Below, piece by piece: positions 1 through 64,000 of a stretch of DNA of 64,000 nt. The DNA lies in NCBI RefSeq assembly GCF_001661675.2, contig NZ_CP019603.1, forward strand, positions 620,001 to 684,000, read 5' to 3'. Each line of letters starts with the position of its first letter. The stretch's first letter is position 1. A model generated the notes under the pieces. That model searched no databases, was not told the origin of the DNA, and saw only the letters and a program-made list of their open reading frames with translations. The DNA comes from Croceicoccus marinus. Its GTDB lineage: Bacteria > Pseudomonadota > Alphaproteobacteria > Sphingomonadales > Sphingomonadaceae. The position numbers and the translations under genes were made by a program.

Positions 1-2094
1 ATGCCGGGCACGCCGGTCCTGTATTACGGGGACGAGCTGGGGATGGGCGACAACATCCATCTGGGCGACCGCGACGGGGTGCGCACGCCGATGCAATGGT
101 CGCCCGACCGCAATGGCGGTTTCAGCCGCGCCGACCCGCCGCAGCTGGCGCTGCCGCCGATCCAGGACCCGCTCTATGGGTACGAGGCGATCAATGTCGA
201 GGCGCAGGAGCGCGACCGCCATTCGCTGCTGAACTGGATCAAGCGCATGCTGGCGGTGCGCGGCGAGCATCGCGCGTTCGGGCGCGGCACGCAGACTTTC
301 CTGCGCCCCGCCAATCGCAGCATACTGGCCTATCTGCGCCAGCATTCTGACGGCGAAGCGGCAGAGACGATCCTGTGCGTTGCCAACCTCAGCCGCACGG
401 CGCAGGCGGTGGAGCTGGACCTGCACGAATTCGAAGGGGCGATCCCGGTCGAGCTGTCGGGCGGGGCGGCGTTCCCCAAGGTCGGGCATCTGCCCTATCT
501 GCTGACGCTGCCGCCATACGGCTTTTTGTGGTTCGACCTGCGCGCCGATGCCGAGGCGCCCGAATGGTCGAGCAGCGCTCCGGGAGCGGAGGTCGAGCGG
601 CATACGTTCGTGCTTCGGCCGCATCTGGGCGATATCGCCAAGGGCGGCAATCGCCCGGTGCTGGAGCAGGACGTGCTGCCCGATTACGTCCGCCAGCGCC
701 GCTGGTTCGGCGCCAAGGACGAGTTGATCGAGACGATCGAGATCGCCCGCGTCACCGAAATGCCCAAGGCGAACGACCTGCTGCTGGCCGAAATCCGCGT
801 GAAGACCTCGGGCAGCGAGGCGCTTTATACGCTGCCGCTGGGCATTGCGTGGGAGGGTGAGCAGCATGGACCGTTCGCGTCCAACCTCGCCATCGCGCGC
901 GTCCGGCGCGAGCGTTACGTCGGCCTTCTGACCGACGGCTTCGCGCTGCGCGAATTCGCCTGGTCGGTCAGCCGCGCGATGCTGGATAATGCCCGCGTGC
1001 CGACTGAAGGCGGCGAACTGGTGTTCGAGGCGCTGGAGCCCGACATGCTGGTCCCCAATGGCGATCCCGAATGGATCGCGGCGGAACAATCCAACAGCAC
1101 GATGATCCTGGGCCAGCAGGTTGTGCTGAAACTGCTGCGCAAGCTGGCCAGCGGCGTGCATCCCGATGCCGAGATGGTGCGCTATCTAGCCAAGGGCGGG
1201 TTCGAGGCCGTGCCCCCGATCCTGGGCACGGTGAAACGCGTAGACGATGATGGCGAGACGCTGCTGATGATGGCGCAGGCCTTCGTCTATAACCAGGGCG
1301 ATGGCTGGCAGTGGACTTTGGGTGCGCTGGAACGGCTGGCGACCGACACCGACTGGAGCTTCGACAATTACGCCAATTTCGCCGAAAACCTCGGCCGGCG
1401 TCTGCGCGAGATGCACGAGATCCTGGCCCGTCCCAGCGACGACCCCGCCTTCGCGCCCGATCCGATGGACCAGGCCGCGACGCGCGAGTTGTCCAGCCGC
1501 GTCATGGCGGAATTCGACAAGGCGCTGGGGCGTCTTGGCGATGCCGATCTGGGGGGCGAGGCGGCGCAGGATGCAGCGTTCCTGAAGGAGCGTCGGGACG
1601 ACCTGGCAGACCGCATCGCGGCGCTTGCCGCGCAGGCGGAAGGGCGAGAGCGCACCCGCATCCACGGCGATCTTCACCTGGGACAGGTGCTGGTCACCGG
1701 TCACGACGTGATGATCATCGACTTCGAGGGCGAGCCCGCCCGCCCGCTGGCCGAGCGGCGCGCCAAGGGCCTGCCCGCGCGCGATGTCGCGGGGATCATG
1801 CGCAGCTTCGACTATGCCGCCGCCGTGGCGGAACGCAATCGCCCCGCCGGTGCCGACACCTGGGAAACCCGCGCCGAGGAGGGCACCGCCCAGCTTCGCG
1901 CCGCCGCGATCGAGGCGTTCCTGAAGGGGTACAGCGACGGCGGCGAACCCGATCCGCTGCTGCCGATCTTCCTGATCGAGAAGGCGGCCTACGAAATATC
2001 CTATGAGGCGGCGAACCGGCCCGACTGGCTCGACGTGCCTCTCGCAGGGCTGGCGCATGTGGCGCGCGGCCTGCTTTCCGGAGACGATACATGA
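1..2094 (+). CDS. Trehalose synthase-maltokinase fusion (TreS-Mak), 5' end outside window
   Basis: Only the C-terminal 697 residues are visible; the frame runs in from the left edge, so the first ATG here is not the real start. Residues 1-190 match the end of the GH13 trehalose synthase domain ([17 protein letters not shown], then GVRTPMQW). From about residue 215 to 690 follows a maltokinase domain: N-cap [14 protein letters not shown], the kinase-like HGDLHLGQ motif with H555 and D557, and IDFEGE with D574. TreS interconverts maltose and trehalose, and the kinase phosphorylates maltose to maltose-1-phosphate, the donor for the GlgE glucan route. The stop overlaps the glgB start (ATGA at 2091), so the two are translationally coupled. 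In related genomes a glgE gene often precedes this fusion; it would lie left of the window (inference). Cytoplasmic. Confidence 0.93.
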
Positions 2095-4283
2095 GTGCTC
2101 ACGACCATCTGTTCGGCGCAGCCGCCGCCATGCTGGAAGGGCGGCTCGACGATCCCTTCGCGCTGCTCGGCCCGCACAAGGGCGACGGCGCGACCCTGAT
2201 CCGCAGCTTCCAGCCGGGGGCGGAGCGGGTCACACTGCTGTCGCGCGCGGGCAAGGAACTCGCGCCGATGGAGGAAGTCGCGCACGGATTGTTCTCGGCC
2301 GAGATCAAGTCGGACGAACCCTATGTGCTGCGGGTCGAATGGCCCGGCGGCGCGGTGCAGGAGACCGAGGATCCCTATGCCTATGGGGTGCTGCTGTCCG
2401 ATTTCGACCTGCACCTGTTTTCCGAAGGCCGCCATTTCGAAATGGCCAGCGTGTTCGGCGCGCAGCCTGCCGAGATCGACGGGGTAGCGGGCACGATCTT
2501 CTCGGTCTGGGCGCCCAATGCGCGGCGCGTGTCGGTGGTGGGTGAGTTCAACAGCTGGGACGGCAGGCGGCATCCGATGCGGCTGCGCCATTCGGCCGGC
2601 ATGTGGGAATTGTTCGTGCCGCGCATCGGTCCGGGCGCGGTCTACAAGTTCGAGGTTGCGGGCGCGGACGGCGCGATCGTGCAAAAGGCCGACCCGCTGG
2701 CCCGCCAGACCGAACGCCCGCCGGGCACCGCCTCCATCGTCGCGCCCCGGCCCGAATTCAGCTGGAACGATTCCGAATGGATGGAAGAGCGAGGCAAGCG
2801 CCACGCCCCCGACGCGCCGATCAGCGTGTACGAGGTGCATGCCGGATCGTGGATGAAACCAGAAGGCGGCGGCGACGTCGCGCTGGGCTGGCGCGCCTTG
2901 GCCGACAAGCTGATCCCCTATGTCGCGGAAATGGGCTTCACCCATGTCGAACTGCTGCCGATCATGGAGCATCCCTTCGGCGGATCGTGGGGCTATCAGC
3001 CGCTGTCGCAATTTGCCCCATCGGCCCGTTTCGGCACGCCCGAAGGCTTTGCGATCTTCGTCGACAAGTGCCACCGCGCCGGGATCGGCGTCATCCTCGA
3101 CTGGGTGCCCGCGCATTTCCCGACCGACGCGCACGGTCTTGCCCAATTCGACGGCACGCATCTTTACGAACATTCCGACCCGCGCGAGGGGTTCCACCAG
3201 GACTGGAACACGCTGATCTACAATCTTGGCCGTAACGAGGTGTCGGGTTTCCTGCTCGCCTCGGCCATGTGGTGGCTTGAAACATTCCATGTCGATGGCC
3301 TGCGCGTCGATGCGGTCGCCTCGATGCTTTACCGCGATTACAGCCGCAAGGCGGGCGAATGGGTACCCAACGTCCACGGCGGGCGAGAGAACCTGGAGAG
3401 CGTGGGCTTCCTCAAGCACCTCAATTCCATCGTCGGCGAACGCTGCCCCGGCGCCATGACCATTGCCGAGGAATCGACCGCCTGGCCGGGCGTCTCCGCG
3501 CCGGTGTCGCAGGGCGGGCTGGGCTTCGACTACAAGTGGAACATGGGCTGGATGCACGACACGCTGCAATATTTCGAACGTGATCCGATGTACCGCAAAT
3601 GGCACCACGGCGAGCTGACCTTCCCGATGGTCTATGCTTATTCCGAAAAATACGTCCTGCCGATCAGCCATGACGAGGTGGTGCACGGCAAGGGCAGCCT
3701 GCTGGACAAGATGCCGGGCGACCGGTGGCGCAAGTTCGCCAATCTGCGCGCCTATCTGGCGTTCATGTGGATGCATCCGGGCAAGAAGCTGCTGTTCATG
3801 GGCTGCGAACTGGGCATGGATACCGAGTGGAACCATGACCAGTCGATCCCCTGGGACCTGCTGGAAAAGCATGAACATGCCGCGGTGCAGGTGCTGCTGC
3901 GCGACCTCAACGCCCTGTATGTGACCGAGGGCGCCTTGCACCAGCGCGACAGCGATCCGGCGGGCTTCCAGTGGCTGGTCGGCGACGATGCCGAGAACAG
4001 CGTCTTTGCCTTCATGCGGCGCGGCGTGGACGGATCGCCCATCGTGGCGATCTTCAACCTGACGCCGCAGGCCATCGGCGACTATCGCCTAGGCCTGCCG
4101 CTGGGCGGTCGATGGCACGAAGCGCTCAATTCCGATGCCGAGCAGTTCGGCGGCAGCAATGCCGGCAATGGCGGCAGCGTCCGCGCCGACGGCGAGCCAT
4201 GTCACGGCCAGCAACATTCCGCATTCCTAACCCTGCCGCCGCTTGGCGCGCTGATCCTCCGACATGAAGGGGTCCACGCTTGA
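2091..4283 (+). CDS. glgB: 1,4-alpha-glucan branching enzyme GlgB
   Basis: A 730-residue GH13 branching enzyme, the usual full length (E. coli about 728). An N-terminal CBM48-type region precedes the catalytic barrel. Visible catalytic residues are the nucleophile D407 in [10 protein letters not shown], the acid/base E460 in TIAEEST (53 residues apart, the same spacing as D405/E458 of E. coli), and [13 protein letters not shown] for the transition-state Asp. It makes alpha-1,6 branches in glycogen-like glucan. The ATG overlaps the treS-mak stop by 4 bases and its own stop overlaps the TTG start of glgX. Together with TreS-Mak this fits the GlgE pathway, in which branching follows maltosyl transfer. 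Confidence 0.97.
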
Positions 4284-6388
4284 TCCAGTTGCCCGACCGG
4301 CTGAAGGCCGGATCGCCCTATCCGCTGGGGGCCACGTTCGATGGCCTTGGCGTCAATTTCGCCGTGTTCTCGGCCAATGCCGACAAGATCGAACTGTGCA
4401 TCTTCGACCCGACGGGGCGCAAGCAGATCGGCTGCCTGGAACTGCCCGAATGGACCGACGAGGTCTGGCACGGCTATCTGCCCGAGGCGAAGCCGGGGCT
4501 GGTCTATGGCTTTCGCGCGCATGGGCGGTACGAGCCGGAGAACGGCCACCGCTTCAACCCCAACAAGCTGCTGCTGGACCCCTATGCAAGGCGCATGACG
4601 GGGCAGCTGCGCTGGACCGATGCGCTGCATGGCTACAACGTGCGGTCAAAGCGCAAGGACCTGAGCTTCGACCGGCGCGACAGTGCCTCGGCCATGCCGA
4701 AATCGGTGGTGGGGCAAAGCGCCTTCGACTGGACCGGCGACGTGCGCCCGCGCGTGCCGTGGCACGATACGGTCATCTACGAAGCGCATGTGAAGGGCCT
4801 GACCCGCCTGATGGAGGCTGTCCCGCACGAGGAGCGCGGCACCTATGCCGCGCTGGGCCATCCGCGCCTGATCGAGCATCTGCAGCGCATCGGCGTGACC
4901 ACGCTGGAACTGCTGCCGATCCATTCCTTCGTGCAGGACCGGCGGCTGCAGGAAATGGGCCTCGTCAACTATTGGGGCTATAACACGCTGACCTTCTTCG
5001 CGCCCGAACGCCGCTACATGAGCGGCGAGCAGGGCGGCGACGAATTGCGCTTCGCCATCCGCCGCCTGCACGCCGCGGGGATCGAGGTGATCCTGGACGT
5101 CGTCTATAACCATACCGCCGAGGGCAGCGAGCTTGGCCCGACGTTCAATTTCCGCGGGCTGGACAATGCCACCTATTACCGGCTGGTCGAGGATAACGCC
5201 CGCTATTGCGTCAACGATACCGGGACCGGCAACACGCTGGATCTCAGCCATCCGCGCGTGTTGCAGATGGTGGCGGATTCGCTGCGTTACTGGGCCGAAA
5301 GCTTTCACGTCGACGGCTTCCGCTTTGACCTGGGCGTGACGCTGGGGCGCGACGGCAACAATGGCTTCGATCCGCGCAGCGGCTTTTTCGACGTGCTGCG
5401 GCAGGACCCGGTGCTGGGCCAGCTCAAGCTGATTTCCGAGCCGTGGGACATCGGGCCGGGAGGATACCAGCTGGGCAACCACCCGCCCGGATTCGCAGAG
5501 TGGAACGACAAGTTCCGCGATGCGACCCGCAGCTTCTGGCGCGGCGATCAGGGAATGCGGCCCGAATTCGCAAGCCGCATCTCGGGCTCTGCCGATCTAT
5601 TCGACCTGCGTGCACGGCGTCCGTGGGCCAGCGTCAATTTCGTGACCGCGCACGACGGCTTCACGCTGAACGACACGGTCAGCTACGAGCATCGCCATAA
5701 CGAGGCGAATGGCGAGGACAATCGCGACGGCCATTCGGACAATAATTCGAACAACTGGGGCGTCGAGGGGCCGACCGACGATCCCGGCATCCGCGGATTG
5801 CGCGAGAAGCTGAAGCGGTCGATGCTGGCGACATTGTTCTTCTCCTCGGGCACGCCGATGCTGCTGGCGGGGGACGAGATCGGGCGCACCCAGCACGGCA
5901 ACAACAACGCCTATTGCCAGGACAACGAGCTGAGCTGGATCGACTGGTCGCCGCTGAACACGGCGGAGGGCCATTCGCTGAGCGATTTCGTCCGCCGCCT
6001 GACCGCGGCGCGGCGTTACTATCCCCTGCTGCGCGCCCGCCGCTTTTTGCACGGCGAGGTGCAGGTGGCCGAGAACATCCCCGACATCGACTGGTTCGAC
6101 GAACGCGGCGTGCACCTTAGCGAGGAGGACTGGAACAATGGCGACGGCCGCGCCCTGGTGATGCGCCGCGCGCGCCGCCGCAAGGATGGCCAGCTGGAAG
6201 TCGTCACCATGCTGATGAACGCCGCCGAGGTGCCGCTTACCTTCAAGCTGCCCCCGCCGCCGGGGCTGGAGCGGCGCGTCATCATCGACAGCGCCGATCC
6301 CAATGCCGCCGAATACGAGGTGGAGCACGAGGTCGTGGTGCAGGACCGGGCGGTCATGCTGATCGTCGGCACCGGAGATGTCGATTGA
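4280..6388 (+). CDS. glgX: Glycogen debranching enzyme GlgX
   Basis: A 702-residue GH13 isoamylase/debranching enzyme. The N-terminus ([20 protein letters not shown]) is the CBM48 opening typical of GlgX. Catalytic motifs are [12 protein letters not shown] (nucleophile), [16 protein letters not shown] (acid/base Glu) and [15 protein letters not shown]. It hydrolyses alpha-1,6 branches and supplies linear maltodextrins to TreY and MalQ. The start chosen is TTG at 4280, which overlaps the glgB stop in a TTGA arrangement; no ATG lies near the conserved N-terminus, so the TTG is well supported. Fifth- and sixth-position operon partners (malQ, treY) follow downstream in the same direction. Confidence 0.96.
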
Positions 6389-8133
6389 CGCCCGCGCTGA
6401 TGAACGAGCCGAGCCCGGCATGGGGCCCGCAAATCCTGGACGAAGGGCGCGTCTGCTTTCGCCTGTGGGCCCCCGACCGCGACGAAGTCGCGCTGGAATT
6501 CCGGGACGGCCCCTCGCATGCCATGCGCAGCGGCGAAAACGGCTGGTTCGAGCTTGAGACCAAGGCCGAACCCGGCGCGCGCTATCGCTTCCGGCTGGAC
6601 GAGGATCTGGCGGTGGCCGATCCCGCCTCGCGGGCGCAGGACGGCGGCGTGCATGCATGGAGCGTGCTGACCCGGCTAACGCCTCTCGCCAGGCGCGATG
6701 CCGATTGGAAGGGCCGCCCGTGGGAAGAAGCGGTGGTCATGGAAGTCCACGCCGGCGTGCTGGACGGCTTCGCGGGCGTGGCCGAACGCCTGCCGCAGTG
6801 GGCCGAGATGGGCATCACCGCGATCGAGCTGATGCCGATCGGCGCCTTCGGAGGCACGCGCGGCTGGGGCTATGACGGGGTGCTGCCCTATGCGGTAGCC
6901 GAGGCCTATGGCTCGCCCGAGGATCTGGTAGCGCTGATCGACCGCGCGCACGATCTGGGGCTGATGGTCATGCTCGACGTGGTGTACAACCATTTCGGGC
7001 CGGACGGCAATTACCTAGGCAGCTATGCGTCGCTGTTCTTCGACAGGGAGGCGGATACGCCTTGGGGCGGGGCGGTGGCGGTTTCGCTGTCGCCGGTGCG
7101 GCGGTTCTTCATCGACAATGCGCTGATGTGGCTGCGCGACTACGGTTTCGACGGGCTGCGCTTCGACGCGGTGCATGCGATCGGCGACAGCGCCTTCCTC
7201 GACGGCATGGCGCGCAAGCTGCGCTCGGCCTTGCCCGACCGGCAGATCCATCTGGTGCTCGAGAACGAGGAGAATGACGCGGCGCGGCTGGTGCCCGGCC
7301 TGTACGATGCGCAGTGGAACGACGACTTCCACAACACGCTGCATGTGATGCTGACCGGAGAGACCGAGGGCTATTACGAGGGCTTTGCCGACAATCCGAC
7401 CAGGCGGCTGGCCCGCTGCCTGGCCGAGGGTTTCGTCTATCAGGGTGAGACTCCGCCCGGCGATGGCGCCCATCCGCGCGGCACGCCCAGCGCGCATCTG
7501 CCCGCGACGCGCTTCGTGTCGTTCCTGCAGAACCACGACCAAGTCGGCAATCGCGCGATGGGCGAGAGATTGATCCATTTGACCAGCGAAGCGAAATTGC
7601 GCGCGGCGACCGCGCTGCTGCTGCTGGCCCCCCAGATCCCGTTGCTGTTCATGGGCGAGGAGGAGGGCAGCCGATCGCCGTTCCTGTTCTTCACCGATTT
7701 CCATGACGACCTGGCCGATGCCGTTCGGAACGGCCGCCGCCGCGAATTCGCCCGCTTCACCGCCTTCGCCGATGCCGAGGCGCGCGAGAGGATCCCCGAT
7801 CCCAACGCGCGGGCCACTTTCGACACCTCTCGCCCAGAACCGGGCGCGGATGCCGATGAATGGCGCGCATTCTATGCCGAACTGCTGGCGCTGCGGCACC
7901 AGCGGATCGTGCCGCGCCTGCTGGGCACCACAGGCCTTGGCGCCGATGTGCTGGGTGCCGATGTGCCAGGTGGGGGCGCGGTCAGCGCCCGCTGGCGCAT
8001 GGGCGACGGCGCGCAGCTGACGATGGCGATCAATATCGGCGACGAGAAGGTGCGCTTCCCCGATGTCGGCCAGCCGTTTCATGCCTTGGGCGAGCCGGGC
8101 GATCCCGCCAGCTTCGCAGCCTGGCTGACATGA
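6385..8133 (+). CDS. treZ: Malto-oligosyltrehalose trehalohydrolase TreZ
   Basis: A 582-residue GH13 enzyme that releases trehalose from the maltooligosyl-trehalose made by TreY. A CBM48-like N-terminus (VCFRLWAPDRDEVALEF) is followed by EVHAGVLDGF, the catalytic GLRFDAVHAIGD, HLVLENEEND and FLQNHDQVGNR, which together are diagnostic for TreZ. The TTG at 6385 overlaps the glgX stop; an ATG at 6400 is an alternative that shortens the protein by five residues. Its stop overlaps the malQ ATG. treZ is separated from treY by malQ, a slightly unusual order, but all three lie in one operon. Confidence 0.95.
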   Translation: MTPALMNEPSPAWGPQILDEGRVCFRLWAPDRDEVALEFRDGPSHAMRSGENGWFELETKAEPGARYRFRLDEDLAVADPASRAQDGGVHAWSVLTRLTPLARRDADWKGRPWEEAVVMEVHAGVLDGFAGVAERLPQWAEMGITAIELMPIGAFGGTRGWGYDGVLPYAVAEAYGSPEDLVALIDRAHDLGLMVMLDVVYNHFGPDGNYLGSYASLFFDREADTPWGGAVAVSLSPVRRFFIDNALMWLRDYGFDGLRFDAVHAIGDSAFLDGMARKLRSALPDRQIHLVLENEENDAARLVPGLYDAQWNDDFHNTLHVMLTGETEGYYEGFADNPTRRLARCLAEGFVYQGETPPGDGAHPRGTPSAHLPATRFVSFLQNHDQVGNRAMGERLIHLTSEAKLRAATALLLLAPQIPLLFMGEEEGSRSPFLFFTDFHDDLADAVRNGRRREFARFTAFADAEARERIPDPNARATFDTSRPEPGADADEWRAFYAELLALRHQRIVPRLLGTTGLGADVLGADVPGGGAVSARWRMGDGAQLTMAINIGDEKVRFPDVGQPFHALGEPGDPASFAAWLT

Positions 8134-10121
8134 CCGGGGCGCTGCATCGTCTGGCCCGCAAGGCAGGGCTGCAGATCGACTGGGAGGACGCCACCGGCGA
8201 AGCGCAGCGCGTGTCGGACGACAGCCTGCGGCAAGTGCTGGCGGCGCTGGGCTATCCGGCCGAGACGGAAGCGCAGATCGGCACCAGCCTGGACCGCTGC
8301 GAACAGGATGCGGCGGACTGCCGCTTCGTATCCGCCGATGCGGGGCAGGCGATTACCCTGCCCGAAAGCTGGGCCGATGCGGGTGCGGCGCGGATCGTTC
8401 TGGAAAACGGCGAGACGCTGAGCGCGCGGATCGTGGGCACGGCGCTGCCCGCGCTTCGGCAGACCGGCTATCACCGGCTGATCGCGGGTGATCGCCAGAT
8501 CACGCTGGCCATCGCGCCGCCGCGCTGCCTGGGCCCGGGAGATGTGGGCACGCGTGCGCGTCCGTGGGGCACATCGGTGCAGCTTCCCTCGCTGCGCGAC
8601 GAAAGGCAGGGCGGCTTCGGCGATTTCGGCAGCCTGCTGCCCGCGGTCGAAGGCTTCGCGCAGGCCGGGGCCGATGCGCTGGCGATCAGCCCGGTGCACG
8701 CGCTGTTCCCCGCCGATCCTTCGCGCTTCAGCCCCTATGCGCCGTCGAGCAGGCTGTTCCTCAACATCATGTTCGGCGATCCATCGCTGGTGGGGGGGCA
8801 GGTGACGCCGGTGCCGCAAGGCGATCTGATCGACTGGGAAGCCGCGATCCCGCGCCGCCTGGCCGAACTGCGCCGCGCGTTCGATGGGTGCAGCGACGAG
8901 ATCCGCGCCAAGGTCGCCGCATGGCGCGCCGACCGGGGCGAGGAACTGGAGCGCCACGCTATCTTCGACGCTTTGTTCGCGCATCATTTCCCCGATGGCG
9001 CGCGGGGCTGGCAGGACTGGCCGCAGGAATACCATGATCCCTCGTCGGACGCGGTCGCCCTCTTTGCTGCCCGGCACCGCGAGGATGTCGACTTCTACGC
9101 CTTTGCCCAGTGGCTGGCCGCCGCCAGCCTCGACGCCGCGCAGGATGCGGCGCGGCGGGGCGGCATGTCGATCGGGCTGATCGCCGACCTGGCGGTCGGG
9201 ATGGACGGCGGCGGCAGCCATGCGTGGTCCCGGCGCGAGGATATGCTGGAGGGGCTCTCCATCGGTGCGCCGCCCGATCCGCTGGGGCCGCAGGGGCAGG
9301 ACTGGGGGCTGACCGGCTTTTCCCCCCGTGCGCTGAAACGCACTGGCTTTGCCGGCTTCATCGCCACGCTGCGCGCCGCGCTGGACCATGCGGGCGGCGT
9401 GCGGATCGATCATGTGCTGGGGCTGGGCCGCCTGTGGGTGGTGCCGCATGGCGAAAGCTCGGCGAACGGCGTTTATCTTACCCTTCCGCTTTCGGACATG
9501 CTGCGCATCCTGGCCATCGAATCGCACCGCGCAGGCGCCATCGTCATCGGCGAGGATCTGGGCACCGTGCCCGAGGGGCTGCGCCCGCAGCTTTCGGCGC
9601 GCAACGTGCTGGGCATGCGGGTCATGTGGTTCGAGCGCGGGAAGGACGGGTCCTATGTCCCGCCCGCCCAGTGGCCCGATCAGGCGGCGGCGATGACCGG
9701 CACGCATGACATCTTCACGGTCGCGGGCTGGTGGACCGGGCGCGACATCGACTGGAGCCGCAGGCTGGGCCGCCACGACCCCGACCGCAGCGAGGCGCAG
9801 GACCGCGCCGCGCGTGACGAGGACCGCACGGAACTGTGGTCGGCCCTGTCGAAATCGGGCGCGGCCACCGGTCCGCAGCCCGCCGCCGACGAACCGCAGC
9901 GCGTCGTCGATGCCGCCGCCAGCCATGTCGCGCAGGCGGCCTGCAAGCTGGCGATCGTGCCGCTTGAGGATGTCGTGGGCGTGACCGAGCAGCCCAACCT
10001 TCCCGGCACTATCGACGAACACCCCAATTGGCGCAGGCGCATGCCTGCCGACAGCACATCCCTGCTGCAGCGGCCCGACATCGCCGCGCGCATCCAGGCC
10101 ATCGACAGGATACGCAGATGA
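8130..10121 (+). CDS. malQ: 4-alpha-glucanotransferase MalQ (amylomaltase)
   Basis: A 663-residue GH77 amylomaltase. The N-terminal part (LHRLARKAGLQIDWEDATGE and DDSLRQVLAALGYP) is the extra N-terminal region of the long bacterial MalQ type. The catalytic core shows SPVHALFPADPSRFSPYAPSS, VRIDHVLGLGRLWVVP with the nucleophile Asp, VIGEDLGTVP with the catalytic Glu, and GTHDIFTVAGWW. In the last motif the usual THDLPT reads THDIFT, a small deviation near the third acidic residue, which is kept. It moves glucan segments between maltodextrins. The ATG at 8130 overlaps the treZ stop; the same frame stays open upstream inside treZ, but that stretch does not resemble the family. Confidence 0.95.
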   Translation: MTGALHRLARKAGLQIDWEDATGEAQRVSDDSLRQVLAALGYPAETEAQIGTSLDRCEQDAADCRFVSADAGQAITLPESWADAGAARIVLENGETLSARIVGTALPALRQTGYHRLIAGDRQITLAIAPPRCLGPGDVGTRARPWGTSVQLPSLRDERQGGFGDFGSLLPAVEGFAQAGADALAISPVHALFPADPSRFSPYAPSSRLFLNIMFGDPSLVGGQVTPVPQGDLIDWEAAIPRRLAELRRAFDGCSDEIRAKVAAWRADRGEELERHAIFDALFAHHFPDGARGWQDWPQEYHDPSSDAVALFAARHREDVDFYAFAQWLAAASLDAAQDAARRGGMSIGLIADLAVGMDGGGSHAWSRREDMLEGLSIGAPPDPLGPQGQDWGLTGFSPRALKRTGFAGFIATLRAALDHAGGVRIDHVLGLGRLWVVPHGESSANGVYLTLPLSDMLRILAIESHRAGAIVIGEDLGTVPEGLRPQLSARNVLGMRVMWFERGKDGSYVPPAQWPDQAAAMTGTHDIFTVAGWWTGRDIDWSRRLGRHDPDRSEAQDRAARDEDRTELWSALSKSGAATGPQPAADEPQRVVDAAASHVAQAACKLAIVPLEDVVGVTEQPNLPGTIDEHPNWRRRMPADSTSLLQRPDIAARIQAIDRIRR

Positions 10122-12580
10122 TCCCGCGCGCCACCTATCGCTTTCAGTTCAACCGCGACTTCCCGTTTCACCGGGCCGAGGCGCTGGTGCCTTATCTGGA
10201 CCGGCTGGGCATCAGCCATGTCTATGCCTCGCCCATCACCACCGCGCGGCAGGGATCGACCCATGGCTATGACGTGGTCGACCCGACGACCGTGAACCCC
10301 GAGCTTGGGGGCGAGGATGCGCTGCGCAGCCTGGTCGAGGCGCTGCGGGCGCGGGGCATGGGGCTGATCATCGATATCGTGCCCAACCACATGGGCGTCG
10401 CGGGCGGCGGCAATGCGTGGTGGAACGACGTGCTGGCACGCGGGCAGGGCAGCGAATACGCCCGCTTCTTCGACATCGACTGGAGCGAGCGGCTGCTGCT
10501 GCCGATCCTGGGCGCTCCGCTGGAGGAGGTGCTGGCGGATGGGCAGATCGTGATCGACCGCAGCGGATTCCAGCCAGAGCTGTGCATCTATGGCGAACAC
10601 CGGGTTCCGCTGGCGCCCGAAACCCGCAGCGATCTTCCCGCGGCGGGCGACACGGCGGGCCTGGCCGCGCTGCTGGAAAAACAGCATTACCGGCTATGCT
10701 GGTGGCGGCTTGCCGATGACGAGCTGAACTGGCGGCGCTTCTTCACCATCAGCGATCTGGCGGGGCTTCGGGTCGAGGATCCGCAGGTGTTCGAGGCTGC
10801 CCATGCGCTCTATTTCCGGCTGTGGCGCGAGGGGCTGATCGACGGGGTGCGGATCGATCATGTCGACGGGCTGGTCGATCCCGCAGCCTATTGCAAGAAG
10901 CTGCGCCGCCGGTTCGAGGAAGAGGAGCGCGATACCGCCGCTCCGCCGGGCCCGGCGTGGATCGTGGTCGAGAAGATCCTGGGCCCCGGCGAGGCGATGC
11001 CGGAAGGCTGGGGCATCGACGGCACCAGCGGCTATGATTTCATGGAGGATGCCTCTGCGGTGCTGCACGATCCCGCGGGGGAGGAGCCGCTGGCGGCGCT
11101 GTGGACCCAATTCTCGGGCCGGACCGCGGCGTTTCACGAAGAGGAATTGCAGGCGCGGCAGGACATGCTGGCATGGGCGTTCGCCAGCCAGTTCGACCGC
11201 TGCATCGATGCGTTCGCCGCGCTGGCGGAATCCTCTCCGCCCACCGCCGCGTTCAGCCGTTCGATGCTGCGGCGCGCGCTGGAACGGCTGCTTTGGGTGT
11301 TTCCGGTCTATCGCACCTATGGCACCGGCAGCGATGCGCCCCCCACCGACGAGCGGACGCGGGATCTGGTGCGCGAACGGGTGGAACCGCTGATCCCGCC
11401 GGGCGAGACGCATGTGGTCGACGCGGTTCTGGACTGGCTGGCGGGCAGCGGCGGCGGCGATGCGGCTCTTGCGGCCGAAGCGGTGGCCCGCTTCCAGCAA
11501 TTGTCCGCCCCGATCGCGGCAAAGGCGGTCGAGGACACGGCGTTCTACCGCCACGGGCTGCTGCTTTCGCGCACCGACGTGGGCTTCGACCCGGCGCATT
11601 TCGCGATGGATGCGGGTGATTTCCACACGACCTGTGCTGCCCGCGCGGCGCAGTTCCCGCATGCGATGCTGACGACCGCGACCCACGACCACAAGCGCGG
11701 CGAAGATACGCGCGCGCGGCTTGCGGTGTTGAGCGCGATCCCCGAAATCTGGCAGCAGCGCGTGCGGCAATGGGATGCGCTTGCGGCATCGGACTTTGGC
11801 GATGTGCACCCCGCCGACCGCTATATATTGTGGCAATCGCTGTTCGGCGCGTGGCCGGACGATCTTGCGCCAGACGACGTGGCAGGGCTCGCCCGTTTTG
11901 CCGGGCGCATGGCCGGATGGCAGGAAAAGGCGCTGCGCGAAGCCAAGCTGCGATCGAGCTGGACCGAGCCAGACGGCGACTACGAAGCGCGCTGCAAGGC
12001 CCTGATCGATAAGGCCCTTTCACCCGGCGGAGGGCTGGCGCGCGGGCTTTATGGCTTCGTGCGCGAGACAGCGGCTGCCAGCCTGTCGAACTCGCTGGTG
12101 CAGACGGCGCTGCGGCTGACGGTGCCGGGGGTGCCGGACACCTATCAAGGCACCGAACTGCCCGATTACAGTCTGGTCGATCCCGATAATCGCATCCCGG
12201 TTGACTATGATTTGAGGCAGCGGATGCTGGACGATCCGGCTTCGCATCCCAAGCTGAACCTGATCGCGCAGCTGCTGGCTGCCCGGCGGGACGCACCCGC
12301 GCTGTTTGCGGGCCATTCCTATCGTATGGTCAAGGTCGAGGGAGCAAGAGCGGATCGCGTCCTGGCGTTCGAACGCCAGGAAGAAGGCCAGCTCCTATCC
12401 TGCGCCTTCGCGCTGCGCTGCGGCGATGCGATGGTGGGTGCGGAAAGGCCGGTGCCGGGCGCGGATTACTGGGCCGACACGCGCATCGCCTTTACGGGTG
12501 GCACAATGGCGGCGAGCGATTGCTTCGCCCGCCTGCCGGTGCATGTCGCGCTGGATGGGGAAGCGCTGCTCGGCGGCTGA
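10118..12580 (+). CDS. treY: Malto-oligosyltrehalose synthase TreY
   Basis: An 820-residue GH13 enzyme that converts the reducing-end maltose of a maltodextrin to trehalose by intramolecular transglucosylation. The N-terminus PRATYRFQFNRDFPFHRAE and YLDRLGISHVYASPI is the TreY hallmark and fixes the start at ATG 10118, overlapping the malQ stop. Later motifs are DIVPNHMGV, GVRIDHVDGLVDPAAY, WIVVEKILGPGE and TATHDHKRGEDTRARL. With TreZ it forms the second trehalose route of the operon beside TreS. It is the last gene: the next gene is convergent and ends 28 bases away. I see no strong intrinsic terminator in that gap. Confidence 0.96.
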   Translation: MIPRATYRFQFNRDFPFHRAEALVPYLDRLGISHVYASPITTARQGSTHGYDVVDPTTVNPELGGEDALRSLVEALRARGMGLIIDIVPNHMGVAGGGNAWWNDVLARGQGSEYARFFDIDWSERLLLPILGAPLEEVLADGQIVIDRSGFQPELCIYGEHRVPLAPETRSDLPAAGDTAGLAALLEKQHYRLCWWRLADDELNWRRFFTISDLAGLRVEDPQVFEAAHALYFRLWREGLIDGVRIDHVDGLVDPAAYCKKLRRRFEEEERDTAAPPGPAWIVVEKILGPGEAMPEGWGIDGTSGYDFMEDASAVLHDPAGEEPLAALWTQFSGRTAAFHEEELQARQDMLAWAFASQFDRCIDAFAALAESSPPTAAFSRSMLRRALERLLWVFPVYRTYGTGSDAPPTDERTRDLVRERVEPLIPPGETHVVDAVLDWLAGSGGGDAALAAEAVARFQQLSAPIAAKAVEDTAFYRHGLLLSRTDVGFDPAHFAMDAGDFHTTCAARAAQFPHAMLTTATHDHKRGEDTRARLAVLSAIPEIWQQRVRQWDALAASDFGDVHPADRYILWQSLFGAWPDDLAPDDVAGLARFAGRMAGWQEKALREAKLRSSWTEPDGDYEARCKALIDKALSPGGGLARGLYGFVRETAAASLSNSLVQTALRLTVPGVPDTYQGTELPDYSLVDPDNRIPVDYDLRQRMLDDPASHPKLNLIAQLLAARRDAPALFAGHSYRMVKVEGARADRVLAFERQEEGQLLSCAFALRCGDAMVGAERPVPGADYWADTRIAFTGGTMAASDCFARLPVHVALDGEALLGG

Positions 12581-12607
12581 CGCTGCCCCATTCAGGCGGC
12601 CGGTGGG

Positions 12608-13834
12608 TCAGCGCGCGCCGGGTCCGCTGCGACCGTCATCGGCTGAGGCCGGGCGCAGTTCCATCGGCTCGAAGCGCCAGACCGCGCCCTTGCTCTCGCC
12701 GCTGGCATTGGTCAGCAGATAGACCGCGCCGTCCGGTCCCTGCTCCACCTCGCGGATGCGGGTGTTAAGCGGGATGAACTGCGTCCCCGCGATCGCGCCG
12801 TCTTCCATGTCGACACGCTCGACCCCGCCGGCGGAGAGCGAGCCGAACAATATGTCGCCCTGCCACTGCGGGAACATCTCGCCGGTATAGACGATCATGC
12901 CCGACGGGGATCGCACCGGGCTCCACACATGAGCGGCGTCGGCGTATTCGGGATATTCGGTGGGGTCGGGAATCTCGACCCCGTCATAGTTGATGCCCCA
13001 GCTGACCACCGGCCAGCCGTAATTCGCGCCGGGGCGAATTTCGTTCAGCTCGTCGCCGCCCAGCGGGCCCATCTCGGCCACCCACAGCGCGCCGGTTTGG
13101 GGATGGATGACGGCAGCCTCGATGTTGCGGTGGCCATAGGACCAGATCGCGTCATTCGCCTCGGGCTGGTTCACGAAGGGATTGTCTGCCGGGATAGAAC
13201 CGTCATCGTTCAGCCGCACGGTCACGCCCAGCGTGTTCGACAGGTCCTGCGCGGGGCCGAACTTGAACCGTTCGCCCAGCGCCAGGAACAGCTTGCCGTC
13301 GGGGCCAAAGGCGATGCGATTGCCGTAATGATTGGGACCCTCGACCTTGGGTTCCTGCCGCCAGATCACCTCGAACCCTTCCAGCCGGTCGCCGGTCAGC
13401 ATCCCGCGTCCCAGCGCCGTTCCCGCGGTTCCGTTCGGACCGGGTTCGGCGAAAGAGAGATAGACCATGCGGTTGCTGGCGAAATCGGGGTGGAGCGCCA
13501 CGTCCATCAGCCCGCCCTGCCCCTTGGTGTCGACACTCGGCACGCCGGACAGTGGAGCGGAGACGGTGCCATCGGGCGATACGATCACAAGATCGCCGGG
13601 GAGTTCGGTCACCAGCATGCGCCCGTCGGGCAGGAAACTCATGCCCCAAGGCGTGTCGAGACCCTTCGCGACTTCGACAACCGAGATATAGGTGTCGTCG
13701 GTGGCGATGGATTCGACCTGGTTGGGCTGGTCGGGCGCCTGCGCGCCGGCCGACGTGGCAGCGGCCGCGATCAGGATAGCGGGCAGGGCGGCAAGATGGC
13801 GGGCGCGGATTTCACGCAGCGAGGCTCTGGTCAT
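12608..13834 (-). CDS. Secreted PQQ-dependent aldose sugar dehydrogenase (YliI/Asd-like)
   Basis: A 408-residue protein with an N-terminal signal peptide (hydrophobic stretch at about 12-30 ending in ATSAGAQA), so periplasmic. The rest is a six-bladed propeller of the glucose/sorbosone dehydrogenase family: GLDTPWGMSFLPDGRMLVTE, GQGGLMDVALHPDF, NHYGNRIAFGPDGKLF, SYGHRNIEAAVIHP, GPLGGDELNEI and NYGWPVVSWGINYDG. The GHRN histidine and the acidic/Trp motif belong to the PQQ and Ca site of soluble aldose dehydrogenases. Probable role is oxidation of aldoses in the periplasm; substrate not predictable. It is transcribed divergently from the fadE-type gene and convergent with treY. The last residues are polar and unconserved. 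Confidence 0.88.
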   Translation of the reverse strand: MTRASLREIRARHLAALPAILIAAAATSAGAQAPDQPNQVESIATDDTYISVVEVAKGLDTPWGMSFLPDGRMLVTELPGDLVIVSPDGTVSAPLSGVPSVDTKGQGGLMDVALHPDFASNRMVYLSFAEPGPNGTAGTALGRGMLTGDRLEGFEVIWRQEPKVEGPNHYGNRIAFGPDGKLFLALGERFKFGPAQDLSNTLGVTVRLNDDGSIPADNPFVNQPEANDAIWSYGHRNIEAAVIHPQTGALWVAEMGPLGGDELNEIRPGANYGWPVVSWGINYDGVEIPDPTEYPEYADAAHVWSPVRSPSGMIVYTGEMFPQWQGDILFGSLSAGGVERVDMEDGAIAGTQFIPLNTRIREVEQGPDGAVYLLTNASGESKGAVWRFEPMELRPASADDGRSGPGAR

Positions 13835-14055
13835 GAGGTTCGGTATCCCTGTTGTGAAGCGTGGACGTTCGGGAGCGAGGGCGGCGATCGGCGATCCGGT
13901 CGCGCATCATGAATCTGAACCCCACACGCCGTTCACCGTTCCCCCCGGCGTTTTCAGGCGGTCGGGCGGCCATGCCCGCGGGCGGAACCTTCGCTGTTTT
14001 GACCCATTACCTAGGGACAGCCCCCATTGCGTCCCTTGGCCGAAACGAGCCTGTC

Positions 14056-16296
14056 ATGATCGAAACAATCCGCCGCAACTTATTGTCCAAGCCCATTTTT
14101 CAATGGGCCAAGGGCAGCCTGCCCTCGCTTTCCGCCACCGAACGCGAAGCGATGGAAGCGGGCGATACCTGGTGGGATGCCGACCTGTTCAGCGGATCGC
14201 CCGACTGGGAGAAGATGCGCGACATGGCCCCCGCCTCGCTGACCGAGGAGGAGCAGGCCTTCATCGACGGACCGGTCGCACAGCTGTGCGACATGCTGGA
14301 CGACTGGCAGATTTCGTCCGTGAACATGGATTTGTCGCCGCAGGTGTGGGAATTCCTTAAGAAAAACAAGTTCTTCGGGATGATCATTCCCAAGGAATAT
14401 GGCGGCCTTGGCTTCAGCGCCTTTGCCCATAGCGAGGTGAACAAGCGCATTTCCAGCCGTTCGGTGACCGCAGCGGTGACGGTGATGGTCCCCAATTCGC
14501 TCGGCCCCGGCGAATTGCTGATGCAGTTCGGGCTGGACGAGCAGAAGGACCATTACCTGCCGCGCCTTGCCGACGGGCGCGAGATTCCCTGCTTCGCGCT
14601 AACCAGCAACGAGGCCGGATCGGATGCCTCGGCGATGATCGACCGGGGCGTTGTGTGCAAGCGGACCGTGGACGGCAAGGAAGTGCTCGGCATCTCGATC
14701 ACTTTTGCCAAGCGTTATATCACGCTGGCGCCCGTCGCGACCGTGCTGGGGCTGGCGTTCAAGCTGTTCGATCCGGACCATCTGCTGTCCGATGTCGAGG
14801 ACCCCGGCATCACCGTCGCGCTGGTCCCCACCGATACGCCCGGCGTCGAGCATGGGCGGCGGCATATCCCGTCGATGCAGGCGTTCCAGAACGGGCCAGT
14901 GACCGGCAAGGACGTGTTCGTGCCGATCGACGCGATCATCGGCGGGCGCGAGCAGATCGGGCAGGGCTGGAAGATGCTGATGGCAGCGCTGGCGGCGGGG
15001 CGGGGCATCTCGCTGCCCTCTCTGGCGACGGCGGCGGCATGTCTGGCCGCGCGGACGGCGGGCGGCTATTCGCGCATCCGCGAGCAGTTCGGCATCCCCA
15101 TCGGCAAGTTCGAGGGGATCAAGGAGCGACTGGGCCGCATCGCGGGCATCGCGTACGAGCTTGAGGCCGCGCGCCGCTTTACCTGCGCGGGGCTGGACCA
15201 GGGACATCACCCATCCATCGTGTCGGCCATCATGAAGGCGCATGCCACCTATCGCATGCGGCAGGCGGTCGACGACACCATGGACATCCATGCCGGCAAG
15301 ACGATCATCGACGGGCCGAAGAACTATTTCGGCAATGTCTATCGCTCGGTCCCCGTGGGCATCACGGTCGAGGGCGCGAATATCGTGACCCGCAGCCTGA
15401 TCATCTTTGGCCAGGGCGCCATGCGCGACCATCCCTATCTGCTGAAGGAAGTCGTCGCGCTGGAACGGGGCGGCAAGGACGGGCTGGAAGCCTTCGACGA
15501 GGTGGTCTGGAAGCATGCCGGGCATATCATCAGGAACCTGGCCAGCAGCTTCGGCAATGGCTGGACCGCGGGCAAGCTTGCCGATGGCGGCGGCGCGGGC
15601 AAGGTGAAGGGCTATTACAAGCAGCTTTCCCGCTATGCCGCGGCGCTGGCGACCTGCGCCGAAGTGGCGCTGATCTCGCTGGGCGGCACGCTGAAGCGCA
15701 AGGAAGCGATCTCGGCCCGCTATGGCGACATATTGTCCGAACTCTATCTGTTGAGTGCGGTTCTGAAGCGCTGGGAGGACGACGGCTGTCTCGACGAGGA
15801 TCTGCCGCTGGTCGAATGGTGCTGCGAAACCGGCTTCCAGCGGATCGAGGACCGCTTCGACGCGATCTTCGTCAATTTTCCGGTGCCGGTGCTCGACAAG
15901 GTGATGCGCGCGGTCGCCATGCCGTTCCGCAGCCATCCGCGCGGCCCCAGCGACGAGGTGATTTTCGCATGCGCCGACGCGATCCTGTCCAGCGGCGCGC
16001 AGCGCGACCGCATCGCTTGCGGCGTACATGTCGGGCCGGGGCCGGTCGCCGACCTGGAACGTGCGCTCGACTTGGTCGAGCGGACGCAGAGGCTGCGCGA
16101 CAAACGCAAGGAACATGGCGCGGAAGCGCTGAACGACGCCGAACGCGAAGCATTGGAAGAAGCGGAAGAAGCCGTCGCCATCGTGGTCGCCACCGATGAT
16201 TTCGACCCTAAGGACCTTCGCGGTCTGGTCGTCCCGGAAGAGGAGCAGGAGCCATCACCAGAGCAGCCCGATCTGAAGCTCGTCCAGTCTATGTGA
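14056..16296 (+). CDS. fadE: Acyl-CoA dehydrogenase, FadE type
   Basis: A 746-residue long acyl-CoA dehydrogenase of the FadE class, about twice the size of ordinary ACADs because of an extra C-terminal domain (DUF1974-like). I chose ATG 14056 because the protein from there (IRRNLLSKPIFQWAKGSLP) starts as sphingomonad FadE proteins do; the frame is open back to 13861 but that stretch is low-complexity. The FAD/ACAD core is seen in PKEYGGLGFSAFAHSEVN, CFALTSNEAGSDASAM, the flavin contact GGREQIGQGWKMLM, and VEGANIVTRSLIIFGQGAM. It does the first oxidation step of fatty-acid beta-oxidation. The next gene overlaps it by 4 bases, making a four-gene beta-oxidation operon. Confidence 0.93.
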   Translation: MIETIRRNLLSKPIFQWAKGSLPSLSATEREAMEAGDTWWDADLFSGSPDWEKMRDMAPASLTEEEQAFIDGPVAQLCDMLDDWQISSVNMDLSPQVWEFLKKNKFFGMIIPKEYGGLGFSAFAHSEVNKRISSRSVTAAVTVMVPNSLGPGELLMQFGLDEQKDHYLPRLADGREIPCFALTSNEAGSDASAMIDRGVVCKRTVDGKEVLGISITFAKRYITLAPVATVLGLAFKLFDPDHLLSDVEDPGITVALVPTDTPGVEHGRRHIPSMQAFQNGPVTGKDVFVPIDAIIGGREQIGQGWKMLMAALAAGRGISLPSLATAAACLAARTAGGYSRIREQFGIPIGKFEGIKERLGRIAGIAYELEAARRFTCAGLDQGHHPSIVSAIMKAHATYRMRQAVDDTMDIHAGKTIIDGPKNYFGNVYRSVPVGITVEGANIVTRSLIIFGQGAMRDHPYLLKEVVALERGGKDGLEAFDEVVWKHAGHIIRNLASSFGNGWTAGKLADGGGAGKVKGYYKQLSRYAAALATCAEVALISLGGTLKRKEAISARYGDILSELYLLSAVLKRWEDDGCLDEDLPLVEWCCETGFQRIEDRFDAIFVNFPVPVLDKVMRAVAMPFRSHPRGPSDEVIFACADAILSSGAQRDRIACGVHVGPGPVADLERALDLVERTQRLRDKRKEHGAEALNDAEREALEEAEEAVAIVVATDDFDPKDLRGLVVPEEEQEPSPEQPDLKLVQSM

Positions 16297-17555
16297 TCGA
16301 CGGGCTTCGCACGCCCTTCATCAAGGCGCGCGGCAAGCCCGGACCTTTCAGCCCTGCCGACCTTGCCGTGCAATGCGGCAGGCCGCTGCTGATGCGCCAG
16401 AAATTCCCGCGCAATGCGTTCGACGAGGTGATCCTTGGCTGCGCGAACCAGATCGCGGGCGAGATGAATGTCGCGCGCGTCGCGGCGCTGCGCATGGGAT
16501 GCGGCGATGCGATGCCCGCCTATACGGTGCATCGCAATTGCGGGTCGGGCATGCAGTCGCTGGATGAGGCGTTTCGCAATATCGCGCATGGCGACATGAA
16601 CCTGGTGCTCGCCGGCGGGACCGAGGCGTTGAGCCGTGCCCCGCTGATCCTGTCGGACGAGGCGACCGAATGGCTCGCCGCGTTCCAGGGCGCGAAGAGC
16701 GCTGCCGACCGGGCCAAGGCGCTGACCGATTTCAAGCCGTCCTTCCTCTCGCCCGAGATCGGGCTGAAACAGGGGCTGACCGATCCCGTCTCCGGCCTTG
16801 CGATGGGACAGACGACCGAGGTGCTGGCCCACCGCTTCGGCATCAGCCGCTGGCAGGCCGACGAATATGCGATGGAAAGCCACCGCCGTCTTGCGCAGGC
16901 GCAGGAGGAAGGCTGGCTGGACGACGAGGTCGAGCCGATGTTCGCGCCTGACGGCACCGTCTACGACCATGACGACGGCGTGCGGCCTGACAGCAACATG
17001 GAACAGCTTGGCGGGCTGAAGCCGGTGTTCGAGCAATACGGCGATGTCACCCCCGGCAATTCGAGCCAGGTGACCGATGGCGCGTGCTGGATGATCCTCG
17101 CCTCGGGAAAGGCGGTGGAGGAACACGGTTTGACACCGATCGCGCGCATCCTGGACAGCGAATGGGCCGCATTGGCGCCCGACATCATGGGGCTTGGGCC
17201 GGTCCTGTCCTCGACCCCGCTGATGCAGCGGGCCGAGCTGTCGCTTGGCGACATAGACCTGTGGGAATTGAACGAGGCTTTCGCCGCGCAGGTCCTTTCC
17301 TGTCTTGCCGCCTGGGAAGACGGGGATTTCTGCCGCGAGGTGCTGGGCCTCGATACCGCGCTGGGGCGGGTCGAGCGGGACAAGCTGAACATCGACGGCG
17401 GGGCAGTCAGCCTGGGCCATCCGGTCGGCACCAGCGGCACGCGCATCGTGCTGCATCTGGTCAATGCCTTGCGCCGCACCGGCGGCAAGCGCGGCATCGC
17501 CACCGAATGCATCGGCGGCGGGCAGGGCGGAGCGATGCTGGTGGAGGTGCTCTGA
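16293..17555 (+). CDS. Acetyl-CoA C-acyltransferase (3-ketoacyl-CoA thiolase, FadI/FadA type)
   Basis: A thiolase of about 420 residues: active-site Cys in VHRNCGSGMQSLDEAF, then LAGGTEALSRAPL, NEAFAAQVLSC, and the C-terminal NIDGGAVSLGHPVGTSGTRI and ATECIGGGQGGAMLVEVL with the second Cys and the His. It cleaves 3-ketoacyl-CoA to acetyl-CoA. The only canonical start in the frame is GTG 16293, overlapping the fadE stop. Upstream codons, open back to a TAA at 16209, would add RPVYV and so complete the usual first beta-strand. That suggests initiation earlier, possibly at ATC 16254 behind AGGAG at 16241-16245 (see findings). Product assignment is firm; the N-terminus is not. Confidence 0.93.
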   Translation: MIDGLRTPFIKARGKPGPFSPADLAVQCGRPLLMRQKFPRNAFDEVILGCANQIAGEMNVARVAALRMGCGDAMPAYTVHRNCGSGMQSLDEAFRNIAHGDMNLVLAGGTEALSRAPLILSDEATEWLAAFQGAKSAADRAKALTDFKPSFLSPEIGLKQGLTDPVSGLAMGQTTEVLAHRFGISRWQADEYAMESHRRLAQAQEEGWLDDEVEPMFAPDGTVYDHDDGVRPDSNMEQLGGLKPVFEQYGDVTPGNSSQVTDGACWMILASGKAVEEHGLTPIARILDSEWAALAPDIMGLGPVLSSTPLMQRAELSLGDIDLWELNEAFAAQVLSCLAAWEDGDFCREVLGLDTALGRVERDKLNIDGGAVSLGHPVGTSGTRIVLHLVNALRRTGGKRGIATECIGGGQGGAMLVEVL

Positions 17556-19642
17556 TGGGTGACAAGACTATGACGAGCGCGAAGGATTATCTCTCGCCCA
17601 AGCCGCTGACCGGTACCGAGGGCACGCGCGGTACGCACTGGCTGACGCATGAGGAAGGCCAGCGCATCTGGCTGATCCTCGACAAGCAGGACGCCTCGAC
17701 CAACACGCTGGACGAAGCGGTGCTGCGCGAGCTGGACGGCCTGCTGGACGAGGTGGAGAAGGGCGACTGGAAGGCGGTGGTCTTCCGCTCTGCCAAGCGT
17801 TCGGGCTTTGCGGCCGGCGCCGACCTCAAGCAGTTCCAGGGTATCGAGACCGAGAGCGAGATCCGCGCCCGGATCGACGAGGCCAATGCGGTGATCGACC
17901 GGATCGCCGCACTGAAGCCCACGACCATCGCGGCGGTGCATGGCGCCTGCGTGGGAGGCGGGCTGGAACTGGCGCTGGCGTGCGATTTCATCGTGGCGCG
18001 GGAAGATGCGTCGCTGGGTTTTCCGGAAGTGCTGGTCGGGCTGCATCCGGGGCTGGGCGGCACGGCGCGGTTTACCCACCGGATCAGCCCGCTGGAAGCG
18101 ATGAAGCTGATGCTGACCGGCAGGACGGTCGATGCACGCAAGGCGAAGAAGCTGGGCTTCGTCGACGCGGTGGTCGCCGAACGCAATATCGCCAATGCGG
18201 TCGACACGGCGGTGGACGGCAGGCTGGAGAGGCGCGGCGGCGGCGCGGCGGTCACGGCGATGAATTTCTATCCGGCGCGCAGGGCGATGGCCGCGCAGAT
18301 GCGCAAGCAGACCGAGGACAAGGCCCCCAGCGAGCATTACGACGCCCCCTATGCGCTGATCGAATTGTGGGAGAAGCACGGCGGTTCGCTGCACGACATG
18401 CTGGAGGCGGAACATGCGTCCTTCGCCAGGCTGCTGCCGACCGAGACGACGCAGAACCTGATCCGCGTGTTCTTCCTGCGCCAGCGGCCTCAGCAGAACG
18501 GCAAGGGCGATTCCGGCATCACCCGCGTGCATGTCGTCGGCGCGGGCACGATGGGGGCGGAAATTGGCGCGTGGTGCGCCCTGAAGGGCATCGACGTGAC
18601 GATCCAGGACCCCAGCCGCGAGGCTTTGGGCAAGGCGGTGGCGAAGGCGTTCAAGTTGTTCGACCGCAAGCTGCACGGTGCCGAACTGCTGCGCGCGAAG
18701 GACCGCTTCACCCCCGATCTTCACGGCGAGGGCGCGCGACATGCCGGCCTTATAATCGAGGCTGCGCCGGAGAAGCCCGAGCTGAAGGCCACCATCTATG
18801 CCCGGATCGAGGAGAAGGCGAAGCCGGACGCGGTGATCGCGACCAATACCTCCAGCCTGAACCTCAATGATTTGGCGAAACATCTGAAGAAGCCCGAACG
18901 CTTCGTCGGCATCCATTTCTTCAACCCGGTGTCGAAACTGGACCTGGTCGAAGTCGTCCGCCACGACGGCAGTGCATCGCAAGCGTTCGAGACCGCGCAG
19001 CAATTCGTCGGCGACATCGGCAAGCTGCCGCTGCCGGTCACGGCCTCGCCCGGCTTCCTCGTCAACCGGGCGCTGATGCCTTATCTGGGCGAAGCGCTGC
19101 TGATGATCGACGAAGGCATCCAGTGCGAGCGCATCGACGAGACCGCCGAGGAATTCGGCATGCCGATGGGGCCGGTGGAGCTGGCCGACCAGGTTGGTCT
19201 GGACATCTGCCTTGCGGTCGCGGATTCGCTGGCGCGCGACCTCGACCGGCCGATGCCCGAAGTGCCCGCCTGGCTGCGCGACAAGGTCGAGCGCGGGGAG
19301 CTGGGCAAGAAGTCCGGCAAGGGCCTGTACGAATACGATTCCGATGGCGAGCCTCAGAAGGACCGGGTCGACGGTCCGGTCACGCCGCAACTGGGCGAGC
19401 GGCTGATCCTGCCGATGCTGGATGCGGTCGCCTTTGCCATCGACGAGGGCGTGGTCGAGGATGCGGACAGCGCCGATGCGGCGATGATCTTCGGCACCGG
19501 CTTCGCGCCGTTCCTTGGCGGGCCGATGCATTATGCGAAATCGCGCGGCTTCGGGAACATCGCCAATACGCTCGACCGGCTGGAGAGCGAGCATGGGCCG
19601 CGCTTCAGGCCCAGCGCGTGGTGGCGCAAGGCCAGGGACTGA
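17555..19642 (+). CDS. fadJ: 3-hydroxyacyl-CoA dehydrogenase / enoyl-CoA hydratase (FadJ-type)
   Basis: A 695-residue multifunctional beta-oxidation protein. Residues 25-220 are an enoyl-CoA hydratase (crotonase) domain with GFAAGADLKQF for the oxyanion hole and CVGGGLELALACDF for the catalytic region. From about 320 a Rossmann domain begins (VHVVGAGTMGAEIGAWCALKG), with EAAPEKPELK, ATNTSSLN and GIHFFNPV of 3-hydroxyacyl-CoA dehydrogenases, then two C-terminal helical domains (PGFLVNRALMPYL). It hydrates enoyl-CoA and oxidises the hydroxyacyl-CoA. Start ATG 17555 shares one base with the thiolase stop and has GGAGG eight bases upstream. It belongs to the beta-oxidation operon. Confidence 0.94.
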   Translation: MGDKTMTSAKDYLSPKPLTGTEGTRGTHWLTHEEGQRIWLILDKQDASTNTLDEAVLRELDGLLDEVEKGDWKAVVFRSAKRSGFAAGADLKQFQGIETESEIRARIDEANAVIDRIAALKPTTIAAVHGACVGGGLELALACDFIVAREDASLGFPEVLVGLHPGLGGTARFTHRISPLEAMKLMLTGRTVDARKAKKLGFVDAVVAERNIANAVDTAVDGRLERRGGGAAVTAMNFYPARRAMAAQMRKQTEDKAPSEHYDAPYALIELWEKHGGSLHDMLEAEHASFARLLPTETTQNLIRVFFLRQRPQQNGKGDSGITRVHVVGAGTMGAEIGAWCALKGIDVTIQDPSREALGKAVAKAFKLFDRKLHGAELLRAKDRFTPDLHGEGARHAGLIIEAAPEKPELKATIYARIEEKAKPDAVIATNTSSLNLNDLAKHLKKPERFVGIHFFNPVSKLDLVEVVRHDGSASQAFETAQQFVGDIGKLPLPVTASPGFLVNRALMPYLGEALLMIDEGIQCERIDETAEEFGMPMGPVELADQVGLDICLAVADSLARDLDRPMPEVPAWLRDKVERGELGKKSGKGLYEYDSDGEPQKDRVDGPVTPQLGERLILPMLDAVAFAIDEGVVEDADSADAAMIFGTGFAPFLGGPMHYAKSRGFGNIANTLDRLESEHGPRFRPSAWWRKARD

Positions 19643-21486
19643 TGCGCCGCTTCGCCGATGCCGACGCGCTGGCCGGGTGGATCATCGAGGCACTCGGCCC
19701 CGAGATCGTGACCGGACTGCCGCTGGGCATCGGCAAGGCGAACCATGTGGCCAATGCGCTGTTCGCGCGGGCAAAGGCCGATCCGGCGCTGCGACTGGAG
19801 ATCCTGACGGCGCTGACGCTGGAACGCCCGCGTGCTTCCTCAGACCTGGAGGCGCGGATGCTGGAGCCATTCGTCGAGCGCGTGTTCGGCGGATATGTCG
19901 AACTGGCCTATGCCGAGGCGCTGCGCGGCGGCGGCCTGCCCGCCAATGTCCATGTGTCGGAATTCTTCGTCAATTCGGGCAAGTGGCTGTCGAACGCCGC
20001 GGTCCAGCAGCATTACACCAGCGTCAATTACACATCGGTCGCGCCCGACATCATATTGAAGCGTCCGATCAACCTGCTCGCCCAGCTGATCGCGGTGGAC
20101 GAAAGCGGGCCTCGGCCGCGCTACAGCCTGTCGTCCAACCCAGACATCACGCTGGACGTGCTGCCCGAACTGACGGCGCGGCGCGAGGCGGGGGAGAAAT
20201 TCCTGTTCGTGGGGCAGGTGAACCGCGACTTGCCGTTCATGCCGGGCAGCGCGGAACTGTACGCCGATGATTTCGACGCGATCCTCGACGATCCATCGGC
20301 CGAGTTCCCGGTGTTCACCGTGCCGCGCAATCCCGTAGGCACCGCCGATTATGTCGCGGGGCTGCATGCCGCCAGCCTGGTCCGCGACGGCGGCACGCTG
20401 CAGATCGGCATAGGATCGCTGGGTGATGCAGTGACATACGCGCTGATCCTGCGGCACCGGCACAATTCGCTGTTCCGCGAATTGCTGGCGCAGGTCACCG
20501 ACGAGCAACGCGAGACGGCTCCGTTCGAGGAGGGGCTCTATGCGTCGAGCGAGATGTTCGTCGACGGTTTCCTGGACCTGTATGACGCAGGGATATTGAA
20601 GCGCCGTTCGGCCAGCGGCCATGTGCTGCACAGCGCGTTCTTTGCCGGGTCGCGCGACTTTCTGGACCGGCTGAAAGCGATGCCCGAGGAACGGCGGCGC
20701 GATTTCGACATGACCCCGGTATCGTTCACCAATGCGCTTTACGGAGACGAGGACGCCAAGCGGGCCGACCGGCCGCATGCGCGTTTCCTCAACAACGCGA
20801 TGAAGATCGACGTGCTGGGCGCGGCGCAATCGGACACGCTGAGCGATGGCCGGGTGGTCAGCGGGGTCGGCGGGCAGCATGATTTCGTCGAACAGGCGCT
20901 GGCGCTGCGCGGCGCGAATTCGGTGATGCTGATCCATTCGCATCGCATCAAGGACGGCAAGGCCGAGCCTAACATCGTCTGGCAACTGGACCGCACGACC
21001 ATCCCGCGCCACATGCGCGACGTGGTGGTGACCGAATATGGCGTAGCCTGGCTGAAGGGCGCAAGCGATGCCGAATGCATCGAGCGCATGGCCGCCATCG
21101 CGGATTACCGCTTTGCCGGCGGACTGGCCGCAAGGGCGCGCAAGGCGGGCAAGCTGGGCAAGGGGGCCGAACCGCATACCGGCGGCAACCGGCCCGAACG
21201 ATTGCGCGACCTGCTGGCGAAACCGCGCGCGGAGGGGTTCTTTCCCGACTTCCCCTTCGGCAGCGATTTCACCCATGCGGAGCGCACCGCCCTGCGCGCG
21301 CTGGCGTTTCTGAAGGAGTGCGGCCGTTCGAAAACCGCGCTGGCACGCACCTTCGCCGCGGGGCTTTTCGCGGAACCGGATGCGGATCAACGCGCCGCGC
21401 TCGACCGGTTGGAGATCGGCGGCGGGGTGAAGGACCGATTGTACCGCGCGCTGCTGCTGGGTGCGTGGCGGCGGGCGGCGGGGTGA
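19642..21486 (+). CDS. Acetyl-CoA hydrolase/CoA-transferase family protein
   Basis: A 614-residue member of the acetyl-CoA hydrolase/4-hydroxybutyrate CoA-transferase family. The N-terminal half carries GLPLGIGKANHVANAL and HVSEFFVNSGKW. The C-terminal half has LQIGIGSLGDAVTYAL and the conserved SGVGGQHDFVEQALALRG followed by VVVTEYGVAWLKG, the signature of the C-terminal domain. It either hydrolyses acetyl-CoA or moves CoA between carboxylates; the sequence does not decide. The ATG at 19642 overlaps the fadJ stop by one base (TGATG), so it ends the beta-oxidation operon. A role in recovering free CoA or handling end products of chain shortening is inference. It is longer than typical 500-residue Cat1-type enzymes. 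Confidence 0.82.
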   Translation: MRRFADADALAGWIIEALGPEIVTGLPLGIGKANHVANALFARAKADPALRLEILTALTLERPRASSDLEARMLEPFVERVFGGYVELAYAEALRGGGLPANVHVSEFFVNSGKWLSNAAVQQHYTSVNYTSVAPDIILKRPINLLAQLIAVDESGPRPRYSLSSNPDITLDVLPELTARREAGEKFLFVGQVNRDLPFMPGSAELYADDFDAILDDPSAEFPVFTVPRNPVGTADYVAGLHAASLVRDGGTLQIGIGSLGDAVTYALILRHRHNSLFRELLAQVTDEQRETAPFEEGLYASSEMFVDGFLDLYDAGILKRRSASGHVLHSAFFAGSRDFLDRLKAMPEERRRDFDMTPVSFTNALYGDEDAKRADRPHARFLNNAMKIDVLGAAQSDTLSDGRVVSGVGGQHDFVEQALALRGANSVMLIHSHRIKDGKAEPNIVWQLDRTTIPRHMRDVVVTEYGVAWLKGASDAECIERMAAIADYRFAGGLAARARKAGKLGKGAEPHTGGNRPERLRDLLAKPRAEGFFPDFPFGSDFTHAERTALRALAFLKECGRSKTALARTFAAGLFAEPDADQRAALDRLEIGGGVKDRLYRALLLGAWRRAAG

Positions 21487-21495
21487 TATCGCGCG

Positions 21496-21520
21496 GGAAC
21501 CGATGCGGGCCTGTCCTGTT
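21496..21520 (+). promoter_or_regulatory. Candidate EcfG-type promoter before the RND efflux operon
   Basis: GGAAC at 21496-21500, 16 bases, then TGTT at 21517-21520, one mismatch from the alphaproteobacterial general-stress consensus GGAAC-N16/17-CGTT. It sits in the only untranscribed gap before the efflux operon. Short motif; chance occurrence is possible. Confidence 0.3.
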
Positions 21521-21636
21521 GAGGACATTGGTGGGCAGGCAGTGCTGACGCGCTGTAACGTCAGTTCAGGGCTTCGCTTATCGCAATCCAACCGCATCTC
21601 TTCGGTCCAATCGCATGCCTCGCCCTGGCGGGGTGC

Positions 21637-23172
21637 ATGGCCGGTCCCGATTTCGAGCGACCCGATCCCGCCGTGCCGCGTGACTATGTCTCGGGCCGAA
21701 CGCCGGCCGCGACCCAGGCGGCGGACGGGCTGGCGGGGGATGCGCAATATTTCCTTCCCGGAGCAGACCTGCCGCGTGGCTGGTGGCACTGGTTCGGTTC
21801 GCCCGAACTGGTCCTGCTGATCGAGCGGGCCTTTGCGGGTAGCCCCGACCTCGCAGCCTCGCGCGCGCGGCTGCGTGGGGCGGAGGCGCAATTGCGGGCA
21901 CAGCGCGGGCTGCTGGTGCCGCAGCTGGGGGCCAGCGGATCGGCATCCTATGGCAGCGGCGGCGGAGGCGGGCAGGGCGCGGGCCAAGGTGGCGGCGGAC
22001 AAGCAGGCGGTCAGGGTGGCGGGCAAGCAGGCGGTCAGGGCTTCGGGGCCGAGGCGTTCACCGTCTATACCGCCGGAGCGAGCGTGTCCTATGACCTCGA
22101 CCTGGCGGGCGGAAACAGGCGGCGCGTGGAAGCCGCCGCCGCCGAATACCGCAGGCAGGCGCAGGAATTGCAGGCCGCCTATCTGGCGCTGATCGGCAAT
22201 ATCGTCAGCGCAGCGCTGGAATCCGCGTCGCTGCGCGCGCAGATCGAGGCGCGCGAGCAATTGATCGCGGGCCAGAACGAAAGCATCGAACTGGCGCGCA
22301 TCCGCGTCGAGCAAGGCGCGGACGCCCGCGCCGACCTGGTGACGCAGCTGGCCGATGTGGCGGCCCTGCGCGCGACCATTCCGCCCTTGCGCTCGCAGCT
22401 GGCGGCATCGGACAACCGGCTGGCCCTGCTGATCGGATCGCCCCCTGCCGAAGCGGAGATCCCGCGCGTCGAGCTGGCCGATCTGCGCCTGCCCGAGGCC
22501 GTGCCGATCAGCCTGCCGTCGCGGCTGGTTCGCACCCGGCCCGACATACTGGCTGCCGAGGCGCTGCTGGCGCGCCGCAGCGCCGAGATCGGGGTTGAGG
22601 CGGCGGACCTGTATCCCAACCTGACGCTGGATGCCGGGTTCGGGCTGTTCGGCGGCGCGGGCGGGCTGGCGCTGGCAGCGCCCGATGCGGTGTTCAACCT
22701 GGGCGCGGGGCTGTTCGCGCCGCTGTTCGACGGCGGGCGGCGCGAGGCGGAGGTCGACGTGGCGGTGGCAGCCTATCAGGAAGCGCTGGCGCTGTACCGC
22801 GGGCAGGTGCTGGGTGCGTTCGTCGAGGTGGCGGACGGGATCCGCGCGCTTGAGAACGACGCCGCGGCACTGGCGGACCAGCGAACGGCGCTCGAAGCGG
22901 CGCGCGAAAGCCTGGAACTGGCACGCTTTCGCCGCGCCGAGGGGGCGATCAGCCAGATCGATGTCCTGACCATCCAGCGGCGGTACGAAGAAGCGCGCTT
23001 TGCCTATATCGATGCCATCGCCAGCCGCTTCCAGGACACGGCGGCGCTGTTCGCGGCGCTGGGGTCGGGACCGCTTGGCGATGCCGAGCTGGCGGGCATC
23101 TCGGCGCGCGAATATCTCGATTACACCCATGCCGAGCTTGAGGCCGGGCGCATACCGGAGGAGGGGCTGTGA
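21637..23172 (+). CDS. RND efflux outer-membrane lipoprotein, NodT/OprM family
   Basis: An outer-membrane factor of at least 511 residues. Two TolC-type repeats are visible, including LVTQLADVAALRATIPPLRSQ and the family motif VPISLPSRLVRTRPDILAAE, which is highly typical of the NodT family. ATG 21637 is the first canonical start, but the codons just upstream encode FGPIACLALAGC, a lipoprotein signal whose lipobox Cys immediately precedes this Met, so the true start must lie upstream although no ATG, GTG or TTG is there (see findings). Residues 107-139 form a Gly/Gln-rich insertion just before the SYDLDLAGG strand. It forms the exit duct of the pump encoded by the next two genes, and its stop overlaps the GTG start of the adaptor gene. 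Confidence 0.9.
   Translation: MAGPDFERPDPAVPRDYVSGRTPAATQAADGLAGDAQYFLPGADLPRGWWHWFGSPELVLLIERAFAGSPDLAASRARLRGAEAQLRAQRGLLVPQLGASGSASYGSGGGGGQGAGQGGGGQAGGQGGGQAGGQGFGAEAFTVYTAGASVSYDLDLAGGNRRRVEAAAAEYRRQAQELQAAYLALIGNIVSAALESASLRAQIEAREQLIAGQNESIELARIRVEQGADARADLVTQLADVAALRATIPPLRSQLAASDNRLALLIGSPPAEAEIPRVELADLRLPEAVPISLPSRLVRTRPDILAAEALLARRSAEIGVEAADLYPNLTLDAGFGLFGGAGGLALAAPDAVFNLGAGLFAPLFDGGRREAEVDVAVAAYQEALALYRGQVLGAFVEVADGIRALENDAAALADQRTALEAARESLELARFRRAEGAISQIDVLTIQRRYEEARFAYIDAIASRFQDTAALFAALGSGPLGDAELAGISAREYLDYTHAELEAGRIPEEGL
21994..22041 (+). repeat. 24-bp tandem repeat, two copies, inside the outer-membrane factor gene
   Basis: Copies at 21994-22017 and 22018-22041 differ at two positions (A/G at base 6, T/C at base 24). 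They are in frame and each encodes GGQAGGQG-like sequence, giving part of the low-complexity insertion. Such a repeat can expand or contract by slippage without shifting the frame. Confidence 0.85.
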
Positions 23173-24545
23173 GCGAACGAATGATCGACGGACGCCCCGG
23201 CCTGCCCGCGCCAGAGGAACACCCCGCCCTGCCGCCGCCCGAGGGAATGGAGCCCGGCGCCGGCAATGACGACAAGGCGCCGGAGGAAGGCGAGCAGGAT
23301 TTCTGGCACCGCCGCCGCTTCTGGCTGGCGGTGGGCATACTGGTCCTGTTGACGCTGCTGGTGGCGTTCTGCGGCGGCGGCGGCGACGATGATCAGCAGC
23401 AGGGCGGCCCCCCGGTCGCCGCCGTGTCCGCGGCTGAGGCGGAAGCACGGGTCTGGAGCGGCGAGCTGACCGCGGTCGGCACGGTCGAGGCGATCCAGGG
23501 CGTCGAGGTGACGACGGAGGTGGCGGGCATCGTGTCGGACATCGGATTTCGCAACGGCACCAGCACCCGCGCCGGGCGCACGCTGGTGCGGCTGGACAAC
23601 ACCACCGAGCAGGCGGAGCAGGCCGCCCTGGTCGCGCAGCGCGGTGCCGCGCGGCTTGCCTATGAACGCGCGCAAAGGCTGATCGAACGCGGGGCTACAT
23701 CGGAAGCCGAGCTGGAAGCCGCGCGCGCCGAATGGCAGAACCTGGCCGCGCAGGTCCGCCAGGTCGGCACGGTGATCGAGAAGAAGCGCATCGACGCGCC
23801 GTTTTCGGGCATGCTGGGCATCAGGCAGGTGAGCCTGGGCGAATTCGTCTCGCCCGGAACGCCGATCGTGTCGCTGCAGCAGCTGACGCCGATCTATGTC
23901 AATTTCGAGCTTCCCGAACGCGCGCTGCGCCAGATCGACGAGGGGCTGCCGATCTCGGTCCGCAGCGCGGCATTCGACGACCGGATCTTCACCGGGCGCA
24001 TCACCGCCATCGATCCCGACATCGACGAGCGGACCCGGTCGGTCCAGGTGCAGGCGACGCTGCCCAATGCGGATCGCGCGCTGCGGCCCGGCATGTTCGC
24101 CGACGTCACCATCGACCTTGCCGGTTCGCGCGAGGTGGTGGCGGTGCCCACCACCGCGCTGACCCGCAATGCCTATGGCGACCTGATCTATGTCATCGAC
24201 CGGCTGAGCGAGGAGGAAATGGCACGGCGCCGCCAGCAGCGCCACCAGTCGCAGGATGACGGCGGCTTCCTGTCCGGCCTGTTCGGCAGCGGCGATGATC
24301 GGCAGGACGGCGGTTCCGAGCCCCGGAACGGCGAAGGCGGCAGGGACCGCCCGCAGCTGGTCGCGCGCGCGGTGTTCGTCGAAGTGGGCGAGACGCGCGG
24401 GCTCTATACCGAGATCACCGAGGGGATCGAGCCGGGGATGCGCGTGGTCACCGCCGGCCAGCTGAAATTGGAGGACGGCGCGCCGGTCCGCATCGTCGAG
24501 CGCGACGCGCTGAAGGGCGCACAGCGGGTGCCGCGCCGGCCATGA
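23169..24545 (+). CDS. RND efflux periplasmic adaptor (membrane fusion protein, AcrA/MexA family)
   Basis: A 458-residue adaptor. A charged N-terminus of about 50 residues is followed by one transmembrane segment (FWLAVGILVLLTLLVAF, about 55-72), so it is an inner-membrane-anchored rather than lipidated adaptor. Then come a lipoyl half (GTVEAIQGVEVTTEVAGIV), a short alpha-hairpin, and the beta-barrel (FVSPGTPIVSLQQLTPIYVNFELPE region). A hydrophilic Gly/Asp/Arg-rich stretch at roughly 345-395 interrupts the membrane-proximal domain, an insertion absent from AcrA. Start GTG 23169 overlaps the outer-membrane factor stop; ATG 23181 is an alternative. It links the permease to the outer-membrane duct. 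Confidence 0.93.
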   Translation: MSERMIDGRPGLPAPEEHPALPPPEGMEPGAGNDDKAPEEGEQDFWHRRRFWLAVGILVLLTLLVAFCGGGGDDDQQQGGPPVAAVSAAEAEARVWSGELTAVGTVEAIQGVEVTTEVAGIVSDIGFRNGTSTRAGRTLVRLDNTTEQAEQAALVAQRGAARLAYERAQRLIERGATSEAELEAARAEWQNLAAQVRQVGTVIEKKRIDAPFSGMLGIRQVSLGEFVSPGTPIVSLQQLTPIYVNFELPERALRQIDEGLPISVRSAAFDDRIFTGRITAIDPDIDERTRSVQVQATLPNADRALRPGMFADVTIDLAGSREVVAVPTTALTRNAYGDLIYVIDRLSEEEMARRRQQRHQSQDDGGFLSGLFGSGDDRQDGGSEPRNGEGGRDRPQLVARAVFVEVGETRGLYTEITEGIEPGMRVVTAGQLKLEDGAPVRIVERDALKGAQRVPRRP

Positions 24546-27500
24546 TGCGCTTCCTCACCCGCTTCGTCGAACGGCCCGTGCTGGCCAGCGTGGTCAGCCT
24601 GGTCATATTGCTGCTGGGGCTGCAGTCGATCACCTCGCTCACCACGCGGCAGTTTCCCGAGATCACGTCGGCCACGATCAACATCAACACGCCCTATATC
24701 GGCGCGGATGCGGAACTGGTGCGCGGCTTCATCACCACCCCGCTGGAACAGGCGATATCCGAGGCGGAGGGGATCGACTACCTGCAATCGACCAGTACGC
24801 AGGGCCAGTCGAGCATCCAGGCCTATCTTGAGCTGAACTACGACCCGAACGACGCGGTCGCGCAGATCCTGACCAAGATCAACCAGGTGTCGAACCAGCT
24901 TCCGCCCGAGGCGGAGAACTCGATCGTCTATGTGACGAGCGAGGCCGAGACCGATGCGATGTATATCGCATTCCAGTCGGAAAACCTGACCCCGGCGGAA
25001 ATGACCGATTTCCTCAATCGCGCGATCCGCCCGCGGATCGAGACGATCGACGGCATCCAGCAGGCGCGCATCCAGGGCGCGCAGACGCTGGCCCTGCGCG
25101 TATGGCTGGATCCGAGGCGAATGGCCGCATTGGGCGTCGCGCCGTCCGACGTGCAGCAGGCATTGGCCAGCAGCAACTATCTTGCCGCCATCGGGCAGAC
25201 CCGGGGATCGACCTTTTCCCTGCCGCTGAACGCCGGGACCAGCATCGACGATGTCGATGTGTTCCAGCGGCTGATCGTGCGGCAGAACGGCAACGCGTTG
25301 GTCCGGCTTGAGGACATCGCCGAAGTTGCGCTGGGGTCCGAGGGCTATGGCAGTTCCACCTTCATCAACGGCCGACCCGCCGTGTTCATGGAGGTCGAGG
25401 TCGCGCCCGAGGCGAACCTGCTGTCCACCATCGAGCAGGTGAACGAGCTGTTCCCGAGGCTGCAGGAGGACCTGCCCGCCGGGACCAGCGGCACCATCGT
25501 CTATGACGCGACCGTCGCCATCGATTCCAGCATCGACGAGGTGGTGAGCGCGCTGTGGCAGGCGCTGGCCATCGTGACCGTGGTGATCCTGCTGTTCCTG
25601 GGGTCGTGGCGCTCGGCCCTGGTGCCCGTCATCGCCATGCCGCTGTCGATCGTGGGCGCGTTCTTCATCATGAACATGCTGGGTTATTCGATCAACCTGC
25701 TGACCCTGCTGGCGCTGATCCTGGCCATCGGGACCGTGGTCGACGACGGGGTGGTCATCGTCGAGAACGCGATGCGCCATATCGAGGAGGGTGAGGACCC
25801 CGACCTTGCCGCCAAGAACACGGTGAAGGAGCTGGCGTCGTCGATCGTGGCGATGAACGTGGTGGTGCTGGCGGTGTTCCTGCCGGTCGGGCTGATCGGC
25901 GGGCTGACGGGCAGCCTGTTCACGGAGTTCGCCTATACCATCGCGGGCGCCACGCTGATGAGCGGTATCGTCGGGCTGACCCTGTCGCCGATGATGTGCG
26001 CCAAGGTGCTGAAGCCGCACAGCGGCGACAAGAAGGGCATCGCGCGCTGGGTCGACCGGGGATTTCGCCGGACCAGCACGATCTATGCACGGCTGCTGGG
26101 CAAGGCGCTGGATGCGCGCTGGGTGGTGCTCGCAGTGGGGGGGGGGATCCTGGTCAGCTGCTGGTTCCTCTACAGCTCGGCGCAGCGCGAGCTGGCCCCG
26201 CCCGAGGACGACGGTTTCCTCATCGTCTCGGCCGAGGCGGATCCCAATATCTCCATCGACCAGCTGGAGCGCTGGACGGCGCAGCTGGTCGACATCGTCG
26301 CGGGCTTCGATTCGGTGGATCTGGCCTTTGCCAACAACGCGGGCGAGGGCGGCGGCAGCGCGTTCGCGGGTGCGGTAATGAAGGACTGGGGCGAGCGCGA
26401 GCATACGCAGCAGGAGCTGCAGCCCGAGCTGAACGCCGCGGTGCAGGAGGTCGCCGGGCTGCAGGTGTCGGTAATCTCGCCGTCCACCCTGCCGGGCGGC
26501 GGGGGCGGGCCGCCGGTGCAGTTCGTCATCGCCTCGATCGACGAGCCGCGCGCGATCCTGGAGCAGTCGGAGCGCATCGTGCAAGCCGCGAACGCCAGCG
26601 GGCTGTTCCAGTTCATCGACAGCGACCTCACCTTCGACCGGCTGCAGGGCGAGCTTGAGATCGACCGCGAGAAGGCGAGCGCGCTGGGCGTCGACATCGC
26701 CCGGCTGGGGCAGGACCTCTCGACCATGCTGTCCGAGGGTTATGTCAACTATTTCAGCCTGAACGAGCGCAGCTACCGCGTGATCCCGCAGGTGGAGCGC
26801 GAGTTCCGCCTGCATCCCGAGCAGCTTGAGAACTATTACGTCCGCGCCAATCCGGACGGGCCGCCGGGGCAGGGGGTGAGCGAGGCGGGCGGAACTCTGG
26901 TGCCGCTTAGCGCCTTTGCCACGATCACGACCGATGTGCGGCCCAGTGCGCTCAGCCGGTTCAACCAGCTGAATGCCGCGATCCTGTCGGGCGTCCCGGC
27001 CGAGGGCGTTTCCATCGGCGAGGCGATCGAGTTCCTGCAGGGCGAGGCGGAAAGCCTGCCGCAGGGCTACTCCGTCGATTACGCGGGCCAGTCGCGCCAG
27101 TTTGTCGAGGAGGGATCGAATATCGCGCTGGCATTCGGGCTGGCGGTGATCCTGGTGTTCCTGACCCTGGCCGCCCAGTACGAAAGCTTTCGCGATCCGG
27201 CGGTCATGCTGGTCAGCGTGCCGATGAGCCTGGCCGGCGCCTTGGTATTCTTCGCGCTGGGCGTGGTGAGCGCCAATATCTATACCCAGATCGGCTTGCT
27301 GGCGCTGACCGGGTCGATCATTCGCCACGGTATCCTGCTGGTCGAATTCGCCAACCAGATCCAGCGTGACGAGGGCGCGGACCGGCGGCAGGCGATGGAG
27401 AAGGCGGCGGCGCTGCGGCTGCGTTCGATCCTGATGACGACCATCGCCACGCTGATCGGGCTGGTCCCGCTGCTGATCGCGTCGAGCGGACCGGGCGCGA

Positions 27501-27679
27501 ACAGCCGCTTCGCCATCAGCTTCGTGCTGGGCGTGAGCATGGCGATCGGGACGCTGTTCACCCTGTTCGTTGTCCCCGCGCTCTATACGCTGGTCGCCAG
27601 CAAGCGATCGGAAAGCGCCGAGGGCAGCAAGGAAGGCGCCGGTCAGGGAAGTGGTGAAATGGCCGGAGCAGCCGCATAA
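24542..27679 (+). CDS. RND efflux permease, HAE1 family, with Arg in place of the proton-relay Lys
   Basis: A 1045-residue RND pump, normal length, with 12 predicted membrane segments and two large periplasmic loops. TM4 carries the paired aspartates D401-D402 in LAIGTVVDDGVVIVEN. In TM10 the motif that normally reads with Lys (AcrB K940) is GSIIRHGILLVEFAN, with R928 encoded by CGC. The Arg/Thr pair in TM11 (RLRSILMTT) is kept. It exports drugs or envelope compounds using the proton gradient; the substrate is not predictable. The ATGATG start overlaps the adaptor stop, so the order is outer-membrane factor, adaptor, pump. A C-terminal Ser/Gly/Glu-rich tail follows the last helix. Confidence 0.94.
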   Translation: MMRFLTRFVERPVLASVVSLVILLLGLQSITSLTTRQFPEITSATININTPYIGADAELVRGFITTPLEQAISEAEGIDYLQSTSTQGQSSIQAYLELNYDPNDAVAQILTKINQVSNQLPPEAENSIVYVTSEAETDAMYIAFQSENLTPAEMTDFLNRAIRPRIETIDGIQQARIQGAQTLALRVWLDPRRMAALGVAPSDVQQALASSNYLAAIGQTRGSTFSLPLNAGTSIDDVDVFQRLIVRQNGNALVRLEDIAEVALGSEGYGSSTFINGRPAVFMEVEVAPEANLLSTIEQVNELFPRLQEDLPAGTSGTIVYDATVAIDSSIDEVVSALWQALAIVTVVILLFLGSWRSALVPVIAMPLSIVGAFFIMNMLGYSINLLTLLALILAIGTVVDDGVVIVENAMRHIEEGEDPDLAAKNTVKELASSIVAMNVVVLAVFLPVGLIGGLTGSLFTEFAYTIAGATLMSGIVGLTLSPMMCAKVLKPHSGDKKGIARWVDRGFRRTSTIYARLLGKALDARWVVLAVGGGILVSCWFLYSSAQRELAPPEDDGFLIVSAEADPNISIDQLERWTAQLVDIVAGFDSVDLAFANNAGEGGGSAFAGAVMKDWGEREHTQQELQPELNAAVQEVAGLQVSVISPSTLPGGGGGPPVQFVIASIDEPRAILEQSERIVQAANASGLFQFIDSDLTFDRLQGELEIDREKASALGVDIARLGQDLSTMLSEGYVNYFSLNERSYRVIPQVEREFRLHPEQLENYYVRANPDGPPGQGVSEAGGTLVPLSAFATITTDVRPSALSRFNQLNAAILSGVPAEGVSIGEAIEFLQGEAESLPQGYSVDYAGQSRQFVEEGSNIALAFGLAVILVFLTLAAQYESFRDPAVMLVSVPMSLAGALVFFALGVVSANIYTQIGLLALTGSIIRHGILLVEFANQIQRDEGADRRQAMEKAAALRLRSILMTTIATLIGLVPLLIASSGPGANSRFAISFVLGVSMAIGTLFTLFVVPALYTLVASKRSESAEGSKEGAGQGSGEMAGAAA

Positions 27680-27754
27680 ACAGGCCTGATCGCCCGCAAT
27701 TACCCCGTCGGGCCTCGCCCCGTCGCGGGCAGGGGGCGCCTTGGGCGATATGGC

Positions 27755-27779
27755 GGCACTGCTTGCCGTGCGGCTCGTT
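27755..27779 (+). promoter_or_regulatory. Candidate EcfG-type promoter before the small Asp-rich protein gene
   Basis: GGCAC at 27755-27759, 16 bases, then a perfect CGTT at 27776-27779, one mismatch from GGAAC-N16/17-CGTT. It ends 27 bases before the start codon, a plausible place for a short leader carrying the AGGAG at 27796-27800. Confidence 0.35.
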
Positions 27780-27806
27780 GCAAACATATACCCACAGGAG
27801 AATGCC

Positions 27807-28271
27807 ATGAACACGAAGATGCTTTTCGGCAGCCTGCTTGGCGCTGCCATGTTTGTAACGCCTGCGATGGCGCAGGTCGTGCCTCAGGAAGAACCGATGC
27901 CGGGCTCGCTGCCCAATACCGCGGATCCGCGCGACACCATGCCGACGTCGCCATTGCCGCCGTACGAGGACCGGGCGAATCTCGACAATCCCACCGATCC
28001 GGCGATGAACCCGATGGACCACACGATGGGTCCGCCGACGACGCCGATGCCGCACAATGACGCGATGCCCGATCGCCCCGCCGTTCCCCCGGCTGGCGAG
28101 ACCGTGCCGCAGACGGTGGCCCCCACGATCGACACCGATGGCGACGGCATCATGGATGCCTGGGACCGCGACAGGGACATGCGTCCCGACGCATGGGACA
28201 CGACCGGCGACGGCATGGCCGATACGATGGACGACAATTACGACGGCGAGCCGGACATGTCGCCGATGTGA
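27807..28271 (+). CDS. Small secreted Asp-rich protein with calcium-binding-like repeats
   Basis: A 154-residue protein of unknown function. It begins with a clear signal peptide (TKMLFGSLLGAAMFVTPAMA, cleavage before Q). The mature part is rich in Pro, Met and Asp, and the last 45 residues contain DTDGDGIMDAWDRDRD and a second DTTGDGMADTMDDNYDGEPD, resembling EF-hand or thrombospondin type 3 Ca-binding loops (DxDGDG). Start ATG 27807 is chosen over an upstream in-frame ATG because AGGAG lies six bases before it and the signal peptide begins there. A hairpin terminator follows at 28358. Probably an envelope or periplasmic protein; a role in general stress is suggested only by the candidate promoter. 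Confidence 0.75.
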   Translation: MNTKMLFGSLLGAAMFVTPAMAQVVPQEEPMPGSLPNTADPRDTMPTSPLPPYEDRANLDNPTDPAMNPMDHTMGPPTTPMPHNDAMPDRPAVPPAGETVPQTVAPTIDTDGDGIMDAWDRDRDMRPDAWDTTGDGMADTMDDNYDGEPDMSPM

Positions 28272-28357
28272 TGAAGCGCCCTTTCCCCGCGGGTCTGCGC
28301 GGCCATCATGGCGCTGCAGGCCCCGCCAAGGGCGAATGCCCAAGGGCGGAAATCTTG

Positions 28358-28390
28358 AACGACCGCCATGCTTGCCGCATGGCGGTCGTT
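28358..28390 (+). terminator. Perfect 14-bp hairpin between the Asp-rich gene and pldA-like gene
   Basis: Arms AACGACCGCCATGC (28358-28371) and GCATGGCGGTCGTT (28377-28390) are perfectly complementary with a 5-base loop TTGCC. The T-tract is weak (TT, then GCATGTTT). Probably a terminator of the upstream gene; it could also shape the pldA leader, since the next start is 44 bases downstream. Confidence 0.6.
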
Positions 28391-28433
28391 GCATGTTTCG
28401 AACCCAGTTCCGACCCAAGGTAAGCCCCGCCCC

Positions 28434-29660
28434 ATGACAATGTCCCTTCCCGCCCGCCTGCCGCGTATCGCCGCCGGTTCGACATTGGCGCTAGCAGCCG
28501 TGATGGCGGTGCCAGCGGCTGCCCAGCCGCGCGTGCTGGTCGAATCGATCGCGCCGGGCGCGGATGCCTCGTCGGTCGCGGTCGAGGTCGCGGTGATCAA
28601 TGCCGCCGATGGCCCGGGTGCCGCCTTGCCGGCGGAGGTTCCCGCGCAAGTCGACGCCACGCTGATCGCTGCCGAGCGGCAGTACCGCGTGATACTGACG
28701 TGCAGTCCCGATGGCGCGGCTCGGATCGAACCTGGTCAATTCGCTACGGCAAGCTGCAGCTTTGCGCTTCCCGGCGCGGTTCCAGCGGGGGCCGACATGC
28801 AGCTTTCGCTCGGCGGCGCGGCGCCGGCCTATGCGTTCTCGCTTCCCGCCGTGCGAGGCGAGGACGGGGAGGGCAGCAGGCTTGCGCTGGGGCTGCCGCT
28901 GGCGGATAGCGCGGTACCATCGGCCCAGCCCGAGAGCGGAAACGCTTTCCTGGGCAATCTGTCGGTCTATCAGCCGATCTATGCCGCCTATGGCCCCGGC
29001 ACCAACAGCGATGCGCGGTTGCAGATCAGCTTCAAATACCAGCTGTTCGGCGATGCGGGCGCTGTCGGCGGCGATGCGCCGATCGTGAACGGCGTGCATT
29101 TTGGCTATACCCAGCGGCTGTTCTGGGACCTGGGCGCGGATTCCTCGCCCTTTCGCAACATCGATTTCATGCCCGAGCTGTTCTACCTGCAACCCGCGGT
29201 CGAGGTCAGCAATGGGCTGGCGCTGGGCGGACAGCTGGGGGTGCGGCACGAATCCAACGGGCGCGACGGCGCGCAGTCGCGCAGCGCCAATACCGTCTAT
29301 CTGCAGCCTGTCGGCACGTTCGATGTGGGGGACTACACCGTCTCGGTCGGGCCGCGCCTGTTCTTCTATGTCGGAGACCTCGAGGATAATCCCGATATCC
29401 GGCGCTATCGCGGATCGACCGGGCTGTTCCTGGAAGTGGGGCAAGACGACGGGCTTCGCCTGACGACGCAGAGCCGGTTCAACTTCTCCAGCGGCAAGGG
29501 CGCGGTCGAGGGGGAATTGTCCTATCCTCTCGACCGGATCGTCGACACCGACCTCAACCTCTATGTCTTCGGCCAAGGATTCGTGGGCTATGGCGAGAAC
29601 CTGCTGGATTATGACCGCCACACTACGCGCCTGCGGATCGGCTTTGCCATCGTGCGCTGA
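28434..29660 (+). CDS. pldA: Outer-membrane phospholipase A (OMPLA/PldA family) with N-terminal extension
   Basis: A 408-residue protein with a signal peptide (about residues 8-30, AAVMAVPAAAQP). The C-terminal half is an OMPLA barrel: GYTQRLFWDL, SSPFRNIDFMPELFY and GVRHESNGRDG. The catalytic triad is visible as H272, S274 and N286, with exactly the spacing of H142, S144 and N156 in E. coli OMPLA. The barrel ends in a strand with a basic terminus (LRIGFAIVR). It hydrolyses phospholipids that reach the outer leaflet. It is longer than E. coli PldA (289) because about 130 residues of beta-rich sequence precede the barrel; their function is unknown. Start is ATG 28434, with ATG 28440 as an alternative. 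Confidence 0.88.
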   Translation: MTMSLPARLPRIAAGSTLALAAVMAVPAAAQPRVLVESIAPGADASSVAVEVAVINAADGPGAALPAEVPAQVDATLIAAERQYRVILTCSPDGAARIEPGQFATASCSFALPGAVPAGADMQLSLGGAAPAYAFSLPAVRGEDGEGSRLALGLPLADSAVPSAQPESGNAFLGNLSVYQPIYAAYGPGTNSDARLQISFKYQLFGDAGAVGGDAPIVNGVHFGYTQRLFWDLGADSSPFRNIDFMPELFYLQPAVEVSNGLALGGQLGVRHESNGRDGAQSRSANTVYLQPVGTFDVGDYTVSVGPRLFFYVGDLEDNPDIRRYRGSTGLFLEVGQDDGLRLTTQSRFNFSSGKGAVEGELSYPLDRIVDTDLNLYVFGQGFVGYGENLLDYDRHTTRLRIGFAIVR

Positions 29661-29760
29661 TCGCACTTCGCTGTTATGTTCAAGGCGGCCTTAGAATATT
29701 GGGCCAAGCCCCTGTTTCATGTCCACTTTCCGCAAGACTCCAACAAGTCCTTCCGAATCG

Positions 29761-29785
29761 GGAACTGCCCGCGCCGGGCGTCGTA
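29761..29785 (+). promoter_or_regulatory. Candidate EcfG-type promoter of the PRC-barrel gene
   Basis: Perfect GGAAC at 29761-29765, 16 bases, then CGTA at 29782-29785, one mismatch from CGTT. The leader that follows contains a small hairpin, ACAACC-GGGT-GGTTGT at 29810-29825. PRC-barrel genes are frequent members of EcfG regulons in alphaproteobacteria (family knowledge). Confidence 0.42.
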
Positions 29786-29880
29786 GGTTCAACACATGAC
29801 ACATATCGAACAACCGGGTGGTTGTGCCCCCGAAAGGGCGGAGCCGGCAGGAGATACGTAAACACGGAAAGGATACAGAC

Positions 29881-30528
29881 ATGACACTCAAGGCATTGAT
29901 GACAGCGGGAATTGGCGCTGCCGCACTCTTGGCCGGACCTGCCATGGCGCAGGCCCCGAACTCCCAGGACTGGGCACAGCGACAGGCGCAGAACGAAACC
30001 GTCAGCGCCCAGCGCATGATGAGCGGCGATGTGACCAACGGCTTCAACATGCTTGGCAATGTCAGCGACATCGTGCTGAACGCGCGGGGCACCGCCGTCG
30101 AATATGTCCTTTACGAAGTGCCGTTCCCCTATGACGTCTATACCGCCGAGGACGGCTTCGTGCGGTGGGACAATATCGAGGTCGAGCGCGGCGTGGGCTC
30201 GGGCCTGGACCTTCGCATCGATGGCGAGGCTTCCGCCTATGCCAAGGAACAGCTGCAACTGACCCGCGCCGAAGCCGGTGACCGCCTGGTCAGCCGGATC
30301 GTGGGCAGCGACCTTACCTTCTCCGACGGACAGATGCGCGAGATCGACGATATCCAGTTCGATCCCGAAAGCGGCATGATCACCAATTTCGTGGTCGAGA
30401 TGGACGAGGACAGCCTGTTCGACGAGGATACGCGCCTTGTCCCGGCGGCGATGGTGATGCTCGACCCGCAGGGCGTATGGACGGTGCGGCAGCCGGTGAC
30501 GTACAACTGGACCGTCTGGGCGATGTGA
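29881..30528 (+). CDS. Secreted PRC-barrel domain protein
   Basis: A 215-residue protein with a signal peptide (LKALMTAGIGAAALLAGPAMA) and mature start QAPNSQDW. The region at about 45-100 (MLGNVSDIVLNARGTAVEYVL) and a second at 140-200 (IVGSDLTFSDGQMREIDDIQFD) resemble PRC-barrel halves, small beta-barrels seen in stress-related and photosynthetic proteins. Start ATG 29881 has GGAAAGG about ten bases upstream; the frame is open further up but lacks a signal peptide. It is probably periplasmic and monocistronic: a hairpin follows at 30550. The 220-base leader with a stress-type promoter suggests regulation; the molecular function is unknown. Confidence 0.75.
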   Translation: MTLKALMTAGIGAAALLAGPAMAQAPNSQDWAQRQAQNETVSAQRMMSGDVTNGFNMLGNVSDIVLNARGTAVEYVLYEVPFPYDVYTAEDGFVRWDNIEVERGVGSGLDLRIDGEASAYAKEQLQLTRAEAGDRLVSRIVGSDLTFSDGQMREIDDIQFDPESGMITNFVVEMDEDSLFDEDTRLVPAAMVMLDPQGVWTVRQPVTYNWTVWAM

Positions 30529-30549
30529 CGGCGCGGCCAGCGGCCTGCA

Positions 30550-30568
30550 CCGTGCCTTGGCAGCACGG
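30550..30568 (+). terminator. Short hairpin after the PRC-barrel gene
   Basis: CCGTGC (30550-30555) and GCACGG (30563-30568) with a 7-base loop, 22 bases after the stop. No T-tract follows, so as an intrinsic terminator it is weak. Confidence 0.3.
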
Positions 30569-30632
30569 GCGGCGGGCCGCGGGTGGACCGGAAACAATAA
30601 ATTACAGTTTACCGCATTAATCCGGCTTTTGG

Positions 30633-30666
30633 CGCAGGCGATCACTCCGTATGTACCGCGCCTGCG
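30633..30666 (+). promoter_or_regulatory. Inverted repeat in the leader of the pseudo-ABC operon
   Basis: CGCAGGCG at 30633-30640 and CGCCTGCG at 30659-30666, perfect 8-bp arms with an 18-base spacer. An AT-rich stretch (30590-30625) precedes it and the operon's AAGGAG ribosome site (30683-30688) follows. It could be an operator or a leader hairpin. Confidence 0.4.
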
Positions 30667-30693
30667 AAAAGGTGCGATCTGCAAGGAGCTGCT

Positions 30694-32376
30694 GTGGCGG
30701 GACAAAGACTGGGTTTACGTGACGCCGCGCAGTGGATAGCGGAAATCATCGGGCCCGATTACGCCTATATCCGCATCGGAATCGTCTATACCGTCGCCAT
30801 TACCCTGCTGTCGCTTGCGACGCCGATTTCCGTCCAGGTCCTGATCAACAGCGTCGCGCGCACGACCCTGCCCGCGCCGCTGTGGACCCTGTCGCTCGTG
30901 CTGCTGTTCCTGCTGCTGGTGGTGGCGGGGCTCAGCGCGCTGCGCCTGTATGTCATGGCCATGTTCGAGCGGCGGATCTTCGCGCGCGTGGTGGCCGAGA
31001 TCACGGTGCGCGCTGTGCACGCGCAGAATCCCTATTTCTCGGACGCGAACAGCGGGCATCTGTTCAACCGCTATTTCGACATGCCGGTGCTGCAGAAATC
31101 GATCCCCAGCCTGGTGATCGGGGCCTTTACCATCATCCTGCAGGCGATCGTGGGGCTGGCGGTGACCAGCTTCTACCACCCGTTCTTCCTGGCCTTCAAC
31201 ATGGTGCTGGTGACGCTGGTGTTGCTGATCTGGCTGCTGTGGCGGCGCGGCGCGGTAACGGGCGCGGTGGGGCTTTCGCATGCCAAGCACAATGCCGCGC
31301 ACTGGCTGGAAAGCGTCGGCGGGTCGAACGGCTTCTACAAGTCCAGCCGCTATGTCGGGTTCGCGATGGACCGGACGGAGCGCGTGACCGCCGCCTATAT
31401 CGACGCGCACAAAAGCTATTTCCATTTCAGCTTCTCGCAGGCGGTCGCCTATTTCCTGCTGTACGCGCTGGCGAGCGCGGGGCTGCTGGCGCTTGGCGGG
31501 AACCTGATCATCCAGGGGCAGCTGTCGATCGGCCAGCTGGTCGCGGCAGAGCTGATCCTGTCAGGCGTATTCTACGGCATCTCGCAGCTGGGCTGGTATC
31601 TCGACACCTTCTACGACATGGCCGCCAGTTCCGAGGAGCTGTCGCTGCTGTTCTCGATCCCGCAGGAAAGCAATCGCGCTTCGGGCGAGGAGCCGTCGGA
31701 CGGGTCCGTCCGCATGCGCGAGGTGGTGCATGGCGTGGCGCATCTGTCCTTCGCGATGGCCGGCGGCGAGCAGGTCGTCGCGGTGGTGGAGCCAGGGCTG
31801 GAGCGCGTGCTGGCGGGCCTGCTGAAGCGGCACATATTGCCCGACCGGGGCCAGGTGCTGATCGGCAAGGGCGATCTGGGTACGTTCGACATGTACCTGC
31901 TGCGCTCTGCCGTGACGGTGCTGAACCGGCCGACCATCGTCGAGGTGACGATCCGCGAATATCTGACGCTCGCGGTGGACGAGGGGGACAGCAAGGCGAT
32001 GATGATGGCGCTCGACACCGTGGGGCTGGGCCGCCGGGTCGCCACCCTGCCCGAAGGGTTCGACACGCTGCTGTCCTCGTCCGGTGCGCCGCTGACCATT
32101 GCCGAGGTGATGCAGCTGAAGCTTGCCAATGCGATCCTCAGCAGGCCCAAGGTGCTGCTGATGTCCGAACTGTTCGACATGATGCCGGTCGAACGGCTGA
32201 AGGCGGCACTCGCCCGGCTGCGGGAAAGCGACACGACCGTGCTGCTGTCCACCCGCCGGCCCGAGGCGATCGCGCTCGACGCCTATATGTGGCTGGGCAA
32301 CCGCGAGCAGTGCCGCTTCGCCAGCCACGGCGACCTTCGGCAATATGTGGCCGAGCGGGAGCATCAGGATGCCTGA
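30694..32376 (+). CDS. ABC exporter-like protein with a degenerate, probably ATPase-dead nucleotide-binding domain
   Basis: A 560-residue protein built like a type I secretion ABC half-transporter. Residues 20-310 hold about six membrane segments; a linker follows and a nucleotide-binding-domain remnant spans roughly 340-550. In that domain the Walker A loop reads VEPGLERVLAGLL (365-377) without the GxGKS/T. The Q-loop Gln is missing (TVLNRPTI). The LSGGQ signature reads SGAPLTIAEV (463-472). Walker B reads KVLLMSELFD, with the Asp replaced by S491 but E492 kept, and the H-loop His is replaced (LLSTRRPE). The frame is intact, GTG 30694 has AAGGAG five bases upstream, and the stop overlaps the HlyD-type gene by 8 bases, so it looks functional rather than a pseudogene. 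Energy source and substrate are unknown. Confidence 0.85.
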   Translation: MAGQRLGLRDAAQWIAEIIGPDYAYIRIGIVYTVAITLLSLATPISVQVLINSVARTTLPAPLWTLSLVLLFLLLVVAGLSALRLYVMAMFERRIFARVVAEITVRAVHAQNPYFSDANSGHLFNRYFDMPVLQKSIPSLVIGAFTIILQAIVGLAVTSFYHPFFLAFNMVLVTLVLLIWLLWRRGAVTGAVGLSHAKHNAAHWLESVGGSNGFYKSSRYVGFAMDRTERVTAAYIDAHKSYFHFSFSQAVAYFLLYALASAGLLALGGNLIIQGQLSIGQLVAAELILSGVFYGISQLGWYLDTFYDMAASSEELSLLFSIPQESNRASGEEPSDGSVRMREVVHGVAHLSFAMAGGEQVVAVVEPGLERVLAGLLKRHILPDRGQVLIGKGDLGTFDMYLLRSAVTVLNRPTIVEVTIREYLTLAVDEGDSKAMMMALDTVGLGRRVATLPEGFDTLLSSSGAPLTIAEVMQLKLANAILSRPKVLLMSELFDMMPVERLKAALARLRESDTTVLLSTRRPEAIALDAYMWLGNREQCRFASHGDLRQYVAEREHQDA

Positions 32377-33421
32377 GCGTCCCGAGAACCGGCAGCATTT
32401 CAAGACGCTCGCCTCGCTCAGCCCGCCGCGCATCGCGGTGGTGATGGCCTGGCTGATCGGGCTGGGCTTCGTGCTTGTGGTTGCGCTGCTGTTCGTGCCC
32501 TGGGTGCAGACCGCACAGGGCATGGGCAAGGTCGTCTCGCTGGATCCCGACGATCGGCCCCGGCAGGTGACATCGGTGATCGAGGGGCGGGTCGAACGCT
32601 TTTTCGTCAGCGATGGCGACCAGGTGCAAGCGGGCGATCCCATCGCGCGCGTGGTCGATGTAGATCCCGGCCTGCTCTCGCGCCTGAGCGCCGAGCGCGC
32701 GCAGCTTGAGGCGGAGATCGCCGCGATGCAGCAGGCGCGGCAGGTCGCGGCGATCGATGTCGGGCGCACGCGCCAGCTGCTGGAAGAAGGGCTGGCATCG
32801 CGCCGCGAATACGAGCAGTCGCAGATCCGCATCGCCGAGGCCGACGCCACTATCGCGGAGGCGCGCGCCGCCATCAACCGGATCGAGACCGAGATCAATC
32901 GCCGTTCCGAACAGGTGGTGCTCGCCCCGCGCGAAGGGCGGGTGCAGCAGGTCAACGGCGAGCTTGGCGGGCAGCTGATCGATGCCGGCACCGTGCTGGC
33001 GGTGATCGCGCCGGAACAGGTCCAGCGCGCGGTCGAGCTGTATGTCGACGCGCGCGACGTGCCTATCATCGAACGCGGCAGCCCCGTCAGGCTTGAGTTC
33101 GAGGGCTTTCCCGCGATCCAGTTCAGCGGTTGGCCCAACCTGGTCTATGGCGTCTATGACGGACAGGTGCGCACGATCGATCCGGTCGCTGGTCCCAATG
33201 GCCAGTTCCGGGTCATCGTGGAACCCCTGCCCGGTGCCGAACGTCCGTGGCCGGGCGAACGCTATGTCCGGCAGGGCAGCAATGTCGTGGGCTGGATCCG
33301 CGGCAACACCGTCACCGTCGGGTTCGAGATCTGGCGCCAGCTGAACGACTTCCCCTTGCAATACGACCGCACGGCGAGCGAGACGTCCGAGCCGGGCAGC
33401 GGGTGGGGTTCGTCCTCTTGA
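32369..33421 (+). CDS. HlyD-family periplasmic adaptor
   Basis: A 350-residue membrane-fusion protein. One transmembrane segment lies at about 22-45 (IAVVMAWLIGLGFVLVVALL). A lipoyl half follows (VIEGRVERFFVSDGDQVQAGDPI), then a coiled-coil hairpin at about 95-195 rich in Ala, Glu, Gln and Arg, the second lipoyl half (LAPREGRVQQVNGELGGQLI), and a beta-barrel part. Start ATG 32369 lies inside the end of the pseudo-ABC gene and has GGGAG seven bases upstream; a longer in-frame start upstream has no such site. Its partners are the pseudo-ABC protein upstream and the TolC-family protein downstream, the order of a type I secretion operon. Confidence 0.88.
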   Translation: MPERPENRQHFKTLASLSPPRIAVVMAWLIGLGFVLVVALLFVPWVQTAQGMGKVVSLDPDDRPRQVTSVIEGRVERFFVSDGDQVQAGDPIARVVDVDPGLLSRLSAERAQLEAEIAAMQQARQVAAIDVGRTRQLLEEGLASRREYEQSQIRIAEADATIAEARAAINRIETEINRRSEQVVLAPREGRVQQVNGELGGQLIDAGTVLAVIAPEQVQRAVELYVDARDVPIIERGSPVRLEFEGFPAIQFSGWPNLVYGVYDGQVRTIDPVAGPNGQFRVIVEPLPGAERPWPGERYVRQGSNVVGWIRGNTVTVGFEIWRQLNDFPLQYDRTASETSEPGSGWGSSS

Positions 33422-34911
33422 TCGGGATCGCGAAGGGATTGATGGCCGGGTTCGTCGCCGCCGCTGCCTGCGCGGTGCCGGCGATGGCGCAGGATGCGGC
33501 CGCCCCCATCGCCGCGCCAGACGTCGCTGCGCCAATACCGCAGGCCGACGTGCCAACAGACGCGCAGCAGGCCGGGCCGCTGACCATCGACGAGCTGCTG
33601 CGCCGGTCGGCCCGCACCGCGCCCCAGATCATCGAGGCGCTGGCCCGCATCCGGCAGGCGCAGGGCACCGCCCTGCGGGCCGAGGGCGCGTTCGACACCG
33701 TCTTCGATGTCGAGGGGCGCAGCCGGGTCACCGGCTATTACGGCGGCACGGTGGTCGACGGGGAGGTCAACCAGCCTTTCACGACCAATGGTGGCTATGC
33801 CTATGGCGGCTACCGCATCAGCCGGGGCGATTTCCCGATCTACGAGGACAAGGCCTTTACCAACGAGCTGGGCGAGCTGAAGATCGGCGCGCTCTATTCG
33901 CTGCTGCGCGACCGGCTGATCGACGAGCGGCGGGCGCAGCGCTCGATCGCGGCGCGCGGCATCGACATCGCCCGGTTCGAGGCGGAGGCCGCCGCCATCG
34001 GCGTGCAGAGCCGCGCGATCGAGGCCTATCAGGACTGGGTCGCGGCGGGGCTGCGGCTGCGCGCCTATCGCGAGCTGCTGGGGCTGGCGCAGGACCGCAC
34101 CGGGGGGATCGACCGGCAGGTCGCGCTGGGCGCGCAGCCGCGCATATTGCGGACCGAGAACGAGCAGAACCTGGTCCGCCGCCGCGCGCGGGTGATCGAA
34201 TCGGAGCAGGCGTTCCAGGCCGCGGCGGTGCGGCTGTCTTTGTTCTATCGCGACCTGGACGGCAATCCGATCACGCCGGGCGCCGACCGCCTGCCGCAGG
34301 ATGCCGAGGCGCTGGCGCTGCTGTCGGTCGACCCTGCTTTTCGCCTGACCCAGCGGCCCGAACTGCAGAGCCTGCTGGCGCAGATCGACCAGTCCGTGCT
34401 GAGCCTTGCGCTCGCGGAGAATGCGATGAAGCCGCGTTTCGACCTGCTGGGCGAAGTGGCCAAGGACATCGGCGACCGGGGGCTGGGCGGGCCGAGCCGC
34501 TCCCCGCTCGAGACCATCGTGGGTTTCCGCTTTTCGGTGCCGCTACAGAACCGCGCAGCGCGCGGGCGCGTGCTGGAGCAGGAGGCGAAGCTGGACGAGC
34601 TGGCGATCCAGCAGCAATTCCTGCGCGACCGGATCGAGAACGAGGTCGAGACGATGCGCATCGCGCTGGAAGGCGCGCAGCAGCTGGTCGAGACCGCGCA
34701 GCAGGAATACGAGCTTGCGTTGGAGCTGGCGCAGGCGGAGCGGCGGCGCTTCCAGCTGGGGTCGAGCAATTTCTTCCTGGTCAACCAGCGCGAGGAAACC
34801 GCGACCGACGCGCAGATCCAGCTGATCGCCGCCAAGGCCCGCATCGCCGCCGCCCAGGCCGACCTTGCCGCCGCCACCGTCGACCTCGACGCGCTGGGAC
34901 TGGCCGAATAG
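33418..34911 (+). CDS. TolC-family outer-membrane protein
   Basis: About 497 residues. The N-terminus is a signal peptide (LMAGFVAAAACAVPAMAQ) and the mature part starts with a short Ala/Pro-rich stretch, then TolC helices (LLRRSARTAPQIIEALARIRQAQ), a long central region, and the second repeat with SRSPLETIVGFRFSVPLQNRAARG and a final coiled coil. The start is uncertain: TTG 33418 overlaps the HlyD stop as other genes here do, GTG 33403 and ATG 33442 are alternatives, and all keep the signal peptide. No lipobox is present, unlike the RND outer-membrane factor. It should form the outer-membrane duct for the pseudo-ABC/HlyD pair. Confidence 0.88.
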   Translation: MIGIAKGLMAGFVAAAACAVPAMAQDAAAPIAAPDVAAPIPQADVPTDAQQAGPLTIDELLRRSARTAPQIIEALARIRQAQGTALRAEGAFDTVFDVEGRSRVTGYYGGTVVDGEVNQPFTTNGGYAYGGYRISRGDFPIYEDKAFTNELGELKIGALYSLLRDRLIDERRAQRSIAARGIDIARFEAEAAAIGVQSRAIEAYQDWVAAGLRLRAYRELLGLAQDRTGGIDRQVALGAQPRILRTENEQNLVRRRARVIESEQAFQAAAVRLSLFYRDLDGNPITPGADRLPQDAEALALLSVDPAFRLTQRPELQSLLAQIDQSVLSLALAENAMKPRFDLLGEVAKDIGDRGLGGPSRSPLETIVGFRFSVPLQNRAARGRVLEQEAKLDELAIQQQFLRDRIENEVETMRIALEGAQQLVETAQQEYELALELAQAERRRFQLGSSNFFLVNQREETATDAQIQLIAAKARIAAAQADLAAATVDLDALGLAE

Positions 34912-35038
34912 CGCAAGATCCGCGTGTCTTTCGGCACGTTTCGCGTTTTGCCGGGTTGGCTTTGTTCAGGCAGGCCAAAGGTCGCCACCGATCCGACAGA
35001 AAGGCGAATGACGTGCCCCAATCCCTGAACCGACTGCC

Positions 35039-35839
35039 ATGACCCGACTCGACGACCACGCCGCCATCGTCACGGGCGCCAGTTCGGGCATCGGCCTGGC
35101 CATTGCCGAGGCGATGGCCGACGCTGGCGCGGCGGTGGCGATCAACTACCACTCCCACCCCGAACCGGCCGAGACGCTGGTCGGCACCATTCGCGAGCGG
35201 GGAGGGCGCGCCATCGCGGTCAAGGCCGACGTGTCGAAGGAAAAGGACGTCATCCGCCTGTTCGACGAGGCCTGCTCCGAATTCGGGCGGGTCGACATCC
35301 TCGTCGCAAACGCGGGCATCCAGAAGGACGCCGCGATCGCCGACATGTCGCTGGCCGACTGGAACACCGTTATAGAGCTTAACCTGACCGGCGAGTTCCT
35401 GTGCGCGCGCGAGGCGGTGCGACGCTTTCGCCGCCAGCCTGCCGAGGGGCGCCCCGCGCGCAGTGCCGGTGCCATCGTCGCCATGAGCTCGGTTCACGAG
35501 ATCATCCCCTGGGCCGGGCACGTCAACTATGCCTCGGCTAAGGGCGGGATCCGCATGCTGACCCGTTCGCTGGCGCAGGAAGTCGCGGGCGAGGGGATCC
35601 GCGTGAACGCCATCGCGCCGGGCGCGATCCAGACGCCGATCAACAAGGAAGCCTGGGACAGCGAGGAATCGCTGGAAAAGCTGCTGCAGCTGATCCCCTA
35701 TGCCCGGATCGGCCAGCCGGAGGATATCGCACGCGCCGCCGTGTGGCTCGCTTCGGACGAGGCGGATTACATTACTGGCACGACGCTGTTCGTGGACGGC
35801 GGCATGGCGCTTTATCCGGGGTTCAGGGACAACGGCTAG
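35039..35839 (+). CDS. Short-chain dehydrogenase/reductase, glucose 1-dehydrogenase-like
   Basis: A 266-residue classical SDR. The cofactor loop is VTGASSGIGLAIAEAMADAG, followed by NAGI at about 90, catalytic Ser in AMSSVHEIIPWAGHVNYASAKGG (Ser, Tyr and Lys of the YxxxK), and the C-terminal DEADYITGTTLFVDGGMALYPGF. The last motif and the overall length are those of bacterial glucose 1-dehydrogenase-type SDRs, though the substrate cannot be fixed from sequence. It stands alone: 127 bases separate it from the secretion-like operon and 77 from the next gene. It oxidises a sugar or another alcohol in the cytoplasm. Confidence 0.85.
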   Translation: MTRLDDHAAIVTGASSGIGLAIAEAMADAGAAVAINYHSHPEPAETLVGTIRERGGRAIAVKADVSKEKDVIRLFDEACSEFGRVDILVANAGIQKDAAIADMSLADWNTVIELNLTGEFLCAREAVRRFRRQPAEGRPARSAGAIVAMSSVHEIIPWAGHVNYASAKGGIRMLTRSLAQEVAGEGIRVNAIAPGAIQTPINKEAWDSEESLEKLLQLIPYARIGQPEDIARAAVWLASDEADYITGTTLFVDGGMALYPGFRDNG

Positions 35840-35873
35840 GCCGCCGCGATTGCTTTTCCGCCCGCGCCCGATA

Positions 35874-35902
35874 CCCTGCCCCTTCCCGCCATCAGGGCAG
35901 GG
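35874..35902 (+). promoter_or_regulatory. Inverted repeat in the leader of the M50-like gene
   Basis: CCCTGCCC (35874-35881) and GGGCAGGG (35895-35902), perfect 8-bp arms, 13-base spacer, directly before the GAGGAG ribosome site. It could be the terminator of the SDR gene or a leader hairpin; there is no T-tract. Confidence 0.35.
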
Positions 35903-35916
35903 AGCCCGAGGAGCCG

Positions 35917-36627
35917 ATGCAGACACCCACCGACGAGAAGAGCCGGCACGAGCGTGCGCGCCTGCTTGTCGCCATCGCCGTGTTCTCGGTGCTGTTGTGG
36001 CAGACGCATATCGGGGCGTTCGCGCTGTATCCCTTCACCATCCTGGCGACCTGGTTTCACGAGATGGGGCACGGGCTGGCCGCCCTTGCCTCTGGCGCAA
36101 GGTTCGAGCGGCTGATCATCTATTCGAACGGATCGGGCGTGGCGCAGCTTCTGCTGCCTGCCGACCGCTTCCGGGTGACCGATGCGATCATCTCGGCCTT
36201 TGGGCCGCTGGGCCCGGCGATCGCGGGCGCGGGACTGATCGTCTCGTCGCGAAGCCAGCGGGCGACGCGGATCGCGCTGGCCGTGCTGGGCGCGGTGCTG
36301 CTGGTCAGCACGCTGGTCTGGGTCCGGTCGCTGACCGGCTGGCTGGTGCTGCCGCCGCTAGGCATCGCCATTCTCGCCATCGCGTGGAAAGGATCGGCGG
36401 CGGTGCGCCATTTCGCGATCCAGTTCCTGGGCGTGCAGGCGGGGATCAGCGTATGGCGGCAATTCGACTATCTGTTCAGCCGCGGCGGCGTGGGGCCGGG
36501 CCAGCTATCCGATACCGCCGCCATCGCGCAGGTGCTGTTCCTGCCCTTCTGGGTGTGGGGCGCGATCATCAGCGCGCTGACGGCCGGACTGCTTTGGTGG
36601 AGCTTTCGCCTGGCGTTCCGCCGCTGA
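35917..36627 (+). CDS. M50-family (site-2 protease-like) membrane protein
   Basis: A 236-residue integral membrane protein with about six hydrophobic segments. The motif TWFHEMGHGLAAL (about residues 47-59) is the HExxH zinc-binding motif of M50 metalloproteases, and further on FGPLGPAIAGAGL resembles the second conserved Gly-rich element. No PDZ domain is present. The size and the GARFERLIIYSNGSGVAQ stretch match the small M50B-like group of unknown function. Start ATG 35917 follows a GAGGAG site; the frame is open upstream within the SDR gene. It may be a proteolytic enzyme or a non-peptidase relative; the sequence cannot settle which. Confidence 0.78.
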   Translation: MQTPTDEKSRHERARLLVAIAVFSVLLWQTHIGAFALYPFTILATWFHEMGHGLAALASGARFERLIIYSNGSGVAQLLLPADRFRVTDAIISAFGPLGPAIAGAGLIVSSRSQRATRIALAVLGAVLLVSTLVWVRSLTGWLVLPPLGIAILAIAWKGSAAVRHFAIQFLGVQAGISVWRQFDYLFSRGGVGPGQLSDTAAIAQVLFLPFWVWGAIISALTAGLLWWSFRLAFRR

Positions 36628-36659
36628 CGCAGCTGCAAACAGGGGGGGCGATGCGTCCG

Positions 36660-37544
36660 CTAAAGCTTCGTCGCCACCAGCCTTAGCGTCGCGCCCTTGT
36701 CGTCGGGCCGCGTTTCGAACACCCATTCGGGCGCGGCGACCGGGTTGGTGACGTCGATCTTCGTCAGCTTGGTGAGCCGCCTTTTCGCAAAGCGCAGGTT
36801 CTCCTTTATGAAATATTTGAATCCCGTATCCGCAATCTCGCCCGAGGTGCCGGTCTCCTTCACCTGAAGCACGTCGGACAGGTTCTTTTCGAACATCAGC
36901 GCGATCGAATCGCGGGTGAAGAAGGTGATGTGCGGATCGTGCGACTTCTGCCCGTTGACGCTGAGCCAGGGCTTGTTCGGCACCTCGATCAGCAGGATGC
37001 CGCCCGGCGCGATATAGCCGGCCAGCCGCCGCAGTTCGGCCACCGGGTCGATCAGATGTTCCAGCACATGGCACATCAGCAGCACGTCGACCTTGCGGTC
37101 CAGCTGATCCAGCGGGACATATTCCACACTATCGCTGCCGCTGATCGCGTTTTTGTCGGCATCGTCGCACAGCAGCCTGGCATCGGGCCACAGCCTGCGC
37201 GCGGCTTCCAGATTGGCGAGATGCCCTGCGCCGAATTCATAGAACTCGCGCGGGGCACGATCGAGATATTTGTCGGCGAGCCGGGCGAGGCCGAGACCGC
37301 GCTTCACCTTTTTCTCGAACCCGCCGGCAGAGGTCGCCGAATGCCCGTCGCCGCGATAGGAGCCGCCGTAATATTCGATGATCTTCTGCAGGTTCAGCCG
37401 TTCGTGATCGACCTGCGTCGTGTGGCAGTTGCGGCATTCGAACAGCCGCAGCGCGGGGGCATATTTCTGCCATGCGTCGCCGTGGACATATTTGTACTTG
37501 CCGCGGTCGATGAAATCATCCGACTGGCACGCAACGCATTTCAT
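36660..37544 (-). CDS. SAM-dependent class I methyltransferase with N-terminal zinc-ribbon
   Basis: A 294-residue protein. The first 45 residues contain a CxxC...CxxC set (C3, C6, C37, C40) as in methyltransferases of the type fused to a zinc-binding N-terminus. The methyltransferase core follows: FYEFGAGHLANLEAARRLWP for the SAM loop, MCHVLEHLIDPVAELRRLAG and GGILLIEVPNKPW. Such proteins often act on sugars or nucleotide sugars in polysaccharide synthesis, but here no glycan gene is next to it, so the substrate is open. It is convergent with the M50-like gene and 110 bases upstream of the end of the AraC-type regulator gene. Confidence 0.8.
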   Translation of the reverse strand: MKCVACQSDDFIDRGKYKYVHGDAWQKYAPALRLFECRNCHTTQVDHERLNLQKIIEYYGGSYRGDGHSATSAGGFEKKVKRGLGLARLADKYLDRAPREFYEFGAGHLANLEAARRLWPDARLLCDDADKNAISGSDSVEYVPLDQLDRKVDVLLMCHVLEHLIDPVAELRRLAGYIAPGGILLIEVPNKPWLSVNGQKSHDPHITFFTRDSIALMFEKNLSDVLQVKETGTSGEIADTGFKYFIKENLRFAKRRLTKLTKIDVTNPVAAPEWVFETRPDDKGATLRLVATKL

Positions 37545-37654
37545 AGATCGATCCCAAATCCGACAGGCTTGCAGGCGGCATGCACGCGGGGGAGCGGTTT
37601 TTCAACGATATGGCGTCGTGTATCACCCGTGGCGTATCAGCCATGACGGGGCCG

Positions 37655-38512
37655 TCAGCCCGGCTCGCGCCCGGAAATCTCGCTGGGCGTGCGGCCGGTC
37701 ATCCGACGATAAAAGCGCGAGAAATAGGATGGGTCGTCAAAGCCCAGCTCCTCCGCCACATGGGCGCAGCCGGCATTGGTGAAGCGCAATAGCCGCGTCG
37801 CTTCCGCGGCAAGGCGCTGGTTGACGAATTCGATCGGACTGACGTCCAGCGCCGCGCGCACCCGGCGCGTCAGCGTGCGTTCGGTGCAGCCCAATGCCGC
37901 GGCATAGAATTCCAGCCTGCGCTGCGTGCGGCAATGCGCCTCGACCAGCGACTGGAAGCGCGTGACCAGACGGTCGCCGTGGTCGCGTTCCGGCCCGGCG
38001 CCATCCTCGGCCAGGATGCGCAGCAACGCTTCGGCCAGCGTGCGGCGCAGCATCTCGCGCGCGGGTGCCGCACCGGCGGCGAGCAGGATCTGCTGGCCCA
38101 CCGCGCGGACGCGGGCCGCAATGTCGGGCGATAGCGACGCGATCCGCGGCGTGTGCACCATGTCGGCCAGCGCCTGGTCCCCCGACAGCGCCTGTACCAG
38201 CGTGTTCGACAGCGTCAGCACCAGCCCGTCGACATCGGGGCTGAAGCGGAATGCGTGCACCGCCCCGCTGGGCGCGACCAGCGCGAAGGGGGCGGCCGGC
38301 TGCGTCGCGTGAAAGTCCAGCGCGATCCGCGCCTGTCCGTCAAACACCAGCAGTAGCTGGCACAGCGCGGGATGGCGATGCGGCGGAATTTCCCAGTCAT
38401 AGCGGATACTGCGCGCGGCAATCGTCTCGCAATGCACCAGTTCCTCGTGCCCGTGGCCGGGTTCTTCGCCCAGCAGGGCATAGCGCGGGACCGGAGCGGG
38501 CGGGTTCTTCAT
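37655..38512 (-). CDS. pobR: AraC-family regulator divergent from pobA (PobR-like)
   Basis: A 285-residue regulator with an N-terminal cupin-like sensor (EIPPHRHPALCQLLLVFDG) and two C-terminal helix-turn-helix motifs (YAAALGCTERTLTRRVRAAL, then VAEELGFDDPSYFSRFYRRMTG). Start ATG 38512 is chosen because homologous sequence begins near KNPPAPVPRYALLGE; a longer open frame overlaps the promoter. It is divergent from pobA with a 97-base intergenic region, so it most likely activates pobA in response to 4-hydroxybenzoate, as AraC-type PobR does in other proteobacteria. The symbol rests on that position. Confidence 0.8.
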   Translation of the reverse strand: MKNPPAPVPRYALLGEEPGHGHEELVHCETIAARSIRYDWEIPPHRHPALCQLLLVFDGQARIALDFHATQPAAPFALVAPSGAVHAFRFSPDVDGLVLTLSNTLVQALSGDQALADMVHTPRIASLSPDIAARVRAVGQQILLAAGAAPAREMLRRTLAEALLRILAEDGAGPERDHGDRLVTRFQSLVEAHCRTQRRLEFYAAALGCTERTLTRRVRAALDVSPIEFVNQRLAAEATRLLRFTNAGCAHVAEELGFDDPSYFSRFYRRMTGRTPSEISGREPG

Positions 38513-38609
38513 GTCGGGAAAGTACCAGACATTTTCCGGCCTGTCCCTTCGAAACATGGGGCCGGGTGGCACAATAAGGGCAAGAGGAATTGTCCGAAGG
38601 GTAACAGCC

Positions 38610-39779
38610 ATGAAGAAACAGGTTTGCATCATCGGCGGGGGCCCTGCGGGCCTGCTGCTGGGCCATCTGCTGACGCAGGAGGGCGTGGATTGCGTCGTGC
38701 TGGAACGGCGGACGGGCGATTACGTGCTGGGCCGCATCCGCGCCGGGGTGCTGGAACAGGTCACCGTCGATCTGATGAAGCGCCTTGGCCTCGACGAGCG
38801 GATGAAGGCCGAGGGGCTGCCGCACGACGGCTTCAACCTGGCTGATGGCGAGCGGCTGATCCGCATCGACATCAAGGAGCTGACCGGCAAGGAAGTCATG
38901 GTCTATGGCCAGACCGAGCTGACCCGCGACCTGATGGAAGCCAGCGCCGGGCGCGGGCTCGAGGTGATCTATGGCGCGGAGGATGTCGAGCTGCACGACA
39001 TCGACGGCGCGAACCCGCATGTCACCTTTACCAAAGACGGATCGCCCCGGCGCGTCAATTGCCGCTTCATCGCGGGCTGCGATGGTTTCCACGGCCCCAG
39101 CCGGCAGGCGATCCCCGCCAGCGTGGGTAAGGATTTCGAGCGCGTCTATCCGTTCGGTTGGCTGGGCATCCTGGCCGACGTGCCGCCCTGCAACCACGAG
39201 CTGATCTATGCGAACCACGAACGCGGCTTCGCGCTGGCGTCGATGCGGTCGAACACGCGCAGCCGCTATTACATCGACGTGCCGCTGACCGAGAAGATCG
39301 AGGACTGGTCCGACGAGCGCATCTGGGACGAGCTGGCCATCCGCCTCGGCCCCGAGGCTGCGGCCCATATCACCCGCGGGCCCAGCATCGAGAAGAGCAT
39401 CGCGCCGCTGCGGTCCTATGTCTATGCGCCGATGCGCCACGGATCGCTGCTGTTGTGCGGGGACAGCGCGCATATCGTGCCGCCGACGGGCGCCAAGGGG
39501 CTGAACCTGGCGGCCAGCGACGTCTATTACGCGGCAGAGGCGCTGAGCGCCTTCTTCGGCAAGAACGATGCCGATGGAATCGCTGCCTATTCGGACAAGG
39601 CGCTGGCCCGGGTGTGGAAATCGGAACGCTTCAGCTGGTCGCTGACCCGGCTGATGCACCGCTTCCCCGAGGACGGCGATTTCGAACGCGCGATGCAGGT
39701 GGCGGAACTGGACTATATCGCTTCGAGCCGCGCGGCGCAGACGTCGATCGCGGAAAACTATGTCGGCCTGCCTGTCTGA
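38610..39779 (+). CDS. pobA: 4-hydroxybenzoate 3-monooxygenase PobA
   Basis: A 389-residue flavoprotein, the usual size (394 in Pseudomonas). FAD-binding motifs are CIIGGGPAGLLLGHLL at the N-terminus, the DG motif GCDGFHGPSRQAIP, and LLCGDSAHIVPPTGAKGLNL. The stretch RIRAGVLEQVTVDLM is characteristic of PobA. It hydroxylates 4-hydroxybenzoate to protocatechuate with NAD(P)H and O2. Start ATG 38610 follows a GAAGGG site. The divergent AraC-type gene likely controls it. Protocatechuate then enters the 4,5-cleavage genes 14 kb to the right. A bidirectional terminator follows. Confidence 0.96.
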   Translation: MKKQVCIIGGGPAGLLLGHLLTQEGVDCVVLERRTGDYVLGRIRAGVLEQVTVDLMKRLGLDERMKAEGLPHDGFNLADGERLIRIDIKELTGKEVMVYGQTELTRDLMEASAGRGLEVIYGAEDVELHDIDGANPHVTFTKDGSPRRVNCRFIAGCDGFHGPSRQAIPASVGKDFERVYPFGWLGILADVPPCNHELIYANHERGFALASMRSNTRSRYYIDVPLTEKIEDWSDERIWDELAIRLGPEAAAHITRGPSIEKSIAPLRSYVYAPMRHGSLLLCGDSAHIVPPTGAKGLNLAASDVYYAAEALSAFFGKNDADGIAAYSDKALARVWKSERFSWSLTRLMHRFPEDGDFERAMQVAELDYIASSRAAQTSIAENYVGLPV

Positions 39780-39802
39780 TCGGCCTGGCTGGATAAAAAA
39801 GG

Positions 39803-39833
39803 GGGGACGCGCGGCACATCGCCGCGCGTCCCC
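39803..39833. terminator. Bidirectional terminator between pobA and ligM
   Basis: Arms GGGGACGCGCGGC (39803-39815) and GCCGCGCGTCCCC (39821-39833), perfect 13 bp with a 5-base loop. TTT follows on the plus strand and the A-run at 39795-39800 gives a T-tract on the minus strand. It serves both converging genes. Confidence 0.85.
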
Positions 39834-39848
39834 TTTCAGTTCAGGGCA

Positions 39849-41246
39849 TCAGTTCTTCGAGCGCCAGCCTTCGGCATAGCTGTCGCGGGCGACTTCCGAA
39901 TAGGGAACCGGCGCGACCACGGCCTTGATCTCGGTCTGGACGTGCGGTTCGACGGTGGGCTTGCTGGTGCCGCCATCGGGTTCGCCCCACAGCAGCGATA
40001 CCTCGGTGCCGGGCTCGGCCACGCTTTCGTCCAGAATGGCCAGCGCCAGGAAGCGGCCAGCGTTGACGGTATAGCCGATCCAGGTCGAGATGCCGACGTT
40101 CCTGCCGTCCTTCAGCACCGCGTCATAGGGGTGCATCGCATAGACCGCGCTGGGGAATTCCAGGAACTTGGCCTTGTCGCCGGTCTGCAGCATCGAGCTC
40201 ATGACCCGGACGATGTCCTGGTTGTCGAGCGCGAGCGTGACCTTCCGGCGCTTGGGCTGCTTGTCCATTTTCTCAAGCGCTTCGCGGCCGATGAAATCGT
40301 GGTCGAACTTGACCATGTGGCCATAGCCCAGATCCCACGGGGTGAGGTAGTAATCCTCGATATTGTCGGTCACGAACGACCCGCCCAGCGAACACATGCC
40401 GGGATAGGACTTGCCCTTCATCCATTCGCGGAATTCGCGGGTGCCTTCGCCGGTATAGACCGCCGGCAGGGGCGAGGGGATCCAGCCCGATTCCAGCGTG
40501 TTCGACGAATAGGTGCGGCCGCCGACCAGCGTCAGCCCGTCGTCCTTGCCCGCCTTCAACAGCGCGGAGTGGACCGTGTCGTAATCCTTCCACGGGCCGA
40601 ACAGCTCGTAACCCGGCTGGCCGGCCATGCCGTGACGCAATGCGCGCACTTCGGCGCCGTCGATCATGATCGGCGCCATGCGGAAGAACTTGAGGTCGGG
40701 CGGGGTCTGGCCCATCGCCTTTTCCAGGATCTTCATGGCGTTGGGGCCCTGGAGCTGGAAGCGGTAGTTGCGGCGATAGCCCTTCTCGGCCTCGGGACGG
40801 GCGGCGGTGCGCTCGTCACGTTCGACCTGAACATCCCACTTGCCGGTCGCGGCATGGAATTCCACCCATTCGATCGACGGCGCGCGGCCGACAAGCTCGA
40901 ACTTGTTCTCTTCCAGATAGAACAGGATCACGTCGCCGATCACATAGCCTTCGGGCGTGACGGGCGCGAACTGCTTGGCCTGGTTGGGCTTGAAGTTCCT
41001 GAAGCTGTTGGGCGCCAGATAGGACAGCATCTCGAACGCGTCGGGGCCGGTCACCAGCAGGTCGACCATGTGATACGACTGGTTGAAGAGCACGGCGGTC
41101 TCGGCCCAGGCGCGCTGTTCGTCGCGCCAGTTGGAAAATTCGCCCGGAACGCCGGGATAGACGTTGGGCCCGACCTGCTGGTTGCGCAGGAAGGTGACGG
41201 TATCGCCGGCATCGGCCAGCTTCTGTTCAAGCGATTGGTCAGTCAT
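39849..41246 (-). CDS. ligM: Tetrahydrofolate-dependent vanillate/3-O-methylgallate O-demethylase (LigM/DesA family)
   Basis: A 465-residue GcvT-family aminomethyltransferase-like enzyme; SYK-6 LigM is about 471. Recognisable stretches are FLRNQQVGPNVYPGVPGEFS, ETAVLFNQSYHMVDLLVTGP, LRHGMAGQPGYELFGPWKDY and ESGWIPSPLPAVYTGEGTRE. It transfers the methoxyl methyl of vanillate (or of 3-O-methylgallate) to tetrahydrofolate, giving protocatechuate (or gallate) and 5-methyl-THF. The start at 41246 is fixed by AGGAGAGG at 41252-41259; the frame is open upstream into the hydrolase gene. MetF on the opposite strand would recycle its product. LigM and DesA (syringate) are paralogues, so vanillate is likely but not proven. 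Confidence 0.9.
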   Translation of the reverse strand: MTDQSLEQKLADAGDTVTFLRNQQVGPNVYPGVPGEFSNWRDEQRAWAETAVLFNQSYHMVDLLVTGPDAFEMLSYLAPNSFRNFKPNQAKQFAPVTPEGYVIGDVILFYLEENKFELVGRAPSIEWVEFHAATGKWDVQVERDERTAARPEAEKGYRRNYRFQLQGPNAMKILEKAMGQTPPDLKFFRMAPIMIDGAEVRALRHGMAGQPGYELFGPWKDYDTVHSALLKAGKDDGLTLVGGRTYSSNTLESGWIPSPLPAVYTGEGTREFREWMKGKSYPGMCSLGGSFVTDNIEDYYLTPWDLGYGHMVKFDHDFIGREALEKMDKQPKRRKVTLALDNQDIVRVMSSMLQTGDKAKFLEFPSAVYAMHPYDAVLKDGRNVGISTWIGYTVNAGRFLALAILDESVAEPGTEVSLLWGEPDGGTSKPTVEPHVQTEIKAVVAPVPYSEVARDSYAEGWRSKN

Positions 41247-41280
41247 TGGAACCTCTCCTAAGGCAATCGGAAACGGAAAT

Positions 41281-41994
41281 TCAGGTGTTCGTCGCGGCCA
41301 GCCACTCGCGCAGCACGGCGTTGAATTCTTGCGGCCTTTCGGCCGGAAGCATGTGGCCCGCTTCAGCGACGTCGCGCCGCATGCAGCCGGGAATGGCGTC
41401 GGCGATGGCATCGTGCTGGGCGGGCGGGGACCATGCATCTTCCTCTCCCGTGACGGAAAGCGCAGGGCAGGCGATGGCCGCCAGCACATCGTCCAGCGCG
41501 GGACGGCTTAGCAGGGCTTCGACCTGGGCTTCATAAACGCCGATCCCCGCATCGATGCACATGGACCGCAGGCTGCCGTAAAGCGCGGCGTCGGCCCGGG
41601 CCCTGCTGCCCAGCATCGGCGGCAGCCAGCGGTCGACAAGCGCGTCCATGCCGCGCTCTCGCCCCAGGTCGCGCAGGGCATGGCGTCTTTCGCGCTCACC
41701 CTCCTTCACCGGATGGACGCCGGTGTCGGCCAGCACGATGCCGGCGACGCGTTCGGGCGCGATCCGCATGATCTCCAGTGCCACGCGCGCGCCCATCGAA
41801 TGGCCGACCAGCACCGCGCGTAGGGGCAGACGCGCCAGCGCATAATCGGCCATGCCGGTCATGCTGCTTGCCCCGCCATAGAAGCCGTCCACCACCTGCG
41901 CCCCCGCGCCAAGCTGCGCGCCGAACATGCGCGAATCGCACATGAGGCCCGGCAGGATCGCGACGGGAGCAGTCGAGGAAAACTTCGTATCCAT
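41281..41994 (-). CDS. Alpha/beta hydrolase
   Basis: A 237-residue alpha/beta hydrolase. The oxyanion/first-strand motif is AILPGLMCDSRMF, the nucleophile elbow GHSMGAR puts Ser at 66, the acid is in SVTGEEDAWSPP, and the His in EAGHMLPAERPQEF. The start at 41994 (ATG, minus strand) begins the conserved region; the open frame continues upstream into the divergent promoter without similarity. It is 34 bases upstream of ligM in the same direction and likely co-transcribed. It could hydrolyse an aromatic ester or lactone that feeds LigM; that is inference from position only. Confidence 0.82.
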   Translation of the reverse strand: MDTKFSSTAPVAILPGLMCDSRMFGAQLGAGAQVVDGFYGGASSMTGMADYALARLPLRAVLVGHSMGARVALEIMRIAPERVAGIVLADTGVHPVKEGERERRHALRDLGRERGMDALVDRWLPPMLGSRARADAALYGSLRSMCIDAGIGVYEAQVEALLSRPALDDVLAAIACPALSVTGEEDAWSPPAQHDAIADAIPGCMRRDVAEAGHMLPAERPQEFNAVLREWLAATNT

Positions 41995-42106
41995 GAATAT
42001 TTCAACTATCCGAACAAACTTCGATGCGCTAGAGGAAAATTCGTCAAAGCCGGAGAATGGCCCGCAGCAGCCGGGGCAACGCAGCCGGCGGTCATGGAGA
42101 GAGCGA

Positions 42107-42976
42107 ATGTCCAAACCGCAGATCCATCCCAACTGGGACCGCCCGGCCCGGGTCATGACCGACGGGTTCTCGATCGAGATCACCGCCAAGGACGTGGATT
42201 CGCTGCGCGAGGCGGCGCCCGGCATCCCCGAGGATCACCCGGTCGCAATCACGTTCCTTCCCGGCGAGGATTTCGCCGCCCGCATCGCCGCGACCAGGGC
42301 GGTGCGCGAGCTTGGGTTCGAGCCGATGCCGCATTTCTCGGCCCGCCGGATCGCCTCCGCGCAGGAGTTCGAGGATTATCTGCAGGCCGTCGTCGACCAG
42401 GCGGATGTGAAGCGCTGCTTCGTGATCGCGGGCGACCCGACCGAGGCCGAGGGCCCCTTCGACGACAGCTCGGCCCTGATCGGCAGCGGCGCGTTCGAGC
42501 GCGCGGGCATCACCGCCATCGGCATCGGGGGCCACCCGGAAGGCCATCCCTACATGACCGAGCAGCAATGCTGGCAGGTGCTGCACGATAAATGCGCGAT
42601 GATAGAGGCGCGGGGGATGGCGCCGCTGATCGTCACGCAATTCGCCTTCGACGCGGACCGTGTGCTGGACTGGGTGCTGGAACTGCGCCGCCGCGGAATT
42701 CACGATCCGGTGCGCCTGGGCGTGCCCGGTCCTGCCGGGATCAAGACGCTGATGCGCTTTGCCGCGCGCTGCGGGGTGGGCGCATCGGCCACGGTGCTGT
42801 CGAAATACGGTATCTCCATCGGCAAGCTGATCGGCACGGCGGGGCCGGACCGGCTAGTCGACGCGATTGCAAAGGGGCTGACGCCGGAGCATGGGCCGGT
42901 GCGCCTGCACTTCTATCCCTTCGGGGGCGTGCCCAAAACCGTGGCCTGGATCAACGAATACGCCCGCACCCATTGA
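42107..42976 (+). CDS. metF: Methylenetetrahydrofolate reductase
   Basis: A 289-residue MetF: SIEITAKDVDSLREAAPGIP, VRELGFEPMPHFSARRI, FVIAGDPTEAEGPF, GGHPEGHPYMTEQQ and VTQFAFDADRVLDWV are typical FAD/folate-binding segments. It is divergent from ligM and its hydrolase, with a 112-base promoter region between. Beside LigM it would run in reverse, oxidising the 5-methyl-THF that demethylation produces to methylene-THF; SYK-6 has ligM and metF adjacent for the same purpose. Start ATG 42107 with GGAGA upstream. The next genes continue C1 oxidation. Confidence 0.92.
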   Translation: MSKPQIHPNWDRPARVMTDGFSIEITAKDVDSLREAAPGIPEDHPVAITFLPGEDFAARIAATRAVRELGFEPMPHFSARRIASAQEFEDYLQAVVDQADVKRCFVIAGDPTEAEGPFDDSSALIGSGAFERAGITAIGIGGHPEGHPYMTEQQCWQVLHDKCAMIEARGMAPLIVTQFAFDADRVLDWVLELRRRGIHDPVRLGVPGPAGIKTLMRFAARCGVGASATVLSKYGISIGKLIGTAGPDRLVDAIAKGLTPEHGPVRLHFYPFGGVPKTVAWINEYARTH

Positions 42977-43018
42977 TTGCGGCGCGGCGACAAGCGAACA
43001 AGACGGGAGAATGATGGC

Positions 43019-43864
43019 GTGAACCTGTGTATCCTCACCCTGCAATGCAACGATCGCAAGGGGCTGGTGGCGGATGTCGCCGGATTGCTGGCGGCGCAGG
43101 GCTGCAACATCGTCGACGCGCAGCAGTACAACGACCGCGACAACGACCGCTTCTTCATGCGGGTCGAGTTCGAGGCCGCGGACGAGGATGCGGTGCGCGA
43201 TGCCTTCGCGGCGCAGCCCCTGGCCGAACAGGCCGAATGGGAACTGCGCCGCAAGGACAGGCCGCGCCGGGTCCTCCTGATGGTCAGCAGGTTCGACCAT
43301 TGCCTGGGCGACCTGCTCTATCGCAATCGCATCGGGGAGCTGGACATGGATGTGGTGGGCATCGTGTCCAACCACCCGAAGAGCGTGCTCAACATCACGA
43401 TGATCGGCGATGTGCCCTATCACCACCTGCCGATCACCAAAGACACCAAGCCGCAGCAGGAAGCGCAGATCAAGCGCATCGTCGAGGAATCGGGTGCCGA
43501 ACTGGTGGTGCTGGCGCGCTACATGCAGATCCTTTCGGATGATCTGGCGGCTTTCCTGTCGGGGCGCTGCATCAACATCCACCATTCCTTCCTGCCCGGC
43601 TTCAAGGGGGCCAAGCCCTATCACCAGGCGCATCGGCGCGGGGTGAAGATGATCGGCGCAACCGCGCATTACGTCACCGCCGACCTCGACGAAGGGCCGA
43701 TCATCCACCAGGACGTCGAGGCGATCAGCCATGCCGACACGCCCGAGGACCTGGTCCGCAAGGGCCGCGACATCGAACGCCGCGTGCTGGCGACGGCGGT
43801 GCGCCACCATCTTGACGGGCGTGTGTTCCTGAACGGCTGGCGCACGGTGGTGTTCAAGGCTTGA
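43019..43864 (+). CDS. purU: Formyltetrahydrofolate deformylase PurU
   Basis: A 281-residue PurU: an N-terminal ACT domain ([24 protein letters not shown]) and a formyltransferase-fold C-terminal domain with the catalytic Asn/His/Asp region [20 protein letters not shown] and [13 protein letters not shown]. It hydrolyses 10-formyl-THF to formate and THF. GTG 43019 is the start because GGGAGA lies nine bases upstream and the ACT domain begins immediately. In SYK-6 the corresponding step beside ligM uses the ATP-recovering ligase LigH, so PurU here is a different solution. Overlaps folD by a few bases or abuts it. Confidence 0.93.
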
Positions 43865-43869
43865 GACGG

Positions 43870-44760
43870 ATGATGGCGGCCGCACCAGTTCCGGACAAGG
43901 CGAGGCTGATCGACGGCAAGGCCATCGCCGCCGAACTGCTGGAGAAGACCAGCCGCGAGGTCGAGCGGATCGTCGCCGATCATGGCAAGGCTCCGGCCCT
44001 GGCGGTCGTGCTGATCGGCAGCGATCCCGCCAGCGAGGTCTATGTCGGGCGCAAGATCGCGCAGTGCCGCAAGGCGGGCATCACCTCGATCGAGCACCGC
44101 CTGCCCGAGGACACCGACGAGGCCGCGCTGCTGTCGCTGATCGACGGGATGAACGCCGATCCGGCCATCGACGGCATATTGATCCAGCTGCCCCTGCCGA
44201 AGGGCATCGATGCCGCGCTGGTGCTCGACCGGATCAGCCCGCACAAGGATGTCGACGGGTTCCACCCGGTCAATGTCGGTCGGCTGTCGTCCGGAACCGG
44301 CGGGCTGGTGCCATGCACGCCGCTGGGCATCATGATGCTGCTGGACACGGTGATCGACGATTATCGCGGTCTGGACGTGGTGGTCATCGGCAAGTCGAAC
44401 ATCGTCGGCAAGCCCGTGTCGATGCTGCTGCTGGAGCGGGAAGCGACCGTTACCGTCACCCATGTCGAGACCCGCAACCTGCCCGACATCGCGCGGCAGG
44501 CCGATGTGATCGTCGCGGCGGCGGGCGTTCCGCATCTGGTGCGCGGCTATTGGGTGAAGCCGGGCGCGGTGGTGATCGACGTCGGCATCACCCGCGTGAC
44601 CGAACCCGATGGCACCACCCGGCTGCTGGGTGATTGCGCGACGCACGAGTTGGCTCATGCCGCCGCGGTGACGCCCGTGCCGGGCGGGGTGGGGCCGATG
44701 ACGATCGCCTGCCTGCTGTCGAACACCGTGCGCGCCGCAAGGATGGCCCGCGATGCTTGA
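43870..44760 (+). CDS. folD: Bifunctional methylene-THF dehydrogenase/methenyl-THF cyclohydrolase FolD
   Basis: A 296-residue FolD. The catalytic Lys motif is EVYVGRKIAQCRKAGI; DGILIQLPLPKGID, the cofactor motif VVVIGKSNIVGKP (usually GRSxIVGxP, here Lys for Arg), and PVPGGVGPMTIACLLSNT are canonical. It converts methylene-THF to 10-formyl-THF. ATG 43870 is used; TTG 43861 would overlap the purU stop and add three residues. It stands between MetF (supplying methylene-THF) and PurU (consuming formyl-THF) in function. It may be a second folD of the genome dedicated to demethylation; the window cannot show that. Confidence 0.94.
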   Translation: MMAAAPVPDKARLIDGKAIAAELLEKTSREVERIVADHGKAPALAVVLIGSDPASEVYVGRKIAQCRKAGITSIEHRLPEDTDEAALLSLIDGMNADPAIDGILIQLPLPKGIDAALVLDRISPHKDVDGFHPVNVGRLSSGTGGLVPCTPLGIMMLLDTVIDDYRGLDVVVIGKSNIVGKPVSMLLLEREATVTVTHVETRNLPDIARQADVIVAAAGVPHLVRGYWVKPGAVVIDVGITRVTEPDGTTRLLGDCATHELAHAAAVTPVPGGVGPMTIACLLSNTVRAARMARDA

Positions 44761-45145
44761 TCCCGCCAGCCGCGATCCCGCCGCCGCCTGCCGGACCAGC
44801 GTGCGGGTCAGGGACCTGCCGCTGCTGGCCGACATCGGCATCAACCCGGACGAGATCGGCCGCCGCCAGCCCTTGGTCATTACCGTGGAGCTGGAACTGG
44901 ACCAGCGCCCGATCGGCGGCATCGGCGACACGGTCGACTATCGCCGCATCGCCGCCGCCGCCGAGGATCTGGCCGCGGTACATATCCCGCTTATCGAGAC
45001 CTTCGCGCAGGAACTGGCCCGGCAATGCCTGGCGATGAGCGGCGTGCACCGGGCCCGCGTCGCCATCGACAAGCCGTTCGCGATCACGCGCGGCATGGCG
45101 GGGGTAGAGATCGTCATGACGAATTCGCAAGAGGACGGACGATGA
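44753..45145 (+). CDS. Dihydroneopterin aldolase-like protein (FolB family)
   Basis: A 130-residue FolB-fold protein. The family opening appears as VRDLPLLADIGINPDEIGRRQPL and the rest keeps VDYRRIAAAAEDLA, LIETFAQELARQCL and VAIDKPFAITRGMAGVEIVM, in which the lysine of IDKPFAI matches the conserved FolB Lys. It would catalyse the dihydroneopterin aldol step of folate synthesis, or a related pterin reaction. It overlaps the folD stop and its own stop overlaps the MetE-like gene (ATGA). Its place in a C1 operon suggests raised folate supply when methoxylated aromatics are used (inference). Confidence 0.8.
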   Translation: MLDPASRDPAAACRTSVRVRDLPLLADIGINPDEIGRRQPLVITVELELDQRPIGGIGDTVDYRRIAAAAEDLAAVHIPLIETFAQELARQCLAMSGVHRARVAIDKPFAITRGMAGVEIVMTNSQEDGR

Positions 45146-46272
45146 CGCACATCAGGACGACCCATGTCGGGTCCATGCCGCGCGGCGAGGAACTGACTCC
45201 CCTGCTGCTCGCCCGCGATGCCGGGAAAAGCTATGACGCCGAGGCGTTCGACCGCGTCGTCGCGAAGGCCGTGGAGGATGTCGTCGCCCTGCAGAAGGAA
45301 TGCGGCATCGACGTGGTCAGCGACGGCGAACTGGGCAAGGTCGGCTATTCGACCTACATGATCGAGCGTCTGTCGGGTTTCGGCGGGCACACCGACCGCA
45401 GGCCCGCCGCCGATCTTGCCGAAGTGCCCGGGCTGGCGAAGAAGCTGTCGGCGATCATGGGCAGCCAGGAATTCGTCCGCGCATCCTGCATCGGCCCGGT
45501 CGAGCTGGTGACGCTGCAGCCGCTGCACGACGACATCCGCCGCTTCCGCGCGGCGCTGGACAGACATGGCGCGGGGACGCAGGCGTTTCTGAATGCCGCA
45601 TCGCCGGGGCTGATCACCGCGTTCCAGGTCAACCGCCATTACCCGGATCACGAGAGCTATCTGGCCGCGCTGGTCGATGCCATGCGCGAGGAATACGAAA
45701 CGATCGTCGAGGCGGGCTTCCTGCTGCAGCTCGATTGCCCGGACCTCGCGATGAGCAGGCATACCGGCTATCAGGACTTGGACGAAGCGGCGTTCCTGAA
45801 AGTGGCCGAAGCCAATGTCGAGGCGCTGAACGCCGCGACCGCGAACATACCGCCCGAAAAGATGCGCATGCACGTCTGCTGGGGCAATTACGAGGGTCCG
45901 CACGATCACGACATCGCGCTGAAGAAAATCGTCGGCACCGTGCTGAAGGCGCGGCCCGCGACCATCCTGTTCGAAGGCGCCAACCCGCGGCACGAGCATG
46001 AATGGACCGTCTGGCGCGATATTAGCATTCCCGGCGACAAGGTGCTTGCCCCCGGCGTGATCGATACCTGTTCGAACTATGTCGAGCATCCCGAACTGAT
46101 CGCCCAGCGGATCGAGCGCTTCGCCGGGATCGTCGGGGCGGACCGGGTGATCGCCAGCACCGATTGCGGCTTCGGCACCTTTGCCGGTTATGGCAAGATC
46201 GACCCGCTGGTGACGCGCAAGAAGCTGATGGCGCTGCGCGAGGGCGCCGATCTGGCCGGAGCGCGCCTATGA
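45142..46272 (+). CDS. MetE C-terminal-domain-like (cobalamin-independent methionine synthase) methyltransferase
   Basis: A 376-residue protein of the MetE catalytic-domain family, lacking the N-terminal MetE half. It opens with RTTHVGSMPRGEEL, and DGELGKVGYSTYM follows. Zinc ligands appear as HVCWGNYEGPHDHD, a Glu in LFEGANPRHEHEW and the Cys in IASTDCGFGTF. Stand-alone proteins of this type transfer methyl groups to thiols or cleave thioethers; the substrates vary. Behind LigM, MetF and FolD it could pass aromatic-derived methyl groups to homocysteine, but methyl donor and acceptor are unproven. Start ATG 45142 overlaps the FolB-like stop. Confidence 0.8.
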   Translation: MTHIRTTHVGSMPRGEELTPLLLARDAGKSYDAEAFDRVVAKAVEDVVALQKECGIDVVSDGELGKVGYSTYMIERLSGFGGHTDRRPAADLAEVPGLAKKLSAIMGSQEFVRASCIGPVELVTLQPLHDDIRRFRAALDRHGAGTQAFLNAASPGLITAFQVNRHYPDHESYLAALVDAMREEYETIVEAGFLLQLDCPDLAMSRHTGYQDLDEAAFLKVAEANVEALNAATANIPPEKMRMHVCWGNYEGPHDHDIALKKIVGTVLKARPATILFEGANPRHEHEWTVWRDISIPGDKVLAPGVIDTCSNYVEHPELIAQRIERFAGIVGADRVIASTDCGFGTFAGYGKIDPLVTRKKLMALREGADLAGARL

Positions 46273-46658
46273 CCCCCGCCGAACGCATAATGATCGAACA
46301 TGAATGTGCCCGGCTGATCGCGCTCTACGCGAACCTCAACGACGAGGCGCGGTGGGAAGAAATCGCCGCTCTCTATGCCGAGGACGGATCGATGACGCGG
46401 CCGACCAGCCCGGACGAGCCGATCGTCGGCCGCGCCGCGATCCTGGCCGCGTTCAAGGCGCGGCCCGCGCGCAAGACCCGGCATCTGTGCAGCAATGTCG
46501 TGATCGACGTCCTGTCGCCCACCGAGGCGACCGGCGTCAGCGCGATGGCGCTGTTCACGCCCGACGGTCCGCCCAGGCTGGGGTCGTTCCACGACCGTTT
46601 CGTGTTGAAGGACGGACGCTGGCTCTTTGCGCGGCGGCGGGGCTCGCTTAGCTTCTGA
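46269..46658 (+). CDS. SnoaL-like/NTF2-fold protein
   Basis: A 129-residue protein with an NTF2-like fold: HECARLIALYANLNDEARWEEIAALY at the start, EPIVGRAAILAAFKAR in the middle and FHDRFVLKDGRWLFARRR at the end. Proteins of this size and pattern include ring-hydroxylating dioxygenase beta-subunit relatives and isomerases or dehydratases. No partner oxygenase is adjacent. It overlaps the MetE-like gene by 4 bases and is thus in the C1 operon. Function unknown; a small enzyme for an aromatic or C1 intermediate is possible. Confidence 0.7.
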   Translation: MTPAERIMIEHECARLIALYANLNDEARWEEIAALYAEDGSMTRPTSPDEPIVGRAAILAAFKARPARKTRHLCSNVVIDVLSPTEATGVSAMALFTPDGPPRLGSFHDRFVLKDGRWLFARRRGSLSF

Positions 46659-46662
46659 CGCC

Positions 46663-47412
46663 ATGACCCTTTCCTCGCCCAATCCCGTGAAGTCCGCGCT
46701 GCGCACGCTCGACGTGATCGAGTTCGTGGTCGCGTTCGGGCAGGGCGCGGCGGCAAAGGACATTGCCGCGGGGCTGGGCATTCCGGTGTCCAGCCTGTCC
46801 TATCTGCTCGCCACCTTGTGCGAGCGCGGCTATCTGCAGCGCGACGGGCGCCGCTATCTGCCGGGGCCCAGCCTTGAGCGGCTGCGCACGCCCAATGCCA
46901 GCCTGCCGCTGGAAGAGCGGGTCGCGCCTATCGTGCGCGCGATCACGGCGGAAATCGACGAGACGACCTCGTTCATGGTGCTGGACGGGTGGGAAGCGCG
47001 CATCGTCGCCACGGCGGCCAGCGCGCAGGCATTGCGCTATGCGATCGACCCGGGCGAGCGCAAGCCGCTCCACGTACTGGCGGGCGGCAAGGCGATCCTG
47101 GCCGCGTTGCCCGGCGATCGACTGGACAGCTACCTGGCCGAGACCGAGGGCCGCCGCGTGCAGGCGACGCCCAGGACCATCACCGGGGCGGACGCCCTGC
47201 GCGAGGATATCGCGATGGTGCAGCAGCGGGGCTTCTCGCTCGCGCTGGAGGAAAGCACGCCCGGCATTTGCAGCATCGGGCGCGGCGTGCGCCTGTCCGA
47301 CGGCCGGATCGGCGCGTTCGGCATCGCGGTCCCGACGATCCGCTATGGCGATGCGCTGCAAGCCCGCGCCCATTCCGCGCTGGTCAGGGCATGCGAAGCG
47401 CTGGAGGGCTGA
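46663..47412 (+). CDS. IclR-family transcriptional regulator
   Basis: A 249-residue IclR regulator. The helix-turn-helix (AAAKDIAAGLGIPVSSLSYL) lies at about 28-48, and the sensor domain shows LHVLAGGKAILAAL, and GFSLALEESTPGICSIGRGV. IclR proteins such as PcaR and PobR of other bacteria respond to aromatic acids. It closes the C1 operon, starting four bases after the SnoaL-like stop, and is convergent with ligI, whose stop is 15 bases away. Candidate targets are the ligM/metF divergent promoter; the effector is unknown. Confidence 0.85.
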   Translation: MTLSSPNPVKSALRTLDVIEFVVAFGQGAAAKDIAAGLGIPVSSLSYLLATLCERGYLQRDGRRYLPGPSLERLRTPNASLPLEERVAPIVRAITAEIDETTSFMVLDGWEARIVATAASAQALRYAIDPGERKPLHVLAGGKAILAALPGDRLDSYLAETEGRRVQATPRTITGADALREDIAMVQQRGFSLALEESTPGICSIGRGVRLSDGRIGAFGIAVPTIRYGDALQARAHSALVRACEALEG

Positions 47413-47426
47413 CCAGCGCCGCAGCG

Positions 47427-49390
<1,964 letters not shown>

Positions 49391-49398
<8 letters not shown>

Positions 49399-50065
49399 AT
49401 TTCAGCCCTTCCTTCTCAAGCCGCTCGCGCATCTTGTACATGTCGAGCCCCAGCACGCCTGAGGCCAGTTTCTCCCGCTTTTCCGCCTCGTTCGCTTCGC
49501 GGGCGCGGGCGGCTTCCAGCACTTCGGCCGCCTTTTCGCGGGGCACGCAGACCACGCCGTCGTCATCGGCCACGATCACGTCGCCCGCGTTCACCGCCGC
49601 ACCGGCGCAGACCACCGGCACATTGACGCTGCCCAGCGTGTTCTTGACCGTGCCCTGCGCAAAGACCGCCTTGGACCAGACGGGGAAGTTCATCTCGGTC
49701 AGATCCTTCACGTCGCGCACGCCCGCATCGATCACCAGCCCGCGGCAGCCGCGCGCCTGCGCGCTGGTGGCAAGCAGGTCGCCGAAATAGCCGTCCTCGC
49801 AAGGGGAGGTGGGGGCGAGCAGCAATATGTCGCTGTCCTGCAATTGTTCGATGGCGACATGCACCATCCAGTTGTCGCCCGGCGCTGCGCTGATCGTCAC
49901 CGCGCTGCCCGCGATGCGCGCGCCGGGATAGATCGGCCGCATGTAGCTGGCGAGAAGGCCCGTGCGGCCCTGCGCCTCGTGCACCGTGGCGACGCCGCAT
50001 TCGGCCAGCCCGTCGATGATGTCGCGCGCCGCGCGTTCGATGTTCTGGACCACAACTCCGGCCAT
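49391..50065 (-). CDS. ligK: 4-carboxy-4-hydroxy-2-oxoadipate aldolase / oxaloacetate decarboxylase LigK
   Basis: A 224-residue RraA-like class II aldolase. Typical stretches are [54 protein letters not shown] followed by AGVRD, which holds the Asp/Arg active-site pair, and [21 protein letters not shown]. It splits the last intermediate into pyruvate and oxaloacetate. The start at 50065 is preferred over the ATG at 50086 because AAGGAG (50072-50077, minus strand) sits six bases before it. First gene of the ligK-ligU-ligI operon, divergent from the LysR gene. Confidence 0.95.
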
Positions 50066-50158
50066 TACCTGCTCCTTCTTGGGCATTTGAGTGCACTTTG
50101 ATGCGCCACCTAAGCCCCGCCGCGCGCCAAAGAGAACGCGGAAGTGCTGGCGAAGCCA

Positions 50159-50172
50159 TTAGTTTTCGCTAA
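50159..50172 (+). promoter_or_regulatory. LysR-type box TTAG-N6-CTAA at the ligK/LysR divergent promoter
   Basis: TTAG at 50159-50162 and CTAA at 50169-50172 contain the T-N11-A pattern of LysR boxes and lie 11 bases before the LysR gene. The position suits autoregulation. The motif is short. Confidence 0.35.
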
Positions 50173-50182
50173 AGCTCGCACG

Positions 50183-51325
50183 ATGGACCTGTGGAGCCTG
50201 AACCTGCGGCACCTGTATGCCATGGCCAAGATCGTCGAGCTTGGCACGATCGCTGCGGCGGCGGGCAAGGTGAACCTGACCCAGCCCGCGATCACCCAGG
50301 CGATCGCCCGGCTTGAGGGGCAGCTGGGCGCCGCTCTGTTCGACCGCAAGCCGCAGGGGATGGCTCCGACCGAACCCGCGCTGCTGCTGGCCCCGCGGGT
50401 GGAGGCGGCGATGCGGCAGATCGGCAGTTCGCACGTGACGATGGCGCGGATGCGCGCACTGCTCGCGCTGGCTGATGCGGGCAGCTATACCGGCGCGGCG
50501 GAGGTTACCGGGCTTTCCATGCCCTCGCTGCACCGGGCGGTGGCGGACTTCTCGCTCGCCGCGCGGCGCAGGCTGGTCGAGCGGCGGGGCAGGACGCTGG
50601 TCTTTACCGAGGCGGGGCTGCGCACCGTGCGCGCGTTCCGGCTGGCCCGCGCCGAGCTGATGGCCGGATTGTCCGAGGTCGAGGCGCTGAAGGGCCGCGA
50701 GACGCGCGTCATCACCATCGGCGCGATGCCGCTGTCCCGCGCGCGCGTGCTGCCTGCCGCGGTCGTGCGCTTCGCCCGCTCGCACCCCCGCATCCGCGTG
50801 GCCATCGTCGAGGGATCGCGCAGCGAGCTGATCGAGCCGCTGCGCGACGGGCTGATCGATTTCACATTGGGCGCGCTGCGCGATCCGCTTCTGGAGCCCG
50901 ACCTTGTGCAGGAACCTTTGTTCGAGGACCGGCCGCAGGTCTTCGCCCGCACCGGCCATCCGCTGGAAGGCACCGCGCCGGACCTGGCCGCGCTGGCAGA
51001 ATATGAATTCCTGCTGCCGCCGCCCGGCACTCCGCTGCGCGACGTGTGGGACGAGCAATATCGCCAGGCTGGCCTGCCGCCGCCGCGTGTCACGCTGGAG
51101 ACCGGATCGGTGATGATGATCCGCCAGATCCTGATCGAGACCGACCGGCTGACCGTGCTGTCGCCCGACCAGCTGATGGCGGAGATCGCGGCGGGGATGA
51201 TCGCGCCGATCGCCACGCCCGATGCCGGGCCGGTGCGCACCATCGGCATCACCACGCGCGCCGACTGGCACATGACCAGCGCGCAGCAGGCGTTCCTGAG
51301 CAGCCTGCGCGAACTGGCGGAATAG
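50183..51325 (+). CDS. LysR-family regulator with two tandem helix-turn-helix domains (LigR-like position)
   Basis: A 380-residue regulator, about 70-80 residues longer than common LysR proteins. Residues 7-64 are a normal LysR winged helix (LRHLYAMAKIVELGTIAAAA, then NLTQPAITQAIARLEGQLGA). Residues 88-148 repeat the pattern: ARMRALLALADAGSYTGAAE, LSMPSLHRAVADFSL and RRGRTLVFTEAG. The effector domain follows from about 175 (RVITIGAMPLSRARVLPAAV). It sits between the divergent ligKUI operon and the downstream ligJABC operon, like LigR of SYK-6, so it probably activates both in response to protocatechuate or gallate (inference). Start ATG 50183. Confidence 0.85.
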   Translation: MDLWSLNLRHLYAMAKIVELGTIAAAAGKVNLTQPAITQAIARLEGQLGAALFDRKPQGMAPTEPALLLAPRVEAAMRQIGSSHVTMARMRALLALADAGSYTGAAEVTGLSMPSLHRAVADFSLAARRRLVERRGRTLVFTEAGLRTVRAFRLARAELMAGLSEVEALKGRETRVITIGAMPLSRARVLPAAVVRFARSHPRIRVAIVEGSRSELIEPLRDGLIDFTLGALRDPLLEPDLVQEPLFEDRPQVFARTGHPLEGTAPDLAALAEYEFLLPPPGTPLRDVWDEQYRQAGLPPPRVTLETGSVMMIRQILIETDRLTVLSPDQLMAEIAAGMIAPIATPDAGPVRTIGITTRADWHMTSAQQAFLSSLRELAE

Positions 51326-51337
51326 GCATCACCAGGC

Positions 51338-51375
51338 GCGATAAGGATTAGCCTGACCTTATCGCCTTGTCAGGC
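51338..51375 (+). promoter_or_regulatory. Two interlocked perfect inverted repeats before the ligJABC operon
   Basis: Repeat 1: GCGATAAGG (51338-51346) and CCTTATCGC (51357-51365). Repeat 2: GCCTGAC (51351-51357) and GTCAGGC (51369-51375). Each contains an arm of the other in its loop, so as RNA the hairpins exclude each other or form a pseudoknot; as DNA they could be regulator sites. They fill the 81-base gap between the LysR gene and the next start. Confidence 0.65.
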
Positions 51376-51406
51376 TTTCCATTGGCGAGGCATTGTCCCG
51401 CTGGCC

Positions 51407-52255
51407 ATGCTCTGCCCCGTGACTGATCCAGCGAATCCATCGATCGGCCTTATCGGCTATGGCGAGGCGGGGCACACATTCGCCAGCTCCGCCGGCTGGG
51501 AGGGCAGGGCGGCTGCGTTCGACATCGATGCCGCGCGCCGGGCGGTGATGGAATCCGATGGGGTCGTGCCCTGCGCCGATGCCGCCGCCGCGTTGGAATC
51601 CGCCGGACTGGTGCTTTCGCTGGTCACTGCCGATGCGGCGCTGAAAGCGGCGCGGGACGCCGCGCCTGTCCTGCGGCAAGGCGCGCTGTTCTGCGACATG
51701 AATTCGGTCGCGCCCGGCACCAAGCGCGCCGCCGCCGAGGCGGTGCATGGCGCTGGCGGGCGCTATGTCGACGTGGCGGTGCTGGCCCCGGTCAATCCCG
51801 CGCGGCTGCGCGTGCCCTTACTGCTGGCGGGTCCCGCCGCCGATGAGGCCGCCGCTGCGCTGGCCGCCGCCGGTTTCGCCAATCTGCGCGTCGTGGGTGA
51901 GCAGGTAGGCCGTGCCTCTGCGATCAAGATGATCCGCTCGGTCATGGTCAAGGGGGTCGAGGCGCTGACGGCCGAGATGATGATCGCCGCCGAAGCGGCA
52001 GGCGTCACCGACGAGGTGCTCGCCTCGCTCGACGCGAGCGACAGGTCGGACCCGTGGGCCGCCCGCGCGGCCTATAATGTCGAGCGCATGACCACGCATG
52101 GGCTGCGCCGCGCCGCCGAAATGGAAGAAGTCGCGCGCACCCTGGCAGAGCTTGGCGTCGAGCCGGCGATGACCAGCGGGACGATCGACCGCCAGCGCCA
52201 GATGGCCGGCCGCGCCGCGGACTGGCGGGATTTGAGGAAGGGAGAGGCCGAGTGA
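51407..52255 (+). CDS. NAD(P)-dependent oxidoreductase, 3-hydroxyisobutyrate dehydrogenase-like with DUF1932 domain
   Basis: A 282-residue protein. The Rossmann start is IGLIGYGEAGHTFASSAGW; the middle CDMNSVAPGTKRAAAEAV resembles the substrate-binding DxNSxxP of 6-phosphogluconate/hydroxyisobutyrate dehydrogenases; the C-terminus (VGRASAIKMIRSVMVKGVEAL, with the conserved Lys) is the DUF1932-type helical domain. It is the first gene of the ligJ-ligA-ligB-ligC operon and overlaps ligJ by 4 bases, yet has no step in the known 4,5-cleavage route. It may reduce or oxidise a side product of the ring-cleavage pathway. Start ATG 51407; GTG 51419 is an alternative. Confidence 0.75.
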   Translation: MLCPVTDPANPSIGLIGYGEAGHTFASSAGWEGRAAAFDIDAARRAVMESDGVVPCADAAAALESAGLVLSLVTADAALKAARDAAPVLRQGALFCDMNSVAPGTKRAAAEAVHGAGGRYVDVAVLAPVNPARLRVPLLLAGPAADEAAAALAAAGFANLRVVGEQVGRASAIKMIRSVMVKGVEALTAEMMIAAEAAGVTDEVLASLDASDRSDPWAARAAYNVERMTTHGLRRAAEMEEVARTLAELGVEPAMTSGTIDRQRQMAGRAADWRDLRKGEAE

Positions 52256-53273
52256 GCCTGATCATCGATTGCCATGGCCATTACACCGTGCTGCCCAAGG
52301 GCCACGACCAGTGGCGCGAGGAGCAGAAGGCGGCGTTCAGGGAAGGCCGCGAACCGCCCCCCTATCCCGAGATTTCGGACGACGAGATCCGCCAGACGAT
52401 CGAGGACAACCAGCTTCGCCTGATCCAGGAGCGCGGGGCGGATTTGACCATATTCTCTCCGCGCGCGTCGGCGATGGCGCATCACATCGGCGACCAGAAA
52501 GTCTCCGCCGAATGGGCGCGGCACTGCAACAATCTGATCCACCGCGTCACGAAGCTGTTTCCCGAGACCTTCGTCGGCGTGTGCATGCTGCCGCAGAGCC
52601 CCAAGGCGGATCTGGCCGCCAGCGTCACCGAACTGCGCCGCTGCGTCGAGGATCTGGGCTTCATCGGCTGCAACCTGAACCCCGATCCGGGCGGCGGGCA
52701 TTTCGAGCATCCGGCGCTGACCGACGAGTACTGGTTCCCGCTGTACGAGGCGATGGAGGAGCTGGACGTGCCCGCCATGATCCACGTGTCGGGCAGCTGC
52801 AATCCGGCGATGCATGCGACCGGCGGCTTCTATCTTGCCGCCGATACGGTCGCCTTCATGCAGCTGATGGAGGGCGACCTGTTCAGCCGCTTTCCGAAGC
52901 TGCGCTTCATCATCCCGCATGGCGGCGGGGCGGTGCCCTATCACTGGGGGCGCTACCGCGGGCTTGCCGACATGCTGAAGAAGCCCAGCCTGGACGAGTA
53001 CATCATGAACAACGTGTTCTTCGACACCTGCGTCTATCACCAGCCGGGCATCGATCTGCTGGCCGACGTGATCGACAACAAGAACATCCTGTTCGGCAGC
53101 GAGATGGTGGGCGCGGTGCGCGGCATCGATCCGCAGACCGGCCATTATTTCGACGACACCAAGCGTTACGTCGACGCGCTGGACATTCCGGATGCCGAAC
53201 GCGCCGCCATTTTCGAAGGCAATGCGCGTAAGGTCTTCCCGCGCCTCGACGCCATATTGAAGGAGCGCGGATT

Positions 53274-53277
<4 letters not shown>
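52252..53277 (+). CDS. ligJ: 4-oxalomesaconate hydratase LigJ
   Basis: A 341-residue amidohydrolase-2 family enzyme, the same length as SYK-6 LigJ. It opens with IIDCHGHYTVLPKGHDQWR, carrying the HxH zinc site, and continues with FSPRASAMAHHIG, NLNPDPGGGHFEHPALTDEY, MIHVSGSCNPAMHATGGFY, FIIPHGGGAVPYHWGRYRG and ILFGSEMVGAVRGID. It hydrates 4-oxalomesaconate to 4-carboxy-4-hydroxy-2-oxoadipate. GTG 52252 overlaps the stop of the preceding oxidoreductase, and its stop overlaps the GTG of ligA. Despite the name it belongs to the metal-dependent hydrolase fold. Confidence 0.96.
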
Positions 53278-54580
<1,303 letters not shown>

Positions 54581-54620
54581 ACGCCGTTCGCACGAGACAT
54601 CAATTTCAGGAGGATATCCC

Positions 54621-55580
54621 ATGAAAATCGCACTGGCCGGTGCCGGCGCCTTTGGCGAAAAGCACCTCGACGGGCTGAAGAACATCGAAGGGGTGGAAAT
54701 CGCCTCGGTCATATCGCGCCGCGCGGAACAGGCGGCGGATGTGGCGAAGAAATACGGCGCGCCCCATTCGGGCACCGAGCTTTCCGAAGCGCTGGCGCTG
54801 CCCGATGTCGACGCGGTGATCCTGTGCACCCCCACGCAGATGCATGCCGAACAGGCAATCGCCTGCATGGATGCGGGCAAGCACGTACAGGTCGAAATCC
54901 CGCTGGCCGACAGCTGGGAGGACGCGCAGGCGGTAGAGGCGAAGGCGAAGGAGACTGGCCTGGTCTGCATGGTCGGCCACACCCGCCGCTTCAATCCGTC
55001 GCACCAGTGGGTCAAGAACCGCATCGACGCGGGCGAATTCAATATCCAGGCGATGGATATCGAGACGTTCTTCTTCCGCCGCAAGAACATGAACGCCAAG
55101 GGCGAGCCGCGCAGCTGGACCGACCATCTGCTGTGGCATCATTCGGCGCATTCGATCGACATCTTCCAGTACATGACCGGCGCCAAGGTCGTTGCCGCCA
55201 ATGCGCTGCAGGGGCCGAAGAACACCGATCTTGGCATCGCGATGGACATGTCGATCCAGATGAAGACCGACAAGGGTCAGATCCTGACGCTGGCGCTGTC
55301 GTTCAACAATGACGGGCCGCTGGGCACCTTCTTCCGCTATATCGGCGACACCGGCACCTATATCGCGCGCTATGACGATCTGGTCACGGGGCGCGAGGAG
55401 CCGATCGACGTGTCGAAGGTCGATGTCTCGATGAACGGCATCGAGTTGCAGGACCGCGAATTCGTCGCCGCCATAACCGAGGGGCGGCAGCCCAACAGCT
55501 CGGTCTCGGACGTGCTGGATTGCTACCGCGTGATCGGGGAACTGGCGCAGAGCCTGGAAGCGCAGGACGGGTGGTCCTGA
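54621..55580 (+). CDS. ligC: 4-carboxy-2-hydroxymuconate-6-semialdehyde dehydrogenase LigC
   Basis: A 319-residue Gfo/Idh/MocA-fold dehydrogenase (315 in SYK-6). The Rossmann loop is IALAGAGAFGEKHLDGLKNI; DAVILCTPTQMHAEQAIACM, VQVEIPLADSWEDAQAVE, VGHTRRFNPSHQWVKNRI and LLWHHSAHSIDIFQYMTGAK follow. It oxidises the ring-cleavage product, through its hemiacetal, to 2-pyrone-4,6-dicarboxylate using NADP. A strong AGGAGGA at 54608-54614 precedes the ATG, the best ribosome site of the operon; it follows the only gap (40 bases) between lig genes. Its stop overlaps the aldo-keto reductase gene. Confidence 0.96.
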   Translation: MKIALAGAGAFGEKHLDGLKNIEGVEIASVISRRAEQAADVAKKYGAPHSGTELSEALALPDVDAVILCTPTQMHAEQAIACMDAGKHVQVEIPLADSWEDAQAVEAKAKETGLVCMVGHTRRFNPSHQWVKNRIDAGEFNIQAMDIETFFFRRKNMNAKGEPRSWTDHLLWHHSAHSIDIFQYMTGAKVVAANALQGPKNTDLGIAMDMSIQMKTDKGQILTLALSFNNDGPLGTFFRYIGDTGTYIARYDDLVTGREEPIDVSKVDVSMNGIELQDREFVAAITEGRQPNSSVSDVLDCYRVIGELAQSLEAQDGWS

Positions 55581-56563
55581 TGCGGCGGACGCTGGCCGGA
55601 CGCAATGTGAATGCCATCGGGCTGGGCTGCATGAACGTGGCGTGGGGCTATGGCAATGCGCCCGCGCGCGAGGATGCGGTGCGCCTGTTCCGGCAGGCGC
55701 TGGACCTTGGATACGATCATTTCGACACCGCCAACATCTATGGCAAGGGCGTGTCCGAGGAAATCCTGGGCGAGGCGATCATGGACCGGCGGGACGAGTT
55801 CCTGCTGGCGACCAAGACCGGGATCATCGTCGACGGCCCGCGCCGCGGCATCGATTGCAGCCCCGAGGCGATGATGCAATCGATCGAGGACAGCCTGAAG
55901 CGGTTGAAGACCGATCACATCGATCTGTTCTACATGCACCGCTTCGATCCCAAGGTGCCGGTCGCGGACAGCGTGGGCGCGCTGGCCGATGCCATCAAGG
56001 CGGGCAAGATCGGTGCCTATGGCGTGTCCGAATGGAGCAGCGCGCATATCCGCGAGGCGCATGGCGTGCATCCGATGGCGGCTGTGCAGACGGAATATTC
56101 GCCCTGGACCCGCAATGTCGAACTGGGCGTGCTGGATACGACGCGCGAGCTTGGCATTTCGCTGGTCGCGTTCTCGCCCACCGCGCGCGGCGCGCTGGCA
56201 GGTGCGCTGGACGATCCGCTGGTGCTGGAAGACAGTGATTTGCGCGCCGGCCACCCGCGCTTCAGCAAGGAGAACTGGCCGCGCAACATCAGGCTAATCC
56301 GCGAGTTCAACGCGCTCGCGGCAGAGGCCGGGGTGACGCCCGCGCAATTGTCGCTGGCCTGGGTGCTGTCGCGCGGCGATCATCTGCACGCGATCCCCGG
56401 CACCACCAGCGAAGCGCACATGGCCGAGAATTTTGCCGCCGCGAGCATGTCTGTCCCCGGCGATGTGCTGGAGGGGGTTGGGCAGATCGTGAACCACCAG
56501 ACCGTATCGGGCCACCGCTATCCCGAGGTGATGCGCGGGACGATCGACACCGAGGATTTCTGA
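55580..56563 (+). CDS. Aldo/keto reductase
   Basis: A 327-residue aldo-keto reductase with the barrel motifs AIGLGCMNVAWGYGNAP, FDTANIYGKGVSEEILGEAI (Asp and Tyr of the tetrad), FLLATKTGI (Lys) and IDLFYMHRFDPKVPVADSV (His). GAYGVSEWSS and ITHE-like C-terminal motifs are those of the YakC/IolS group. ATG 55580 shares a base with the ligC stop, so it ends the lig operon. It is not one of the classical seven steps; it could reduce aromatic aldehydes such as vanillin or protocatechualdehyde, or detoxify the semialdehyde (inference). Confidence 0.85.
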   Translation: MRRTLAGRNVNAIGLGCMNVAWGYGNAPAREDAVRLFRQALDLGYDHFDTANIYGKGVSEEILGEAIMDRRDEFLLATKTGIIVDGPRRGIDCSPEAMMQSIEDSLKRLKTDHIDLFYMHRFDPKVPVADSVGALADAIKAGKIGAYGVSEWSSAHIREAHGVHPMAAVQTEYSPWTRNVELGVLDTTRELGISLVAFSPTARGALAGALDDPLVLEDSDLRAGHPRFSKENWPRNIRLIREFNALAAEAGVTPAQLSLAWVLSRGDHLHAIPGTTSEAHMAENFAAASMSVPGDVLEGVGQIVNHQTVSGHRYPEVMRGTIDTEDF

Positions 56564-56593
56564 CCCCGGCGCCGTATCTTCCCGCCTTTCGCC

Positions 56594-57517
56594 CTAGTCG
56601 TAGATCGGGCGCAGCTCGTTATCGAGGTAATAGCGGGTCAGCGCCATCGACGCGAGCAGGTCGGGCGAGCCGTCGTATTCGATCGACATCCAGCCCTTGA
56701 ACTCGTGCTTCTTCAATAGCTTGTAGAGGCCCTTGAGGTCGAGCGTGCCCATGCCCGGTTCCCAGAACCAGCGTTTCCCGTCGTCGGTGATTTCGGGATC
56801 CTTGGAATAGCGTACGCTATCGGGCTGGTTTGCCGAGGCCGTGTCCTTGAGGTGGAACGTGCTGATCCGGTCGTGGTATTCGTCGTAGAACTTCAGCACA
56901 TCCTCACCCAGGATCGCGACCTGGGCGGTGTCGATGCAGTAATGAACGAGGGCCGGATCGGTCGATTCGATCAGCTCGCGGTGGTTGGGCAGGTTGATCG
57001 CGCAGAAGAACTCGTTGTGCAGGCCGATCTTCACGCCGTGATCGGTGGCATAGCGGCCGATCTCGTTCATGACCCTGGCGCAGTTCTGCACTTCCTCGCG
57101 GCTGAGCGGGCCGACGCCGTGATAGTTCTGCGTGGGGCAGGTGTTGAGATAGGTGCCGCCGAAGCGCACCAGCGTGTCGACCGCCTCGCGCCCGGCCTTG
57201 ACCGCCTCGTCGAAATGGTCGGCCTGGTGCGATGCGTGGGCACCGTGGAACATGCCGATCACGCTGACGCCGCGTTCCCTGGCGAAGTCGGTGAAACCCT
57301 CGGGCGAGCCGAACAGGGGGATGATGTCGGCCAGGTCCCAGGGCGCGATCTCGATCCCAGCGAAGCCCAGCGAGGACTGGTATTTCAGGATGCTGTCCCA
57401 GTCGGAATAATAGGCAGAATTGGTCTTGTCTTCGTAATAGAAGTCCCTGAAATTGGGGATTTCCTTGTACGGAATCGCCTTCCAGTGCGACATGTTGGCA
57501 TAGCGTATATTGGGCAT
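56594..57517 (-). CDS. Sugar phosphate isomerase/epimerase-family TIM-barrel protein (first of a pair)
   Basis: A 307-residue xylose-isomerase-like TIM barrel (AP endonuclease family 2). Metal-site motifs are GFAGIEIAPWDLADIIP, VSVIGMFHGAH, IGLHNEFFCAINLP, LVHYCIDTAQVAILG, ISTFHLKDTASA and GWMSIEYDGSPDLLA, giving the usual Glu, Asp, His and Glu ligands. The substrate is unknown. It lies 19 bases downstream of a second family member, and the two are only distantly alike. It is convergent with the aldo-keto reductase gene. Such isomerases occur in inositol, keto-sugar and 3-dehydroshikimate or aromatic routes; a dehydroshikimate-dehydratase-like role near a protocatechuate operon is possible but unproven. 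Confidence 0.8.
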   Translation of the reverse strand: MPNIRYANMSHWKAIPYKEIPNFRDFYYEDKTNSAYYSDWDSILKYQSSLGFAGIEIAPWDLADIIPLFGSPEGFTDFARERGVSVIGMFHGAHASHQADHFDEAVKAGREAVDTLVRFGGTYLNTCPTQNYHGVGPLSREEVQNCARVMNEIGRYATDHGVKIGLHNEFFCAINLPNHRELIESTDPALVHYCIDTAQVAILGEDVLKFYDEYHDRISTFHLKDTASANQPDSVRYSKDPEITDDGKRWFWEPGMGTLDLKGLYKLLKKHEFKGWMSIEYDGSPDLLASMALTRYYLDNELRPIYD

Positions 57518-57536
57518 TGCGGATTCTCCGTCCGTC

Positions 57537-58493
57537 TTAGTTCTGCAGTCGGTCGAGCAGCGCGCGGGTGCGCAGCAGGGCGCGGAATGGATCGCGCGTC
57601 TGGCGGGCGCTGCAGACCACCGGACCCTGATAGCCGAGGCTGTCGAGCAGGGCCGCGACCTGCGTCAGATCGACCGATCCCGTTCCCGGATCGCGATAGA
57701 CCTGGGTGGCGTGCGTGCTGGGAAATTCGGGATTGGGCGTCTTCCAGATGTCCTGCGTGTCGACCAGTTCGGTATCGGTCAGATGGACCGATCCGATCTG
57801 ATCGACATGCTTTTCCAGGAACTCGGCCGGGGAAATGCCCGCCACGAACAGGCTGGCGGTATCGAGGTCGAGTTTCACCGATGCAGGCAGCGCGTCCAGC
57901 AGCGGCATGATACGCGTCCCGCCGAACAGGCTCCAATATTCGTTACGCAGGGTGAGCGTCACGCCCAGTTCCTGCGCCTTTTCCGCAAGCCCGGTCAGCA
58001 GTTCCACCGTCTTGTCGGTGAATTCCTGCATCCGGCTTTCCAGATCGGGATGATACTGCAGGATGCGCCCGTAATAGGCCGAGGGGCTGATCGCGAAATA
58101 ATCGGCGCCCATGTCCGCCGCATGCGACAGGCCTTCACCCGCGAAATGGCCGGCTGCGCCAAAGAAGAAGCCAAGATTGTCGTTGCGCATGAACAGGTTG
58201 GGGTCGAAACTTACGCCCACCACTCGTTCGATTCCGCTTTCGCGCAGCAGCTTGCGATAGCCTTCTGCCGAATCGTATTTGGTGTTCACGCAATAGCGGT
58301 TGAACGGCACGCCGCTTCGTCCGCCGAACTGCCAGATCGGTTCATAGGGGATCTCGATCGCCGAAAAGCCGGATGCGGCGATCAGCGTGTAGAGTTCCTC
58401 CCAGAAATAGCGGCTTTCGTAGCGGTTCCGGTTGGGTTCCTGGTAATGGCGATTGATCAGGTCGAGACTTATGGCGACCGCGTCGGTTTTCAT
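57537..58493 (-). CDS. Sugar phosphate isomerase/epimerase-family TIM-barrel protein (second of a pair)
   Basis: A 318-residue TIM barrel of the same superfamily as its downstream neighbour: FSAIEIPYEPIWQFG, VVGVSFDPNLFMR, TLTLRNEYWSLFGGTRIMP, VKLDLDTASLFVAG and IGSVHLTDTELVD carry the expected metal ligands; YQGPVVCSARQTRDP replaces the usual final Glu strand, so the last metal ligand may be missing. The start at 58493 is chosen because similarity begins at TDAVAISLDLINRHY; an open frame continues upstream into the promoter. Transcribed leftward with the first protein, from the 227-base gap that holds the 58646 palindrome. Confidence 0.78.
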   Translation of the reverse strand: MKTDAVAISLDLINRHYQEPNRNRYESRYFWEELYTLIAASGFSAIEIPYEPIWQFGGRSGVPFNRYCVNTKYDSAEGYRKLLRESGIERVVGVSFDPNLFMRNDNLGFFFGAAGHFAGEGLSHAADMGADYFAISPSAYYGRILQYHPDLESRMQEFTDKTVELLTGLAEKAQELGVTLTLRNEYWSLFGGTRIMPLLDALPASVKLDLDTASLFVAGISPAEFLEKHVDQIGSVHLTDTELVDTQDIWKTPNPEFPSTHATQVYRDPGTGSVDLTQVAALLDSLGYQGPVVCSARQTRDPFRALLRTRALLDRLQN

Positions 58494-58645
58494 GGTTCTG
58501 TTCAGGCTCCTCGGGCGGATGCGTCCGTTCGGCGGACCATTCCTGTCGTCCTGCCGCCCGGATGGGATAGGGCCTTGTCGGGCCGGCACCGCATATCGGG
58601 CGTGCGGCAGCGACCATCGGGTCGATGCGCTCAGACACGAACCGA

Positions 58646-58657
58646 CGTTCTAGAACG
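58646..58657. promoter_or_regulatory. Perfect 12-bp palindrome CGTTCTAGAACG upstream of the isomerase pair
   Basis: The palindrome lies in the 58494-58720 gap, about 150 bases before the isomerase start and just after the TetR gene. Its TTCTAG core recurs in the 22-bp sites at 59423 and 61185, but in everted orientation. It could be a regulator site for the isomerase operon. Confidence 0.35.
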
Positions 58658-58720
58658 CCCAATCTGATCGTCAAGGCAATTGTGCCCGGTGCCGGACCGA
58701 AAAGGGCCGGCGGTGCAGGA

Positions 58721-59401
58721 TCAGTCCGAATGTTTCAGATACGCATAGGCCATCTCGGCCAGTTCGGGACGCAGCTTGACCCAGACGTCCGGATCCTCCG
58801 ACTCGCGCGTGGCGCCCAGGGCGAGCTGGCGCGCAACCGCGGCATAGATCAGGTAGAGCGTCATCTCGGCCTTCAGCCTGGCGTTTTCGGACCGGATCTC
58901 GTCGCGGTACGTCATCATCACCTCGGTCGTCTGCGCCAGAGCCCGGTAAGCGGTTTCCTTGCCGGGAGCGGACACCAGGGGATCGATCGACGCGCGCTGC
59001 ATGATCACCCGCAGCATGCCCGCGTGCTCGCCCATGAAGGCGGTATATTCATTGATATATATCGCCAGGAACTGCTTGAGATTGCTGCACTTGTCGGCGA
59101 CCGAGCGGACCATTGCGGCCTCTTCCTCGACCACCGACTGAAGCTCTTGCGCGATGACGGCATACAGCAGGCGCTCCTTGCTCTCGAACCGCAGATAGAT
59201 CGATCCGATCGAGACATTGCCCCGCTCGCTCACGTCCTGAAGCGTGAATTCCTCGCTACCGCGTTCGAGCATCAGCTCACGCGTGGCGACCAGCATCCTT
59301 TCGAAAGAGGCGAGGCTGCGGCCCTGGCGGGGGCGGCGGCTGACGGCGGCCTGCGAAAGTTTTTCGAGGCCGGGCGTGGGGCTGGTTGACTGGGTTGACA
59401 T
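58721..59401 (-). CDS. TetR-family regulator
   Basis: A 226-residue TetR regulator. The N-terminal DNA-binding domain is seen in ERMLVATRELMLERGSEEFT, then LQDVSERGNVSIGSIYLRF and ESKERLLYAVIAQ. The helical ligand domain follows (FLAIYINEYTAFMGEHAGML) and ends in ELAEMAYAYLKHSD. The first 25 residues are Ser/Pro-rich and basic. The start at 59401 is the first ATG before the domain; a start 15 bases upstream is possible. It is divergent from the luciferase-like gene, and a palindrome at 59423 lies just upstream of its start, so it most likely represses itself and the divergent unit. Ligand unknown. Confidence 0.87.
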   Translation of the reverse strand: MSTQSTSPTPGLEKLSQAAVSRRPRQGRSLASFERMLVATRELMLERGSEEFTLQDVSERGNVSIGSIYLRFESKERLLYAVIAQELQSVVEEEAAMVRSVADKCSNLKQFLAIYINEYTAFMGEHAGMLRVIMQRASIDPLVSAPGKETAYRALAQTTEVMMTYRDEIRSENARLKAEMTLYLIYAAVARQLALGATRESEDPDVWVKLRPELAEMAYAYLKHSD

Positions 59402-59422
59402 CCGTCGCAAAAGCATCAAGAG

Positions 59423-59444
59423 AATAAGAACGTCAATTCTAATT
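59423..59444. promoter_or_regulatory. Candidate TetR operator in the tetR/monooxygenase divergent promoter
   Basis: Imperfect palindrome AATAAGAAC-N4-ATTCTAATT (arms 59423-59431 and 59436-59444), 7 of 9 arm bases paired. It matches the site at 61185-61206 in arm length, spacer and the conserved ATTCTAnTT half. A second CAATTCT at 59464-59470 lies exactly 30 bases after the one at 59434-59440, which may be another half-site. Confidence 0.5.
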
Positions 59445-59491
59445 TGTGTCGATCCAGCGATTTCAATTCTGGAATGGGAAGGGATTATCAG

Positions 59492-60592
59492 ATGCGTTTT
59501 TCGGTTTTTCTCAACGCACGAGCCATGCGGCCTGAGGATGATCGCAAGCTTATCAAGGACCTCGAGACTCATGCGCTGAAGGCGCGCGATGCTGGGTTCG
59601 AAGCGATCTTCATGCCCGATCACCACTTCAACGGGTACATGCCGATCGCCAGCGACAGCTTCATCTTCGCCGGATACCTGGCCGCGAAAATGCCCGAGAT
59701 GTACTTCGGCTTCTCGGTCGTGTCGGTTCCGCTGCACCACCCGGTGCGCTTCGTGGAGCGGATCAACATCCTGGACCAGCTGACCGACGGCAAGCTGCTG
59801 GTCGGTGTCGGCAGCGGCACCACGCCCGAGGAAATGATCGGCTTCGGCGTCAACTATGCCGAATCGAAGGACGTGTCCGAGCGCAATCTCGACCTTGCCG
59901 AGCAGCTGTGGGCCAAGACCATGGACGATCCGGCGATCGAGATCGCCAACGGCCCGCACCAGGGCCGCGTGTTGCAGCGCATCGCGCCGGTCGCCTATAC
60001 CAAGGGCCATGCACCGCTGATGTCGGTCGCCATGAAGGAAGCCAGCACCCGCCGCGCGGGCGAGAATGGCTGGCCCGCGTTCATCCCGGCCTTCACCCCG
60101 CCGAAGATCGGCGGCACCGAACCGTTCAAGCATGTCGAGAAATATTTCACTGCTTACAAGGATGTGCTGACGTCGTCGGGTCACGACCAGTCGACGATCG
60201 ACCGCGCGCTGGGGTGGTCGACCCACACCTATCAGTGCGTCCATGTCGCCGAGACCGACGAGCAGGCGCGCGAGGAGCTGGAAGTGATCCTGCGCTCCTA
60301 TCAGGACGCGATCGAGCGCGAGGCCGAGTTCAATGCCCGGGCCGAAAGCGACGACGCCAACAAGAAGACCGATCGCACGCCCGACGCGCTGAGCGAGGAC
60401 TGGATCGGCACCTGGTGCCTCTATGGCTCACCCGAGACGGTGATCGAGCATCTGAAGCCCTATCAGGAGCTGGGCATCGGCAACATCCTGTGCGGCACGA
60501 CCACCGGCCCGCTGACGGACGAGCGCCTGCGCCTCGGCAACCAGACGCTAGACCTGATTTCCCGCAAGGTCATGCCGGGGCTGGAGGGATGA
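59492..60592 (+). CDS. LLM-class flavin-dependent (luciferase-like) oxidoreductase
   Basis: A 366-residue luciferase-like monooxygenase. The family pattern is ARDAGFEAIFMPDHHFNGYM, FSVVSVPLHHPVRFVERI, ILDQLTDGKLLVGVGSG, and the C-terminal WCLYGSPETVIEHLKPYQEL with GNILCGTTTGPL. It uses reduced FMN and O2; the flavin reductase gene follows with a 4-base overlap, so the pair is a two-component monooxygenase. Substrate unknown; ring hydroxylation, Baeyer-Villiger and desulfonation are all known in the family. Start ATG 59492 with AAGGGA upstream. Divergent from the TetR gene. Confidence 0.85.
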   Translation: MRFSVFLNARAMRPEDDRKLIKDLETHALKARDAGFEAIFMPDHHFNGYMPIASDSFIFAGYLAAKMPEMYFGFSVVSVPLHHPVRFVERINILDQLTDGKLLVGVGSGTTPEEMIGFGVNYAESKDVSERNLDLAEQLWAKTMDDPAIEIANGPHQGRVLQRIAPVAYTKGHAPLMSVAMKEASTRRAGENGWPAFIPAFTPPKIGGTEPFKHVEKYFTAYKDVLTSSGHDQSTIDRALGWSTHTYQCVHVAETDEQAREELEVILRSYQDAIEREAEFNARAESDDANKKTDRTPDALSEDWIGTWCLYGSPETVIEHLKPYQELGIGNILCGTTTGPLTDERLRLGNQTLDLISRKVMPGLEG

Positions 60593-61167
60593 GCCGCCAG
60601 CCCCGCATCGTCGGCATCGGCGGTACCCAGCGGCCCAATTCGTCGACCGAGCTGCTGGCGCGCGCGGTGCTCGACATCTGCGCCAGCCACGGCGCCGATG
60701 TCCGCCTGTTCGGCGGCGAGCAGCTGGCCGCGCTGCCGCATTACGATCCCTATTCGTCCGACCGCACCGGCGGCGAGCGGGACTTCGTGGAAGCGGTGCG
60801 GCAGGCCGACGGCATCGTCATCGCCTCGCCCAGCTATCACGGCGGGGTGTCGGGCCTGATCAAGAACGCCATCGACCTGCTGGAAGACCTGCGCGCGGAT
60901 GAGCGGCCCTATTTCGACGGCCGCCCGGTCGGTCTGCTGGTGTCGGCGGCGGGTTGGCAGGCGGGCGGCGTCACCCTCGCTGCGCTGCGCGGCATCGTGC
61001 ACGCGATGCGGGGCTGGCCGACTCCGATGGGCATCGCGATCAACTCGATCGAGCAGAAGCCGTTCGCCGAAGACGGCTCGCTCAAGGACAGCCAGGTGGC
61101 CGGGCAACTCGACGCGATGGCACGTCAGCTTGCGGTGGGCTGCGTCGGCCTCAGCAATCGCCATTGA
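60589..61167 (+). CDS. NAD(P)H-dependent FMN reductase
   Basis: A 192-residue flavodoxin-fold reductase: IVGIGGTQRPNSSTELLARA binds the phosphate, and IVIASPSYHGGVSGLIKNAI with DLLEDL is the flavin-binding motif of the SsuE/NADPH-dependent FMN reductase family. It supplies FMNH2 to the preceding luciferase-like oxygenase. ATG 60589 overlaps the oxygenase stop. The gap after it carries a palindrome before the TonB receptor gene, so the receptor may be co-regulated rather than simply co-transcribed. Confidence 0.87.
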   Translation: MSRQPRIVGIGGTQRPNSSTELLARAVLDICASHGADVRLFGGEQLAALPHYDPYSSDRTGGERDFVEAVRQADGIVIASPSYHGGVSGLIKNAIDLLEDLRADERPYFDGRPVGLLVSAAGWQAGGVTLAALRGIVHAMRGWPTPMGIAINSIEQKPFAEDGSLKDSQVAGQLDAMARQLAVGCVGLSNRH

Positions 61168-61184
61168 CAAGGGCTGCCAGTCCT

Positions 61185-61206
61185 AACTAAAATCAAAATT
61201 CTAGTT
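61185..61206. promoter_or_regulatory. Candidate TetR operator before the TonB receptor gene
   Basis: Palindrome AACTAAAAT-N4-ATTCTAGTT (arms 61185-61193 and 61198-61206), 8 of 9 arm bases paired. Same architecture as the site at 59423-59444; together the consensus is AAnTAgAAT-N4-ATTCTAnTT. It lies 42 bases before the receptor start. Confidence 0.55.
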
Positions 61207-61248
61207 CACTGCCCGGATGGAAAGACCGGCGGTAAAGGGAGAGGTTTC

Positions 61249-63558
61249 ATGAGAGTACCCCATTACAGGCATTTCCTGTTCGCGAGCTGCGCCTTGGGCG
61301 TGGTGGCGACTCCTGCGTTCGCGCAGGACCCCGGCCCGGCCCCAACCGATGACGGCGTGATCATCGTCACGGCGCAGAACCGGTCCGAAAACGTGCAGGA
61401 CGTTCCGATCGCGATCGACGTCATCGGCGACGAGGCGATCGAGGATGCAGGTATCACCGACTTCCAGGATTTGAGCCGCGTCGCGCCGGTCCTCAACATC
61501 ACCCAGGACGGCAACTATACCCGGGTCGCCGTGCGCGGCGTGGGCACCAATTCGAACGACGAGGGGCAGGACCAGTCGGTCGCGGTCAATATCGACGGCG
61601 AATACATCAACCGCCCCAACGTGCTGAACCTGGCGCTGTTCGACATCGACCGGATTGAGGTGCTGCGCGGGCCGCAGGGCACGCTTTATGGCCGCAACGC
61701 GACCGGCGGCGCGATCAACTTCATCACGCGCAAAGCCGGCACCGAGTTCGGCGCCGACATCAATGCGACCTATGGAAATTACGACCATCGGAAGCTGGAA
61801 GCGGGCGTCGACATTCCGTTCGGTCCGATCGGCGGCCTCCGCCTGGCGGGCGTGTACAACAAGCGCGACGGCTATTTCTTCCACCCCAATCGCGAAGCGG
61901 CGGGTAGCGACAAAGTTCGCAGCGGCACTGCCGACAATCTGGGTGCCCGCGCCACCATCAGCCTGACGCCCACCGATGCGCTGACCATCGATTTGTCAGG
62001 CGAATATGTCCATAACGAGAATATCGTCGGTGCCTTCGCGTCTTACAATTTCAACGCGCCGGGGCAGGGGCCTGGTCCCGACTGCTCGCAGAACGGCTTC
62101 GTCGACGCTGCTCCGCTGATTCCTGGTGGGCAGTGCATCCCGCTCAACACCAATGTCGCGGACGCTTTCCCCGATCGTTCGTCCTATGACGGGCCGGTGC
62201 CGCAGATCCCGCTCAATCCCAACGAGCAGGACAGCTACGCGGTGCGCGGCAAGGTCCAGTACGACCTCGGCGGTGCAACGCTGACCTACCTCGGCGGCTA
62301 TCGCCGCACGGATCAGGACACCGACCTCGCCCTGCCGCGCTACACGTTTTATGAATTCGACAACACGGTCGAGACGCAGAGCCACGAGCTTCGCCTGAAC
62401 GGCACGGCCGGTGCGCTCACCTATCAGGGCGGCTTCTTCTATTATCGTGAGCAGCTGAGCAATCTGCGCGGCCTGTACAGCCCTTTCATCGGCCCCAACG
62501 GCAGCTTCCTCAACACTTTCGCGCGCGATACCGATTCCAAAAGTTACGCCGGTTTCGGACAGGTGGAATTCGCGGTAACCGACACGGTCACCCTGGTCGG
62601 CGGCCTGCGCTATACGATCGATCGCCGCGACGGCGTGTTCGGGAATTACGGCTTCCGTTTCAACACGGCTCCCGTCGCTCCCGAAGGGCCGCCGAATTCG
62701 ATCGTGGAGCTGGAGCAGGACAACGAGCAGCTGACCTGGCTGGCGGGCGTCAACTATCAGCCCAACATGGACACGCTGATCTATGGCAAGGTGTCGACCG
62801 GCTACAAGTCGGGCGGTTTCGACAGCGTCGGTCCATATGATCCCGAAACGAACACGGCCTATGAAGGCGGCGTGAAGCTGAACCTGGGTCCGCGCGGCGA
62901 GCATGTGCTGAACGCTGCCGGGTTCTATTACGACTACACGGATCTGCAGACCGCGGTCCTGCTCGATCCGGGTATCGGCCAGCAGGTGTTCAACGCCGGT
63001 GCCGCCACCATCTGGGGTGTCGAGGTCGAGGGCAATTTTAAGCTCAGCCCGCTCGACACGTTCAGCGCCTCGTTCAACTATCTGAACGCGGAATATGACG
63101 AGCTGTTCGCGTCCTATGCGATCTTCGACACCGAGAACCCGAACAACAACGGGCTTCCCGACCTGGATCCCGGCCCGGCGCTGGTGCAGCCGAACCTGGC
63201 AGGCAACACGCTTCCGCAATCGCCCAAGTTCACCATCACGCTGGGCTATGACCACGTGTTCGAACTGGGCAATGCGGGTACGATCACGGCCAGCGCCTAT
63301 TCGCGGTTCAAGAGCGAATATTTCACGACCATCTTCAACTATCGGTCGGGCGAGCAGGAAGCCTTCACCCAGACCGACCTGAGCCTGAAGTATCAGCCGC
63401 TCAGCGAGGTGTGGAGCATCCAGGCGTTCGTCCGCAACCTCGAGGATGAGCAGCCGCTGGCGTATGCGAACTTCGTGTCGGCCGGTCCGGACGACAACTT
63501 CGACTTCGCGTTCCAGGCGCCGCGTACCTATGGCGTGCGCGTGGGCGTGGAATTCTGA
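61249..63558 (+). CDS. TonB-dependent outer-membrane receptor
   Basis: A 769-residue receptor. A signal peptide ends in GVVATPAFAQ, the mature start DDGVIIVTAQNRSENVQDVP contains a TonB-box-like stretch, and the plug follows (SRVAPVLNITQDGNYTRVAV, EVLRGPQGTLYGRNATGGAI). The 22-strand barrel runs to the terminal YGVRVGVEF with a final aromatic, as required for outer-membrane assembly. It belongs to the large sphingomonad group that imports aromatic, sugar or siderophore-like ligands; the plug has no iron-receptor hallmark that I recognise. It has a GGGAGAGG ribosome site. Regulation by the neighbouring TetR protein is suggested by the 61185 palindrome. Confidence 0.93.
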   Translation: MRVPHYRHFLFASCALGVVATPAFAQDPGPAPTDDGVIIVTAQNRSENVQDVPIAIDVIGDEAIEDAGITDFQDLSRVAPVLNITQDGNYTRVAVRGVGTNSNDEGQDQSVAVNIDGEYINRPNVLNLALFDIDRIEVLRGPQGTLYGRNATGGAINFITRKAGTEFGADINATYGNYDHRKLEAGVDIPFGPIGGLRLAGVYNKRDGYFFHPNREAAGSDKVRSGTADNLGARATISLTPTDALTIDLSGEYVHNENIVGAFASYNFNAPGQGPGPDCSQNGFVDAAPLIPGGQCIPLNTNVADAFPDRSSYDGPVPQIPLNPNEQDSYAVRGKVQYDLGGATLTYLGGYRRTDQDTDLALPRYTFYEFDNTVETQSHELRLNGTAGALTYQGGFFYYREQLSNLRGLYSPFIGPNGSFLNTFARDTDSKSYAGFGQVEFAVTDTVTLVGGLRYTIDRRDGVFGNYGFRFNTAPVAPEGPPNSIVELEQDNEQLTWLAGVNYQPNMDTLIYGKVSTGYKSGGFDSVGPYDPETNTAYEGGVKLNLGPRGEHVLNAAGFYYDYTDLQTAVLLDPGIGQQVFNAGAATIWGVEVEGNFKLSPLDTFSASFNYLNAEYDELFASYAIFDTENPNNNGLPDLDPGPALVQPNLAGNTLPQSPKFTITLGYDHVFELGNAGTITASAYSRFKSEYFTTIFNYRSGEQEAFTQTDLSLKYQPLSEVWSIQAFVRNLEDEQPLAYANFVSAGPDDNFDFAFQAPRTYGVRVGVEF

Positions 63559-63565
63559 TCGGAAA

Positions 63566-63593
63566 GGCTGCCCGTTCCCTGGGGCGGGCAGCC
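63566..63593 (+). terminator. Hairpin after the TonB receptor gene
   Basis: GGCTGCCCG (63566-63574) and CGGGCAGCC (63585-63593), perfect 9-bp arms, 10-base loop, directly after the stop. No T-tract follows, so termination may need Rho. Confidence 0.5.
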
Positions 63594-64000
63594 ACCGACA
63601 TGGATTATCGCAGTGCACGTACCGGCCAATCGCGTCCAAGCGACATGACCGCCCGATCGTCCGATGCCGTGCGGCCATTTTCGGGCGTGTCGCGGCGGTG
63701 GCACCGACAGGCTGCACCACGTGCAAGCGCGCGGCAATGCTGTGCGGAACGGCCGGCACCGGGCCGAGGAGCATCGCTTTCTCGCCGCCCCGCTCCCGCG
63801 CGGGTTGTTTCCGCACGGGCAATTCCCGGACGCCACTCGGCTTGCCGCAAGCGTGGGGCAGGGGGCTTCGACCGGTGTCCGGTGCTCTGGCGTTTCGATC
63901 GGTCGAACCGGCAGGCGGTCAGGCCAGGCCGGTACGAATATTCGTCGATCGCGGGCCATTATTTCCTGTTCGGCATCGTCGCCTGCCCGGTGCAGCGGGC
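63594..64000. other. Right-end region without a supportable gene
   Basis: An open plus-strand frame starts at ATG 63600 and runs off the window edge without a stop, but its translation is Arg/Pro/Cys-rich with no recognisable domain and no ribosome site, as expected from GC-rich non-coding DNA. Minus-strand frames here look equally random. Nothing else is recognised; a gene beginning beyond the edge is possible. Confidence 0.4.

What the first reader, a model, noticed from the sequence alone, without database searches (positions are those of the whole stretch)
30694..34911. Type I secretion-like operon built on an ATPase-dead ABC protein
Seen: an intact 560-residue ABC exporter-like protein whose nucleotide-binding domain lacks the Walker A GKS/T, the Q-loop Gln, the LSGGQ signature, the Walker B Asp and the H-loop His, while keeping the domain's length and order. 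It is translated from a good ribosome site and overlaps an HlyD-type adaptor, which overlaps a TolC-type duct. Known: canonical T1SS uses exactly this gene order with an active ATPase. Inference: either a partner ATPase elsewhere powers it, the assembly is a passive or proton-driven conduit, or the NBD is a docking/regulatory module. An 8-bp inverted repeat marks its leader. No C-terminal-repeat substrate gene is next to it; the Asp-rich protein and OMPLA upstream are candidates only by position.
Basis: partly seen in the sequence, partly recalled or inferred. Interest (0 to 1): 0.8.

Follow-up and report, generated by a model that had tools for sequence, protein, structure and literature searches.

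The report
Conserved exporter with dead ATP motor
A three-gene bacterial export machine has been kept in many species although the part that should burn ATP has lost its ATP-burning residues, so it probably runs on some other energy source, and one invariant acidic residue inside the membrane marks where to look.

Summary
The window (Croceicoccus, large secondary replicon) carries an intact overlapping operon: ABC exporter-like protein, HlyD-type adaptor, TolC-type duct. This is not recent decay. In 112 aligned family rows (window included; one duplicate), Q-loop Gln is kept in 0, H-loop His at its column in 0, the signature in 0, Walker B Asp in 1, Walker A in 2; of 20 T1SS-type control ABC proteins, 20 keep Walker A, Q, D, E and H. 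Of 109 loci, 108 show all three genes in order (one with a frameshifted ABC); the last is cut by a contig end. Four Bacteroidota loci look alike. Adaptor and ABC protein pass in the same 22 of 199 genomes. The dead domain is predicted to keep its fold and is under purifying selection. New: Glu286 in transmembrane helix 6 is the only invariant acidic residue of the membrane domain (112/112; 32/32 in rows not gathered with a pattern holding it) and absent from 20/20 controls. Best reading: a tripartite exporter whose nucleotide domain is a scaffold, probably powered by an ion gradient through E286. The core is well supported; the energy source is inferred. Against: Xanthomonas loci have an intact ABC half-exporter nearby. 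Literature could not be searched.

The parts
30683..30688 (+). Shine-Dalgarno AAGGAG, 5 bases before the GTG start
   Evidence: sequence read; same or one base changed in 3 other Croceicoccus loci
30694..32376 (+). ABC exporter-like protein, 560 aa, ATPase-dead
30715..31653 (+). transmembrane domain, residues 8-320, ABC exporter fold
   Evidence: Pfam ABC_membrane 31.4 bits; model; Foldseek matches to PCAT1, HlyB, TM287/288
31549..31551 (+). codon of Glu286 in helix 6: the only invariant acidic residue of the membrane domain
   Evidence: 112/112 family rows, 0/20 T1SS-type controls; 32/32 in rows not gathered by a pattern holding it
31705..32328 (+). degenerate nucleotide-binding domain, residues 338-545
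   Evidence: pLDDT 82-95 by ten-residue block for 331-550; 2.6 A over 228 residues to TAP1 NBD, 2.5 A over 222 to ComA NBD
31786..31806 (+). remains of Walker A (residues 365-371)
32092..32106 (+). remains of the signature motif (LTIAE, residues 467-471)
32164..32169 (+). remains of Walker B (S491 E492)
32369..33421 (+). HlyD-type periplasmic adaptor, 350 aa, one predicted membrane helix and a short alpha-hairpin
   Evidence: Pfam HlyD_3; model, mean pLDDT 80, pTM 0.50; nearest folds MacA/AcrA; best profile match among solved sequences is 8dck_C, the adaptor of the HlyB/D complex
33418..34911 (+). TolC-type outer-membrane duct (TTG 33418 or ATG 33442)
   Evidence: Pfam OEP 100.7 bits

Best explanation
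The three genes encode one dedicated tripartite exporter: an ABC-exporter-fold inner-membrane protein (as a dimer, inferred), a short HlyD/MacA-like adaptor and a TolC-like duct. Its nucleotide-binding domain can no longer bind and hydrolyse ATP in the standard way, and is kept as a structural or docking part. Transport across the inner membrane is most likely driven by an ion (probably proton) gradient through Glu286 in helix 6, which is fixed in the family that lost the ATP site; the substrate is probably a small molecule or peptide rather than a large RTX protein. Shown by computation: operon, motif loss, conservation, co-inheritance, purifying selection, predicted fold, invariance of E286. 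Inferred: dimer, ion coupling, substrate class.
For: Motifs lost in 112 family rows but for the few residues listed, kept in 20/20 controls. All three genes in order in 108 of 109 loci, the last cut by a contig end, with short gaps or overlaps between them; also in 4 Bacteroidota loci (annotated in 2; by ORF order and size only in 2). ABC and adaptor pass in the identical 22 of 199 genomes (the adaptor profile was built from those loci, so the news is that no other genome passes). NG86 dN/dS for the dead domain 0.17-0.26 among the four closest Croceicoccus copies. NBD fold predicted intact. E286 112/112 (32/32 in rows gathered without it), 0/20 in controls, sole invariant acidic residue of the membrane domain; it aligns at or next to a TM6 Phe of ABCB4 whose ABCB1 counterpart lines the drug cavity (recalled). 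In a quick tree from membrane-domain columns alone the family is one side of a branch with SH-aLRT 100. Adaptor MacA/AcrA-like. Precedent, recalled and not read here: SbmA/BacA, an ABC-exporter-fold protein without ATPase domain that is proton-driven.
Against: No transport, proton coupling or substrate was shown. E286 could serve substrate binding or packing. The dead domain evolves faster than the membrane domain; in two more distant pairs (one to Croceicoccus hydrothermalis) dN/dS is 0.42-0.52 against 0.18-0.24. Two distant members keep a Walker A sequence (L143, L163), so some relatives may still bind nucleotide. The same-genus copy in G036 has a frameshifted ABC gene. An ABC half-exporter gene lies beside the operon in Xanthomonas.
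Confidence: 0.5

Rival explanations
1. The protein is the regulatory half of a heterodimer with an ATPase-active ABC half-exporter encoded elsewhere.
For: Heterodimers with one degenerate site are common among ABC exporters (TM287/288 and TmrAB are among the top structural matches). The genome has T1SS ABC proteins with intact motifs. In 15 of 15 Xanthomonas loci a half-exporter (in L072 TIGR02204 MsbA_rel, 865 bits over a cut-off of 780, motifs intact) lies upstream, separated from the dead ABC gene by the LysR gene; in one Caulobacter locus (L107) a C39-peptidase ABC exporter with intact motifs lies downstream.
Against: Each ATP site needs Walker A of one half and the signature of the other (established); this family lost both, so a canonical partner would form no complete site. 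Another ABC exporter within the fetched stretch was found in 16 of 109 loci, only 2 of 36 groups, and not beside the window operon; in Xanthomonas it sits among genes such as dihydrolipoyl dehydrogenase and a LOG-family protein, so it may be ordinary flank. No genome-wide co-occurrence test was done.
Confidence: 0.17
2. A passive or gated conduit: the dead domain senses another ligand or protein and opens the path, without energy coupling.
For: The dead domain keeps its predicted fold and has new near-invariant charged residues near former ATP-site motifs in the 108 Pseudomonadota rows (R412 107, K476 105, D495 108). ABC-fold channels exist (CFTR, recalled).
Against: A TolC-linked passive path for export would be unusual; an invariant intramembrane carboxylate suggests more than a pore. 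Neither was tested.
Confidence: 0.2
3. The domain still uses nucleotide by an atypical site.
For: L143 and L163 keep a Walker A sequence; 6 of 112 rows, the window among them, keep the Glu after Walker B.
Against: The window and nearly all relatives lack Walker A Lys, Q-loop Gln, signature and H-loop His.
Confidence: 0.06
4. A decaying T1SS relic.
For: Motif loss; frameshift in the G036 copy.
Against: Loss is family-wide over two phyla, frames are open but for L035, the dead domain is under purifying selection and the three genes stay together.
Confidence: 0.03

Closest known systems
Type I secretion system (HlyB-HlyD-TolC; LssB/LapB-type ABC)
   Same: Gene order; membrane and nucleotide domains homologous end to end to HlyB (profile E 1.6e-37 over model positions 12-542); adaptor's best solved sequence match is the HlyB/D complex adaptor
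   Different: No catalytic motifs; match to HlyB begins after its N-terminal domain; adaptor and TolC-like protein far below T1SS family cut-offs; no RTX-type substrate recognised beside it
MacAB-TolC and AcrA/MexA-type tripartite pumps
   Same: Adaptor size, fold and hairpin; TolC-type duct
   Different: Inner-membrane part is an ABC-exporter fold with fused NBD, not MacB or RND
SbmA/BacA peptide transporters (recalled)
   Same: ABC-exporter membrane fold working without ATP hydrolysis, with membrane glutamates
   Different: Here the dead NBD is kept, there is an adaptor and duct, direction would be export; no SbmA/BacA model among the Pfam hits at E<=1
Heterodimeric ABC exporters with a degenerate site (TM287/288, TmrAB, TAP)
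   Same: Fold; degraded catalytic residues
   Different: They keep Walker A in both halves and one complete site (recalled); here nothing complete is left

Membership tests
Type I secretion system ABC protein (HlyB/LssB/PrtD) | Homologous membrane + nucleotide domains, full length | tested here: met
   TIGR01846 E 2.7e-28 over 28-496, TIGR03375 E 4.5e-28 over 11-528; HlyB profile match
Type I secretion system ABC protein (HlyB/LssB/PrtD) | Score over the curated family cut-off | tested here: not met
   98.7 bits against 725.55 (TIGR01846), 97.9 against 693.1 (TIGR03375), 54.8 against 510.15 (TIGR01842)
Type I secretion system ABC protein (HlyB/LssB/PrtD) | Functional ATPase motifs | tested here: not met
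Type I secretion system ABC protein (HlyB/LssB/PrtD) | Adaptor of the T1SS HlyD family and TolC of the T1SS family | tested here: not met
   TIGR01843 58.5 bits against 208.65; TIGR01844 10.1 against 225.15
Type I secretion system ABC protein (HlyB/LssB/PrtD) | Dedicated RTX-type substrate | tested here: inconclusive
   Among neighbour clusters in 5 or more of 36 groups a LysR regulator, TonB receptors, an SDR and a histidine kinase were identified; others, mostly overlapping the operon, were not; substrates may lie elsewhere
SbmA/BacA (SLiPT) | Sequence family | tested here: inconclusive
   No such model among Pfam hits at E<=1; that Pfam holds one is recalled, and HMMER's filters drop weak matches
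SbmA/BacA (SLiPT) | Proton-driven transport | not testable with these tools
   needs transport assay
Heterodimeric ABC exporter with one degenerate site | Subunit keeps the elements needed to complete one canonical site (signature or Walker A) | tested here: not met
   signature 0/112, Walker A 2/112; window has neither
Heterodimeric ABC exporter with one degenerate site | Partner half-exporter next to it | tested here: inconclusive
   Another ABC exporter within the fetched stretch in 16 of 109 loci (15 Xanthomonas, 1 Caulobacter; 2 of 36 groups), none beside the window operon
Tripartite efflux pump with MacA/AcrA-type adaptor | Adaptor fold | tested here: met
   Foldseek best hits MacA, AcrA, EmrA, MexA, E down to 9.8e-18; whole-model TM-scores only 0.30-0.43 by query length

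The most novel reading that the evidence does not exclude
An ancient clade of ABC exporters has swapped its motor: ATP hydrolysis was lost and replaced by ion-gradient coupling through a fixed helix-6 glutamate, while the dead nucleotide domain was kept as scaffold, giving an ion-driven tripartite exporter of T1SS ancestry spread over Pseudomonadota and Bacteroidota.
Probability: 0.38. Interest if true: 0.85.

Novelty: new variant of a known kind. Interest (0 to 1): 0.64.

Why it matters
If right, an ABC exporter changed its energy source in evolution while keeping its ATPase domain, in a widespread three-gene export system that annotation calls simply an ABC transporter. It gives a direct test (one glutamate, one operon) of how the ABC-exporter fold can be driven without ATP, and whether a dead nucleotide domain still couples to transport.

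Tried and rejected
Recent decay: rejected. Bacteroidota genomes could not be searched except through plasmids, so an intact member there is not excluded. Leader inverted repeat: present but not conserved. Promoter scan: no site. Upstream genes as substrates: the Asp-rich and OMPLA genes lie upstream also in the nearest relative L052, the PRC-barrel gene was not found there; none of the three was found in L053, L054 or L029. Regulator: an OxyR-like LysR gene lies within 600 bp of the ABC start in 57 of 109 loci (13 of 36 groups), with no column holding Cys in over 30% of 56 aligned rows; none beside the window copy, and the best match in the own genome is 35% identical on another contig. ABC partner nearby: tested late, see rivals. 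Heterodimer test by genome-wide co-occurrence: not done.

Caveats on counts: the 80 genome-contig loci were found with two patterns, one of which contains E286; 9 of the 80 lack that pattern and have the other, and E286 is quoted also for the 32 rows gathered otherwise. L035 was left out of the motif counts for its frameshift. Rows are related: 109 loci fall into 36 groups at 80% identity. The 'signature' count asks for Ser and the first Gly only. The H-loop column count ignores a His one place later in L143 and L144. Controls: the best TIGR03375 match in 20 of 21 genomes; 9 of the 20 are over that family's cut-off; the ORF in each locus was the best BLAST hit to the own genome's P-loop-bearing paralogue. 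A first attempt chose controls by their motifs and crashed; one search replaced it. Class names for the groups f40 and f85 are not known. Gene order was read from forward-strand ORFs with BLAST cut-offs.

Literature: no paper was seen; the search and reading calls failed (12, 23, 50, 58, 62, 63, 74, 86; 85 was a wrong argument), so no claim is made that this is unpublished. SbmA, CFTR, TAP and P-gp statements are recalled.
Full report
What is there. The window lies on a 762-kb contig (G000:C2); the ABC protein is 99.8% identical to one on the 1.03-Mb plasmid plas1 of Croceicoccus marinus OT19, where the neighbouring genes match too. Three overlapping genes on the + strand run 30694-32376, 32369-33421 and 33418-34911. 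Pfam gives ABC_membrane for the first (31.4 bits, no ABC_tran hit at E<=1), HlyD_3 for the second and OEP for the third. NCBIfam places the first nearest HlyB and LssB type I secretion ABC proteins, but at 98.7 and 97.9 bits against cut-offs of 725.55 and 693.1. Among the 60 of 261 solved sequences shown, the best that covers it in one stretch is HlyB (E 1.6e-37, model positions 12-542); P-glycoproteins score higher over half-length stretches.

The ATPase motifs. I aligned 112 family rows (103 from the main group, window included; 4 and 1 from two families outside the window's class; 4 from Bacteroidota plasmids) with 20 T1SS-type ABC proteins from the window's order (best TIGR03375 match in 20 of 21 genomes, 9 of them over the cut-off). 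Controls: Walker A, Q-loop Gln, Walker B Asp, catalytic Glu and H-loop His in 20 of 20; signature Ser-Gly in 17 of 20. Family of 112: full Walker A 2, Q-loop Gln 0, signature 0, Walker B Asp 1, Glu 6, His 0. The two with a Walker A sequence are distant: L143 (31% identical; also keeps the Walker B Asp) and L163 from Riemerella anatipestifer. The Persicobacter and Aureibacter members show half-lost Walker A sequences (SGKN, TEKN). This looks like an old, stepwise loss. None of the members seen has a complete site.

Not decay. Genes ABC-HlyD-TolC stand in order in 100 of 102 loci by BLAST; of the other two, L079 is cut by a contig end and L035 (same genus) has the three genes with a frameshift in the ABC gene. 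Of 7 more distant loci 6 show all three by BLAST, and in L143 the third is an OEP protein. Gaps are short: ABC to HlyD -20 to +64 bases (109 loci), HlyD to TolC -103 to +123 (107 loci), with starts inferred from homology. Two Bacteroidota loci are annotated ABC, HlyD, TolC in a row; in two more, ORFs of fitting size follow in order, not family-tested. In the family-level sample, the ABC protein (E<=1e-60) and the adaptor profile (E<=1e-40) passed in the same 22 of 199 genomes. NG86 dN/dS among the four closest Croceicoccus copies (window against L052, L053, L054; L053 against L054) is 0.11-0.15 for the membrane domain and 0.17-0.26 for the dead domain; in two more distant pairs (L060, L008) 0.18-0.24 and 0.42-0.52 (dS is partly saturated). 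So the dead domain is constrained, though less than the membrane domain.

Fold. The model of the ABC protein has mean pLDDT 79 (82-95 by block for 331-550, 77 for the block holding E286). The NBD superposes on TAP1 NBD (2.6 A over 228 residues) and ComA NBD (2.5 A over 222). Whole-chain matches are to ABC exporters such as PCAT1, HlyB and TM287/288 with poor overall superposition (TM 0.50-0.59 by query length), as a monomer model may give. The adaptor (pLDDT 80, pTM 0.50) has one membrane helix and a hairpin of helices of 38 and 36 residues, nearest in fold to MacA and AcrA.

The membrane glutamate. Among positions 1-324, nine positions with D, E, K, R, H, N or Q are at least 99% invariant in the family; E286 is the only acidic one (112/112), in predicted helix 6; Q249 and K198 are also 112/112 and absent from the 20 controls; K216 is shared with controls. 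In the controls position 286 is S, V, M, A or N, never E. Because one search pattern contained E286, the count that matters is 32 of 32 rows gathered otherwise, which include both phyla. In the phmmer alignment E286 falls at or next to a TM6 Phe of ABCB4; that its ABCB1 counterpart lines the drug-binding cavity is recalled. A quick tree from membrane-domain columns alone puts 40 family rows (36 group representatives and 4 Bacteroidota) on one side of a branch (SH-aLRT 100) against 20 controls; long branches are present, and the order within the family is unsure.

How it may work. Each composite ATP site of an ABC dimer needs Walker A from one half and the signature from the other (established). 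Since this protein lost both, neither a homodimer nor a heterodimer with a canonical half would have a complete site. What is left is a membrane domain with a fixed acid in a membrane helix, a folded dead domain, an adaptor and a duct. I therefore hold ion-gradient-driven export most likely, by analogy with SbmA/BacA (recalled), with a gated passive conduit as the main rival. A result against this: in 15 of 15 Xanthomonas loci an ABC half-exporter (intact by its motifs in L072, the one read) lies upstream of the LysR gene, and one Caulobacter locus has another ABC exporter downstream; these are 16 of 109 loci and 2 of 36 groups, and the Sphingomonas loci in the same group as Xanthomonas gave no such hit. 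The short adaptor and the lack of a recognised substrate gene favour small molecules or peptides; this is weak.

Distribution and regulation. 57 of 109 loci (13 of 36 groups) have an OxyR-like LysR gene within 600 bp of the ABC start, 41 in the same direction and 16 on the other strand, without a conserved Cys. The window copy lacks it.

Verdict. Novelty: a new variant of a known kind (T1SS/tripartite ABC exporter). Prior literature could not be checked.

Noticed in passing
window 27741-28271 and 28368-29660: Small secreted Asp-rich protein (DxDxDG-like repeats, by eye) followed by an outer-membrane phospholipase A (PF02253); both lie upstream of the operon also in L052, but were not found in L053, L054 or L029.
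   Followed up: partly
window 36660-37544 (-): Methyltransferase-domain protein (Methyltransf_23) downstream of the operon; no link to it looked for.
   Followed up: no
L035 (genome G036): Same-genus copy of the ABC gene is split by a frameshift near residue 411; the other two genes have open frames.
   Followed up: partly
L048 (genome G041): The ABC frame is open for some 330-380 further codons upstream with no Pfam hit there; a fused domain or just an open frame.
   Followed up: no
L161 and L162, 5494-6000: Persicobacter members have an extra N-terminal stretch of about 170 residues before the membrane domain, where T1SS proteins can carry a peptidase-like domain (recalled).
   Followed up: no
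L072:6013-6912 and related loci: OxyR-like LysR regulator without conserved cysteines, 89-95 bases before the ABC start in many loci.
   Followed up: partly
L072:4081-5895 and 14 other Xanthomonas loci; L107:12711-15155: ABC half-exporter near the dead ABC gene; motifs read as intact in L072 and L107. A possible partner, or ordinary flank.
   Followed up: partly
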